A stretch of DNA of 64,000 nt from Epichloe hybrida (Eukaryota > Ascomycota > Sordariomycetes > Hypocreales > Clavicipitaceae): the NCBI GenBank assembly GCA_019022495.1, contig JAFEKR010000031.1, positions 1-64,000 on the forward strand, given 5' to 3'. The notes below the pieces were generated by a model that made no database searches, was not told where the DNA came from, and worked only from the letters and a program-made list of their open reading frames with translations. Positions 1-64,000 of this stretch are shown here, one piece after another. The position numbers and the translations under genes were made by a program. Positions within the stretch are counted from its first letter, which is position 1; the number at the start of each line of letters is the position of its first letter.

Positions 1-960
1 GTATTTCATAGCCATGTTAGTTGGCCCAATGACCCTGCTGAGGAGCACGCCCCCAAAACAATACCACCAGAAAAGGGAAGAACCAAAAAAAAACTCACAA
101 TGTTGATGACCAGGCTCATATCCTTGAAGTACTTGTCCACGTCGCAACTGTCGCCGCCAAAAACCGCATGTGGCATCCCCCACTCATCAGGATTCGGCTC
201 CTTGCTGCTGATGTCCCGGGGGATCTGACTCCTGGCAAAGTGCCAAACCTTGATAAACTCGGAATCCCACTCCATGGCGTACACGCCCCCGCCCGCGGCA
301 TTGAATCCATCTCCGTACGCAGACGCATCGCCCGCGGGGGAACCATATCCGCAGCCGACATTTTCGGTGCCAACATCGCAGTTCTTGGAGCGCTGGATGC
401 CCGAGAAATTGGATTTGAGGCTGTTGGACACGGTGCATCCGGGGGCCGTGTGTGCGGAGAGTACGTTGCTGTACTGGTCGTTGGCGCCCTCGATGATGTC
501 GACTTCGCCGCCGCTCGGCCACTCGGGTCCGTATGACCAGACTTTTCAAACCCCCGAATCCACGTCAGTTTCTTTCACATTTTGACGGATACCAGAGGGA
601 GTCAAGTCCATGGCGGATGAGCAGAGTATGGAAAAAGAAAAAAAACTTACAAGCCGGCCAAAGACCACATTGCGAAGGGGGCATGTGCAAGAAATCGGCA
701 ATGAAGAGGCCGTGATTATACGCCTCTTTGCTCTCAAGTCGGATACTCGGTCGTCCACCGCTCAGAGACACGGCATTCGTGCTGTCGACGCCCAATCTCA
801 CGACACCGGTGATTTCATCCACCGAGTACAGGCCCATCGCCTCGGCATTCGGCCGGCTCTGATACGATACGAACCCGTGAGACGGGTCCGCTCCATCGAA
901 CCAGTTGAAGCCCGAGAGGAGGGCTTCTCCCACGTACGAGGTGGCCAAGGCATACGCCAT
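1..960 (-). CDS. GH16 endo-beta-1,3(4)-glucanase, 3' end beyond the window
   Basis: Glycoside hydrolase family 16 enzyme; the family cuts beta-1,3/1,4-glucans and usually acts outside the cell. Exon 1 is 960-651 and exon 2 is 541-99. A GTAAGT intron (650-542) joins them and restores the block WPAFWSYGPEWPSGGEVDII, followed by EG. This carries the catalytic E-x-D-x-x-E motif (EVDIIE) of GH16. A second donor (GTGAGT) follows MSLVINI at 98. CTAAC lies about 20 nt from the edge, so the next exon is outside the window. The ATG at 960 has an in-frame TAG just upstream. The first residues (MAYALATSYVGEALLSG) do not make a convincing signal peptide, so a short upstream exon may be missing. Family is confident; the N-terminus is not. 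Confidence 0.85.
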
Positions 961-1842
961 GTTCAGAAAAGCCTAGAAGCCCGGTGGGCTCCTTTGACCG
1001 ACAAGAGTCAAGGGAGATTTTGCGAAGATGTTTCGATAGACCTGAGACGTGAGCACTTCTCTGGTGCAAGTTCGTTTAGGAAGAAATGTTTGAAGGGAGA
1101 GAGAGCTGAGAAGAGAGGGGTTTGATGGAAAAAGAGAGGAAAGGGTTTCTTCACAAGGAGAACATTGCTCAGACATTGGTCCTTATATATTGGCAACCAA
1201 TCCATCGTCCAAAAATCAAGTGGCAGGAATAAACGTGTCTCAGAGTCTCATACAGGCGCGGTAAGATCGAGTACCCGGTATAGGGAGCGAGAACGTCTTC
1301 AGGGGACCCATTGTGCGGTAAGAATGCCTCACAATAGTCTTTGTTCTCGTGCGAACGGGGAAAGGCTTCCATTCCAAGGCGTGTCGTCTACCAGCCGTCG
1401 TGTCGCCCTAGGATTAGAGACAGAGAACCCCTGGATTGCCCAGACGACGGAAACGGAAAGTCGTTTTTATTTCGGCTGAGACATTGGGAAGAGAATGGTC
1501 CTGGTTCCTGACAAAAGCTGCCACTCCCGGCACGGTTCGGCACACGCCAAGAGGTCGGTGTCGTTGCCGTCCAAGACCCCGTCCAAGACAATCATGTCGC
1601 GCAGGAGTCTGCATTCCAGGAACGGCCATCGAGGGATCCCGACGGCGAGGTTTGATTGGCCAGCCGCCAATTCTGCATGCCTCTGCAGGGCTGAGACACG
1701 GAAGTTGGGGCCGCACTTGATCGATGACGGAGAGCTGAGACACGCCGGGCGCCGCTTTCGTGGGAATTGCATCTATTGGATGGTCCATGTAGTCCATGTA
1801 CGGAGTTTCCATGAACCGAATAACGTCTACTCCACATGCTCT
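961..1842. other. Intergenic, GH16 5' side and PEX12 3' side
   Basis: Pyrimidine-rich on the minus strand just upstream of the GH16 start, as expected for a fungal 5' leader. I see no convincing coding frame here; the open frames are overlapping and compositionally inconsistent. Confidence 0.4.
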
Positions 1843-3117
1843 TTATATCATGATTCTGCGCAACCCTTCCGTGCCGCCCAGAACGCGTTTCCCCGTGACC
1901 GCGCATCGACCAATTCCACTCTCCCACTTTCCCGCCCGCTTCCCCATGAAGCTCTCTTGCTTGTCGTGCACCCCCTCGATCCATCTATGGATGCAGGTGT
2001 AGCAATACACGACGCCCGTCTGACAGGCTGTCGGGGTAACGATGTCATCCTGGCAAATCGGGCAGAGCGAGGTGTCTTGCGGAGAGGGCACCACATAGAT
2101 GGGCAGCATGGATGGCGTCGCGATCGGCGCATCGTCGGCAGTCAATTCTTCGCCGGCCCTTTCCTTGCCCTCTGTGCCCTCTTTGCCCTCTGTACTTGGG
2201 GCGGACTTCTTTCCAACCCCTCTGACGATGGGTGGCGGTAGGTCAATGTTCTCGGTTGCCTTGCGGGACAATTGCTTGGCGAAATCCGATTGGTACCACC
2301 ACTCGAGGAACTTGAGTGCGAATATGCTCATCGGTAAGAGAATGGACAGGCTAGATAGAGCCTTGGCCCCCCACTCGCTTGGCGAGAATAAAGATCGAGG
2401 ACCCGGTCGGTTGCCGGGCTTCGGCTTCGACAGTGCCTCGATGGCTTGGTAGTCGGCGCCCGTCATGCGGCGGAGCCGAGTTCCAATGAGCCACATGAGC
2501 GGATTGTGGTATTTGGTCCTGTCGAAGAGGTAACCAAGATGGAAGGCCAATACGGCAAAGTGGTAAGCAGCGTTGACGCTGGGGTATATGTTGGTCAAGA
2601 ACCATCGATAGTAGTGTGTGAAGCGGTCTTTCAGGGTCGGGTTCTCTGGCATCCGGGTATACGCAGATCCGAGCAGCGCCCGCGGCGCATTGATTTCATG
2701 GCTTTCGTCCAGTTTGCGCTTCAGGTATGGCACGCCGACCAGCACAGCGAGATTCTTCCACACGTCGGACGTCGATAGCTTCAATGTTTCGCGCACGAGA
2801 TGGGGAGCAGACACGCTCGCCCGAGGTATCTCGCCCCTCAGCGCCTTTTCTCGTTTGAGGCCATAGAAATGCTCGGTGAAGGATCCGCCGCGGGTGCGCA
2901 GGTAGTGTCGCTCGACGGCGAGCATGCATAGCGCGTACAGCTCATCGAAGGAGTTGAGAATGCGCAGAAGATAACGCGGGTGTCTTTGCGTAGCAACGGT
3001 GAGGAGGTACCGGAGCGTAGGAGGCAGAAGACTGTTGAGCTGCTGCTCTGAAAGGACCTCAAACAGCGAGGGCTTCTTGTCGTCGAATGTGCCTCGAAGG
3101 GCCGTCACGAACTCCAT
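1843..3117 (-). CDS. PEX12: Peroxin-12 (RING E3 subunit of the peroxisomal import machinery)
   Basis: Predicted 424-residue PEX12. With PEX2 and PEX10 it forms the peroxisomal membrane ubiquitin-ligase complex that recycles the PEX5 receptor. The start is the ATG at 3117 ([20 protein letters not shown]), which matches how fungal PEX12 proteins begin; an upstream in-frame ATG at 3252 would add 45 unconserved residues. The N-terminal Pex2/Pex12 domain with hydrophobic segments covers about residues 1-270. The C-terminal degenerate RING starts near residue 352 with CPIC, followed by CYTC and HRW. It has fewer zinc ligands than a full RING, as is normal for PEX12. A Glu/Lys-rich linker precedes the RING. 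Single exon. Confidence 0.95.
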
Positions 3118-3473
3118 GCCGGCGACCCACGGGTGTCCTCGAGGTGCGCAAGCTGCGCGCAGCACGTGTCGCGGGTTGCGAAGGCGTCGACGTTGTTTCA
3201 GGTCGAGGTCGACGGCGGGTGAGCATCGAAATGGGTGCGAGTTGACAATCAAAGTCTACGCTCTTATTAATCCGGAGTGACGGAGTCGGAGCACCCGGGT
3301 GGATCCCATGTGAAGGAGCCTCGGCTCGGCATTGGGCGGGTTTCGGTACTGGCAATTGACGCTTTTGCCTTGCACTGCATTGCATCGTCACCCATTCCCT
3401 GCATCTCCATCAACTTGCCCAAAAGAAAAAACACCAAACACTAAAAACCAATTCACAACCCCTCGGCCGTAAA
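3118..3473. promoter_or_regulatory. Divergent promoter region, PEX12 / thioesterase
   Basis: The 356-bp gap between two divergent starts is presumably a shared promoter. A-rich sequence precedes the thioesterase ATG. No specific site recognised. Confidence 0.4.
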
Positions 3474-4037
3474 ATGGTCGACAAGAATCACGCAGATATG
3501 TACGACGACCCCGTAGAGCGAGCTCAGGCATGGCTCACCAAAGATGATGACGAGCGCTGGAAAGCCGGAGTGAGTGTCATTGACCACAGCAAACACTTGC
3601 GCAAATCTCGACAAAAACTAACGAGTCGTCAGCAGTGGATGTCCACGCTCCTCCCTCACCTCAAAGTCACTTCCGCCGACGCCAGCTCCCCGGCCCGCGT
3701 AACCTTCTCCTTCACCTGCCTCGACAGCCACTGCAACCGCATGGGCAACTTGCACGGCGGCGCCGCCGCAACGCTCTTCGACCTCTGCACCACACTTCCC
3801 CTCGTTCTCATCAGCAGGCCTGGGTTCTGGCAGTTTCTCGGCGTCACGCGCAACCTCAATGTGACGTACTTCCGTCCCGTCCCCATGGGTGAGGAGGTCG
3901 TCATTGAGACCGAGGCAATGCAGGTGGGCAAGAGGCTGGCCACGCTAAAGGGCGTCATGAGGAGGAAGAGGGATGGGGAGATTGTGAGTATCTGTGAGCA
4001 TTTGAAGGCGAATATTGATCCCGAGTCCAAGGTGTAG
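3474..4037 (+). CDS. Hotdog-fold thioesterase family protein (4HBT/ACOT13-like)
   Basis: Small acyl-CoA thioesterase-like protein. The hallmark [13 protein letters not shown] (about residues 70-82 after splicing) is the HGG-containing segment of the 4HBT/PaaI family. It is followed by [15 protein letters not shown], the usual second conserved block. An intron is predicted at 3570-3632 (GTGAGT donor, ACTAACG branch point, CAG acceptor), leaving 166 residues with the joint KAG/QWMSTLL. This intron is 63 nt, in frame and free of stops, so the unspliced frame also reads through (187 residues). Substrate is unknown. The product could sit in mitochondria, as ACOT13-like proteins often do, but I see no clear presequence. 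Confidence 0.85.
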
Positions 4038-4489
4038 GTTGGGCCGGTCGCGTCGCTCTTTGTTGTTAAGAATCGTCATGGAAATCATCAAGTACACCGT
4101 AATCTTTGGGACTAAATTAAGATTACGTAAAGGGTTATATTGGGTATTCAAAAAGCATGAAGAGAAAAAAAACGCTTCTCCTTGGGTCGTCATAGCTGTC
4201 GCTGCACATGTCATCCCGCACCCGTCCGTCCACGTGTGAGGGCCAAGTCAAAGACTTGATGTCGATCGTTGCTATACATCACGAGCAACCAGGCGACAAT
4301 CCGGATGGAAAGTTGGGTCACTCAGCTTAACCCTAGCCCTCTTTACAGAAGTCGTAAAGGAGGTTCAGAAGGTACATCATCTGCTGCCAGCCTTCGATCA
4401 GAAGCTTGAAGTTCGCCTTAGCCCGAGAGTTGCTTGAGTCAAAGAAGTATAGCGCCCTCATTGACGTATCAAACGCAATCGCTGTCTAG
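4038..4489. other. Intergenic, no gene seen
   Basis: 3' flank of the thioesterase, grading into the repeat tract. A short plus-strand open stretch around 4340-4435 has no start or recognisable domain. Confidence 0.35.
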
Positions 4490-4925
4490 TGTCTTCAGAA
4501 GGAAAGGTCGAAGCTAGAAAAGAAGGTCGAAAATCGGAAGAAAAGGTCAAAGATAGAAAGAAGGTCAAAAGGTCAGAAATGAAGGGTTTGACCTAGCTAA
4601 CCCGAGCCACGAGGAAAAAGGTCGTAGCGGTCGCGATTAATCGGTCTGACTAATCTGATGATTTTGATGATATCAGACTAGTCAGATGACCTAGATCAAT
4701 TGATCGGAATGAAGGGGTCCGATCTAGCTGACCTGGATCGAAAGGAAAAGAGGTAAGAAGCTGCTGACGATTATAATAATCGTATGAGGGGACAACCAGA
4801 AGGGATAATAGAAGAGGCAATGTTAGGAGGGGTTTATTATCATCGAATCCAACGGCGAGAGGTCTGACAGGACCATTCCCCGTTTCTCTACCAGTTTTAT
4901 TAAGCGGAAAACAATACCCCAAAAG
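4490..4925. repeat. Dispersed repeat, copy A (diverged)
   Basis: The 5' part is built of short GGTC/AGAA-rich units (4500-4585). It is followed by a unique-looking body that matches 56110-56405 in the same orientation. Shared anchors include GGTCGCGAT at about 4629, CAGATGACCTA at about 4683, and CGGAAAA-CAA near 4905. Between anchors the copies differ mostly by C/T and G/A changes, with copy A the more AT-rich. Identity of the element is unknown; it could be a non-autonomous transposon or a remnant of one. Confidence 0.65.
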
Positions 4926-5483
4926 ACACGATGCTAGCCCACGATCGCGAATAGCTCTGGAGCCTACGCACAACAGAGGGGTCAATCAACTCAACGATAT
5001 TAATCGCAATAACAGCTAGGACTATCTCGTTATACAGAGATATCCTAGATTAAATAGTCTATTAGATTAGAAGTGATATCTTAAATAAATAAGGGAGGGA
5101 ATAATCTTAATTTATCTCATAGTAAACATAGGTATTGATTTATTGATTTTTAATTTTTTTTGAGGTCATTGGTTGTGGCCAATGCATCTAACTTTCAAGG
5201 AACAAAAGAAATTACTAGTAATACCTAGCTAGTGTAACAATTAACAACCAAATTTGATGATTACCGCAATGTTAGGTAAAAATATGAACAAAGGAACAAG
5301 CTTTAAGCCACAAATTTGGGGGGCTGAAAGGGTAAACATAGGTATAATCTTAGCTAAAGCAAAACACAGGGTAATCTTAAGAATCTCGTAGGGTACGTGA
5401 AAAGAATCTGGCTATAAGTGGTCCCTTTATAGATCAAATAATCCTCTTTCCTAGATGACTAATATCATCATCCCTTGTTGTGT
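4926..5483. other. AT-rich gene-free tract
   Basis: Strongly AT-rich with runs of T and A and no usable open frame. Together with copy A it looks like decayed repeat DNA. Confidence 0.45.
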
Positions 5484-6182
5484 TATCCCTATCCATGAAC
5501 CCTAGCGCTTGTCATCGTGATCGCGTGTTTTTGGGCGCGCATCTTACGGCACACAGCAATCGTATGACCGCATAAGTGGCCGTTGACTTTTTTGATGCCA
5601 CAACTGCATGTTGTCAACATAATGTACGCATATGTGAGGAAAGGGAACGTACACGTTTGCTCCGAATTTGGAGAGATGAGAAATGTAGCGCTTGTTCGAC
5701 AAGTGATCTGCCACAAACTGGGCCACCATCTCGATTTCCTTGGCTTGCTGCTCCATCTGCCGGTTCTTGTCCAACAATATTTCGTAATGGAGAGGTTTGA
5801 TGAGGAGAAGTGCTCCGTCCTCAGTCTGTTGAGCATGGCCGGCCGCACCAATACTGCTGACAGTAATCGGCGTATGCGGTGTCAAGCTTGCATTTATCCA
5901 TTGTCGCGTGTTGACCGCCTCCGATATGAGGCGGATGTTGCGGAAAGGATGGAGGAACCTGGACAGCTTCAATTCGCAGCACATGCGTAGCCAGTGCTGA
6001 AAGTAGAGGCAGAATTCCTCGGCCCCGACGTACTCCATCCCCGAGACGACCTTCCTCGCCCTCTTACACAACAGGGGGATTTGCTCTGATCCGAGGTGCG
6101 GCAGCTGGGTCAAGTCTCCCCATACCACCAAGGCCTTAAAGAGTCCGGTAGTGTGGAAGACATCCTCCCGGTACGCCTCCAT
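5484..6182 (-). pseudogene. Decayed gene with C-terminal SWIM-type CxC...CxH motif
   Basis: A 212-codon frame runs 6182-5544 (starts MEAYREDVFHTTGLF). The last part of the protein appears in a different frame, ending at the TAG near 5489, and reads CSCGIKKVNGHLCGH. That is a C-x-C-x9-C-x-H SWIM zinc-binding pattern, typical of MULE/FAR1-like transposases and some other DNA-binding proteins. The two frames meet near 5605-5640. A one-base shift there would join HYVDN to CSCG directly; a 48-nt GTACGT...GCAG intron is a weaker alternative. The gene sits beside AT-rich repeat DNA. I infer a transposase-related relic; the N-terminal 200 residues are not recognised. Confidence 0.4.
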
Positions 6183-7157
6183 TTTTGTTTGTCAAGAGAT
6201 CGCAAACCATCACAGCCGGGGCCCGAAACTGGAGAGCCATGGCGACGCGATAGTCTAGACGTGAGAAAGAGGTGTGGCCATGCAACTTGCATACATGCCG
6301 AGAACTGGTAGGGTAAATAAAGTTGATGTAGTATGAGTGTAGAAGGGGAAGAGTTGGTGTGAAGTAAAGTAGGTGTGCAGAAGAAGGAGAACCCCCGAGA
6401 AAAGAAAACAATCAAGTAGGGAGACCGACTATTTGTATGTCTAGACGTCTAGTTGTAGCAGCCCTTCCTTCATTGGCTCAGCCTGAGTCACTGCTGTCTG
6501 CGTTTGCTCGCACCTGGCGTGCATGACTAGGTCACTTTCGAGGGCGAAACAAGGAAAATACACAAAAGAGCAGTGTTGAGAGAGAAACAATTACAGTAAA
6601 ACGAGAATAAGCACAAGAACAAGGGCAACGGCAACAAGACCTGGTGAGAAAACAAAGGGCGGAAGGACGAGACCGGAAGACGAGCAAAGGCAGCAACTTC
6701 TCCATGCCATGTACTCCGTACAATGTTCAAATATTCACTCCCTTGCAGCGGAATTCCATGATACAAGTCACGTACCTTCTCATTCACTGCCATGATATTC
6801 GGCAACGTTCTTGGTACCCACCGAGATCCAGAGTGGATACTTTCGATATCTCCATCTCTACAAACGCAGATGAAAAAAGCAGTATCCAACATGACTAATG
6901 CTGAACAGGGTATATCGCATATCTCTGAAGCTCATCATGTGCAACGGCGAGCTTTCAGGGAGCTCTGTGTTCAAAGGACCCATGGTCCCAGCCCAATGCT
7001 GTGCTGTACTAAAATAACATGCCCCAGGCAGTCGAGATGAGCGACTGAGGATGCTTACCGTCATTGACAGCCAAGCCTCTTTTCCAACCACGTCACCCAT
7101 ATATCCGCAAACGCCGTATAATGATCGCCAAAGTTTCAATCAACGCCTGAAGAAAAA
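6183..7157. other. Intergenic, no supported gene
   Basis: Several short open frames on both strands (for example minus 6892-6527 and 7139-6858), with no domain, no consistent splice sites and poor composition. A copy of the TACTCCGTA motif lies at 6712-6720. Confidence 0.35.
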
Positions 7158-7827
7158 TTACAATGCAGCTCCAGGATGCCTAGTGATCGGAAACCTTCCC
7201 TTGCTGCCGATTTGGTCCGCCCCCCCGAACATTTTTTGACTCCGTACTTTGTAGATGAAGTCGACTATAACATCGTTCTCTTGTATTCCGAGGCCGTTGA
7301 AATGCTTCCTAACAGCTTTTTCAAGACCATCTTTGCTTTGCCGTCGGGCCTGCTGTTTTCGGATCATGGTTGGGGAGTATTGACCGATGCTGCCCGGACG
7401 CGAGAGCACAGTGTGATGGAACTTGCTGGCGAAGGCGGTAGGGGCGCTCAGTTGGTGCTCGCGGCAATAGGAATGTAGAGATTCACGTTCAAACAACGAC
7501 CAGTTCATCTGTACCGGGCGGCATTTTGTCAGAAAAGTTTTCACAGAAAAGCCGGCAGGCTTGGCCTCGGCGAACGGGCAGCGCAAGGAGGAAAAGTCAG
7601 TGGGTGCTTACCGATGGTGCTTGAGGCTCGGTGATGTTTCGCGACGGAGCTGATGTGGGCGCAACCACTGCTGCTTCGCGAAGCTGTGAAGCACTAGACT
7701 GGCTAGCACCTCGGCGCATCTTTGCTGAGGTTGGTTTGCCCTCGTTGCCTTTCTCCTTGGAATTGGCAGCAGCAGAGTCTGCCTTGTGATCGTCGGCAAC
7801 AGCCCGTGAGGACTTTGGCGGCGCCAT
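7158..7827 (-). CDS. SAP30: SAP30-like subunit of the Sin3/Rpd3 histone deacetylase complex
   Basis: Nuclear scaffold subunit that binds Sin3 in the Rpd3 deacetylase complex. Exon 1 (7827-7612, 72 codons, begins MAPPKSSRAVADD) is low-complexity, rich in Ser, Ala and Lys. A 103-nt intron (GTAAGC ... TACAG) leads to exon 2 at 7508. Exon 2 encodes the SAP30 Sin3-binding domain: MNWSLFERESLHSYCREHQL, then VLSRPGSIGQYSPTM, then RKHFNGLGIQENDVIVDFIY. The 3' end is uncertain. After DFIYK a GTACGG could be a donor, with TTCAG at about 7150 as acceptor; otherwise the frame reads through to the stop at 7158. Confidence 0.75.
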
Positions 7828-8833
7828 CTTGGGTATTTCGAGGGGTGAAGGGATCCGAGTGCTTGGTAAGTTCAAGATGCCAATTGATGCAGCTTGTGTT
7901 CGAAAAGGATTGTGAGCACGACCATGTGCTGTGACGGAACGGATCATGACCAGCACCCAAGTAATAGAGGGCGGCGGCGGAAAGCGCGATATCGCAACTG
8001 CCACTTTCTACTATCGAGCACTGGCAGAAGGCAAGCGGGGCGGGCGGTGAGAGATGTGCGCGTGGGCGTGAAGGAAGGAGCCACCGCGTGACAAGTCAGC
8101 CCAGACGAAACGTTGTCAAGGTCAGGTCAAGTGTACGACATCGAAACGGCCGAAGGCTTCCTTCCAGACATAACGACGACGCCAAACTCTTAACTTCCAA
8201 GTTGCAAAAAGGATCCTTTTGCGCCGAAACTCTCTGCACACTTCTTTATCGCGTCCAGAGAAACACGACAGAACCATCCAGGCAATCAATCGGGCTTCCG
8301 GCGCGTTGTTGGTTAGTAATAGCAGGGATTGCAGTCATGACAAAAATGATGGATATGAAGGGTTATGACGCAGCACACTAGGTTGAGAAACCAACGGGGA
8401 AATTGTAACGGTCCAGCCAAACAGAGGGGAAGGGGGATTGTCACGGCAGAAAGAAGGCAGTTGTCGATTACATCGACGGGATGATACATTCATGGCTCTA
8501 AACTTTGCTAATGCATGCGCGTGGCGTTCTTGCAGCCCTCAAGTCCGTGCCAGACGCATCCTTTTCTTCATGTCAATCCTGTTATTCTTCACCCAGCGCT
8601 TCTATGGTCTGTCATTATTTGTATTTATTTGGGAATAAAAATTGCGAGATAAGAATTACCTCTTTCCCGCTTGATTGATCATCTGTATCTATCTATTTCA
8701 TCTCACTTGTCTCTACCAAAAAAAAAAAAACCCCCACACACTAAAATCAGCCTTGAATAAGCGTTATCCGCCAAATTCTTCGAGACGGGCGTGCGTGTTT
8801 GGGCTAGCATCACGTTCTTTAGGTAACGTCTCC
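7828..8833. other. Intergenic between SAP30 promoter and IML1 3' end
   Basis: Upstream flank of SAP30 and downstream flank of IML1. It has a run of 12 A followed by C5 near 8719. No gene supported. Confidence 0.4.
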
Positions 8834-11800
8834 CTATTTGCCCTTCGACCCTAAACCCATTCCATCGTACTGCACGCTTCCTCTCCTAAGGAACGCCATG
8901 GGGCTACTCATCCGCATGCTTGCCATGGCGGAAGCAGAGTGCCCATTCCCCCCCGGAGAACTTTCACCCAGCACGCCTGGTGGGAGACCCAGTGAGGGAA
9001 TGCTCGCCTCCGGGACGGATTCTAGACCCGCCATCGAGTGAGTCGTTGCTGTGGATGTGGGCGTCCCGTGGGGTCGCTGTTGCCCCTTTTCCAAGATATC
9101 TTTGTAGAATGCCGTCAGGGCCACCTCATTGTGGCAAAAGACTTCCAATTCCACCTTGAGGGCTTCGGGTTCGGAAAGGGCTGCAGCATGGTAGGGAACT
9201 TTGCATCCCGCCACGGGAGCGTCGACGGGCCGGGTAGCAGGGGAGAAGTGGTGGAAGGCAGGTCGTACTTGCGGCGATGCGATGAGTGCGGAAGCATCAG
9301 AGGAGGAGGCATTGCCACTCGCCGGCATGGTGTGGCCGGCCGCGTAGGAGGACGGGGTATGAGACATGGCACGGCCGGTGTTTGGGAGAGATGACGATGG
9401 TTCAGGGTGGACCACTTGGCTGCGGAGCTCTTTGTCGCGAGCAATACTGGTGCGTTTGTTGTAGAGTCTGTTGGCGAGGACCAAGAAGTCTCCCTCATCG
9501 GTGATTTGTGCGAGCAGTGCGCCCGAGCGGTGGATGTACTGCGTGTATTTGAACTCGGGCTTGCCCCATGAGCAGCGCACATCAACGTCAGAGGGGAAGT
9601 TGGTTGCAGCCTCCATGTCGAGGACAAAGTCGAAGCTTTTAAGAATGGCTGTCTGATAGAAACTCTTGCTTGAACCGGCCTGGAGGCTTAGGGAATTGGG
9701 ATCATAGTATGCCTCAGGTCGCTCGAGTGGTGGCCGAATCGCGAGTTGAATCAGGTATGGCTTACGGAACGGGTTGGTTTCCGTGATGCGGCACGCCTCA
9801 TTGATGGGCACCTGAACCAGCCGAAGGCCATATTGGCTGGCTTCTCGCTCCCAGATTTCTAATGTGTCTTCAACTAGCTTAGACGTCGCACTCATCCAGC
9901 CTATACGGATGTGATAGCAGTTGTCCGGGTTATGAAGGCGATCATAGTGCAAGTCTATTCGCTCTGGACGTTGCGATCTCTTTCGTGGATCAACGTCGTA
10001 CCTGATCATTTTGCTGAGCATAACCCGCGGGCGGTTTTTAAGTGCTTGACTCGATCCAGGTGGAGGACCAAAGGATGCCGGTGACTTCGCATCACTCGAA
10101 GCCGGTGGCCGTGGTATACTAGGGCGAGGCGAATCACGGCAGTCGTCCGACGACAATGGAGGAGCAGGGGATGACACATCTCGGCGTCCGCCTCCGCCAA
10201 ACCATCCAGGTCGAGACTTCGCAAATTCGGGCGCAATCTGATAGAAGTAGTTGCCGTCACGGAAATTGTGACGTCTTTCCACATGAACGAAGAGACCTCT
10301 TCCTTTCTCAGACTTGCCCTCTGTTCCGTCCTTCTCCTTCTCCCTGTCTTTTTCCTTTTCCTTGTGCTTCGGGTCGTTGGGGACCATGAGTACATTTCCA
10401 AGCTCCTCAGCCTCTTCTCGGCTATCAAGATCTTCAAAGTTGTCCAGCAGCCAAGTGGTCATGTCTGATCCTATGAAAGCGGCGGTATGCATCCTGAGGT
10501 GCCACCGGCGGTTTCGAAGCGGCACTCCGCCACTTTCCACTGGTTGCTGCATAGCATCTGCCAACGCTGCAAGATTGAGATTTGTCCGCTGAAATCGCTC
10601 TTTCCTAGTGACGAGCTGTTTCTTGCGGTGACTACCCTCCAGGTTCTCCACGAGTGGCAAGGTTTCAAGCTCGGCGGCGATCACCGCGGATAGATCTTCG
10701 GTCTTGTATACAATATCTATGGCGCTTCGACGTTTTACAGCTGCTTGAAACCTGCGCTCTGCCGGCGGCACATACCGATTGCGCTGCCACAGTTGGGCCA
10801 GCTTTTTGATCCCTTCAATACGGAGCTCTTCCGGATTATCACCAGTGTGAGCACGGGAAATCGATAGATGGCGCGGGCTCAGCGGGATGAGAACAAATCT
10901 TGCTCGCCAAAACCTCAAGCTGTCTATCATCTCGTCGTAGTGGCCCGCGAGATAGGAATCAATTGTGTTCCAGTTCCTGTCTGGTTTGGGTGTAAGAATA
11001 TCTATTGATCGAGTCTCGTACTCAGAGTCCAGATGTGTCCGGATAGCTGGCCTGTACGTCGATCGAAAGTTCTGAGACTCTGGCGTCGAATCAGTAGGCT
11101 TCCGCAGGTAGATGTTCACTTCGACTTCTGTGCCATTAACACATGATAGCTGATGAATGGTGTTTCCCATAGACATGAAGACATTTGTCCCATCATCGAG
11201 GGGCTGATCACGAGAAAATATGTCTGCAATCTTGATCACTTTCTGGCCAAATGCGCGAGCCACCAATGGCCCAACAACAACCTGAAATCCTTGCGAAAAG
11301 CGCATGCTGATGAGCTCCTTCATGAATTCTTTGCGAGACTTGGGTTCGTCGACAATATCGTCATCCACGTTCTGATCCACGTTGTAAGGATGCCTCTGGT
11401 ACTCAGCATCAAACTGTGCTTTGGATGGAAAGTACTCTATTGTTAACGGCACAGCCGCGGGACAGCAGAGCGTCTTCCATTTCTGAACCTTCATGTCGGA
11501 TGTGCGCGGAAAGACGTGCTGCCACCGACTGTACAGGACAGTGTCATCGATTCTGCAGCTTTCGGGGTTGGAAGGATTTAGCAGCGTCAGCCAAGGAGTG
11601 ATGGCTGTAGTTGGCGAGAGCGTGGACGGTAACTCTGGAACGACGCCGGCTCTTAGTTTGCTAGTGTATACTTTCTGAGCATCTTCTGCTCGCAGTGCGT
11701 TGGAGAAGCGGACGTCGTTATCCTCTGGACGCCTCTCGCGACGAATCGCGGGGTTGGCGGGTAAGACAGACGGCGACTTGACGTTCACTTGGCTGACTGC

Positions 11801-14612
11801 TGTACTCGGCCTACTAAAGCCATCTCTCGATATTGGAATACTCGGCGTCGCAGGCATTCCATCGATTGTGGTATCAATTGTCTCTGACTTTTGTCTCGGC
11901 ACTGACATTGAGGGCGGGCGACTCGTATTGGTTTGTGGAGTCGAAGGTCTGAGATCCGACATTGAACGGGGATTGGAAGACGGCCTCGAGTTGGTCGACA
12001 ACACAGCCGCCGCGCTGACAGTCTCAACCTTGACCTCGGCCGCGACAGCCTTTGGTGCTGCTACTCCAAATCCTCGCTGCCCAAGACTGATTTGCCGCAT
12101 GAATTTGGGTTTCTTAATCGAACACGCCTTCTTCGATGTAGTGTTGGCCTGAGCCGCCTCAGTTGCGGGCTTTGGTGTCGATAGAATGGGTTTTTCGATT
12201 TCTGCTGTGCTCAACGAAAATTTCCTAGAGGATTGCAAAAACGCAGCAGCTTTTCTTTCAGGAAGGGATGTCCCCAGCGCAAAAGCATCATCAGCAGTCT
12301 GCTGTTTTCGGGTCGCATCTTCAAGTTCAGTTTTGTTCTTCGATGAGCGACGGTGGTGGTTGTGATGGCGGCCTATGGTGGGTTTTGCCTTTGCATCGTC
12401 ATATTCTTGCAGTTGCTTCCAAAGTAACTTTTCTCCTGTACGCGCGAGCTTATCAGGTGCAAACTTCTGGTAACCGTATACGTGATCAAACAATGCTTCA
12501 GGGTGGTTCTTGCTAGGAACATATAGTGTTTCACCCAGACGATCCATGCGTCGCTTAGTGACAGCACTTGCTTGGATGCTGTGCGTTGGATAGTTGGGGT
12601 CGGTTTGCAACGGTGCAGTCTCGATTTCATTTGCGTCCAAGATACTTCGCATTTGCAAATCATACATGCGACATCTTACCTTGAACCAACCATCCTCTTC
12701 CTGTTCGACTTGGTTCGATACAGCCAGTGCAATGCCCGCATATGATAACGAATCTTCGCTGGCTCCAGTCCAGTACGAGACATGCAGCCACTGGGGCAAA
12801 GCATAGCAGTACATCTCGCTGGCTCCCATCAAGGCAAGCGTCTCGATTCTGCCCGCAAGATTGGAGGCTTTCGTGGGGGAGAATGACCCAGAGAAAGATT
12901 TGTAGCTCCCAATGACTGGAGTGGGCTGATTTGGTGTACTATCCCGGCTGTGAAAGGATCTGGACAGAGCGTTCCCCTGCCCTCCACGGCCATCATCATC
13001 AGAGTACTGGGGGTTGCGGTACTTGAAAAGCGGCGCGGAGTGCAAGGGCATGCTCCCCATGCATATTAAGTCCAAGCCAATTCCATTTCCTACGAGGGCT
13101 TCCGTTGTTCGTCGCAATGTCTCGTAGTCGACCTCAAAAACACCAGGTCCAGGGGTTATGACGGCGATTGATATTCCTGTTCGCGTAAGGTCTCGGTCTA
13201 TGTAGTCGTAAGCAAACTGAGATGCTGCCATGTTGATAGCCTCCAAGACATTTCCGTAAATCGAAAGGGATGATTCAGCTTTGATGATTGGACTAGGCAC
13301 TCCATCCTTGCCACTCTCATCCTCAGAAGGCGCGTGGTTGAAGGCTTTCGCGGTTTGGTGATGCAAGCTGATGTCTCGGCGGAAAAAGTTGAATTCCTTC
13401 TTTAGCTGGTACAGGATGGTGGTCCATTCAACGCTTGCCATTTCGCTTACAACTACGCGATAAAAATCTTTGTATGGGCGACGATCTCCCGACGGCTGCA
13501 GCCCAGTGTAGTACTCATTCAACGAAGAGCTGTTTACTAGGTCTGCACTTATGCCAGTATCATACTCTACGCGAGCAAATAGGACGATACTGACGAGATG
13601 TTTCACCTTGAGCACCGCCCATCGTTTAAACAAGGCAGGCAAGAAGCCGTTGACAACTTTGTTGAACATGATTTCTCCCGAGGCCTCCGGGTCGAAATCC
13701 CACATTTCCCGCGCCATCTGGATGAACAGGACATATTTTGCTGATTCGCTGCGAAAGATTGGCCGAGTGTTTTTGGCAAAGAATGCGGAATGAACAGTCT
13801 GGCCATTGACGTAGACTGCAGTAATCTGGGCTTTGATTGTACCCAAGAAGAATATGGATTGGCCCTTGTACACTGTTCTCTGCGTCAGCTCTCCGATAGC
13901 CAACCTCCACATGTCAGCTCTTGAAAGGTACTGGTCCTTGAAGGAGATTTCGACATGTGTTGCCTCAACGGCAGGGTGATGATTGTCAACCTGTTTGAGA
14001 CTGTCAGTCAGACAAGTAACCATCACAGGGCATCCCGTACTGTGTACAGCGTAATTGTGAACGTACTGGTCGTAGTAGAACTTGAGAGCCCCTTTTCAAC
14101 CCAAATGCGTCGGCAATATGTCTCGCGATATGCACCTCTACATCTGGATGACGGGCCTTCATTTCCTTGGTCATGTCCCTTGCTACGAAAATGAAGGTGC
14201 ACCCAAGATCATGTTCATGATCACTGAAGGTGCTTGATGCGATTCTAGAATGATCTAGGTGCTCAATGACCTGTTTGTTCACGCTTCCATAGCCACTGGC
14301 ATTATTACTCTTAGAATCACCCTTCAATGGCACAATTGCCATGAGCATGCCTGGCAAGACATGACCAGCGAAGTGATCCAGATTGAGCAGAGCCTCGTCC
14401 TTGGAGTATCCATCATTCACGGAGATGGTGCAGCATCGCTCCGACTTGCGCCTCTTGTCATCTCGAAATGTTGAATGCGTCGATGTACTGCCCGGAGAGC
14501 TTGGCGACTCGGTTGACCCGCGGTCAAAGCCCACAGAGGCAGATTGATGAAGGTGGGACCATCGCGGCCCCCTGCGCGGGCCGAAGGAATTGGGCGCAGC
14601 ATATCGAGACAT
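8834..14612 (-). CDS. IML1: Vacuolar membrane-associated protein Iml1 (DEPDC5 orthologue, GATOR1/SEACIT)
   Basis: About 1900 residues. Iml1 is the GTPase-activating subunit of SEACIT/GATOR1 for the Rag/Gtr GTPases on the vacuole, and shuts down TORC1 in amino-acid starvation. Exon 1 is 14612-14067 (182 codons, starts [15 protein letters not shown]). The 76-nt intron has GTACGT and CAG. Exon 2 is 13990-8834. The joint [19 protein letters not shown] is clean. The conserved IML1 region covers about residues 180-470, a long Ser/Thr-rich disordered stretch follows (about 540-790), and the DEP domain ([20 protein letters not shown]) lies near residues 1335-1425. The C-terminal domain runs to about 1730, then a Ser/Gly/Pro tail. 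LST4, another TORC1 regulator, lies about 8 kb away. Confidence 0.95.
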
Positions 14613-15685
14613 TGAGTGGTTTGGCTCTCATCTGAGAATGCGTCTGGTACGATGCATCGGGGCTGGATCGCACATGGCAGAGCTGGTACTTTCCGATGGC
14701 GTTGCAGCTGCAATCTATGTGGCGTTGTAGATGATCATGGAGATGAAGATGATCATGGAGATGATCATGGCGCGGGTTGGTTGTGGCAGAATGGACACTG
14801 ACGCAGCAGCCTGTCAGTGGTGTTGCGCCCCCTCCATGCCCCCACCGCCTGCCGAAATCGACGCAGGTTTCCGTCCAGTTCCCACGAATCCCCCCCCACC
14901 CCCATTTGATGAGCAACGTCCGGGCGAATTGCTTCCGTGATGTGCCTCAACAACATACAGCGTAGTACTGCCGCAGCAAACCCGTACTCGTGCAACTCCA
15001 GAAGCCGTGTTCTTGGCTGTTGTCTCCTCTACGAACTTGTGTGCAACGTAGCTCTCCCGAAATCAGCCCACCACGCCGAGTTCCTGGAAACGTTTGATCA
15101 CAACGACCTAAGACACGACGACCTAAGATGGGGGGCATATCGACCAACCCGCCTTGTGCTTGCTTGAAGGATACGTTTGCGCCGGCTTCCAGCAAATCAC
15201 CTCCCCAAGCATGTTAAAAAAACGAAGCAGCATCCAAATAGCGACGCTTTTCACCATTTTTCAATGTAATACCGGCCCTTGCAGCCTCGCGTCGGCCAAA
15301 TGGGGTAGGTTCCCGATCCATGATCCAGCTACGCCACATATTCGAATCATCTCGAGTACAACGGGTAGATCCCCCCGATGCCGCCTATTCACTGCTACGC
15401 AGGGCTACGCAGGAAAATGACTGGAGCCAGACTTGTCGAATGTATTATAACTTAACTTTCTTCCCACTTTGATTTCTGTTATCCCAGCTTCATATGTCTC
15501 TCCAAAGGCCCCAGCTTCTCATTCTTGGCTATGACGAACAGGTGTCAATTGTCCAGCTGGCCGCATCTGTTTATCACTTGATCATTTTTTCTCTTTTTCG
15601 TCAATACTTTTTTTATACTTGACAATCTTCGGGCCTGGATGTATTCGCTTTTCCCGTCCCCAATTCACATTGACAAGCCTCGCAA
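14613..15685. other. Divergent intergenic region, IML1 / zinc transporter
   Basis: Carries a short GATCATGG/GATGAAGAT-type imperfect repeat at 14729-14772 near the IML1 start. The rest shows no coding signal. T-rich sequence at 15590-15620 precedes the transporter ATG. Confidence 0.4.
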
Positions 15686-17428
15686 ATGATGGCTGTCGTT
15701 AAAATCACTCGGAAACAACGCCTGATAGCAACTATCTGCATATCAGCCGCTTTTTTTGTTGCAGAACTTATAGGTGAGTACGACCTCTCTTTTTCTGACT
15801 CTAGTTTTTGGGATACGGTCAGCTGACGTACATACATGACTTGGATAGTTGGGCTATATACGCATTCTCTTGCCCTCGTCGCCGATGCCTTCCACTACGT
15901 AATTGATACTCTCTCAAACAGAGAAAGTTCTTTTTACTGTCTGTTATAAACATGGACTAATTCGACTTCTAACAGCTTAGTGATTTGGTGGGTTTCGTGG
16001 TGGCATTGGTGGCCCTCATGGTTTGTTGCTTCCCTTAAGCTAAGATGCATAGTACCATCGAACCTAACATGTCGGCAGGTTTCAGAAAGATCCGAACCGC
16101 CGCCTAGAAAATTCACGTTTGGCTGGCAAAGAGCTACACTCCTTGGAGCGTTCTTCAATGGCGTCTTTCTTTTCGCTCTAGGCGTCAGTATTCTTGTGCA
16201 AGCCATAGAGAGGTTGGCAGACCGCCCTCGTAGGTATTCCCTCTATTGATTGAGGTGAATTCGCGATTGTCTGATCAGGATATAGACATCGATCAGCCAA
16301 AGATTGTCTTTGTTATCGGTTGTGTCGGGCTCGGTCTCAACTTACTGGTCATGTCATTTTTGCATGGTAAACAATCTCTGTATGTGGGGGGTTCTAGGAA
16401 CCGTGCTAATGAGCTGCTCAAGAACACGAACATGATCACGGGCATGGTCATAGTCGCTCAAATCACGATCACGCTCACGAAGAAAACATCCATAACAAAG
16501 CCGCCCGGTCAGATGACGACGGAATTCTTGTGTTTTCAGACGACAACGGAGTCCACATAGATGCAAGAGAGAACTCCGTAAATTACAATCAAGTTCACCC
16601 TCTATGGATCCAATAGATAGCCCAGCTAAGAATTGGCTTGCAGGCAACAAGCAGCCACTATGGTCACAAACACACCGTGACGCCCTCTAAGCCCGAAAGA
16701 GATCTCGGTCTTCTCGGCGTTTTCTTTCATGTCGTCGGCGACGCCATCAACAACGTTGGCGTCATCATCGCTGCGCTCATCATCTGGAAGACGAACAGCC
16801 CAGCGCGATACTATGCCGACCCTTCCGTTGGCATTTTCATTGCCATAATGATATTTCTTACCGCTGTGCCTTTGACGAAGAGCAGCGGTAGCATATTAAT
16901 GCAGGTTGCCCCCAGCGGCATTGACGTGGAGGATATAAAGCATGATATTGAAATGGTGAGTAGTTGGCAGCCTTATTTCTTTCCTTTCCTCCCTTGCTTT
17001 TCCTCTTTCCTATTCTCTCTCATTGCATCTCTCTTTTTTTCTCTCTTTTTTTCGGCCAAAAAATCCTGGCAAGCACCGCATTTAGCACAACTAAGAATAA
17101 GGATCAGATTGACGGGATTCAATCCGTACACGAACTTCACATCTGGCGCCTCAACCAAATAAAATCCGTCGCAACAGCGCACATTGTTGTTGATGATGGA
17201 AACTTCAAGGACTTTACTGAAATGGCAACGATCATCATGGAGTGCTTGCACGCATACGGCATTCATTCAGCGACGCTCCAGCCTGAAGCTTCCCCTCTGG
17301 CGGTCGTGGAGCACGCAGAATCAGCTTCGGGTGTCAGTGAAGGAGCTGTTCGAGAACGCCGAATCAACCAGCGTTCTTGCCAACTGATTTGCAACAGTGT
17401 TTGCTCCGGTATGCGGTGTTGCACATAA
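15686..17428 (+). CDS. Cation diffusion facilitator, vacuolar zinc/cobalt transporter (ZRC1/COT1 type)
   Basis: Predicted 400-residue CDF transporter moving Zn2+ (possibly Co2+/Cd2+) out of the cytosol, typically into the vacuole. Eight exons: 15686-15773, 15849-15898, 15976-16020, 16079-16229, 16286-16366, 16423-16577, 16644-16955 and 17108-17428. All phases close. Transmembrane segments 1-2 read VGLYTHSLALVADAFHYLSD. The cytosolic His-rich loop (HEHEHDHGHGHS) falls in exon 6, where metals bind. Transmembrane segment 5 has HVVGDAINN, the HxxxD metal site. The C-terminal domain contains VHELHIWRLNQ and ends with a Cys-rich tail (CQLICNSVCSGMRCC), as in fungal homologues. The exon 4/5 border is the least certain; the choice given keeps the expected nine residues between QAIER and PKIV. 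Confidence 0.88.
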
Positions 17429-17982
17429 TGTTCAGCAAGAGACGCTCGTGTACACCATTGCATAGTGTTTGGGAACTTTATCTATCGAGACATTGGAGTT
17501 GCGCATGAGATTCATCAGGAGACACTTTCGAGATTTACCCTTTTTCTCTTTGCTTTCATCGAATTGTCATTCACAAGCAACATTGTCACCCATCTCATGC
17601 TCGTCAAACTCCCGCAATTTACTTTGTTACATATTATTTTTCATTCACCCCCCCAACCTCGTAAATCACGCCGCAAAAAATGCAAGTATACCCCAGAACA
17701 CGATTCCCCTTCCCATTACCCCTCACCAAGAAGATCTACCAAAGAAGAAGATCCTTCCCTTCTTTTCCCAACGTGTCATCCGCTCGGCAATGCATCGGTC
17801 TCCGGGTGTAAATCCTAACGGGTCCACCAAGCTTCCCCCTCCGAACCCAAATCTCATTCTGAAATTGGAATCCCCTCCAGATTTTCAAAACGTCTGGTCT
17901 ACTACTTCATCGGGCGGGTGCGTGCATTGAATTCGAATTCACCCTGGCCAGCCACCACAACAAGGGTCAAACAGGATTATTC
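17429..17982. other. Intergenic / leader
   Basis: Pyrimidine- and CCC-rich sequence between the zinc transporter and the 2EXR gene. A 153-codon frame at 17469-17930 lacks any recognisable feature and is treated as non-coding. Confidence 0.4.
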
Positions 17983-19179
17983 ATGAATCACATGGCTTAT
18001 GAGGGCCATCAATTCGTCCCTTTTCTGCGCCTGCCTGCTGAAATTCGCCTCACGATATGGGAGCTCGTGAAGCCACCTACCCGCTTAATCGGGCAAGTAC
18101 CCTGCCGCGAATGCTGGAAAGAGTGCGTCCAATGGAGCAGAGGCCGCGATGCAAGCTGTGAGCCCAGACGGCAGTGTGAGCGGGCGAACCATGCCGATTG
18201 GCGGGTGAGATATATCGTTCATCCGAGGAGCCAAGTCATCTTTCCTTTGCTCCATACATGTCGCGAATCACGAGGCGCGTGGCTTCCCAGGTTTCACAGA
18301 CCCGGGCGCAGACACGTCCGTTGTGAGACGGGAGTCCGATGCCCTGACGAAGGGGACGTGAGCGTTGCTGTTCGGTTCGACGTCCCTTTCATCCATTACG
18401 ACAGTGATGTAATGACCATGTTTGACGACTGGGCGTACACGGGGGTCTTGAACACTGTGGACCACAGGCCGCAGACGGAGCAAAGCGTGCTGGATCCCTT
18501 CATTGGGCTCCGCAGAGACGAGATTCGCCATGCTGCGTTTTGCGAGTCATCGCAGGAACTCTGGTCAGGCCTCCTCGGCCTCGACCTACGGAGCCTACCA
18601 AAGCTGGCTTCGCTGTCCCTCGTCAGAATGGGTCCTTTGCCAAGGTCAATGTCAATGGAGGAATGGGGGGACCTGTCCTCGCCCACGGAAATGTCACCCG
18701 CGCAGTCCCAGTATCTAGACTGTGCCATCGTGCGCAGCGTCACCCAGCCGGCAGAGGACTCGTGCCAGGCCTTCTTCCATCACTGGAGACCGCGTGACCA
18801 GCTCTTTGAACCTCGGTCCGAGTTGCAGTCCTTTGCCCTGTTCCATCGCTTCTGGACAGCTTTCCTGTGGCACCTGCTCCATCGAGATGCAAGGCGGTGC
18901 TTCGACCGCGACTACTCTGGCTGGTGGGCCTTTATGGAATACGCCGGCCTTTCCGGCCATGATGCCGCAGAAAGTGTTTGCGTCTTGAGCAGGGCCGAGG
19001 GCTGCGGAGTGGGCGGCCACAGCCACGGCGACATGTTTTCCTGGAAAGCCGGATTTCGACTGCGGTGTTTGCTGCTGTGCGAGGTGGGCAGGCTGGAAGA
19101 TCTCGGGGCGTTGGAGAATGCGAACGGGGACACGGTCAGTGGGAGGAAGGGGGGGTGGGTGCTTTTGCCGAGGGCATGA
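17983..19179 (+). CDS. 2EXR domain-containing protein
   Basis: Single-exon 398-residue fungal protein. Near the N-terminus it reads FVPFLRLPAEIRLTIWELVK, the signature of the fungal 2EXR domain, an F-box-like fold of unknown function that is greatly expanded in filamentous ascomycetes. A second conserved element, PLLHTCRESRGAW, follows near residue 88. The rest has scattered Cys and Trp residues and no other domain I can name. The start could be M1 or M4. A role in protein-protein contacts, perhaps ubiquitin ligase adaptors, is often guessed for the family but is not demonstrated here. Confidence 0.85.
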   Translation: MNHMAYEGHQFVPFLRLPAEIRLTIWELVKPPTRLIGQVPCRECWKECVQWSRGRDASCEPRRQCERANHADWRVRYIVHPRSQVIFPLLHTCRESRGAWLPRFHRPGRRHVRCETGVRCPDEGDVSVAVRFDVPFIHYDSDVMTMFDDWAYTGVLNTVDHRPQTEQSVLDPFIGLRRDEIRHAAFCESSQELWSGLLGLDLRSLPKLASLSLVRMGPLPRSMSMEEWGDLSSPTEMSPAQSQYLDCAIVRSVTQPAEDSCQAFFHHWRPRDQLFEPRSELQSFALFHRFWTAFLWHLLHRDARRCFDRDYSGWWAFMEYAGLSGHDAAESVCVLSRAEGCGVGGHSHGDMFSWKAGFRLRCLLLCEVGRLEDLGALENANGDTVSGRKGGWVLLPRA

Positions 19180-22100
19180 GCGGAATCCAGGCCTTGTTGC
19201 CGCAGAGGCATCGTCACTCGGGCTGCTGATGATTTGATTGATAGTTGGGCTCGTGGAAGCACGTCACACGTATTCTCGTGTGAATCGCCCTTCCCTTCTC
19301 GTTGTGTATGGAGGCCGCGTGCCTTGTTTCTGTGCGGTCATGGTGCCTCGCAAAGGCGGCTCATCAGCTTGCCTCCGTCTACATACCTTGTTATGTGCCC
19401 GGGATGTAACGTCAGATCTCATTCGAAGATCGCTACGGAGTACGGATTTACATACTTGGATATCTGTAGAGTGCTAACTAATTGATTAGGTGGTAAAGGA
19501 TGCTTGTGTTCTCAAGTAGTCTACTCCGTAGCTAACGTGCCTCCATAATACTACTTCAGATTTCCTCAACCTCCCTGGGGGAGGGGGGCGAAGGAGCAAG
19601 TGTTGACACCTGCCTAATCCCCCCCTCACCACATGGATCCTCATGGTCATATGTTGTTCTAGCATCACAGGATAGAAAAGTTTGTCGTGGAAGTTGATTT
19701 TCTTTCTAGCGGCAAGCAAACTTAAACATCTGTTGACGCTTCCCAACTGTAATCTTAACATATCCCTCTCCCTTAGGCTCCAATACTGAATAATCGTCAC
19801 AAACGGTACCACCGTGCATGTAATTGAGCGGATGACAAGTATTCCTGGTGAGAACAGAAGTGGCTAGCATTGTTAATATACTTCTTTCTGGCTTCTTCGC
19901 GACCGCGCCGCGGGCAGCGTGGCCTCCTATCACGCGGCTCTTATGGCCAGCCCCCTCTTCCCGCATAAATCGCTCACTAGGAGCTATTCCTTCAATTCCC
20001 TCTTTTACTTCCTTTTTCGGTAGCTTAGAATAGATGAATCATACCTATTCCCTACGCCACACACTTGACCCTACTTGCAACGTGATGCCAACAAAACCAT
20101 ACCCCTTTTTTTCACACGAATGTACTGATTCGTAAAGTCCTGCTTATTAATACCCTGCGTGCTTGCTAGGTCCAAACACAGTCGCACACCGAAATGGTTG
20201 TGATGGCCAGGGTTTCATCCGAAGCTCACTACTCCGCGTTGATCGTCGGCACTTTACACGGAAAGTCCATTTGGACGGCAGGCACGAGGCAGGCAAGCAG
20301 GGGAAGGGGGCAGGACCGTCGACTCGACCTCGTGAACAACTTTGCCATTTGGTTGCTTTGCACCCTCTTCCTCTGCACCCATCGTCAGTCTGTTGCACAC
20401 GCTGCGTATTTGTATTATGCCTTCACCGGCAGGGCCGCATGCATGTTGTAGCAGATCACAACGCTGCGCCATTTGCCCGCCCTGCTGGCACGTCAAGACC
20501 CCCCCCCACCCTTTCACGTTCCTTGTGGACCATCCAACTTTCGACCCAACAGCCACAAACCCGCCTCCCGACAAAACTTCCACACCGCATTTTTCGCTGA
20601 AAACATCAGCCATCAGTAATGGACGGAAGCATTGTGCTGTTGTGCTGTTCCTATTTCCCCGCAGCAGGGTGAGGGAGAGATGCATGCGGAGGAGTCCAAA
20701 ACAAGACGCCATTTAAGATCTGTGGCACCATTTGGAAGAAATTCGCTCCATAGTACGTAATACATAATATAATGATATACGGATTATGTACATGTATGTA
20801 CGTACGGATCAATACCACAGGCCTGCCTGCATCGCTTCGCAGCCGCCGACGACCAGGACTGCAGGAGCACCAAAAGACCGGACCCCCACGCTAGTTGGCT
20901 GGCTCGAGTCGTACGACAAATTACAATAGGACGAGCGGTGGGGTCGGTCTGGGTTGGGTCTCGTCGGCTGTACGGATTAAAACCCGCAATAGCGTGTCCG
21001 CACGTCAACAAAACGCGTATCCTGCTATCCTGCTTGGGGATCGAGGTCCCTCGCTGGCATGAGAGACCCAGACCACCAGACACCTTCGTCATGTAATGAA
21101 TAAATAAATATGTACATGTATTATACGGGCTTTGTCTGCATGACCCGACTCGACTTTCTGGGTTTTGGATGTTTGACGTGTAGACGTGTAGACGTGCAAC
21201 CTGCGACGTGCAACCTGCCGCGCGCCCAATCTGACCCTCGCACTTGCCCCTTGCCTGCGCTTATCTGCAGCTGCCCGCACTTTCCTGTATTTCAGTGCTC
21301 GCAGCTCGCAGCTGCCTGGCATTTTACGCTGCTGTTCGGAGTAGTCCGTACCAATCATTGGTTCATCTGCCTTCGACCTCCCGTCCACTCGACCCATCCT
21401 TCCTTCTTCCATCAACGGCCAACTTCACACCTTGCCCCCTTCTCCTCACCGCACGACGCCGCCAAAGCAAAAGGACGTGGGTGAAACTTGGCCTCGTTGC
21501 AGGATCAAACGACAAACAACTCAACTGTTTTTGTCTTCGTCTGCGCCACTCTGTGTTGTCACCACGGTCCCTTGTACAAGCAACGCTCACCGGCTCTTCT
21601 TCTCGCGCCGCGGCACCCGGTCTTCGGAGTAGTAGGTCGGGCAGTCGCACCGACGGTACGCACGTGCAGGAAGCCTCCTCGAAAACGGACAGGCTTGTGT
21701 TTTCTTTCATCCTTCTCTGTTATAATTGCCGCCGTTCGAATCTCGCCAGTCTTGGTCTCTTGACTCACCGATTTTTGCTTTGCGCGCTGTCTGATTGCAG
21801 TGCTTTTCACCGTCTACCTCGTCCTGTTCACTCGCTGCACTGGGCTGTCGACTCACTCAGCCTCCACCGCCGTCTCTTGACGCTTGCGCAAGAACTGACT
21901 CGGGCCTCAATTTTCCCGACCACCTGTCTACTTTATTCCAAGTGCTAGTGACTTATAGTAAAAAATTTTCTCTTCTCTTGGGCCGACAGCACTGCACTTA
22001 CCAGGTTCAGCGCGCTGAATAGCCAAGACTTGCACTCACGCGGAGGAAGCTTATCGTCTTCAACAGCATTCTGGTGAGCTCGGATTTTACACCCGCTCAC

Positions 22101-22327
22101 GTTGACTATGCATGCACTACGGGAGTCGTTGAATTCGCTGCCTCTGATGATGGCCGCGCGCTGGACTTGAAGTATCCGTCTCTCGCGACCTCGATAGCTG
22201 TCGATCGTTTTAATCAAAGCGATTCTCTTGGGTATTTGGGCAGTCTTCGCAGACGACATCCTCAGCTCCAACCCCCCACCCCCCACCCCCAACCACTACA
22301 TTGTAGGTTATATATCTACTTCGCGCC
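19180..22327. other. Long intergenic region upstream of LST4
   Basis: A 3.1-kb gene-free stretch. 19480-20160 is AT-rich. 21200-21950 is pyrimidine-rich on the plus strand and looks like a long 5' leader or promoter of LST4. TACGGAGTA/TACTCCGTA motifs occur at 19436 and 19522, with a half-palindrome variant at 21337-21350. Open frames here (up to 234 codons) are compositional and unsupported. Confidence 0.45.
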
Positions 22328-25300
22328 ATGTTGGGAAGATTGCTTCACTTGGGCTCTGGGGGTTCCGCTTCACCCTCGGTTGAAACAGACAATAACAGCA
22401 CATCTCGCCCGATTTTATCTCTCGAATCCGTGCAAGAGGATATCCACACGCGCAATCTCCTGTTTCCGGATACCCAGGCGCTCTACCAACACCGGAATGA
22501 CCAAGTTTTCCCGCTTTCTACTACCCCAACTACTCCCGGAACGACAACTGCCCATGCTTTCGATTACAGTGAGGATGTCGAGCTTGACGTCAAGGATGTT
22601 CGCATCATCGTCATGCAAGACGCTCTTGGGCCCGCGAATGCATCGCTGTTATTCGACAGTCACCCGCCCCCCGAACCGACGACGCCCTCGGATCGCTCAC
22701 CTGCTCGCCAGGATCCCAGGAGAGCAGCCATGTCCGCTCGCAAGGGCAGTCTGACTCAATCCGCCAAACCGTTGATCATTCAAGCTGAAAACCCGCAACC
22801 TCGCCAAGGGGCCTTTGATCGCCGGGCATCCATTCATTGCCGAGCCCAGAGCCACAGCGAAACTGAATTTCAAAGAGCTGCGCGCGAGTATAGGGATGAG
22901 CTTGCGACGTTCTCTAGCTGTATCTTCGGTAACTCCGAGCTAATGGCTTACAAAGGTACTTCAACAAAGGTACATGTGGTTCCCAGTGCCGCTCGGGTGA
23001 ACGAGTCGGCGGCTTCGTCGATTTTCGGTGACGGCAGAAGTTCCATCGGCCGTTCCAGTGGCCGATCAAGCAAGCTTTCGCAGTCTTATTCATCACAGGT
23101 TATCTCTCCTACTCTAGGGACCGGCCATTTCCCAGGAGGGGTTCCTTCCCGCCAGAATGATAAGCGAAAAGTCCTCATTACTCGGCTGTTCCCTGTAAAC
23201 CTCGCCGTGGACGATGCTGACTCCAATGCAACGCCGCAAAATCACTACTCGGGTGAGGATAGTAGCGAATTTCCCTTTCCTTCTCCAGGGAAAGAGTCTG
23301 CGCAAAGAAAGAAGAAGCTGCAACCAAAACAGCGACGCACTCCAATGTACGCCGTAGTCCTAGTGGTACAAATCCCTCAAGTGGTTTCCAGAATCTCATC
23401 CGCGCTACCCACGAAGTCGTTGTTTCGCGAATCAGGATCGTACAATGACCAGGATTTGTTCTCATCTTCTTACAATTCGACAAAAGCTGGCTGGAATATG
23501 TCAGGGTCTGTTACCTATGGAGATGCGGCCGACGCGATTGACATAGAAGATAGGATTGACTCTTTAACCCAACATTGGGACATAATCATGCGGACTTTGA
23601 CCCATCTTCAATCCTTGGTTGCCACGACGATTCACGCAATGCTGAAGCAAGCAGACAGTGCATCACCAGGCCCTCATATTGGACCGTCACACGCAAACAT
23701 GGTCTCTCACACACCGTCAACATCCGACCGACGCGGAAGCGAGTTGCCTCGAGCTAAGCCCCCTAAGAGTACAACTAAGCTCGTATCACTGTGGCCAAAT
23801 TGCCTCGCCGACGACATCAAAATAGCTTCCGAAGTTGGCTTGGCGCGAAGTAGAATCGTCATGGGCGTCAGCGCCGCTCGTGTTGTCACCGGTCAAGGCA
23901 GATGGGGCATCTGGAGGGACGAGGCAATTTGGACTTTCAAATGGGCAGCCCCATTGGGCCTTACAGCATTCTTCCATAATCTCCTGACTGGATTCCTCTC
24001 AACTCATACCGACTGGCTCCAAGCCTTGTGCGGCCCCGCGTACGGCAAACGTGCAGCCTTGGTTCGTCGAACCCGGAACGAAGAGGACTTGTCCCTCCCT
24101 GCACGCACCGTCATCATCTCCAATGACAAAATGGCTGCTCGTCGACTGATATTCTTGCTTTCTGCTTTCCTGCCCGCCAACCAACAAATTCACACCACTA
24201 GAGCGCATCGGCCGAGCATGTCTGCATCCATTGGCGGCTATTCCAACTCGCCGCCGACATTCATTATCCCCGTTCTTCGGGAAGAATCCCTGCGACGCAA
24301 AATCAATCGTCGAAGTGGACTGCGACGAGCGTCTCATTCCAGGAACACCAGCCAAAGTGCGAGAAACGCGACAGTTGTTCCTCCTCAACTTGCGCAGATT
24401 GGCATCGATCGTAATGATCAAAGACGAGCGTCCGATGCCACCTCTGTCCGTACTACCAACCTGCCAATGCCCGGAACAGACATGGTCACTCGAAAAAGTA
24501 GCGCGGCGACTACGACGACAATCATGGCCGAAACCACAACGCCTCATTTCACGAGCGTTCAGCAGCGCGATAACCAGAGGAGACCACGGCCTGGAAGTAG
24601 CGGGAGTGTAGCCGCAGACGACCTCAAGCGGTCCTTGAAAAGAGGAGACAGTAGCAGTAGCGGACAAGCTGGGTGTGTGTCGCGGCCTCCTAGCTCAGGC
24701 TTAAAATGGGGTAGCCTGATAGGGGGTTTATGGAGCCCCCGTCGTCGAGATTCCATGGACAGTGGTACGTACGGCCAGGGAAGCGCTGAGCTCCGCTCGC
24801 CCGTTAAGTCTAGTTTTGGGCGTGTCGACAAACTTTCAGAAATGGTCCGAGAGTCCCCAGAAGAGCTAATCGAAGGCGGCGTGGCTGCACGTCGTCGAGG
24901 GGTAGATGCTCGTGATGTCGGCACTCCACGAGAGAGCTTCACTGGCGTCCGAGGTCGAGGATCATTTGCTCAAGCCGATCGAACACCGGATCCAAATGGC
25001 GCGTTCGAGTCGCCAGTCAAGACGTCCATCAATGCCGAGGACGGCGTGATAGATGTGGATGTCCCCTTTCCTGATTACATCACATCTTTTGAGTCGGCGA
25101 TTAGCTCCCCTTCAAGTAGCGGATACCTGTCGACCCTGGGCCTGCCCAATGGTTTGGAGACGTTTGAGCAGACTCGTTTCGCCATTGAGGGCGACCTTCC
25201 CTTGAATGCCGCAGGATGGTTGAACCGCTTCCACCCCGATTTTGCGCTTCAAGCATTACCGCCACAGGACAACCTTATTGATCAAATTAAAGCAGCTATG

Positions 25301-25945
25301 CGAGCGGAGCCGACCCCCGCCCCTACAAGCTCCCAAGGACATGTAGCAACGGAACGATGGGTGGATGTCAGCAGCGTTCTCATTGCGGATACGACTAGCA
25401 ACACAATCAGCCGAATTATATACAGGAGACTGGTGCGACCAAAAGCCGTGCTTGGTCGCACTGGTGGTACCCACACGGGCACTCTTGGCCCTGCTGGAAA
25501 CATTATGCTGACACCATCGATTCTACCTTATGAGACACAGCTCGAGGAAGAATGGATCGAGGAGTCGATTTTCAGCTGCGACGACTCCCTGAGGGATGCC
25601 GTTGACAAGGTCGTTTACATGGACGGCGATGGTAGCAAGGGTAGCTCCACCAATTCGTCGCAAACCCGCAGTGACATTCACGACAGCATTGAGAGTGATA
25701 GTACGATGCCTGACACCTTGTCAGAAATTACACAGCTAGCAAGGCCTGATCCAGCTCTCAATGCCCCCAGAACCCAATGCAAGACGGTAATTTTGTCTGC
25801 TCTTGAAGACATGTTCCGCGAGGCCGTCGACAAGCGAGACGGGAATCATGTTGGATTAAAGAACAACCGTCTCGATGGCCATTGCCAAAGTATTTTACGT
25901 GATGCTGTGCGAGATTGGGTGGCCAGCATGGACGCCATTGAGTAG
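22328..25945 (+). CDS. LST4: Folliculin-interacting protein family, Lst4-like
   Basis: Single-exon protein of 1205 residues matching the fungal FNIP/Lst4 family. Lst4 pairs with Lst7 (folliculin) to act on the Gtr2/RagC GTPase at the vacuole and activate TORC1 when amino acids return. The N-terminal FNIP block holds NLLFPDTQALYQHRNDQVFP and DVRIIVMQDALGPANASLLF (about residues 38-115). The central DENN-like block reads LWPNCLADDIKIASEVGLA and RWGIWRDEAIWTFKWAAPLG (about 490-560). A C-terminal block (DWVASMDAIE) ends the protein. Long Ser/Arg-rich linkers (about 625-870) are probably disordered and phosphorylated. Confidence 0.88.
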   Translation: MLGRLLHLGSGGSASPSVETDNNSTSRPILSLESVQEDIHTRNLLFPDTQALYQHRNDQVFPLSTTPTTPGTTTAHAFDYSEDVELDVKDVRIIVMQDALGPANASLLFDSHPPPEPTTPSDRSPARQDPRRAAMSARKGSLTQSAKPLIIQAENPQPRQGAFDRRASIHCRAQSHSETEFQRAAREYRDELATFSSCIFGNSELMAYKGTSTKVHVVPSAARVNESAASSIFGDGRSSIGRSSGRSSKLSQSYSSQVISPTLGTGHFPGGVPSRQNDKRKVLITRLFPVNLAVDDADSNATPQNHYSGEDSSEFPFPSPGKESAQRKKKLQPKQRRTPMYAVVLVVQIPQVVSRISSALPTKSLFRESGSYNDQDLFSSSYNSTKAGWNMSGSVTYGDAADAIDIEDRIDSLTQHWDIIMRTLTHLQSLVATTIHAMLKQADSASPGPHIGPSHANMVSHTPSTSDRRGSELPRAKPPKSTTKLVSLWPNCLADDIKIASEVGLARSRIVMGVSAARVVTGQGRWGIWRDEAIWTFKWAAPLGLTAFFHNLLTGFLSTHTDWLQALCGPAYGKRAALVRRTRNEEDLSLPARTVIISNDKMAARRLIFLLSAFLPANQQIHTTRAHRPSMSASIGGYSNSPPTFIIPVLREESLRRKINRRSGLRRASHSRNTSQSARNATVVPPQLAQIGIDRNDQRRASDATSVRTTNLPMPGTDMVTRKSSAATTTTIMAETTTPHFTSVQQRDNQRRPRPGSSGSVAADDLKRSLKRGDSSSSGQAGCVSRPPSSGLKWGSLIGGLWSPRRRDSMDSGTYGQGSAELRSPVKSSFGRVDKLSEMVRESPEELIEGGVAARRRGVDARDVGTPRESFTGVRGRGSFAQADRTPDPNGAFESPVKTSINAEDGVIDVDVPFPDYITSFESAISSPSSSGYLSTLGLPNGLETFEQTRFAIEGDLPLNAAGWLNRFHPDFALQALPPQDNLIDQIKAAMRAEPTPAPTSSQGHVATERWVDVSSVLIADTTSNTISRIIYRRLVRPKAVLGRTGGTHTGTLGPAGNIMLTPSILPYETQLEEEWIEESIFSCDDSLRDAVDKVVYMDGDGSKGSSTNSSQTRSDIHDSIESDSTMPDTLSEITQLARPDPALNAPRTQCKTVILSALEDMFREAVDKRDGNHVGLKNNRLDGHCQSILRDAVRDWVASMDAIE

Positions 25946-26568
25946 CATGGCAAGGAATGCTTGATGACACTTGCCATTGTCATTTTCTTGAGCTGGCCTG
26001 CCGACTCTGCACCTGCTCAAGAGCAGATGCGGGGGTCACTACGATGACAACACGCATCACGCCTCCTTTTCTCCTTCGAATCTCTTTCCATGTTGCTTTG
26101 ATAATGCATTAGCACCACTACCACGATACCCAATCACATAATTGCTTTGATCTGTTTCTTCTACTAACCTTTCGAATCCGAGTTTTCTGGCATAGTATGA
26201 TGAGTGTCTCTGTTTGTTGTCAATGGAGCAGTGCTTGTAATTCGTGAAACGTTCGGCCTTAGAATACCATGTGATTTACCATTTCTAATCCTCTGGTTCT
26301 TTCTTTTTCTTTTTTTTTGGCGAGGCAAGGCGTCGGGGGGGAAGAGGGCAATAACGCACGGCATTATTGCTAAGATACCAAGAATATTATTACATGATAG
26401 AAGTTAATTTTTTTTTTCATCAAGACATTTGAGCCCGTGTGTGTGTTGCGCATTTGTTTTGTTCTCAGTTCACCTTGAATATATCTGGAGACAACACAAC
26501 AACTAAATATGTGCATGTCAATTCGTGAAGGTAGGTATCTATCCATGTGTCTGTCTGTTTTGTCCGTC
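25946..26568. other. Convergent 3' flanks of LST4 and DBP10
   Basis: AT-rich at 26180-26530. No gene seen. Confidence 0.4.
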
Positions 26569-29351
26569 TTACTTCTTCCTTTGCGGTCTAGCATTCTTTG
26601 CCAACTTTCTCTGCTTCTCCTCTCTTGATTTGCGAATATCGCTTGCGCCCTTGAGCTCCTTCTTACTGCCCATGCCGTCCTTGAATCTACCGACGCGCTT
26701 CTCCCTCGCCTCCGCGACTCTCTTTTTGCGAACCTCAAAGTCATCTCTATACTTATCAGCCTCCCTGGGTGCCTTCTCCAGCTTGTGCTTGTACCGCACA
26801 CCGTTCGGTATCCCCTGCGTCGTGCCCGGCTTCTCCGTCTCCCCAACCTTGGGTAGACCTCTCATGCGCTGAGAGCGCTTCCACTTGTCGTAGCGACCGC
26901 TTTGGAAAGACGCCGCTATCTTGACGCCGGACTCGCCGGTAATCATCCGGCTGCCCTTGGAGCCGTCCTCGTCATTGTCACGCGACACGTACTTTTTGGA
27001 TTTGGCGTCCCAGCGCATCTTGGACCGGACCGGTTGGCCAAAGGACTTTGCGGTTTCGTCGTTGGTGAAGTCCATGGTTGCGTCGCGGGCTGCTTTGACG
27101 AACCCGCCGGAGTGAACACCGTAGCCACGTTCCTCGGCGGCGTTGGTTGTGCGTGGTGTGTAGCTCATGAAGACTTCGGAGTCGCGCCAGTCGGTTTTGC
27201 CCTTTTTGTTGGAAGGATTTGAGATGGTGACTTCGAGATCATCATCGTCGTCGTCGTCGTCGTCGTCGTCTGAGGGAGAGTTGGCCTTTTCTATGTCTGG
27301 CATCTCATCGTCCAGTGGGTCGTCGTCAGAGTCATCTGCGGTGGCATTGTTACGCGTAGTGTATGATGGAAGGTCAAAGTCTTCGTCTTCGTGATCATCG
27401 ACTTCTTGCTTCTTGGGTTGTCTGTTCTTTGGGGTGATTCTCTTTCGTAGCTGTTTCATCATATCTGCTGCTTCGGCGTGTGATTTGTCGGTGTGGCTGA
27501 CTTCGAAGATTGTCTCTTGGGGTCTGAACCCGCTGATTCTGGCGAGCATGTCTGTTCGTGCTTGCTCAATGCCGTCGACGTCTTCGCCAAACAATCTATG
27601 AAGCTGATTCCACCCGGTGGATGATACCAATTCTTTAGAACGCTTAGCGCTCTGGCTGGAGGCTGAGTTTCGCGTTCTCAGATAGAGTTTTTCGGCCTTG
27701 GCAGCGACGCCGCGCAGGGTGTTGATGTCCAGGTCCTCGGTTAGAAGCTTGTTCATCCACTCGACATTGGCCTCAACCATGTCTCTTTTCAATGCGCCCA
27801 CTACGATATCAGAAGCGAAGGAGGGCTCGTCACCCGCCTGGCCGAGGACCAATCTTCTGCCCAAGAACAATTGCAGGTCGAGTAAGTACGGTGCGTCGGT
27901 TTCCCGAACGAGACTGTAGCTCCAGCCACGCTGACCAGCACGAGCCGTTCGACCGACTCTGTGAACGAAGATCTTGGGCTGTGATGGAAAATCGTAATTG
28001 ATGACGTTTGCTAGAATGGGTATATCGATACCACGGGCTGCCACGTCAGTCACAACGAGAACATTGGTCCTGCCCCGTCGAAAGTCCTCGACTTGGTTTC
28101 TTCGGGCTGTCTGGTCAAGCGAACCATAGACATGTGATACAGCAAATCCTGCACTCTGAAGAACATTGGCAAGATACTCGACGTGATGTTTTGTAGCCGT
28201 GAAGACGATGGTTGAGTGTTCCGTAGGTTTACCTGAGCCACTGTTCGCCGTCCGCTTTCGCTTCTTTGATGACTTGTCGCCTTCCTGTTTGGATTCTTCT
28301 GGAGTGCCAAGGGGAACCTTGATTACATCGTGAAGAATGTGTAACAAGGAGCCTTCCTTTTCCGCCCCCTTGACAGAAAAGAAGGCGCTCTCAAGATCTG
28401 GCGATACCTTGGTTTCTGCGTCCAATCGAATGAGACGTGGATCTTGTAAACCGGCTCTTGCAAACTCGACCAATGATGCAGGCAGAGTAGCAGAGAAGAG
28501 TAAAGTCTGTCGAGAGGGAGGTAAGGAGTGCAGAATTTCAGTCAGTTGTGTAGCAAACCCCATCTCAAACAACCTGTCAGCTTCGTCGAATACGACGTAT
28601 TGAATAGAAGAGAGATCCAGGGACATTTCGACTTTCAAATGCAAGAAACGACCGGGAGTGGCGATGACGATGTCGGGATTGGCGGCCATGGAGGAGAATT
28701 GCTCCTCTAGGCTGTCACCACCAACCAGAAGCACAGCCTTCAGGTCAGTTCCACGAGCGAACTCTTTGACGACTTTCAGAGTTTGAATGGCCAATTCTCG
28801 GGAAGGTGACAAGATCAGAGCTCTGCTGCCGAACCTAGCGCTGTGTGCTCGCAGTTTCTCAATCATGGGAATAACAAAGGCGCCCGTTTTGCCGGAACCC
28901 GTTCGAGCCATACCAACGACGTCTTTGCGGTCAAGAAGGAGAGGAATAGTTTTTCTCTGAATGGGCGTGGGGACCGAGAAACCTTTTCGTGTGATGGCTT
29001 TGAGTAGATTTGCATTGAGGCCTACATGGAAGCGGTCAGCACGTGCGGCCACGGATGGCAAGAGAAGAGGAGGAAACTGTAGTTAGTACCCATTGCCTGA
29101 AAACCTCCGCCCTTTTTAACCGTTTTGCCCTTCAAATTAGTATTCTTGCGGTAGGATGCCGCTTGCTGGAGGGCAATAAAAGCCTCGTCGCCATCATCGC
29201 CCCCCTGAGCATCGTCCAAGATATCATCGAAGTCGACTTGATGGCCGGCCGAATGAGTCTGGTCCCCGTTTTCGTCGTCTCCGGGGTATAACGAGTCGAG
29301 AATATCAAGCTCATGCTCCGAGGTAGCCGGAGAAGCTGCACGTCGAGGCAT
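26569..29351 (-). CDS. DBP10: ATP-dependent RNA helicase Dbp10
   Basis: DEAD-box helicase of 904 residues needed for 60S ribosomal subunit assembly in the nucleolus. Exon 1 is 29351-29090 (begins [20 protein letters not shown]). A 68-nt intron (GTACTAAC ... GTAG) leads to exon 2 at 29021-26569; the joint reads [21 protein letters not shown]. Motifs in order: Q motif GFSVPTPIQ, walker [29 protein letters not shown] ([12 protein letters not shown]), SAT, RGIDIP and [10 protein letters not shown]. The C-terminal DBP10CT region contains [16 protein letters not shown], and the tail is Lys/Arg-rich. An Asp repeat encoded by a TCG-type microsatellite (27243-27272, complement) lies in the acidic linker. 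Confidence 0.96.
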
Positions 29352-29692
29352 TGTGACAGTTCGGCTCGCACTTTTCTCGCCAAGATCCGAGTTCGAGGGT
29401 GGTAGTCTACAGTATCATAGCAATTCACCAAAGTCGACACCTGCACAAGCAGCAGGCAGCCGTGGTTTTTTGTTTCTTTTTTTTTTTTTTTTTTTCTGGG
29501 GCCGCACTATACCGCACCCACACCCCGTTATCTTATCGCCGCGGGGCATGCAAGTGAACCCCAGCCTCAAAACCAAAACTACTAGTCCGTATGTAGTGCA
29601 CATAAAACCGGTTGAACCCACGACAGCCTCGCAAGGCGACAAGAAGCGACCGACGCCTTTGCTATTATTGCCTTCGCATCACTCGTGTAAGA
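29352..29692. promoter_or_regulatory. Divergent promoter region, DBP10 / SPF31
   Basis: 341-bp gap between divergent starts, with a 19-nt T run at 29477-29495. Poly(dA:dT) tracts commonly keep fungal promoters nucleosome-poor; that role here is inferred. Confidence 0.45.
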
Positions 29693-30498
29693 ATGGCTTC
29701 AGAAGACTCGAAAGAAGACAAAGATGCACTCGATGCCCTTGAAGTGGAAGCCAAAGAATTCGACAAGGCATGCCATCTTCTCCCCGATTCATCAAAGTCA
29801 AGAAACGTGATCCACTGACGAGCCATACGTCGCAGGATGCTGAAATCGATCGGATCCTCAGGGCATTCCGGCTGGATGCGTAAGATTGACACCTCAAAGC
29901 GGGCACACGGAAGAAATGTCGACGCATCCTCCATGACCATTGACTAACCAAGAACGCACCGCGCAGCTACGCCGTGCTAGACCTCCAGCCAGGTGTTCCC
30001 GAATCCGACATTAAAATCACCTATCGCAAAAAGTCCCTCCTTATCCATCCGGACAAGACGAAGAATCCTCAAGCCCCAGATGCCTTTGACCGTCTCAAAA
30101 AGGCCCAAACGGAGCTCATGGACGAGAAGCACCGCGAAAGACTGGACGAAGCTATTGCCGACGCGCGAATGCTCTTGATCCGCGAAAACAAATGGACCGT
30201 GGACAGCCCCGAACTTAAAACAAGTGACTTTGCCAAGAAGTGGCGCGAAAAATCAAAAGAGGTGCTGATTGACAATGAGCACCGACGGAGGCGGCAAATG
30301 AAGGCTCAAATGCAGGAAGAAGGCAGGGAGCTGAGGAAACAGGACGCTGATTTGGAAGAGAGGAAGCGAAAGAGGCAGCATGAGCAGGATTGGGAGGCGA
30401 CGAGAGATGAGAGAATCAGCAGTTGGAGAACGTTTCAGAAGGGCAAGTCGACGGACGGGGACAAGAAGAAGAAGAAGAAACTGAAGCCTATTGGGTGA
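29693..30498 (+). CDS. spf31: J-domain splicing-associated protein, SPF31/DNAJC8-like
   Basis: 216-residue protein with a central J domain and a long charged C-terminal helix, matching the DNAJC8/Spf31 family that associates with spliceosomes. Exons are 29693-29767, 29836-29879 and 29967-30498. The J domain reads AYAVLDLQPGVPESDIKITY and includes the HPDK signature. The C-terminal half is basic and coiled-coil-like, ending in poly-Lys (KKKKKKLKPIG). Intron 1 (29768-29835) has a GC donor (AAG/GCATGC) with CACTGACG and CGCAG. It is the only solution that gives EFDK/DAEIDRILRAF, the sequence the family expects. Confidence 0.9.
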
Positions 30499-31086
30499 GG
30501 AGTCGCAGGTGGAAACGAGTTTCATGATGATGTAATGAGTAACAAGTAATTTCTCTTTAATGTGCAGTCACCTTCAAAAATGATGAGAGCGTCGGTGATT
30601 CTTCATTTCGAGCAATGTCTTGACGAAAGAGGAGACTCTGGGGGAGATATTTCTGGTCTAGAGCGCATCCACAAAGGAATGAGGGCTATTTTGATTTAGA
30701 ACAGCACACTTCAGTGAGCTCTCTGCGCAAAATATAGTGTCGTCGGATACAGCAAGGCTGAGATGCAATAGCCTTCGTGGCAAAGTGATGGATGAATCAT
30801 CAGGGTTATTTTTTTTTGGATTTTGAGAGTATCTACCATCAAAGATTCTTCCATAGTATGTACAATACACGGATCCGGATTGAAAACCCGCAGATCATGA
30901 GACAATGCAAAAACGCAAAAAGGCTTCAAAAGTCCCCTGCCTGTAGAGAAACGCCACTTGCTGTCCAGTTCGGGCTTTTTTATTTCAACACCTTTGAATG
31001 CACACACTCCCGCGTTCTATCCATTTCGAACAATTCTTTCACAACTATAATACAGACTACCGTGTAAGTCAACGTTGACAACAGGG
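30499..31086. other. Convergent 3' flanks of SPF31 and MDJ1
   Basis: AT-rich untranslated sequence; no gene seen. Confidence 0.4.
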
Positions 31087-32807
31087 TTAGCCGGATGCGG
31101 TGTCGGATTTCTTGCTTTCATCATTTGGCTTGTCTTGCTTGTCGTCCTTCTTGTCGGAGCTGGGCTTGTCAGCCTGGCCATTTTGGTGTGATGGATGATT
31201 GGTGAGATTATGCCACATGGATTTTAGAAATCCTTCGTTTTTGTGCGATTCTGGGTCGTATGGATCGGTGCTGTACGTGACGTGGGTTAGTGTTGGTTCT
31301 ATGCGCTTACAACAGCATTCTCTCCCTTACTTTTGCGACGACGAGACATTCATGACTCGTCTAGCTGTCTTATCACCCATCTCATCGGCCAGCATTTCCA
31401 CAATGGTTCGCTGGTTGGCGCTGAGATACTTGGGCATATTCACCCTGAACTCAACCCGCAGGTCTCCAGAACCCCCTCGGCGAGCACCCAATCTCTTCAT
31501 GCCCATACCAGTAAGCGTCATCTTGTCGCCAGTGTTCGTACCGGTGGCCACCTTGACATTGACAGATCCATCGAGCGTGGGAATGTTGACCTGTCCACCC
31601 AGCAATGCTGTAGTAAGAGGAATATTGGCCGTGTAAAGCACATTTGAGCCCTCTCGACTGAATCTAGGATCCTTGGCAACGCGAACGAAAACATACAAGT
31701 CTCCGCGCTGGGTTCTCGCATTGGGGTCGGCAGACTTCCCAGTCGGCGGAGCATCACCGGCGCCGTCGACTCGCAGCCGCATGCCATCCTCAATTCCGGC
31801 TGGAATATCAACAGTAATGTTTTTTCGTTCCCTGACCACGCCGTTGCCGGAGCAGGTTCGGCATTCTGAGCCCTTGGGAATCGACGTACCCGTTCCATCG
31901 CAAGCACCACAAGTCGAGGCCATTTGAAATCCGCCTTGCATGAAATGCAGACGCGTGCCGGTCCCGTTGCAAGATTTGCATGGCGAACGCTGAGTTCCGG
32001 TCTTGAGCCCGCTGCCTGTGCATGTTCCGCATGCTGTTAGGGGTGTAATACTGATTGTTTTGTTGGTCCCCTTTGCTGCCTCCATGAAACTGATGCTAGC
32101 TTGCACTTCGATATTGTCGCCTACCAAAATTTCCTGTTGAAATGGGTTCGAGCGTGCTCCTCGGCGCCCACCAAAGGGTCCTTGCTGGCCGGTAAATGCC
32201 GAAAAAATGTCTTCAAAGTTGAACCCGCCGCCGAACCCGCCCTGCGCCCCGAATCCGGAGAAAGGATTGCCGGCGCCTCCAAAAGGATCACCACCTCCCG
32301 GGGCACCACTTGGATCAAAGCCAGCAGCGCCAAATTGATCGTACTGCTCCTTCTTCTTCGGATCGGATAGGATCTCGTACGCCGACTGGATGTCGGCAAA
32401 CTTTTCTTTCGCACCGGAGTCCTTGTTCGTATCGGGGTGGTATTTCTTGGCCAGTCCGTAGTATGATTTCTTGATTTCTGAAGCGGACGCAGACTTGCTC
32501 ACGCCGAGAACTTGATACGGATCTTTTTGTGAAAAGGCATTGGTGCTATGGAATGCCTGTTGTTGAATCAGCAAGGGGGCTAACAAAAAGTCTCAGGATG
32601 GTATTGCGAACATACCCTCTTGCCGCCAGGAACGCGGCTGTCAGTCGCACGCTTGCACTCATCGCGACGGCCGATACGAATCGCGGAGGCGTGAAGGTGG
32701 GCGGCGCCCTTGTTCAAGCATTGCTGTATCTTCGGTCGGCTGCCAAGCTTGCTTTGCGCAAGAGCCCGAGCAGGCCGAATCGCCGTGGTGAACAGGTTGG
32801 AATTCAT
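31087..32807 (-). CDS. MDJ1: Mitochondrial DnaJ chaperone Mdj1
   Basis: Type I J-protein of 533 residues that drives mitochondrial Hsp70 in the matrix. Exon 1 is 32807-32616 and encodes a basic, Ser/Ala-rich presequence (starts [20 protein letters not shown]). Exon 2 is 32556-31331 and begins [20 protein letters not shown]. It holds the J domain with HPD, a Gly/Phe-rich linker, four zinc-finger repeats ([32 protein letters not shown]) and the substrate-binding domains. Exon 3 is 31270-31087 and encodes a hydrophilic tail starting [20 protein letters not shown] and ending in Lys/Asp-rich residues. Introns are 59 and 60 nt with GTATGT and GTAAGG donors. All phases close. Confidence 0.94.
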
Positions 32808-33985
32808 TTCGAGCGATGCCAGATCATTGAAACTGCTGCTGGCCCCAGAAGACGAAACCAAGAACACGCAGATAAGGTGTTCGCAGGCTAATGGATTCTT
32901 CTCGAAGGTGCTGGCCCATCAGTGCACTGCGGATCGCGTCCCTAACTTTTTTTTTCCCCGGCCTTGAGCCGGAGTCGGGTGCCTCAGGCGACAACAAGAC
33001 AATGCCGTCATCAGCCGGCCGACCGCTTAGGGGTCCACTGGGTTGAAGCTAATCCGTAAAAAGGTGTGAAACACGCATTATCAGGGAAAGCGGAACTTTG
33101 CCTGCGTTTTGCTTCATAGCAAGGCAGCGGCAAGTAGGGTAAAGCGTAGCTTCTCGCTTTCCCTTTATTAAAATAGGGCTATCCTATGGACATATCTCTT
33201 CTTATTAGTTAGATATACGGAATACCTCAAGGAAAAATCTACTACTCCGTAATAACCATGGAGATCCGCGTCAAAAGCCATGTCCCCTGCACAAGACCCC
33301 GCACAAGGACCTATAATCAGCCAGCGAGGTCGTAACCTCATCGGGTAAATTGAACGAGAGGCATATCAAGGAAATGAGTGATTCGCTTAGAAAGCGATGA
33401 TAACTATCGCGAAGGTTGGAGGGTTTAAAGGCTTGTTTTACAATGATTATTAGAGTTAGAAGACGAAGCTGCTGCTGCTGCCGCTACTGCTGTTAATGAT
33501 GATGATGATGATGATGAAAGAAGGTGGATTGTATACCCTTGCGAGCTTAACAGTCCTAACGACCTTAATGCCTCGAATTCTATAAATGTAGAAGAATCTA
33601 ATGATAGCAACAATAAGTTACTTTTGTATGTAATTTGTATGGTAGAGGTACCTACGGATCCGTATTCTAACTTTCCTTATCATTTTAGGCTATTAATTAT
33701 TAATGCCTTGGGCTACGCTAGGTAGAAACGGATATTATTACTTCCATGTAACCCAGCTCTCTGTATAAGTATACATATACCTAAGCTACCACGTCAAGTC
33801 AATGAAAGTAGCCCGTACTCCGTACATATGAACTATAGAAAAGCGATCCCTGTTGTTCCAAGTGCCGCCCTCTTCTTCCAAGCATTCCCAAGCCAGTGGG
33901 CTGATTTCCGGAAGGACCGGTGTTCATACATACATATTGAATAAATTATTTAGTCATTTGGTACACGTGGTTTTGAGGGACAAGA
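32808..33985. other. Intergenic, AT-rich, with microsatellites
   Basis: Upstream flank of MDJ1, then an AT-rich tract (33170-33960). A trinucleotide stretch (CTG then GAT units) sits at 33468-33517. TACTCCGTA motifs are at about 33244 and 33816. No gene supported. Confidence 0.4.
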
Positions 33986-33992
33986 TATAAAA
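33986..33992 (+). promoter_or_regulatory. TATA-like box of the modular secreted-peptide gene
   Basis: TATAAAA, 74 bases upstream of the ATG at 34067. Spacing fits a core promoter. Confidence 0.5.
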
Positions 33993-34013
33993 CCAGCCTC
34001 CGGTCGCCTCACG

Positions 34014-34054
34014 TTGAGCCCATCTGAATTAATTTTTTGAGCCCATCTGAATTA
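34014..34054 (+). repeat. 18-bp direct repeat in the 5' leader
   Basis: TTGAGCCCATCTGAATTA occurs at 34014-34031 and again at 34037-34054, identical, with a 23-bp period, just before the ATG at 34067. Confidence 0.8.
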
Positions 34055-34066
34055 CCTCCATCGGAA

Positions 34067-34581
34067 ATGTATTCTGCCAAGCTTTTCTCTGTGGCCTTTG
34101 CTGGTCTATCGCTTCTCTCCATTGCCGTCGCGGCGCCACAACTTGGAAGGGCGAAGCTTCCGAAGGTAGAGACACGTGACAGTATGTTCTAGGAAAAGCT
34201 CTGACAAAACTGCGATATATCTAATTTAATTGCACAGACAAGAATAACATCGTAGCTCGCGGTATTTCTTAGGAGAAGCTCCTGACAAAAACTGCGATAT
34301 ATTTTCTAATTCAATTGCACAGATGAACCAGCGATCGTTCCCGGTATGTAGGAGAAGCTCTGACAAGCACTGCGATACGTTTCTAATTCAATCGCACAGA
34401 TGATGAGAGTGACATCATAGCTATCGGTATGTCTTAGGAGAAGCTCCTAACAAAAACTGCGATATATCTAATTTAAATGCACAGGTGATGATGATGCCAT
34501 CACGGTTCGCGGTATGTTCTGGGAGAAGCTCTGACAAAAACTGCTATATATCTAATTCAATTGCAACTGCACATAGTTTAG
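34067..34581 (+). CDS. Small secreted protein built from tandem intron-exon modules
   Basis: Not in any family I recognise. Exon 1 (34067-34181) encodes a clear signal peptide: basic start MYSAKLF, hydrophobic core, AVAA/APQ as likely cleavage region. A pro-segment follows to VETRD. Then come four micro-exons of 24, 21, 27 and 27 nt: 34238-34261, 34323-34343, 34400-34426 and 34485-34511. They encode NKNNIVAR, DEPAIVP, DDESDIIAI and GDDDAITVR. Introns are 34182-34237, 34262-34322, 34344-34399, 34427-34484 and 34512-34576. All five carry GTAT donors, a shared GGA(G/A)AAGCTC core, TGCGATA, CTAAT and GCACAG-type acceptors. Every border is phase 1. The last exon gives Val-stop (72 residues in total). 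An acceptor five bases later would extend the frame to 34697 (109 residues). Probably extracellular; function unknown. Confidence 0.72.
34182..34576 (+). repeat. Five near-identical tandem introns with intervening micro-exons
   Basis: Unit length is about 77-85 bp (intron plus exon). Intron lengths are 56, 61, 56, 58 and 65 nt. Intron 5 has a small insertion (extra AACTGCA-like bases) before its CATAG acceptor. Introns align over their whole length, whereas exons share only a D-rich start and an I-V/I core. Confidence 0.85.
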
Positions 34582-35728
34582 GTTTTGCTGCCATAAAGAT
34601 AAATTTACGCTCCCGGACGGCAGCGTTTGCGGCCCAGCCTGTTGAAGTTGGTGGCTTCTGTGGGAGGGGGAGTCTGAGTTTCATTCATGTTAGATGAGAT
34701 TAGGATAGCCTCATCCCAAGATTCACCCCGTACCTTTCCAAAAGTCACTCATCCACGTTTGGCTATTAACTTTCTCTCTACTTCCCAATCCATGTTGTAT
34801 TGTATTGTTCACACTTCAGGACACCCCAGACACTTCTGTGTTCATCACGATCATCGGAGCCACTTTCCTTTACTACCTTTTTTTTTTTTTTTTTTTTTTT
34901 TTTTTCCCCCACAATCAGAGCGTAACGGAGGACTCAAACCCTCAACAGCCTGCTTTGGCGGCATCAAGATCTCCAAGTTGGGTACGGACTACTGGAAGGG
35001 GCCTGTGTTCTTGAAAAGCGGGGGCGGGGTTTTGTTTCACACCGCCGACACCACCTGTTGACCGGGATAGTACAGTACAGTGGGGTGTATCTCGCCAAGT
35101 CATCGTCACCCGTCACCGTCAACGTAACCATGCACGTCCCCGCGAACGTCATGGAAGATGAAAGTTTCTTGTTCTTGCTGCTGCGCAGTGGTGGGAAAAG
35201 ACGCAACGTTGGGAATCTACCCCTTTTTTTTTTCCGACCTCGTCATGAACTGAGCAGACTTGCAAATGGTGTCCGACGAGTTTAATTCCATCATGACAAA
35301 ATTCGCAAGATCCCATGGGCCATGGCTGTCCCAAACATCTCGGGAAGCCGTCCGTGGTTGCCGAAGCCGTTTTCGGCACAAAGTCTATACTCCGTACTCC
35401 GTAGTGATGTGCCATTCTTTGAAACAGACAGTGCGAACCAAAAGTAACGACGGAAAATGACAAAGGCGCACGATGAAACAAGAGTCCTCTTCGCAACGGA
35501 ATTGGCTGGTTACTTAAACTTCCCGGGAAGTCCGAAGAAAGTAGGGCGGGCAGGGTATTAAGTCGCTTGCTTTGCTTGTTTGCCTTGCTTGCTCAAGGCC
35601 GTCCGTCCGTCCGTCCGTCCGTCGTCATTCTTATTTACATCCTCCATCCAAATCCTGCCTCATCAAATATAACGTGTCTGAACGAGAGAAAAAAAAAAAA
35701 GAGTCAACGCGCAACATCTCCAACCATC
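34582..35728. other. Intergenic, with a 28-nt T run
   Basis: The T run is 34878-34905. A second T run lies near 35223, and a GTCC tetranucleotide repeat is at 35599-35623. Two adjacent TACTCCGTA-type motifs are at 35388-35403. The end is the A-rich leader of the SDR gene. No gene supported apart from the optional 3' extension of the peptide gene (to 34697). Confidence 0.4.
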
Positions 35729-36724
35729 ATGTCGTCGTCCATCCTCAAGCTCATGACCCCGGACAAGGCCTCCATCCCCTTCGACCCCTCTACCGACATA
35801 CCCTCCCTGCAAGGCAAAGTCATCCTCGTCACGGGCGCCAACAACGGCCTCGGCAAGCAAACCATCTGCGAATTCGCAAAGCACGGCCCCAAGCAGATCT
35901 GGCTCGCTGCTCGCAACGCCGCCGCCGCGCAGAAAGTAGTCGACGAGATACACGCCGCCCTCAACCCCGACGCCGACGCCGACGCCAGTGCCTCGGTCAG
36001 AATCCTCGTCCTCGAGCTGGACCTGACCTCGTTCGCGTCGGTCAAGCGCGCCGCCCAGAGATTCACCACCGAGTCCGACCGGCTGGACATTCTCATGCTC
36101 AACGCGGGAATCATGGCCGCCGCGCCCGCCGTCACCGAGGACGGCTACGAGGTCCAGTTCGGCACAAACCACATGGGCCACGCCCTGCTCACCAAGCTCC
36201 TCCTCCCGACCCTGCAAAGGTCGGCGGCGGCCCGGGACGGCGCAGATGTGCGAGTCGTCGTGCTGAGCTCGAGGGTCGCGCACTTCCTGGCCCCCAAGCA
36301 GGGCATCCGCTTCGATTCGCTCAAGACGACGGCCGCCGACATGAAGCCCTTTGAGAGGTATGGCCAGAGCAAGCTGGCCAATGTCTTGTTCGCGCGACAG
36401 CTTGCCGCTCGTCACCCCGGCTTGACCGTCGTCTCCGTGCATCCGGGCGTCGTCAGGACGAATCTGGTCAACAGCATGTCTGGTGCGCCGTTGATGGCGA
36501 GGCTTCTGTCGCCCATTGCAAACTACTGGTTTACACCCGTCAACCAAGGGGCCAAGAACCAGCTCTGGGCCTCGGTTGCGACCTCCAATATCGACAGCGG
36601 AGAGTACTATGAGCCGGTTGGGGTGCCGGGGAAAGCTGGTAGGCTGGCGCGTAATGAGGATTGGCAAAGGAACTATGGGACTGGACTGAGAATGAACTCG
36701 GGACGTGGTCCTTGTAATACGTAG
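35729..36724 (+). CDS. Short-chain dehydrogenase/reductase, WW-oxidoreductase/retinol-dehydrogenase-like
   Basis: 331-residue, single-exon NAD(P)-dependent oxidoreductase of the classical SDR superfamily. TGANNGLG (about residues 35-42) binds the cofactor; LNAG is the structural NAG motif; YGQSK (near residue 211) is the catalytic YxxxK, with SSR before it supplying the Ser. PGVVRTNL follows, as in the family. The start at 35729 (MSSSILKLMTPDK) is chosen over an upstream in-frame ATG at 35567, which would translate the GTCC-repeat leader. Substrate not predictable. Confidence 0.9.
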   Translation: MSSSILKLMTPDKASIPFDPSTDIPSLQGKVILVTGANNGLGKQTICEFAKHGPKQIWLAARNAAAAQKVVDEIHAALNPDADADASASVRILVLELDLTSFASVKRAAQRFTTESDRLDILMLNAGIMAAAPAVTEDGYEVQFGTNHMGHALLTKLLLPTLQRSAAARDGADVRVVVLSSRVAHFLAPKQGIRFDSLKTTAADMKPFERYGQSKLANVLFARQLAARHPGLTVVSVHPGVVRTNLVNSMSGAPLMARLLSPIANYWFTPVNQGAKNQLWASVATSNIDSGEYYEPVGVPGKAGRLARNEDWQRNYGTGLRMNSGRGPCNT

Positions 36725-37168
36725 CTTTGGTTTAAATTGCTCACAGCACTAGTAGTCTGTCAACGCTAGAGTATATAACTTGCTTCCCTTCCCTCTCATT
36801 CAAAGAGCTGAAGCCAGGCGCTATATAATGTACAAGATGACCACGAAGAAACTGTTGCACGGACAAATGTCATGGCTGGGGAAGAAGGACACGACGTGAT
36901 AAGTAGGTAGTGGTCTTTTGAAAAGTATGCGAAATACGAAATTAAGACAGGAAATTAAAAAATGGAAAGGGGCAGCGTTGGCCGTACAAGTAACAACGTA
37001 GATTTCCGTTTTAAATGCGGAAGCTTACGGAGAAGGGGGGGGGAAAAAAAAAAAGAAACAAAGAAAACGACGCAAGTGAGCTGTACGTGAATGGTTATTC
37101 TTCCATCCTCGGCTATGACCAGAACCAAAACGCCATACATATAGCCGCAAAGTTACACGTGAGAACTT
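36725..37168. other. Convergent 3' flanks of SDR and VCX1
   Basis: G8/A12-rich run near 37034-37058. No gene seen. Confidence 0.4.
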
Positions 37169-39040
37169 TTAGCCAGTCCTGCCGTTGGCCATGTCAAGTT
37201 CGCTGTCGGGATACCCTGTGCACGAGATTGTCAGCGGCTTGCAATGATGAAACGGACGCAAGAAAAAAGGGGCCACACTCACAGAAAGCGCAGACAGCAA
37301 TGATAGCATAGAGACAAATTAGCAGAAATCCTTCCAACCAGTGACTCTTGCCATCGCCGATCAGATAGTTGGTCAGCAAGACGGCCACAAACATGACTGC
37401 TACTTGGAACAGGTCGAAGCTCAGATCCATGTTCTGGTTGCCCATGCACCAGCCAATAACAACCAGGAGAGGGATTAGAAACAAGGCAACCTGCATACTA
37501 GAACCAACTGCGACGCCAATCGCAAGGTCCATCTTGTCCTTGATAGCAACGGTAACCGCAGTTGCATGCTCGGCGGCATTTCCGACAATCGGCAACAGGA
37601 TCAAACCTACGAACTCTTCACTGAGACCTCCATTCGCAGTCACGGCTTCCACCGATGAAACTAATGCCTCGGCACAGAATGCTATGATGACGGTAGACAC
37701 GGTTAGTGTAGCCAAAGCCACAAAGAAGTGCAGCTGAGGATCCTCGGCCTCATCGTCTTCCTCGGCCTCCAAAAGGCGCTGGTTCATGAGCATCCTGGAC
37801 AGGCGCTGGTTCTCGTCCTTGTCAGTTATTGCATAACCCATGAGTGCGCTTGGCATGGCTAAGCCCTGTTTGACTGCTCCGTCGCCAATGCCTCTGTGAG
37901 ACCAGGGTTTTGCTGCAACCTTCTGGCTCTCTTCGTTGAAAACGGCCTGGTGTGTTTTGAGCTGGAAGAACAGGTAGGCGCTGTACACGATGAGGAGGAT
38001 AATGGAAGTGCCTCTGGACATCTTGGCAATATCGTCCTGGCCCACCCGGGGGGCTGCCTTTTCAAAAACAGATGGGACAATGACTGATGCGGCGGCGAGG
38101 GCAAGCAAAGAGGCAGCCGTCTGGGCAACAGTGTGGTTGAAATGTTGCTCCGGTCTTCGCAAGCCGCCAAAGAAGAAGCAAAAGCCCATGACGAGAAGCA
38201 AGTTGGAAAGGATGGATCCAATCAGAGATGTCTGAACAATGGCCACCTTACCATCAGCCAGGGCAATGATGGCAACGATGAGCTCGACAGCATTTCCAAA
38301 GGTAGCATTGATAAGACCACCGAGAGTTTCACCCGTGCGCAGGGCGACTTCTTCGGTGGCGTAGCTGAGCATGGCTGCCAAGGGAATGATGGCTATGAAG
38401 TTGATGACGAAAACCACAATGCCGCTGACGTTGGCGTATTTCATGGCGATGCCGGCGGGTGCAGCGAGAATGAGTATGTTGATCCACGAATTCAAAAAGG
38501 TACGCTGCAGCTGATTTGCCACGGTAAAGGGCTCCTTGGGCTGAACATGGCGAATGAGGCCCTCCTTTTTTCCTTCTTTTTTCCATTGTTATCATCGGGA
38601 GAAGTGGGTGGTTCTGGTTCTAGGCCGACAGGCGAGCCATCCGTTCTGAACCCATCATCATCCATTTTCCGATTTCTGAGTTTCCCCGCCTCGCCATCTC
38701 CCAGACAACGATCGCGCGCGGCACTTTCGCTTGTTGGCAGGTTGGTGGTACCTCTACTTCTGTTCGCCTCGTCGCTTCCCTTTCCAAGGCTGGTCACAGT
38801 GTCGGCATTCGAAGGGGGGTTGCCGGGCATTGCACTGCTTGGTGTCGGTGCCGTGACTGCGTGGGTGAGTCCTTCGCCGTTGTTGTGCCCATCCTGTGCT
38901 TCCAACTGTCCCCCGGCCCATGTTTCTCGACGCTTGTCACGGTTGCCCCAAGATACGTGACGGAAAGGGTTCCACTGATCGGCTTGGGATCGATGAATGG
39001 TGTGCGCCGCGCGCTTGTTCTTGAAATGATTGACTACCAT
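37169..39040 (-). CDS. VCX1: Vacuolar Ca2+/H+ exchanger Vcx1-like (CaCA family)
   Basis: Moves cytosolic Ca2+ into the vacuole in exchange for protons. The core has about 11 membrane segments and the paired signatures GNAVELIVAIIALADGK and GNAAEHATAVTVAIKDK. An acidic loop (LLEAEEDDEAEDPQ) lies between the halves. The C-terminal exon 37215-37169 is joined through a 67-nt GTGAGT...CACAG intron and ends WYPDSELDMANGRTG. The core reads upstream in frame as GLIRHVQPKEPFTVANQLQR, typical of the family. The hydrophilic N-terminus (from about 39040, MVVNHFKNKRAAHTIHRSQA) is in another frame. The two frames meet in A-rich DNA at 38566-38592. The N-terminal start is uncertain; a GTAAGT donor after a short ATG frame at about 39676 hints at a further 5' exon. 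Confidence 0.85.
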
Positions 39041-41042
39041 GGCGATTAAAGTCGCAACAACTGTTAGCCATGCGCCAGTGTAAAGAGGGCCGGAGAATAA
39101 AAGGTATACAGAATGGAGGGAGGTTGGGAAATAAAAATAAAGTCGAAATTTCCCCAAAGATTTCGGGTTCTGTCTTGTTCAGGGATCCTGAGACCAGAAA
39201 CTCGAGGGGCCATGAACCACGATCCGCAGCGACACCGACCGACTCTGTGTGGGAAATACTGGGACGAACAGGGCCCAATGCTTGTTCTTGCATGCCGTCA
39301 AGAACATGCGGGTGATGAACGGGTCATGTTTGCACCGTTGTCAATGAGGCTGTGCTCGATGATGGCCGGTCGAGTGCATGAAGGACGAGTTGAGTGAAGA
39401 TGAGTTTGGCACCGCATCCGAGGGCCCTTGTAGCCCTTGCCGTGTTCATTGTAAAAGCCACCGCAAACGTGATGACTTGTTGAGTGAATTACTTGGCTTT
39501 GATGGCATCGATTTTTGTCGAACCTTGGACGAGGCACTGTGTGGCTTGCTGCAAGTGACAACGACGACGACGACGGACCAAGGAGAGGGAAAGGGGTGAG
39601 GGTGATAGTGACAATGATGTGATGAATTGAGAAGGCAAAAAACACAAACAAGAAGCATTACTTACAAGAAGTCATGTTGACAGAGATGGGGAAATGTCTG
39701 GTCCTTTCCTGTCCCTGGCTGCTTTCCCTGGCTGCTTTGGCACGTCGTCAAGATTCGCCTATGAATAAATAACTCGCCCTCGAAACCCATATGGCAAGCG
39801 TACGGAGTACAAAAGAGCTGCGTCAGGATCGAGGCTGGTGACTGAAAATGGACGGGGTTGAGCGCCTTGCTTCGATATTAACGCGTCCAGGCTTCACCGA
39901 GCCGATGCGATGGCGAATGGCGAGTGGCGAGTGTCACTGATGCCAACAACAAGGTTGTTTTTTTGTTGGGCAGTGACTGTGCGTGGGACAACAAACGAGC
40001 CCAAAGCCCAAAATTAGTCCGTACCAGAGGACCAGAGGACCAGAGGACCAGAGGACCAGAGGGAGCGAGTGGTCAATTTGGCAGCTCATTCCAGAACAGA
40101 CGGGTCCGTCCCTGCTCCTCCTCCGCTTTGACTCCGTGCCAGTATCATCTGCTTGTCTTTTGGGTTTTTTACATGTACGGACTAGAAACGAGCAGGCGAG
40201 GTATGCATGCTAGGCACATACATCTAGCCAAGCCCGTTCAGCGCCGGCACACAACGTGGTGCAAAGTGCATGTGGCTGCTGCCTCCTTTGAGATCCTTCG
40301 AGATCAAGTCGTCAGCCAACCCAACCACTGCTCTGCACGTTGGTGGCTTGCATCCAGCCCGCATGCGCCTCCAGTCGTCTTTTGCGTCTTTTGCGTCTTT
40401 TGTACACTACATGTACGGTCCGTCGGTCCGTAATCCGTACACCCCCTGAATTATTTTAGAAATAAGGGAGACAGGGGCTAAGATTAAAAGGTACCTTTTA
40501 TTACTAATAACCTATAGAAACGGATGTGTTCTTTCATAGCGCTATATACCCTGTCCATTTTCCTTGTAGCTCTTTAATAATAATAGTATTGATCCGTACT
40601 TATAGCTGATTACAGCTGCTAGAGAGGAACGAAAAACTGGGGCACGTAGATTTGTAAAATAACCTAGGGGGTATCAATGATTGACGTCAAGTTGATACGG
40701 AGCACCCCGCCTATATTACTCTTTCTACCTATACGGAGTAGTCCCTCATCTCCGTCTAGAGAAAATAACAGCGACGTATTGATTCTATGTCAAGTGTGAT
40801 AGTATACAGTCGGTCCCGTTTCTGAAAAAGAGCACGTATCTGCCCAACGCCGCCCAACGCCGCCCACTCCGCCCACTCCGCCCACTCCGCCGCTCCCTCA
40901 TCCTCTTTAGATGGGCCCATATAGTTACTATCGCCTTGTCATGAACATCATCATCTACCCACATGTGCACATCATAAACCGTCGATGATCCATCCCCCCA
41001 TATATCGTCTTATTTAAACGTGTTTGGTTTGTCTTCTTCCCT
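39041..41042. other. Intergenic between VCX1 and SCC2 (3' end)
   Basis: VCX1 upstream flank, then a 9-bp minisatellite (40025-40063), an AT-rich tract (40440-40700) and a CCGCCCACT-type short repeat (40852-40890). TACGGAGTA copies are at 39801 and 40732. No gene supported. Confidence 0.4.
40025..40063. repeat. 9-bp minisatellite, unit CCAGAGGAC
   Basis: Four to five near-perfect tandem copies of CCAGAGGAC, ending CCAGAGGGAG. Confidence 0.85.
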
Positions 41043-44000
41043 TCAAACCCAGTCTCCGTCTGCGTCTCCTTCATCACTATCCGCGTTTTGTTTGGGTGGT
41101 CTTCCTCTTTTGCGCGGCTGCTGTGAGTTTGACCGCGCTCTCTTCTTTCTTCCTCCTGGCGTCCCAGCCGCTTTTCTTTTGCGGCCTCTCTCACCACTCT
41201 CGTCATCCTCTTCTCCCTCGCCTGGTGTGCTCGGTCCGTCCATCTCCATCTCGTCTTCTTCATTCACCACTTTGAACTCCTTGTCGACGTTCATCAGTTC
41301 CACGAATGCCTTGCACTTTTGTGCCATGGTTTCCTGGCTGGATAGCCCGCTCATGTGAGACTCAATTTCTTCCCAAACTCTCTCGCCGTGCACACCCTGC
41401 GCCTTCACGGGCATCTTGTTTAGGTCCTTGGCCAAGGCTTTGGCACGATTGTCGTGGCGATTCGTTCCCATACCGAAAAATCTGCGCAAATGTGTTCGTA
41501 CCTCCCAAAGTGAGAGAAGAATGATAGATCCAGCAGTCAGTTGGCGTAGTCGTTGCGGTTCCACTGACAGTACAGGAGCTGCAGCAGTGGAAGCTGATGC
41601 CTCGGCTGGTGGTTCGACAAATGCTCCTTCTGTTGACACAGCCGTCACTGAGTCCGGCGCAACTGCGGGTGCCGGTTGTTCTGGCTGATCGAGATCCATA
41701 CGAACATTGAACAGCTCATATTCTATTGCTTGAGCGACCGCAGCTCCTGTGCCGGCTACAATTTTCTCAATCTTGTTGACTGTAGTCTGAAGCTCTCCCA
41801 CAGTTTGGTATTCGAAAAAGGCTAGATTTTCTGCAATGAAGCGTGAAAAGTCGACATGATGTGGCATGTTCTCGTTAGCATTCAGCCTCGCCAGGTCAAA
41901 ATCTACCTGGCCAACAAACTTTTCCAGGAACCGTTGCCGATTCTTCATCTTGCTAATCTTCAAAACTTCCATCAGCAAATGAAGCTTTGACTGGAACGGG
42001 TCCATGGTGGCACCATGTGAATCCTTGACGACATCACGTTGATAGTTGTACGCAGACTGTACAGCCTTGACGTATTCCCTTTCTAGCACAGTCTCGTGTT
42101 TCTCGTGAAGAGATCGGTGTTCCAAGTACGCAAGTTCAGCGATTTTTCTGTTAGCAGACGTCTCGAGGGTGATCAAGGTTACACCCGTTTCCTTCGGATG
42201 CGTCAAGCCTTGGCGATTGATGCTGCCGAGAACTTCCATGGCCAAAAAGGCATGTTCATCTTGGCTAGACAACGCGATCCGAGTGATGTCTTTGAGAAAC
42301 CGCTGCGTAGTGGCACTAGCAACATCGTCAAAATTGGTGCCTCCCATAACAGTCAATTCCTTCTTTTCCTCTTTCGTGGAATCTTCTGCGGCTGCTTCGG
42401 ATCTCTTTTCTTCCGTAACGAGAAATTCTTTAAAAGATCGCAGAATCATGGTTTCCAGAATGGGAACCTTGTCTTGGAAGACTTGTTGGAAAGCAGTGTA
42501 AACCTTGGCCAGTACATAGTTGCGAGGCCAGGACTGGCAAACAAGCCCGATGGCCTCGATGGATGCCTTTCGAGCTTCCAATGACTGTTGAGGTGAGGCA
42601 AATGGAGACAAAATGTCCACGATTAATTTGGGTACCGAGTCACCTTTCCAGCCGGGGAATTTATCTCTGAAAATTTGAACCTGTTTGTCCAGATCACAAT
42701 GTTTGCCGACGCTACCAACAATAATGGAATATGCAGCGAGGAGATTGAGCCGTTTGGCGTCGAGCGGTGCCTTGGTCAGTCGCTGGATTGCCATCAAACT
42801 GGACGCGACGAGATTGCCCAGAGGCGCGAAATCTTTGAGCAGCTCACAAACCGTATGTGCACATGCAATCAAGTCATCGAGTGCTCCCCGAGACGAGATT
42901 TTCCCGATGCCTTTAAGAAGTTGCAGTCTCACCTCAGCAAGAAATTCTTTGTGAACGGTGGGAAGCTGCGGTAATACCCGTTTGTAAATAACGGTTACCG
43001 CTCTAAACGCTGCCAATTCTTCAGCCCCGGTGAAACTGGCAAGTTGCGATTTCAAAAGTCTGATCTGCTCCAGACTGAACAGCTTCGGGTCAGCTTTTGC
43101 AAAGATTGTAAGCACCTGAAGGGCGTCACGGCCACAAGGCACACTGGCATTTTCTGATTCTGGGTTGTCGATTAACCCAAACATGGTCCCAACGAGTCGC
43201 GAACAAACACCAAATGGGCCTTGGCCCTCGGGAGGCTTGTTCTGAGGCTTGAGAATTGTCTGAAAAACTTTATCCAGAACCTCTGTCACGGTGCCACCCT
43301 TGACAGTCTGTATGATCAGTGCAACATGTTCCGAGAGAGAGGTTTCGAAGCTAGCAGTGTTCTCGTGGGCATAAAATGGTGCAAACCAAACCTCTTCAAT
43401 CATTTGCCGAGCTAGATCGCGTACACCTTCGTCCGGATCTTGAACTCGACGCAAGAGACCATTCGCAATGGCACTCCGTAAGACTTTGCTCCGGTTCCGC
43501 AAATAGATATCACGAGCCAGTTTCATTGCTCGCTTTCGCACGCCAACACCGGCGTCCTGGAACCGGTCTATGATCTTGGGCATCAGCGATGGTTCCAAGA
43601 CGGGTCGCATGCTAATGCAGCTACCCAATAACCCAAGCGCTGAATCTCTGACTTGGGTAGACGAGTCACTGGCACAGTCGAGGATGAGCTGAATGACACT
43701 TGAGTCGCCATCTAGGATAGATGGATCAGTCTCGAGTACTTGGTTCACACTTTTCAAGCTTTTGCTTCGCACTGTAGCTTGGTCGCTGGCCATAGAACCT
43801 AGAAGAATGTTGAGAATTTTGCCAAATGATTCGCAAAAGGTGGACCGTAGCACAATTATTGAAAAAGCAAATTTGGCCACGTTTGCCGGAATGACTTTGA
43901 ACGTGTATTCACTCGAAAGCCAGGTTCGATCCTCCATCATCATTCGCAAACGATACGCTGAGCGTCCGAGCTCCCTTTTCCGCTGAGAGTCCTCATCCTG

Positions 44001-46749
44001 GGTGTTATCGTAAGTTGTGTGGACTCTAGTCGCCCAATCTAGGACCAGAAAGGTCACAGAACTGGATATATGCGGATCATCGGAGCTTTTTTCTTGTAGA
44101 TACTCGAGAGCACCTCGATATGGTCCCGACCAGGCAACGATGTGCTCCATGGGACACCTTTGCTCGAGACAATGAGTGGCAAGATCTGAAAGGTACCGCG
44201 CATATTCACCGGCATCGCTGTTTTCAAAAGTGCTGGCGGTTTTCTTAATATGAGAACGAAGACGGGAAATAGCGGCACTCATCGTTCCTAGGAGCTCCAA
44301 AGCCATGTTCTTCGCGGGAGCTGCGGTCTTTGGTGCTTCAAACAACTGCACCATCATTACCATCAGCAATCGTAGCAGCAACTCGGCCGACGGCCAGTCA
44401 GGTAGATAAAGACAAGTCGTGAAGTCATCCACGAAAAGGTCCAGCAGGTTGCGATACGGTGTATCTCCTGATTTCGTGGAACCCATAGCACGCTTCACGA
44501 TGAAGTTGATGACATAGGAGGCATTACGCATGGCAGTATCATTCAATGGAGCTGCGAGAGCTTCCAGTTCTTGGATTGCCACAGCTGGTTGCTGTGCGCC
44601 CTGTTCCTCGCTCACGATTGTGGCGGTTACCTGAGCTCGTGGTAGTTGTCGCTCGTCTTGCTCATCTTCTCCAAGTTCATCTGTATTCATAGCATGGATG
44701 TTGGAGCTTTTGCCAGAGGCATCCCCGCCCCCAACTCGCCCAGAGCTAGCTTGAACGAGCCGCATGATGAGAGCTGATACAGGCTGGATACTGCCTCCAT
44801 CAGCTAGCTTGAACTGTCTGGAGCTAAGCTTCCCAACTGGTAGCTTCTCCAATGAAGTCAAAATGTCGTCAATAATTCCTTGTCGTTGTTCAGGCTTAAT
44901 CAGGAAAATCTGACACAGCATATCCATGGCAACGGAGCGAATGCCATCAAATTTTTGCAAACCGATCGCTGAGTCCTTTTCGAGATACGCATTCTCCACG
45001 AATATCAACCTCGAAGCCGTGAATTCGAGCGTGTTGATGACGGACTCAGATAACTCGATTTTTGTGATGAGCTCGGCCAGAAGCACCGACAACTTCTGGC
45101 AGCATACGAAGATTGAGGCAATCGTTTTCTTGTGCTTCTGTATGAGCTTGAAAAGGCTACCAGGGGTGCCCGAATTCCGGAGCTCGACCAAAGGCATCAC
45201 GACGTCTTCGGTCACGGCCTTGAATATGTTGACGCACTTGGTGATAATGCTTTCAGAGTACAGCTGCTTGTCTTCACGGCAGCCAGATAGTATTCTGAGG
45301 CATGTTCGCGCAGATTTCAAGGCAGTCTCCACTTCATTCAGCTGCTTGACCCAGACTTGAACAGCTGTCTCATCCCAGCTCTCGTCCACACGAATATCAA
45401 GACCATCCGCTTGTTTCAGGCTGGCTTCACTGAGCTTCATCACCCTAAGAAGGTTTTCCAAAGGAACAGAATCAAAGCTTTTCAGGCTGATGACTTTCTG
45501 AAGTGCAGTGTGCATCTTCTGCTGCGTTGCAGCTGTCATTGCAGCTTCCTGGTCATTCGTTATCGTAATGACATGATCCAGCCCAGGTTCCATAGCCAAG
45601 GCACTGCCCGCGGCAGAAAATACGGAACGCATCAGTTTTTCTAGAGCATCAACCGCCGCCTCGCCACGTTGACGTTGATCAAGACTTGTTCCGATGACAG
45701 CTTGGTTTTCCCCAAACGCTTCCCTTTCCTTCCTTCTGACTGACAGATTTTCTGGGGCGTCTGGAGCGACCGAGTACTCAATATAATCGCCAGCATTGAG
45801 TCCAGCCCCGGGCAGTTCGATTCGAAAATCCGGGTTCTTGACAACGATAGAATCTTGCGATGCCAACTGGGCTTGGGTATATTGTCGAGCCTCAACGACT
45901 AATTGCTCTGATGGAGTGACAGTATTCTGCTGGTCGGGCTGATCGAAGTCTGGAATTTCGTTGTAGGACGAACGGTCGAAAGGTTTCGAAGGTATAGCCA
46001 CTTCTATCCTGGGATGCAAAGTTCCATTGCTGATCGGAACGGGAGGCTTTGGCAGAGAAGGAGTTGTTGGTGTCTGGTGACACGCGGGGTTGCTTGATCG
46101 ATCTGAATCTCCGTTTGCGACTTTGGGGCTGGAAGTATTTGGCTTTGTCGCCTTGAAGAAACTACCCACCCTCTCGTATACTGCTTTCGCAAGAGGTGAC
46201 AGATTTTCGGATGTGCTTTTGCGCCGGCTCGATGATGAACTCAGCGGTCTCCCTTGAGGCACGGATGGAAATTTACTAACGAGACGTTAGAATTGCTAAC
46301 TAGCATGTAAACGCGTGAGGTTGCACCAACTATTGAGTCCTTTTCGATGGTTTCAGATCGTGCAGTACATGATCAACGGTTTGTTTTAGATTCTTAGGAC
46401 CGTTTGGTGAGTTTGTTGCCTCGTAATTCACTTTATCAAAGTCTTGCGTCGGGTATAAATCTCTGATACCCAAAGCCGGTGACCCAGAGCCGACATTAGG
46501 GTCTGGAATGATGTCTGGGCAGTTTCTGTCAGCCAAATTGAAATTGAGTTGCTTCAATCCCCTGGAGTTCCAAGAACAAAAAAAGTCCTTACCAGGTAGG
46601 AAGGGTACTGTAGAGGTTTGTGGTGAATAAGGCAATGACTCCTGTAGAGTGAATGGTCGAGCGAGATTATTGTTCAGTACTCCGGAAGTTTGCCGCGTTT
46701 CAACCCCATTCTTGGGGCCGTTTGTATTGTACGGAGCCATGTCTGCCAT
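41043..46749 (-). CDS. SCC2: Cohesin loading factor Scc2 (Mis4/NIPBL)
   Basis: Large HEAT-repeat protein, about 1857 residues, that with Scc4 loads cohesin on chromatin. Exon 1 is 46749-46593 (starts MADMAPYNTNGPKNGVETRQ), exon 2 is 46514-46331 and exon 3 is 46275-41043. Introns of 78 and 55 nt have donors GTAAGG and GTTGGT and acceptors CCCAG and GTTAG; all phases close. The joints give PFLP/DIIPDPNVGSG and KRTQY/KFPSVPQGRPLSSSSS. Conserved HEAT blocks run through the middle and C-terminal two-thirds, including LEPSLMPKIIDRFQDAGVGV and GICSRLVGTMFGLIDNP-like sequence. The C-terminus is highly charged, with an AT-hook-like RKRGRPPK. The start could be the second Met three codons on. Confidence 0.93.
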
Positions 46750-47312
46750 GTTGTAGGTCGTTACAATAGGGGAACCAGTCAGGCATGGTCGAGGGCAAGT
46801 GCCGTCCGGTTTCGTCGCATTAGGCAGGCACAACCGCAGGAGACAGACAATAGGCTAGACAACTGCGGCGCCAGCAACAGAGCCCCGTGGCGCAAAGCCG
46901 GCCAAAACACTGGCAAGCCTCCGTCAGTCGGGAAATAAGTACTGCGCAGGAAAGCAATAGCTATGAGAGGTTCATGGAGAGCGATTGAGGACGCAAAGAG
47001 AGGCGTTCGATGGGCTGGAGCCAACATGGGGAAACAATTGCGACGACGGGATGCCCAGGCAACCTGCTTGCCTGGCGGGTGGATGACATGGGTCCACGAC
47101 CCGATCGTATCTGGCCAATCAGAACTTTTTCCTGTCGCCCCCGTCCTGTCCCTTGCTTAATCAGTTTATCCGTGCGCAAGAAAATGTTGTGATAAGCTTG
47201 TCAGTGTAGAAATGGAGAATGCGACAAGCCAAAATTCTTTTGAGTCAAATCTGCAGCGTCTCTAGCTCGAGTTCGACCACGCTCACCCGAATTCAGCAAT
47301 TACGAATAAGAG
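46750..47312. promoter_or_regulatory. Divergent promoter region, SCC2 / RPA12
   Basis: 563-bp gap between two divergent starts. No gene and no specific binding site recognised. Confidence 0.45.
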
Positions 47313-47817
47313 ATGGCTGCAATTGGGTCTCTCGTCTTCTGCAAAGATTGCGGTAACCTTCTCCCTGCCACCAAAGGCACGGAAAAGAATTCCCTGAAGT
47401 GTGAATGCTGCGGTGCCTGGAACAAAGGTTTGCGACAATGGCGAATCGCAGTTTATGTTCCCCGACTGCCGCTAATTGACCATCCCTCACATAGATACTG
47501 GATCGAGTGTTGTTTTGACGAAATCAAAGCCCTCAGATTTCCCTTCCGCCCTCCGACAAAAACTACAGTCGACTGTACAACGTGTTGAAAGACACAATGT
47601 ACAAACCGAAAGTGTTGCGCAAGAACGATGCCCCACCTGTGGTCGGGAGGAAGTCAAATACTCCAACGTGCAGCTTCGTGGTGCCGATGAAGGTTCAACA
47701 ATCATTTACAATTGCGAGTGTGGCTATTCGTTAGTTGTCCCCAGCTGCTTCCCAACGCCATGTCTCTGTAGTTTCACTAACTTCTTTAATTTGAATAGAT
47801 GGCAAGATAATAATTGA
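47313..47817 (+). CDS. RPA12: RNA polymerase I subunit A12.2
   Basis: 122-residue zinc-ribbon subunit of RNA polymerase I, needed for RNA cleavage and termination in the nucleolus. Exons: 47313-47427, 47495-47729 and 47799-47817. The N-terminal ribbon has CKDC and CECC; the C-terminal TFIIS-like ribbon has CPTC and CECGYSW, with the conserved RGADEGSTIIYNC between. The last exon is only 19 nt and supplies the final WQDNN. Donors are GTTTGC and GTTAGT, acceptors ATAG and ATAG. The length matches the family. Confidence 0.93.
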
Positions 47818-47872
47818 ACAGAACCGAAATGCCATCAACGCGGGCGATTCAATTGTGATGTCAGATATATAT

Positions 47873-48904
47873 TTAGGCTGAAGCACTAGCAGCTTCCGGT
47901 ATCAATGCATATTCGGCGTTACCACTTTGTTCATATTCTGCCATATCCAGCGCTACAATCACACTCTCCCGGACGACCTTCTCTTTATCGTGAAGGAAAC
48001 GCTTGAGAACTTCTTCGACGCCCTCTTCCTCTCCAAGACTGCCAAGTGCTTCAGCAGCCTCGTGGCGGACCATACTGGCCTCTTCGACGTTGCTCAAAGC
48101 CCCAGTAAGAGCAGGAATGGAAGCTGGGTGTGACAGCTGGCCAAAAACAAAGGCTATCTCGTGGCGAAAAAGAGCAGAAGGGTCAGCGAAGCCCCTGGCC
48201 AAAGCGAGAACCGCTGGAACCGCAGTAGGGCAGTCAGGCGGTGAGGCGAGATCGCGCAAGGTGAACATGGCACGATATCGCATGAACAAAGGCTGGGTGG
48301 TATCCATAAGAGTCTTGCCAAGGTCTTTAACGGTGTTGCCGGAATCGGGCAAAGGTGGCGCAGGATCGATTGAAGCAAAATCACTGGATGTTGCTATTAG
48401 TGTACTCGATACAGACGACAAGACAAATTGATGAACATATACCAACCTCTGCCGTAATTTTTCTTGCTGGCGCTCTTGCGAACTTTCCCATTCTATCCGA
48501 TCGATCGCGATCTCGCAAGTTTCTGTAACAACAACTTCCTCACCTTCACGGTCGCGGAAGTACTTCAATAGCTCCAAGCTCTCAGAATTGCCCAGGGCGC
48601 CAAGAGCCTCAGCAGCCTCATGGCGACACATGGGGTCTTCATTCAGATCCGAGAGCACATCTCTCAGGGGATTGACGGCAGCTTCGTTCTTCGTTTGTCC
48701 GAGACAGTATGCCAACTCGTGTTTCAAGAGTGCTGAAGGCGACGCAAATCCAGCAGCAATAGCCTCGATGGCAGCAACCGCCGTCGCAGGGTCTCCGGTT
48801 GTCGCAACATGCTTCAACGAAAACAGGGCTCGAAAACGGACGGGCAGAGCGGTCGATTCGGAGCAAAGACTCTCCCGTAGGCTCTGAACAGTAGTTTCTG
48901 TCAT
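47873..48904 (-). CDS. LIA1: Deoxyhypusine hydroxylase
   Basis: 322-residue HEAT-like (PBS lyase repeat) dioxygenase that completes hypusine formation on eIF5A. Exon 1 is 48904-48447 and exon 2 is 48383-47873. The four His-Glu iron-ligand pairs are all present: HELAYCLGQ (His62), HEAAEALGALG (His95), and the matching HEIAFVFGQL and HEAAEALGSLG in the second half. The 63-nt intron (GTTGGT ... CATCCAG) is in frame and has no stop, so an unspliced reading also works. Splicing gives the family joint EKLRQ/SDFASIDPAPPLP. The start is MTETTVQSLRESL at 48904. An in-frame ATG at 49126 would add unconserved residues and approach the tRNA gene. Confidence 0.95.
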   Translation of the reverse strand: MTETTVQSLRESLCSESTALPVRFRALFSLKHVATTGDPATAVAAIEAIAAGFASPSALLKHELAYCLGQTKNEAAVNPLRDVLSDLNEDPMCRHEAAEALGALGNSESLELLKYFRDREGEEVVVTETCEIAIDRIEWESSQERQQEKLRQRLVYVHQFVLSSVSSTLIATSSDFASIDPAPPLPDSGNTVKDLGKTLMDTTQPLFMRYRAMFTLRDLASPPDCPTAVPAVLALARGFADPSALFRHEIAFVFGQLSHPASIPALTGALSNVEEASMVRHEAAEALGSLGEEEGVEEVLKRFLHDKEKVVRESVIVALDMAEYEQSGNAEYALIPEAASASA

Positions 48905-49118
48905 TTTCAAGGTGATACACGTGCACTTTGTCAATGTGAACCAATATTGTGCGCCGCTTCGTTGTAAACTCCCGTCTAACAGAGAAGAAAAATTTAGGTG
49001 GGGTGATATGCGATAAGCAGGGCCCCGCCGACTTTGTCGTGCTAGCATAGCTGAAGACTTTATAGTGTCAAAAAAGATGTGTCCGTCCATCCATGGGAAG
49101 TGGTTCACCACTTCAATC

Positions 49119-49190
49119 GGTTCCATGGTCTAACGGTTATGACTGCGGATTCTGATTCCGCCAGCGAGGGTTCGACTCCCCCTGGAACCT
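49119..49190 (+). tRNA. tRNA-Gln (anticodon CTG)
   Basis: 72-nt cloverleaf. The acceptor stem GGTTCCA pairs with TGGAACC, discriminator T. The anticodon stem GCGGA/TCCGC encloses the loop TTCTGAT, giving anticodon CTG (codon CAG). The T loop is GTTCGACTC. No intron. A T5 run at 49194-49198 is a likely RNA polymerase III terminator. Confidence 0.95.
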
Positions 49191-49193
49191 TGC

Positions 49194-49198
49194 TTTTT
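49194..49198 (+). terminator. RNA polymerase III T-run terminator
   Basis: TTTTT four bases after the tRNA-Gln 3' end. Confidence 0.6.
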
Positions 49199-49657
49199 GG
49201 TCTCATCAACAGTGACCTTACAAGGTAAATTGTTGGTCGTTTGTTCCTTTATAAATAAACGTTACCTTTTGTCCTTATTAGCAATTAACTGTCACAAATC
49301 CAAATGTAGTTAGTTGTATGTGTATGCAGAGTCTTTCTCGAGAAGAGGAAATTGCATACCCTGCAGAGCGCAGCACTTAAACAAACTCATTCATTGTACA
49401 CCGTCTTGCATTCAGCTGCTTAACTACAGAAATAGTAGATTGTTATTCTTCATCTGATTGTATTCGAGAATTAAAAAAACTAGTTGCCAATTTAATAACG
49501 TATAAATGCGCAGCTGCGAATGCTCAATACGTCAAACAAGCATTATTAAGCCAAACCCGACAACAGGAATCGCCACGTTCTCTCACTCACTACCATCCAC
49601 ATCCTCATCCAATACCCTCACCTCCCTCCAACAACGAGACAGCAGAATCTTCGCGCA
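49199..49657. promoter_or_regulatory. NBP35 upstream region
   Basis: AT-rich 460-bp gap between the tRNA terminator and NBP35. No gene seen. Confidence 0.4.
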
Positions 49658-50686
49658 ATGGCTCCGTCACTCGAAGAGCCAGAGCCGGTAGCAGATGTCC
49701 TCGCCAACCCGGTCAAACAAAAGCCCCAGCTCGTCGCCCCAGAGCCAGAGCACTGTCCTGGCCCTGAATCGCAGCAGGCCGGGCAAGCAGACTCTTGCGC
49801 CGGCTGTCCCAACCAAGCCATATGCGCATCTACCCCCAAGGGACCCGATCCGGACATCCCTCTCATCTCGGCACGCCTGGCGAATGTCAAGCACAAGATT
49901 CTCGTGTTGAGTGGCAAGGGCGGCGTGGGCAAAAGCACATTTACAACGCTGCTGGCGCATGCTTTTGCTACCAACCCGGACAACAACGTCGGCATAATGG
50001 ACACGGATATCTGCGGGCCAAGTATCCCCAAGATGATGGGCGTGGAGGAGGAGGCGATCCACGTCAGCGGTTCGGGCTGGTCACCGGTCTGGGTCATGGA
50101 CAACCTAGGCGTGATGAGTATCCAGTTCATGCTGCCGAATCGGGACGATGCCGTTATTTGGAGAGGCCCCAAGAAGAACGGGCTGATCAAACAGTTTCTC
50201 AAGGACGTGGAATGGGGCGATCTGGATTTCCTGCTGGTCGACACGCCCCCCGGTACGAGTGATGAGCATCTGAGCGTGAACTCGTTCCTGAAGGAGAGCG
50301 GGATTGATGGCGCGGTGGTGATTACCACGCCACAGGAGGTTTCGCTACTCGACGTACGCAAGGAGATGGATTTCTGTCGCAAAGCGGGAATCAGGATCAT
50401 CGGGTTGGCAGAGAACATGAGTGGCTTCGTATGCCCCAAGTGCAAAGGTGAGAGTCAAATATTCAGAGCTACGACCGGCGGTGGAAAGGGATTGGCCGAT
50501 GAGATGGGAATTCCTTTCCTTGGCGCGGTCCCTTTGGACCCGAGGATACGGATGGCCTGTGATTATGGAGAGAGTTACTTTGATTCGTTCCCAGACAGCC
50601 CAGCCTGTCTGGCGTTCAAGGAGGTGGTGAAGAATGTGGCGGGACAGCTTGGGTTGGACGCCAAAACAGTTCTACCCGAAGGCTAG
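49658..50686 (+). CDS. NBP35: Cytosolic Fe-S cluster assembly scaffold Nbp35
   Basis: 342-residue P-loop NTPase that, with Cfd1, builds 4Fe-4S clusters for cytosolic and nuclear proteins. The N-terminal ferredoxin-like motif is C33-x13-C47-x2-C50-x5-C56, which distinguishes Nbp35 from Cfd1. The P loop [10 protein letters not shown] is at about residues 85-94. [14 protein letters not shown] and [14 protein letters not shown] follow. The bridging-cluster CPKC lies near residue 253. Single exon with the start at [11 protein letters not shown]. Convergent with AIM7 (stop-to-stop 135 bp). Confidence 0.97.
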
Positions 50687-50821
50687 ACTATGATTAATGC
50701 ACAGTATATATATACCCAAGACGAAATGCTCTACTTTGAAAAGAAAACATCACATATGCAATGTTATCTGGGGCATTCGCGCGGATCATTGATTTCTGCA
50801 CCCTGCAACCCCCCTGTGTCT

Positions 50822-51530
50822 CTATTTTTTAGCCAGCTTTTCGGGGATATCTTCCAGATCATCGACGGATTCAACGTCAATCACGCTGCCAGCCTCACTC
50901 GTACTCCGCATCAGCTCCTTTGCGCCAGCATACAGCATCCTCACCTCAGCATTACAAGTTATGGGGAGATAGTATAGCAGCACATACGGCACTGACAATC
51001 GTCCGTCCGACTTATAGATACGCGATCGAAATATCAGCTTTTACACACGAGGTTGATTACGTGGAGTAGTTGCACGCAAGGAGGGAGACAAGAGGTGAAA
51101 AAAAAAACGTACTGTGGTCACAGGGTAGCTCAGCAAGACGAATCGTGGTGAATGATCCGGCAAGTCCTCGCCAACTTCTTCGAGGGACTTGTATACTCGC
51201 GCTTCGTCGTAGTCATCGAGGGCCTGTCGAATCTCGTGCGTGTTCTTATCAATCATGTCTGGACGAGGGCCGACATGGTTAGGAACGGGGCGCAAGTGCG
51301 AGGGATAAATCGGGAAAGGGGAACCGGCGCACAGATGACGGCCTGGGGATCTTTCGCTCTGGAGGTAGTTAGGCGGAACCTGCGAAGCTGCTCTTTTGTC
51401 TCGCCGGAGAATGTGTATAACCTCGATTCAGAGGCCTAGTTTGGGTCGGAGACAAGCATCAGCACATATTTGACCTACTCACAGATATTAGGCCGGAGGG
51501 GGGGGGGGGCGGAATACGAAACCGTACCAT
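50822..51530 (-). CDS. AIM7: GMF/ADF-homology protein, Arp2/3 debranching factor
   Basis: 161-residue cofilin-fold protein of the glia maturation factor group; family members bind Arp2/3 and prune branched actin. Four exons: 51530-51483, 51435-51333, 51258-51113 and 51010-50822, with small GT-AG introns (47, 74 and 102 nt). Diagnostic pieces: SESRLYTFSGETKEQLRRFR, then AVIYMIDKNTHEIRQ, then LPDHSPRFVLLSYP, then SDGRLSVPYVLLYYLPITCN and MLYAGAKELMRSTSEAGSVI. The first exon (MVRFRIPPPPPSGLIS) is unusual for the family, which usually begins near SESRLY, so the true start may differ. Confidence 0.85.
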
Positions 51531-51873
51531 TGTGAAGAGAAGGAAAAACTTCCCGATCGAGCTCGACAGAGAAATGTCGAAAGGCCTTGAAATGGCGTCC
51601 TGGATGAAATTGGACGCCCCCAACAAAGACTGAATGACGATTACGATTACGTCGTCATTAGTAGACCTGCCTGCCCCACATGTCCAAAGGTGCTGCTGGT
51701 TCGAGCTCAACGCTTTATTATTAATAACATTGTGTAATTGTCATTGTGTCACGGGCATCAGTAAAACCCCAAGTCTTTTTTTTTTTTTTTTTTTTTTTTT
51801 TGCAGATGAAAATCCCGTCGCCAACTCCCACGAACTCCCATCTCTCAGTAAAGAGTTGTCTGTCCAGCACCCC
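51531..51873. promoter_or_regulatory. Divergent promoter region, AIM7 / molybdopterin-fold gene
   Basis: 343-bp gap with a 26-nt T run at 51776-51801 followed by GCAG. Confidence 0.45.
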
Positions 51874-53486
51874 ATGCTTCCGCGAGTATCTCAACTAGCA
51901 CGACATCTCGCAGCCCCATCACGGTTACTTGCACAAACAACACGGAGACCTTCCCCAATCTCAAACATGACGACACTGCAAGAGAGATGCACGCGTACTA
52001 TTCGTACCGGCGCATGCCTAATCATTGGAAATGAAGTTCTCGGCGGCCAGGTGAGATTTTTTCTGATTCCTTGCTCTCTTAAAGCAGGAATCCCTGTGAA
52101 AGGCTCACGGCTAATGCAACTCGGCAGACTGTTGATGTACGTCATACACTGACAACTTATCGTCGCACTCAGCGGCGCTCATCAACACGGACCTACTGAC
52201 GTGAGGCACAAGACTAACTCAGCATACGTGGCCAAATGGTGCTTTTGTCTGGGCATCGTAAGTGAACAGTTTGCCTGAGCTGATGATGTACCTTATTCTC
52301 ATCATTCTCCGATAGGAACTGCAGCGTACGGAGGTCATCCCAGACGTTGAAGGCGACATCAAGGAAGCAGTTCGTCGCATGAGTAGTCTCTACGATTTCG
52401 TTGTCACCAGGTAAGCACTTTTATTTGACAAGCCCGAGGTGGTTCTTTTTGTTCCTTGAGAAACCGAACCATGTGAAGAAGAGAACCCTTCAACAAACGG
52501 CTTGCTGATCAAGAACACCATGACCAGCGGCGGCATCGGACCAACGTAAGTAGCTTTTACGCCAGCCAGTTTGCGACACGACGCCGATGACTGATAGTTT
52601 GTCCTGTTTAGCCACGATGATATAACGTACGAGTCCGTTGCTAAAGCATTCGACTTGAAATTGATGCGGCACGAGGAGACCTTTGCGAGGATGAAGGAGC
52701 TTTCGAGAAAGACGGAATTTGATTGGGAAACCGACTCCCCATCTCTTCGGGCGAAACTTCGCATGGCTACGCTGCCCACGGATGAAAGTCGCAGCATGAG
52801 CGATCAATGCGTTTTTCCGGCCAAGGACCTGTGGGTTCCCGTTTCAATAGTCAACGGCAACGTCCATATCTTGCCTGGAGTGCCAGCTTTATGTAAGTGA
52901 TGCAGCTGTTACATGTTTCTGTGCCTTCTGCGGCACAAAGCCACAGAAGAAGGAGTTTTTCTCTTCTTTTTTGACTCCAGGTGTCATACTCCAACTAACC
53001 CGTTCTCCCTTCACAGTCGTAAAACTCCTTGACGGGCTAGAGCCCTATTTACGCTCGAGATTAGACAAACCCTTCGCCAGAGTCATGATCTCTACTCCGC
53101 AGCCAGAAAGCGTCAGTGCGGGATATCTCACAACGCTGGCTGCCAAGGTTAAATCCCTTGGTGTCAAAGTTGGAAGCTATCCACGATGGGGAAAGGAGCG
53201 CAATATCATCACCCTTGTCGGCAGGTAAGATGAGAAAGAGTCCTAGTACTACCTCATCCCCAATGTTCTTCTCTTCTCTTCTCTTGCCCGTTTCCATTCT
53301 CTGAACCCGAGGTCTTCTTTATCTTCTTCTCCCAACCGCGAAATCAACTGGAATCGGGTGACTTATAGCTAACTTAAATGGGACAGTGATCTAAAAGTCT
53401 TGGAGGATTTGGTTCCCGAGGTTGAGGAGAATGTGCAAGGGCGCCGTGTCGAAACTGTGGATGAGCTTGATCATTTGGATGACTAA
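51874..53486 (+). CDS. Molybdopterin-binding-domain (MoCF/CinA-like) protein
   Basis: 310-residue protein with the MoCF_biosynth fold found in CinA and in the N-terminal half of FAD synthase 1-type proteins. Eight exons: 51874-52050, 52128-52136, 52213-52257, 52316-52410, 52528-52545, 52612-52892, 53017-53224 and 53387-53486. Core: LIIGNEVLGGQTVDTNSAYV, then [20 protein letters not shown], then VHILPGVPALF, the expected nucleotide/pterin-binding loops. Exon 2 is 9 nt (TVD) and exon 5 is 18 nt (split GGIGP). The first 30 residues (MLPRVSQLARHLAAPSRLLA) are basic and Leu/Ser-rich, so a mitochondrial presequence is possible; translation from the internal Met (MTTLQERCTRT) would give a cytosolic form. 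Enzymatic role not established. Confidence 0.85.
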
Positions 53487-55176
53487 AGCTCGTGGAGGGC
53501 GATTGCAATAGTTAACCGGGACCAGTTTTCCACGGGACATGAATAATTATGTGTTGAGATTTCAATATGGCACCCTGGATTGAGGCTCTGGCAAAATTTC
53601 GATGAACGTGTCGTTGAACCTGAAAATTTAGTCATTGTGTGTCATGAGAGCGGAATTTGTCGCCGAATAATGAAGCTAGAATCAAGAGAATCGAGAATCC
53701 TTGCCATCTCAGGGCAAATCGGCCCCGAATGCCCATCGATTAGATGGCCCGATGGCATCCCGTTCAATAAGTCGCTTGTTTCGTTGCAGCATCTACGTAT
53801 TACGAGATGCGGTTGCGCAAATGCCTCGCTTCCACTCGGCCGGCCGTCGTTTCGGCCCACTGTCTAACCGCAACAAGCTGATCCTGGCCTTCTCGAGGCG
53901 TCTCATGACAACGATTCGATGCATATTGGACCCGAAATCATCGCGAGATCATCGGGGTAACAAGAGTGCCCTTGAGGGGTTTCCCCCTAGATCGGCGGAA
54001 AGCGGGAACCGCCAGACATGAATTATCTGGCTGCTGCGCATCACGTCCTGGGCGTCGATGTGTATTCTGGCAAGGGCAGGAAAGTGGTGGTACGAGTGAT
54101 TGCTTGAGATGTGGCCGCCCGGACCGCTCGATCCCTAAATAACACTCCATCCAGCCTGGCGGCATATAATCGTATCGGGTCCCTGCCAGAACATGCACTG
54201 TCATCTTTTGATTTAGTACGGAGTACAGTGACATGTCATAAGTTGTATATGTACGCGCTTGCTTGCTTGCCTTGTCCATGGAAGAAGTGCACGGGCATCG
54301 TGAAGCAGGAGGATGTGAACGGACCGACGGGGGCAGCAGGCATGCAGGGACGAGGAGCTGCCGTTTCGATGGCAGTGGAGACGTGAAGTCGTTGGGCAAG
54401 GGTCCCTCCCATTCTAGAAGACAAGACAAGAAGACATTAAGACATGGACCCCTACATGTAGGGTCAGGGATTGCCCTCCATTGTCCATGTATGTACGGAG
54501 TAGTCCGTACTTTGTCGTGAAGACATCCAGCGTCTGTATCTGTGAGAGTCATGCCATGGGATGGAGTCGCAAAAATACCTGACCTGACCTCAGTGCACTG
54601 TGGGTCTTGGTGACATGATGCACGCATTGATTTTAAATCGCTGATTTGCCAATGCATTTGCCAATGGGCATGTATTTGCTGTTGAGGTCGCTGTTGAATT
54701 CGCTGTTCTGTGGCAATGGGAGATGAATGGTGGATTACATAGATTTACAGGGAATATAAAGGCCAATTAGAATACACTAATCTACGCTACCCAGACCCAC
54801 AGTGTACCTCCCCAGGTACATGGTAACATGAAGATGTGCACCACATGCCATGCATGGAAATTGTTGAGCATTATACGCTCGTTTAGCACAGCTACTATTA
54901 GGGGTGCGCACTCTTTTTTGGCCTAGTTGGCCTAGCTGTTGTCAGAAATGAAAAAAAAAACTTAGCAAGGTGACGACGGGCAGGCTGATGCCGATCTGTG
55001 TCTGCCAAGTCGTCCATTCACCGAATAGCGTGCCTGACATGACATGACACACCATTTCATCACCATTTCATCACCATTTCTTCTGTTGCAACTCACATGC
55101 AAGTACATTTTATAAGTCCAACATGATCACGGCGATACCGAGCTACCACCAACCCATAGGATGGTACTTCGATTCC
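53487..55176. other. Gene-poor intergenic region
   Basis: No convincing frame. The largest (minus 54657-53938) has no domain or splice logic. TACGGAGTA copies are at 54217 and 54494. Confidence 0.4.
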
Positions 55177-55581
55177 TCATAAAAACATGCGAAACCGGGG
55201 CCGGGGCCCGGGCCAGCATATCGAAAAAGCTTGGCTTCTTAGCAAAGGATTGGAGCAATACATATAGGCCGGGGACTCTCCACATTGGATGCCGACTGCC
55301 CGATGTGTGAGGTACCAGACTCCCTCATCATCTGCTAAGAGATTGCCTGACGTCAAACTCACCTGGTCATTCAATTGTGTCGAGATGGTCATTTGCACTA
55401 TATCAGGCTCTTGCCAGCGCAGCAGAGCGAGCGCATGTATGCTCAAGCACGGTGAGCGAAGAGGAAAGTCAGAGATGAGAGATTCTGGATGGTCAATTGT
55501 CGAGAAAACATCTTGATAATTCTCGATGATATTGGCTGCCAAGACCAAGTAATACATACCTGCGGCCCGAGAGTCTCCCAA
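55177..55581 (-). other. Possible hypothetical ORF beside the repeat tract
   Basis: 135-codon frame starting MGDSRAAGMYYLVLAANIIE. It has no recognised domain. Composition is not obviously non-coding, but there is no support beyond openness. Confidence 0.2.
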
Positions 55582-55616
55582 TCCAATAACCAGATGTCAT
55601 GAACCAACCAGAAGGG

Positions 55617-55870
55617 TCGTCATCAGTCAGGGACCTCATCAATAGTCAGAGGAATCATCAGTCGGAGAGGTCTTCATCAGTCAGAAGACCTCGTAAACGG
55701 TTCAATCAATTGATCCGTGACAGAAGACCTTTCTGACAGTCAGAGACCTTATCAAAATTAAAAGAATCATCAGTCAGAGAGATCATCATTGGTCAGGTTC
55801 CTCGTCAACAGTCAGAGGACCTAGCTGACGAAAGGTCAGATCAAAGGTCTAGTAAACGAGAGACCTGATT
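55617..55870. repeat. Imperfect CATCAGTCAGAGACCT-type repeats
   Basis: At least six degenerate copies of a CATCAGTCAG plus AGACCT unit with variable spacers, immediately before dispersed repeat copy B. Confidence 0.6.
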
Positions 55871-55959
55871 GACGGCTTGAAGGTCTAGCTGCTTGCCTCC
55901 CCAGTGGATAGCCGCGCAAAAGCTAGGATGATGAATCGATTCGAGCTAGCTAGCTAGCC

Positions 55960-56405
55960 AGGGAAGGTCGGAAGTTTGCAATCAGAAGAAAGGTCAAAAT
56001 AACGAAGGAAGGTCTGAAGCTTGAAATCAGAAGAAAAGGTCGAAATAACAAAGAAAGGTAAAGCAGATGAGTGAGGAAAGGTTCGATCAGGCTGATTAGG
56101 TATGAGAAGACGTTGGTATCGGTCGCGATCAATTGATCTGATCAAATCCGATGACTTCGATGACATCGGATCGATCAGATGACCTAATTCAATTGATCTC
56201 ATTGATCTGGCTGACCCGGACCAAGGAGCAAAAAAAAAAAAAAGAAGTCGTAATAGTCAGCTTCCGTAAATCTAGTGAAAGGAACAGAAGAGAGGTCTCA
56301 GGTTCGCGGCGGCAGCTGAAAAAGTGCCTCGAATGATCAACATCATCAGAATATCGTCCCCGGCGAAGGCCCTATTTGTGTCGACGGAAAAACAACACCC
56401 TTACG
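55960..56405. repeat. Dispersed repeat, copy B
   Basis: Begins with two tandem units of about 46 nt (GAAGGTC...AATCAGAAGAAA...AATAAC). The body then matches copy A at 4620-4925 in the same orientation. The shared anchors GGTCGCGAT and CAGATGACCTA and the distal CGGAAAAACAACACC are at about 56122, 56176 and 56384. Less AT-biased than copy A. Confidence 0.65.
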
Positions 56406-59096
56406 GCTGTAGCAATGAATACCGATGAAATGCTGCCTTGGAACCTCAAAATCTTCTTAATTAAACAATCCCTGACCAAAGCATCAGCGGGAAGGTTGAT
56501 TTTCTATAAGAAAGGGGGGAATTTGGCGTTTTATCCAGGAGTCACGTGACTGTGGTCCGATGCAACCGAATTTGACGATTCCAACGAATTCAACGAAGCC
56601 AATAGAACCAAGACCTAGAAGCTAGAGAGCCTGTCACGGCTAAGGCCTGGGTTCTAAAAACAGAGTGAAAATCGAGATTCTAAGTCGCTGCTAGGAAGAT
56701 GCTAGCTAGGGGTTGATGCGTGAAGATTTCGATCTATGTACCATGTGAGCGGTCTTCCCTACAGTATATACCCCGCCTTGCGCACACGTGACTAGCTAGC
56801 AGCTAGGCCACTGCTCTGTGATGTGGTCGCGCCTACATGTATGCCTCTGCCCTCTCTGCCCTCTCTGCTCTCTGCCTCTGTGCTCCTGACAGTGCTATTA
56901 GAGGCCTTGGATTTAGTTAAATATTTTCAAGTATGGCATGAAACGCGTTACATGGAGTTTTAGCGTGATGTTTTGGATGGTTACCCGAGCTCACTCCATT
57001 GAGGCAACGTAGAAAAGTGGGTCATTCTCAAGTGTAGTCTTACATGTACAAGTCCCCCAACAAGAAGACAATGGGTTGACGACTCAAAATCATGTCTCTG
57101 ATGCACTGTCGGCCTAGGGGCTTTCCAGCGACAGCCGAGCTTGTCCATTTGGGTTTGCATAGTGACAAACTTGATATTTATCAGACTCGCAGATGGCGTA
57201 ATAGTGACATCTATGGAGTCAACAAGGAAGCTATGCATGAGTAAGCAAGTCAACGGACCGAGGGCAGCAGAAAGAAACGAGGAGGTGAGAAAAGAAGAAG
57301 AACCAAGAAAACAAAATAAACCGAGCGGCGAACCAGCCGATGCTCGTCTGAAAGGGAGCTGCAGAGCTGCATCACTCACTCCTAAAGCATGCTCCGTACA
57401 GACGATTTGACTGCTTGCTTCGGTTCTAATGTGCGCAACCGGATGAGTGCTGGCCCCCCCCTCACGTCCGTCAATGCATGCCGTCCCGATACCGTAAAAA
57501 GGGCCACGAGCTACGCATTTGGCGCTCGTCAAGAAGAAGCTATGTATAGCGCCAGCCTCTGTCCACTCGCCATCCAATCCCACGCTAGCTTCGAACAGCC
57601 AGGTCCACTTGACTTGTCGCAAAAAATAAAATAAAAACAAGCCTTCATCCACTTTGGCTCACCCTGTCTGCTTGCGAAGCACCCGACCAGGTTCCTGACT
57701 GGGTACTTGTGTACTTGTGTACTTGTCTTCGCTTGTTTGCCTCGAAAATTGAATACAGATGGCGGGTATTAACACTGCCATTGCGAGACTCGGTGCCCGA
57801 ATGTTCAGGGTTTGGGCGATAAAGAGGGTTTGGACGAATACCCGACCCAAGTGGCCGCGCCGATGCCATCTGGTACAACCCCGAAGCGTGCATCTGCACA
57901 TATTTTACGGAGTACGGATTACTGGGTCGTGATAGATGCTTGCCAGCGGGTAGAAGAATTTATGTATTACGGGCGGTCGTTGGTATTTAACAACATCCTT
58001 GAGCATGCGATACAACGTACGTACGAATGCAATCTGAGCGTCGTTTTGTAGCTTATCGTCGTGCAGCCGCGGCCGGTCAAAATGCCGCCGCCTGAGTCAA
58101 CGGCGTGATCCATTGCCCATCTCGAAAATTTGATGCCCTGGTGCATATTCATCGACTTCGCTGGCGACGGCACGTAATAATACTGTATGTGGTGCTTGTT
58201 GCCCAATGTGTGCCCGCGGGTTGCAGCGTGGCGCTTTTGAGGTTGTGGCCACATTGAGCAATGTCGACGGAGTATAGCAGGGCAGGATCCTCGACAGTGG
58301 TGGTCCTGGTGGATAAAGGAAGTTAGGGGTAAAATACTCGATGTACGGAGTACATACCCCACTGTACTCGATAAAGCATGGTCCAGTCAGGCAGTCACAA
58401 GTTGGAGCCCCAGTGCCTCCACTGCCCCGGTAACTTACCCAAGCGGCCAGGTACATACCCCACTGTACCTACGGACGTACCTGCTGCGTACCCGAAGCCT
58501 GCGATAACAACGCGATAACACGGAGCGTGTCTGGTCAGTGGTGGCCAGGCCCCCCTCCCATCCTCCCATCCCCCTTGTCCAGTCAAGCACCAAGTACACC
58601 CCCACTGTACATGTACTCCGTAATCCGTAAGCGCCAGTGCATCTACCACCTGCATACCTGCATCCATCCACCGACGGACCACCCCCGTCCGCCAACCAAC
58701 CATCCATCGCCCGCCATTCTCCGTCCCTCCTCCACTTCTTCTGCGTTCTCCATTATCTTTTTGCCCTCCATCCTTCGAGCCTCGCAGCTGTTACTTTCGG
58801 CTTCATCAACCATCGCCTTTTCTCCTCCCTTCTGCCGCCGCCGCCGTTGCGCTGCGTTTGGTTCTACCATCTTCTTCCCTTCTACACTTCTTTACTGAAT
58901 TCTGTCACTCCCTGGACTGCTTGCGCGGATCTCTTCCTTCTTTGCGAAGCACGGCGGCCCCTTACTGACCGTCCCCCCTCGCCTTCACGCAAGTCAAATT
59001 TGAATCTGATCGAAACCCCCCTTCGTCGTGCGATAAACTCGATATCCTCTCACAAGCCACTTTCTGTCGCAAGAGTAAAACTCAGACTAATTTGCA
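56406..59096. other. Gene-poor region and RAS1 upstream region
   Basis: The longest frame (minus 57652-56981, 223 codons) has no recognisable domain. TACGGAGTA motifs cluster at 57906, 58344 and 58612. 58640-59090 is pyrimidine-rich and looks like the long RAS1 leader. Confidence 0.4.
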
Positions 59097-60112
59097 ATGG
59101 CCGCATCCACAAAGGTACGATAGTCCAGATCAGTTGTAGCGTCTGCATATTCTCTCCCCGTCTTGGCCCTTTCCCGGGGACGTTCGGCTCAAATCTTGAT
59201 TCTTCTTCTGTACGCCCGTAACCCTGGGCAGAGCTTGGATCAAACATGAATACTAAAGACCATATTCTAATCCGTTATGCCACCCTTGAAATAGTTTTTG
59301 CGAGAGTACAAGCTCGTTGTTGTTGGCGGCGGTGGTGTCGGTAAATCTTGCTTGACCATTCAATTGATTCAAAGCCACTTCGTCGATGAATATGATCCCA
59401 CGATCGAAGGTACGCTTCCAATTTCAAAGGCTTTGGATGAATCCTTATCCATTAACCAATTGATGTCCGCCTAATTGCGATCCGCCGAATGCAGACTAAC
59501 CGAACTGGCTTGACAGACTCCTACCGAAAGCAATGCGTCATCGACGAAGAGGTTGCACTTCTCGATGTATTGGATACCGCTGGTCAGGAAGAATATAGTG
59601 CCATGCGCGAGCAGTACATGAGAACTGGAGAGGGCTTTCTGTTGGTGTACTCGATCACATCTCGCCAAAGTTTTGAGGAAATCACCACCTTCCAGCAGCA
59701 GATTCTACGAGTGAAGGATAGGGATTACTTTCCCATGGTTGTGGTTGGCAACAAGTGCGATCTAGAAGGCGAGCGCGAGGTCACTAGGCAAGGTTTGTCT
59801 TCGATACACTTTATTCTTGAACCCTCCTCCGAAACTGTTGGCTGACATTGGTTACTTTACCCCATCGCAGAGGGTGAGGCGTTGGCACGATCTTTCAACT
59901 GCAAATTCATTGAGACCTCGGCAAAGTCGCGCATCAATGTCGACAAGGCGTTTTACGACATCGTTCGAGAGATTAGAAGATACAATAGAGAGATGCAAGG
60001 TTACTCCACTGGCAGTGGCGGTGGCTCGGGTGGAAATGGTCCTCCAAAGCCCATGGACATGGAAGACGGCGAGAAGGAGCCTGGATGTTGTGGCAAGTGT
60101 ATCATTATGTGA
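59097..60112 (+). CDS. RAS1: Ras1 small GTPase
   Basis: 216-residue membrane-anchored GTPase controlling growth, morphogenesis and cAMP/MAPK signalling in fungi. Exons: 59097-59114 (18 nt, MAASTK), 59295-59409, 59517-59792 and 59871-60112. G1 is VGGGGVGKS (residues 16-24); switch I contains [15 protein letters not shown]3 is [12 protein letters not shown]4 is NKCDL; G5 is ETSAK. The C-terminus has a Gly/Ser linker, a Cys pair that may be palmitoylated (CCGK) and the CaaX box CIIM for farnesylation. Introns are 180, 107 and 78 nt. The residue at the human Gly12 position is Gly, as in wild-type Ras. Confidence 0.97.
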
Positions 60113-61688
60113 AGGCCTTAATGGAAGGTTCTTCTATTTTGGGGGTTTTTATTAAAAAAGAAAAAGAAAAGGAAGGTAAGAAAGGATTTCGGGCGGCGGA
60201 TGATTTATACGTGAGTACGTGACGCTGGTCCAGGACAAGGCAGTCTTCGATCGGACGGGCGATAAGGGCATTGGAAAAAAAACACCGGGTTGACGGTGGA
60301 GGACAGGTTATGTTCGCCCTCTCTTCACCTTCCCAAGCCACAGACACGGCCGACGACTGTCCCAACATTGTGGCAAATTATTCAGGGTGGATGGATGGGC
60401 AACTTTCTTTTCATTGCATCGGATGAGGAGTCGGATTTTGACTTGGGTGCACGCACACGCCATCTCTGACTGACTTGCGAACGCCATTTGTATTACGATG
60501 TCATTCGAGAACGGCCAAAACTCGGCCAATTCATCTGCTCAGCTTGCTTTCTTTTGCTTTGGGAGCGCAGCACGACTGCTTACAGCCACGCACCTTGGTC
60601 CGTTTCACTTTTTTTTTTTTTTTTTTTCCCTCCAATTGAAACGTCATGGATCGAAATCGGATACCTCTTGTAGTCGCCGGCGCTTCTTTCGGTGTCGGTG
60701 GAACAGAGTCAGGAGAAGGAGGTGGCCACGGACGACGAGTGCGAAGAAAGAAGTTTGAATGTGCATGGACTACTTATCAGCGGACTGTCAAGGCACGAAT
60801 GTTTTGGGGACAGAACGCCGATCAAACAGAAACCACCAACATGGCACATGCATGGTGCTTCATGTCTCGTTCTTGGAGTCCCATCCTTGCGAAAGTCTTG
60901 GCAAGACTTGTCTCAACACCCCGCCTCTACCACGGCTATGGAACCAAGACTTCATGGTCGTCCCTTTTCAAAGTCGCCTCGTCCTCACCAGGCCTACTGT
61001 TTCATTTATTTGTCCTTTGGCACGGAGGGTTTCCTCTTAAAGATACGGGTAGTTTTCATTGTTATCTGCTTACAATTCCCCCCAATGTTCTGCACAGTTT
61101 TCTGTAATTTTCTTTTTCTTGTTAATTTTCTTTTTCCGTCTAGAAATCCACGACGCCGCCATCTGCCCGTGGTTGTTCGTCCTGATCCTGTCTGTCCGTT
61201 CAATACCAAAGACAAAAATAATATTGCTGAAATTTCTGTCACTGCTGCGCGCTCAACTTCGTCTCTCTTATATCACATGACTGGCGGTTCTGCGAGCTGC
61301 GTCAATTCGGATGAACTGCGTCAGTGCTCTCTCTCTCTCTCTCTCTCTGCCAGTCTGGACCGACAGACCGACCTTGCGATTGGATCGGGGAAGCAGACTC
61401 CAACAGAATCGTGTAACCACGCGTGTGACCACGGGTTCCCCAATGGCATGCTCCAAAAGGCAAGTGTTATCCAAGTCATGTCGACGCCAAAGCCATTCAT
61501 TGCCTGATTTTGCCCAACTCACCGATCCTGCCACACGAGGTCTTGCTGCAGCAAGCCCATCTGCAGTGCAGGCCTTCACCTTCCCGCTGATGCAGGTGAC
61601 AACAGGTGCATATTGCTGCTCCCGCCCGACATGTCATATTCGACTCTGCCTCCGTTTCGCTGGAGTCTGATTCGAGGCCATTTCGTAT
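60113..61688. other. Convergent intergenic region
   Basis: 3' flank of RAS1 and of the Cys-rich gene. A 19-nt T run lies at 60609-60627 and a CT dinucleotide run at 61326-61347. Plus-strand frames at 60646-61507 have no domain. No gene supported. Confidence 0.4.
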
Positions 61689-64000
61689 CTACCGTGGCCA
61701 AAAGGGAGCTTGAAAATCCACATCTTCCCCTTCCGCATCACGGTCACTATGAGGTGATTTTTCGGACCCGGCGATTGGGGAAGACGCCTGGTTTTGGAAA
61801 TCGAAACTCATGGCCATTTCTGCCCCGTCATAGGTCTGCAACGACGCTCTTCCAGATGCTTGTTGCTGTTGCTGTTGCTGATGCTGGTGCTGATGCTGTT
61901 GCTGATGCTGGTGCTGATGCTGATGCTGATGCTGATGCTGATGCTGATGCTGATGCTGATGCTGATGCTGATGCTGATGCTGATGCTGATGCTGATGCTG
62001 CTGATGCTGCTGCTGCCCCTGCTGCTGTTGAGGGAATCGAGCTTGAGACGAGGATGGCAACGTGGCAGAGTACTCCATGAGAGGGTACGTGGATGTGATT
62101 CTTGATTGGTGATGATTTCCAAGAAGAAGCGTCGGGTCGACGAGTGGGCCTTGTATGGCTGCATGGTTATACATATCCAGAGGATTGATGATGCTCGTGC
62201 TGGGGAGCAGGGGGGGCAGCAGGCTGGGCAAGGTGTAAGAGGACGAAGCATGCATTTGAGCGGGATGATTTGCAGACCTGTTGCCGTTGATGTTGCTGTC
62301 TGGGCCTGTCGAGAACGGGCACAACTGATGATGCCATACTTGGCTCCAACGAGGCGGTGGTGCGGTGGCCGTTATGCTAGACATGTAACCTTGCTGCGGG
62401 TCCCAACTTGCTTGATTGTTGACTTGGTTGTGACCGAAGGTGTCGTTGACGTAATAAGGAGCGAGGCCGGTTTGTTGTGTTTGTTGTGGTTGTCCGCTGC
62501 TTAACATCCGGCTGTGGGCGGGATCAACAGCAACAGATGTCTGCTGATACTGACCTTGTTGTTGTTGTTGTCGCTGCTGCTGCTGCAGGAGAAGCTGGTT
62601 GCCCTCGTTCACATCATCTGGGTTGGAAACCAATTCATGGCCATAGTGATGGTGATGTCGATGGGGGACATGATCAATTTCAACATCAAACTCATCTTCC
62701 CACTTGACATCGTCACCGTATGGCTCATCGTCATCGTCCTGCCCATCGCCGGCGTCTCTGTTCACACGTCTGCGAGACGGCCTGGGTCGTACTCGTCTCT
62801 TGGCCGGAACAGTCTGCCCTTCTTCTGCCTTGAGACTCGCCACCTCTTGCCTTCCTCGCTCGATGGCGCCGTCATACTCTGGATGCCGGTTCGGCGGGTA
62901 CGGCTCAGAATTGCCAGGCCATTTGGCGATGACCATGGCGGCCAGTTCTTGGGAGGAAAGCTGGTCTATGCGTTTGTCTTGAACTCTGCTGGCCTGGCCA
63001 TCGGGCTCGCCAACCCTAACCCTGGGGCCAGTTCCGCTCACATTCGGAGCGAGATCAGTTCCCAAGGGTGGCTGGCCGGGAGGCAGAACCGCCTGTCGCA
63101 TGTCCTGGGCGATGGAAGTCAAGGTCATTTTGTTCTCGGTCCTTCGCACAGCGACTTCTTTCTTGGGCTTCTTTTCTCCCGCGACTAGCGCAGCAACCGT
63201 TGCGGTATCTGCACCAGTGTTAATTGCCATTTTTAGCTTGTTGGCGGCCACGGGTGCGAGGGGGGGGGGTGGGTTGTTGGTTTCATTCCAAAGGAACCAG
63301 TTGACTAACCATGTTTACCGAGGGCCTCTCGAATCTGGTCCGTGAGCTTCCTCGTCTTCTCCCTCTTCTCAGCACTCGTCGCCTTCTTTTGGTCTTCTGT
63401 AGGCGGCTTCTTGTCGATGGCGTAGAGCGGGAAAAGGGGCCCGATCCAGTGCTCCATCTTGCTCCCGTCCTTGACGTCGTCTACGCCGCCGGCGCCGTAC
63501 CCGAGCGCAAGGTAGTATATCGGCCCCGGAGCATGTGGGAGCCTCTCGATGCAGTTGTAGCCGTCCTTTTCGTCATCGCAGCAGGTGGACACGGCGTTGC
63601 CTTGTTCGTCGACGACCGTCGTCGTCTGCTCCCCGACACACGAATCGCAGGGCCGTTGGCGGTCACAGTTTCGGCCGAGTTCCTTGCATCTCTTGCACTT
63701 GGCGAAGGTGCACATGTTTCCCATGCCGACGCGGCTGAAGTCGTACAGTGGGAATGACTTGTCTGGCTGTCCGGCATCCCAGCAGACGATGCCCATTTCC
63801 CAACACATGGAGCACGAGTATTCGATCTCCCTTGCCAGCGCGCGACAATGGTGCGTTGTCCCTTCGAGGCATGCCTTGCAGCCGCGTCTATAAGGGCTCC
63901 CTCCGCGGCATTCCGCCCAGCCGGAAAGTAAGGAGTGCAAGGTAGACCACTTGTCGGGGGGTTCTGGCGGAGTCGGGTTCTGGACTGGCCAGCCGCTGCT
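61689..64000 (-). CDS. Cys-rich protein with His-Gln repeat, 5' end beyond the window
   Basis: The frame is open from the right edge (64000) to a donor near 63310 (CATG/GTTAGT; CTCG/GTAAAC at 63319 is an alternative). Exon 2 runs 63208-61689, entered at GTGCAG/AT. The N-terminal part seen here has Cys pairs CKAC, CSMC, CKRCKELGRNC and CDSC, then CC. The block CKRCKELGRNCDRQRPCDSC resembles part of a fungal Zn2Cys6 DNA-binding motif but is not a standard one. The C-terminal exon is hydrophilic, with a basic cluster (KRRVRPRPSRRRVNR), an Asp/Glu stretch, polyQ and a long His-Gln alternation encoded at 61868-62010. I infer a nuclear regulator; function unknown. Confidence 0.6.
61868..62010 (+). 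repeat. Hexanucleotide repeat GATGCT within coding sequence
   Basis: About 20 near-perfect copies of GATGCT. On the minus strand they read as alternating His-Gln codons. Confidence 0.9.

Follow-up and report, generated by a model that had tools for sequence, protein, structure and literature searches.

The window analysed here, a stretch of 64,000 nucleotides of Epichloe hybrida DNA, contains at positions 34067-34581 of the forward strand a gene in which five introns of 56-65 nt alternate with four micro-exons of 21-27 nt, all in phase 1. This structure was read directly from the sequence and re-derived by script, and the exon and intron borders given in an earlier note on this DNA, those found by the script and those of the gene model of Epichloe festucae Fl1 are the same. 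Exon 1 (34067-34181, 115 nt) encodes a signal-peptide-type start and the conserved beginning of a pro-region, MYSAKLFSVAFAGLSLLSIAVAAPQLGRAKLPKVETRD. It is followed by intron 1 (34182-34237, 56 nt), micro-exon 2 (34238-34261, 24 nt, ending in IVAR), intron 2 (34262-34322, 61 nt), micro-exon 3 (34323-34343, 21 nt, without a terminal Arg), intron 3 (34344-34399, 56 nt), micro-exon 4 (34400-34426, 27 nt, also without a terminal Arg), intron 4 (34427-34484, 58 nt), micro-exon 5 (34485-34511, 27 nt, ending in ITVR) and intron 5 (34512-34576, 65 nt), after which the annotated reading frame ends with V and a stop at 34577-34581. The donors read GTATGT in four introns and GTATTT in one, the acceptors CACAG in four and CATAG in one, and the distance from CTAAT to the acceptor AG is 12 nt in four introns and 20 nt in intron 5, whose 3' end is altered. 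Retention of any of the five introns would introduce an in-frame stop, and on this point, as on borders and phase, the script bears out the earlier note.

Tandem Repeats Finder scores the array at 336 (85-nt unit, 4.7 copies) and at 413 (165-nt unit, 2.3 copies), the two highest scores among the 22 rows for the window. As the 165-nt double unit scores higher, a two-module step may have contributed to the growth of the array. About 75 nt 5' of the ATG lies a conserved upstream element (33967-34001, forward strand) with TATAAAA at 33986-33992, which was recognised by comparison with a diverged copy of the locus on contig C135 and matches that copy at 33 of 35 positions, the two differing ones being the R positions of the pattern. 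This pattern has five matches in the genome, all of them copies of the array locus, and a genome search allowing up to 3 mismatches found no further upstream elements or Cys-terminal exons beyond these five. In a Pfam scan that covered ten of the window's open frames, the nearest matched neighbours are ordinary ones, a DnaJ protein (31327-32592) and a short-chain dehydrogenase (35477-36724). Elsewhere in the window, at 61855-62016, the hexamer GATGCT occurs about 27 times and overlaps open frames on both strands.

A 634-base query returned four 100% matches in the genome, on C82 (the contig of the window), C65, C144 and C17, and one 72% match, covering query bases 1-333, on C135. No difference separates C82 from C65 across 3,634 compared bases. 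Measured from the neighbouring DBP10-type helicase gene, the array lies 7,467 bases away on C82 and C17, 7,356 on C65 and 7,706 on C144 (offsets from the window of 0, -111 and +239 bases for C17, C65 and C144, respectively), so the four copies are not identical at a larger scale. Assembly redundancy is the likelier explanation for these near-identical copies, ahead of recent duplications. The helicase gene, too, has a diverged second copy (97% over 2,001 bases), and the presence of such a copy of both array and helicase gene, together with the genome size of 79.9 Mb, would fit a hybrid of two parents.

The C135 copy is syntenic with the window, with flanks that align over 12.3 kb at 93.5% and over 4.0 kb at 89.7%, while alignment of the array block gives about 72-76% for its main pieces. 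Exon 1 is 91.3% identical between the two copies (105 identities, 10 mismatches), with a pS of 0.163 against a pN of 0.072 over 38 codons. The C135 copy consists of two micro-exons (21 and 24 nt) and three introns (70, 59 and 56 nt) that belong to the window's intron family, all in phase 1, besides its exon 1 and last exon, compared with four micro-exons and five introns in the window, and this unequal module number supports the earlier proposal that the unit of duplication is an intron plus an exon. The last 25 nt of C135 exon 1 are 83% identical to the third exon of that copy, which suggests that a junction was lost or gained there. As for other features of this copy, a run of 14 A is the main cause of the 70-nt length of its first intron, and 18/38-bp direct repeats lie immediately 5' of its start codon (L005 1879-1961), in a stretch that holds four occurrences of CATCTGA, of which the window copy has two.

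The spliced 72-aa product of the window copy is identical over its full length to the hypothetical protein C2857_007426 of E. festucae Fl1. The second database relative is an E. bromicola protein of 104 aa, which begins in the same way, continues with acidic repeats that close on [ILV]xxR and finishes with GLICCTQFVPSGSVCDETC. Three protein searches found no relatives other than these two; a profile search that scored 176 candidates gave back nothing but two of the three sequences it had started from, and an exon-1 read-through query brought back only P0001. With only two related proteins in the database, the last exon of the C135 copy depends on one outside protein. All three proteins (window product, C135 copy and E. 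bromicola) share a hydrophobic start as judged by eye, in keeping with the view in the earlier note that the protein is of secreted type.

A genome search with the E. bromicola protein recovered the five locus copies and a match on C69 that we set aside as weak (E 0.8, 34% identity). In Pfam, no family exceeded the cut-off for the E. festucae protein or for the C135 Cys peptide described below, in agreement with the earlier statement that no known family could be assigned; a sub-threshold hit of the E. festucae protein to Anophelin (15.7 bits, cut-off 27, E 0.015) was set aside. The C135-copy Cys peptide had no matches among solved structures up to E 10, and no mention of C2857_007426 was found in the open-licence literature. 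The gene, found so far only in Epichloë, appears to be restricted to that genus and fast-evolving.

Within the window array, pairwise identity is 87-96% among the introns and 62-79% among the micro-exons, gap columns being excluded. The introns had been described as almost identical, and that stands, but the TGCGATA listed among their shared features is not universal: intron 5 has TGCTATA where the other four read TGCGATA. Pooled over adjacent pairs, the introns give 201 identities and 21 mismatches and the micro-exons 49 and 16 (Fisher p = 0.0027, a test weakened by short gapped alignments and shared history), which suggests that the peptide-coding part changes faster than the introns. In the window and C135 copies together, the micro-exon lengths are multiples of three in six of six cases (21, 24 or 27 nt) and the intron lengths in none of eight.

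The earlier note had advised searching the genome with the intron consensus. Two intron patterns, run with up to 3 mismatches over the 79.9 Mb genome, matched only at the window locus and its C135 counterpart, at a recovery of five of the eight known introns. One pattern recovers window introns 3 and 5 and the last C135 intron, the other window introns 1 and 4, so that more diverged intron copies could be missed. An inverted repeat, TGCGAT/ATTGCA, surrounds the CTAAT in the window and C135 introns, with 95.8% of cells pairing and one compensatory change; this pairing was equalled by 71 of 500 shuffles, and it is only suggestive of an RNA structure in the introns.

Directly 3' of the annotated stop, at 34583-34645 on the forward strand, comparison revealed a segment of coding type that the earlier note had overlooked. 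It encodes FCCHKDKFTLPDGSVCGPAC followed by a stop, with four Cys, and has homologues in the peptides at the C-terminus of the C135 product and of the E. bromicola protein. In C135 the spliced product runs past the last intron into GLQFCCNRDQGKIPDGSVCDETC and a stop, so that the segment is in frame there, and a CC..C..C peptide closes both this product and the E. bromicola protein. The annotated splice sites of the window copy leave the segment out of frame. If exons 1 to 4 are kept as they are, there are two alternative GT-AG pairs for the final intron that bring the segment into frame, one of them giving ITVRGMFCC..., close to the IDTRGLICC... of E. bromicola, although we judge both alternative donors (GTTCGC and GTTCTG) to be weak. 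Because of the frame, the putatively secreted product of the window allele is most likely truncated, unless the last intron is spliced in another way. The segment is identical between window and C135 at 44 of 60 bases (73%), compared with 85-88% for the DNA just downstream, and all four Cys codons are kept. In the Cys frame pS/pN is 0.44/0.23 and in the next frame 0.30/0.28, a sample of 19-20 codons being too small to speak of selection. From the sequence comparison, the conservation of the segment leans toward loss or fast change and does not settle between loss and alternative splicing.

The three proteins contain 14 Arg in total. Ten of these lie between residue 30 and the CC (or the protein end), and in every case P4 is I, L or V. 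Listed protein by protein, these sites are VETR, IVAR, ITVR; LHAR, VLPR, INTR, IDTR; and INTR, LKIR, LKIR. The share of I, L, V and M in that pro-region is 22.6% of 137 residues; the ten sites are related by duplication and hence are not independent observations. The remaining four Arg are three in QLGR (residue 27/28), which depart from the motif, and one in CCNR inside the Cys part. Kex2 is described as preferring an aliphatic P4, with T, P, E or I among the residues that may stand at P2 (PMC8528282). Three of the ten sites, shared between E. bromicola and the C135 copy, have the strict LxxR form; the window copy has no such site and fits only the wider, aliphatic-P4 form of the motif. The pro-regions of all three proteins are free of dibasic KR and RR, and at monobasic pro-peptide ends yapsins may cut instead of Kex2 (PMC5514056), a source that presents LDAR only as a possible pro-peptide end of Efe-AfpA. 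In the window, Arg closes micro-exons 2 and 5, and micro-exons 3 and 4 are without a releasing Arg.

From the gene-model structure, the different module numbers of the two copies, their conserved ends and the motif found at each pro-region Arg, we infer that the gene encodes a Kex2-type-processed secreted prepro-peptide, in which an acidic pro-region made of micro-exon modules lies ahead of a four-Cys peptide, and we put the probability of this reading at roughly 0.55. The transcript would be spliced in vivo as predicted, and exon 1 would supply the signal peptide of a putatively secreted product as well as the conserved part with which its pro-region opens. A variable count of symmetric phase-1 micro-exons, each copied with its own intron, would then build a short acidic pro-region with [ILV]xxR sites. 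The last exon would encode the mature peptide with its CC..C..C arrangement, which a kexin or a yapsin-type protease would set free by cleavage after the last [ILV]xxR. This Cys peptide is the putative active product, and its role would probably lie in the plant apoplast, toward the host or competitors. The micro-exon array may thus serve as an evolutionary dial for the pro-region, as the symmetry of the modules would leave the frame intact upon gain or loss and the near-identical introns would offer sites for unequal crossing-over.

The alternative that survives best, and one compatible with the prepro-peptide reading, is that the window allele is in decay or has already lost its function, with the array left over from a gene that works in other lineages. 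We hold this as a tentative but serious possibility, given that annotated splicing does not read the Cys segment in frame, that this segment is less conserved than the neighbouring downstream DNA, that the 3' end of intron 5 is altered and that two window modules have no Arg. Such decay would, however, have spared a good deal: all four window micro-exons still have lengths of 3n with an open frame, the donors, CTAAT sites and upstream element are intact, and the two alternative GT-AG pairs for the final intron, for all the weakness of their donors, read the Cys segment in frame in unaltered DNA.

The earlier note had instead envisaged a polymeric or multi-peptide product, and a related reading is that of a Kex2-processed repeat protein (KEP), in which every module would contribute at least one acidic peptide that is itself secreted as a product. 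KEPs, including GigA and the epichloëcyclins, are described as secreted repeat precursors with putative kexin sites and strain-variable repeat content (PMC7329392, PMC7317419, PMC9233826), and the array gene resembles them in that a secretion-type start leads into imperfect repeats ending in [ILV]xxR, in the differing module number of its copies and, for the annotated window copy, in having the modules alone after exon 1. Yet the two relatives with a complete end carry the four-Cys segment at their C-terminus, which makes the modules look more like a pro-region or spacer than the main product, and in the window micro-exons 3 and 4, half of the modules, have no Arg for separate release. The module peptides are also poorly conserved, whereas two other genes have retained the Cys end. 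The array gene further differs from KEPs in its missing dibasic sites and in its repeats of 7-9 aa with introns between them, the intron structure of GigA not being part of this comparison. The repeats of GigA are 27 aa long, and its cluster of four genes includes kexB and a DUF3328 gene, unlike the array, on whose contig none of the UstYa matches listed falls. The KEP survey excluded proteins whose repeats were all shorter than 8 aa (PMC7329392); the array repeats are imperfect and 7-9 aa long. Peptides may be released from the repeats, but we consider it doubtful that the module peptides are the products.

A dikaritin or epichloëcyclin RiPP cluster was rejected on the UstYa (DUF3328) matches listed, at least 43 in number: none lies on C82 or C135, so that no adjoining cluster for dikaritin-type cyclisation was found, which speaks against a dikaritin-type product. 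Among the contigs with a listed UstYa match, C65 alone also holds the array, about 594 kb apart. Apart from the array, 45-bp tandem repeats adjoin UstYa genes on C113 and C1 (L044, L045) and possibly mark repeat-precursor genes.

A schistosome-like mode of action seems rather improbable to us. Here, micro-exon skipping together with Kex2 cuts would yield pro-peptides in varying combinations, the last splice site used would decide whether the Cys peptide is made, and the micro-exons would be under diversifying selection while uniform introns sustain unequal crossing-over. The micro-exon genes of schistosomes resemble the array gene in having symmetric micro-exons in genes for secreted proteins, of 6-36 nt there (PMC5825161) and 21-27 nt here, and the symmetry means that exon skipping would preserve the frame. 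The array modules differ from these in being tandem copies with near-identical introns, and no homology is claimed. Schistosome genes of this type produce variants by alternative splicing, and about 80% of their coding sequence lies in short symmetric exons; the window copy has 99 nt in micro-exons and 115 nt in exon 1.

That the array is a non-coding 85-nt minisatellite merely resembling introns and exons is very improbable in spite of the 85-nt tandem repeat, since the micro-exons alone are held to multiples of three, exon 1 has a pS above its pN, and both an identical E. festucae protein model and a homologous E. bromicola protein exist. We rejected introner-like elements, an invasive family of near-identical introns inserted repeatedly into one gene, as the least probable reading of all: the window introns are near identical and share a short inverted repeat around CTAAT, but such elements are described as numbering hundreds of copies in unrelated genes (PMC4457414), the intron patterns (recovering five of eight known introns) match no unrelated genes, and insertion of introns alone would not make the micro-exons repeats as well.

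Among known systems, the prepro-peptide reading comes close to the K2PP effectors, with which the array gene would share a secretion-type start, a pro-region, an extended Kex2 motif with aliphatic P4 and a C-terminal mature part. The array gene differs in that its pro-region consists of variable modules of micro-exon plus intron with several sites, and in that I or V stands at P4 more often than L. Aphid bicycle genes are effector-type genes for secreted proteins with many tiny exons, and they are not homologous to the array gene. These genes are named in PMC11333574. Tandem duplication of introns within a gene likewise copies introns along with neighbouring coding DNA (PMC4457414, PMC4974935), but as described there these are rare single gains, under 1% in Zymoseptoria tritici (PMC4457414), whereas the array gene shows repeated duplication with variable copy number. 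The AGL genes of arbuscular mycorrhizal fungi are described as having a signal region that is best conserved, introns more conserved than the mature coding part and repeats that arose by local duplication, all of which they share with the array gene; they differ in having one or two introns, P/G-rich proteins and a GPI-anchor signal (PMC8786786). Kex2-processed repeat or pro-domain proteins are already known in fungi (PMC8528282, PMC7329392), GigA being the Epichloë case. Among the open-licence papers listed on the subject we found no precedent for tandem intron-exon modules in fungal secreted genes, which is weak evidence of absence. It is thus the architecture, near-identical introns joined to micro-exon modules, that is unusual, and not the class of product.

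The locus is a clean case of a secreted-peptide gene that grows and shrinks by whole intron-plus-exon units. It also offers material for comparison: the genome holds two copies that have diverged, a third species can be set beside them, and the introns are more alike than the exons between them. If transcripts confirm the structure, the gene would provide a testable model for how the secreted peptides of endophytes diversify, and it would serve as a warning that gene finders, and surveys of repeat peptides that work from proteins, can miss micro-exon arrays and the last exon.
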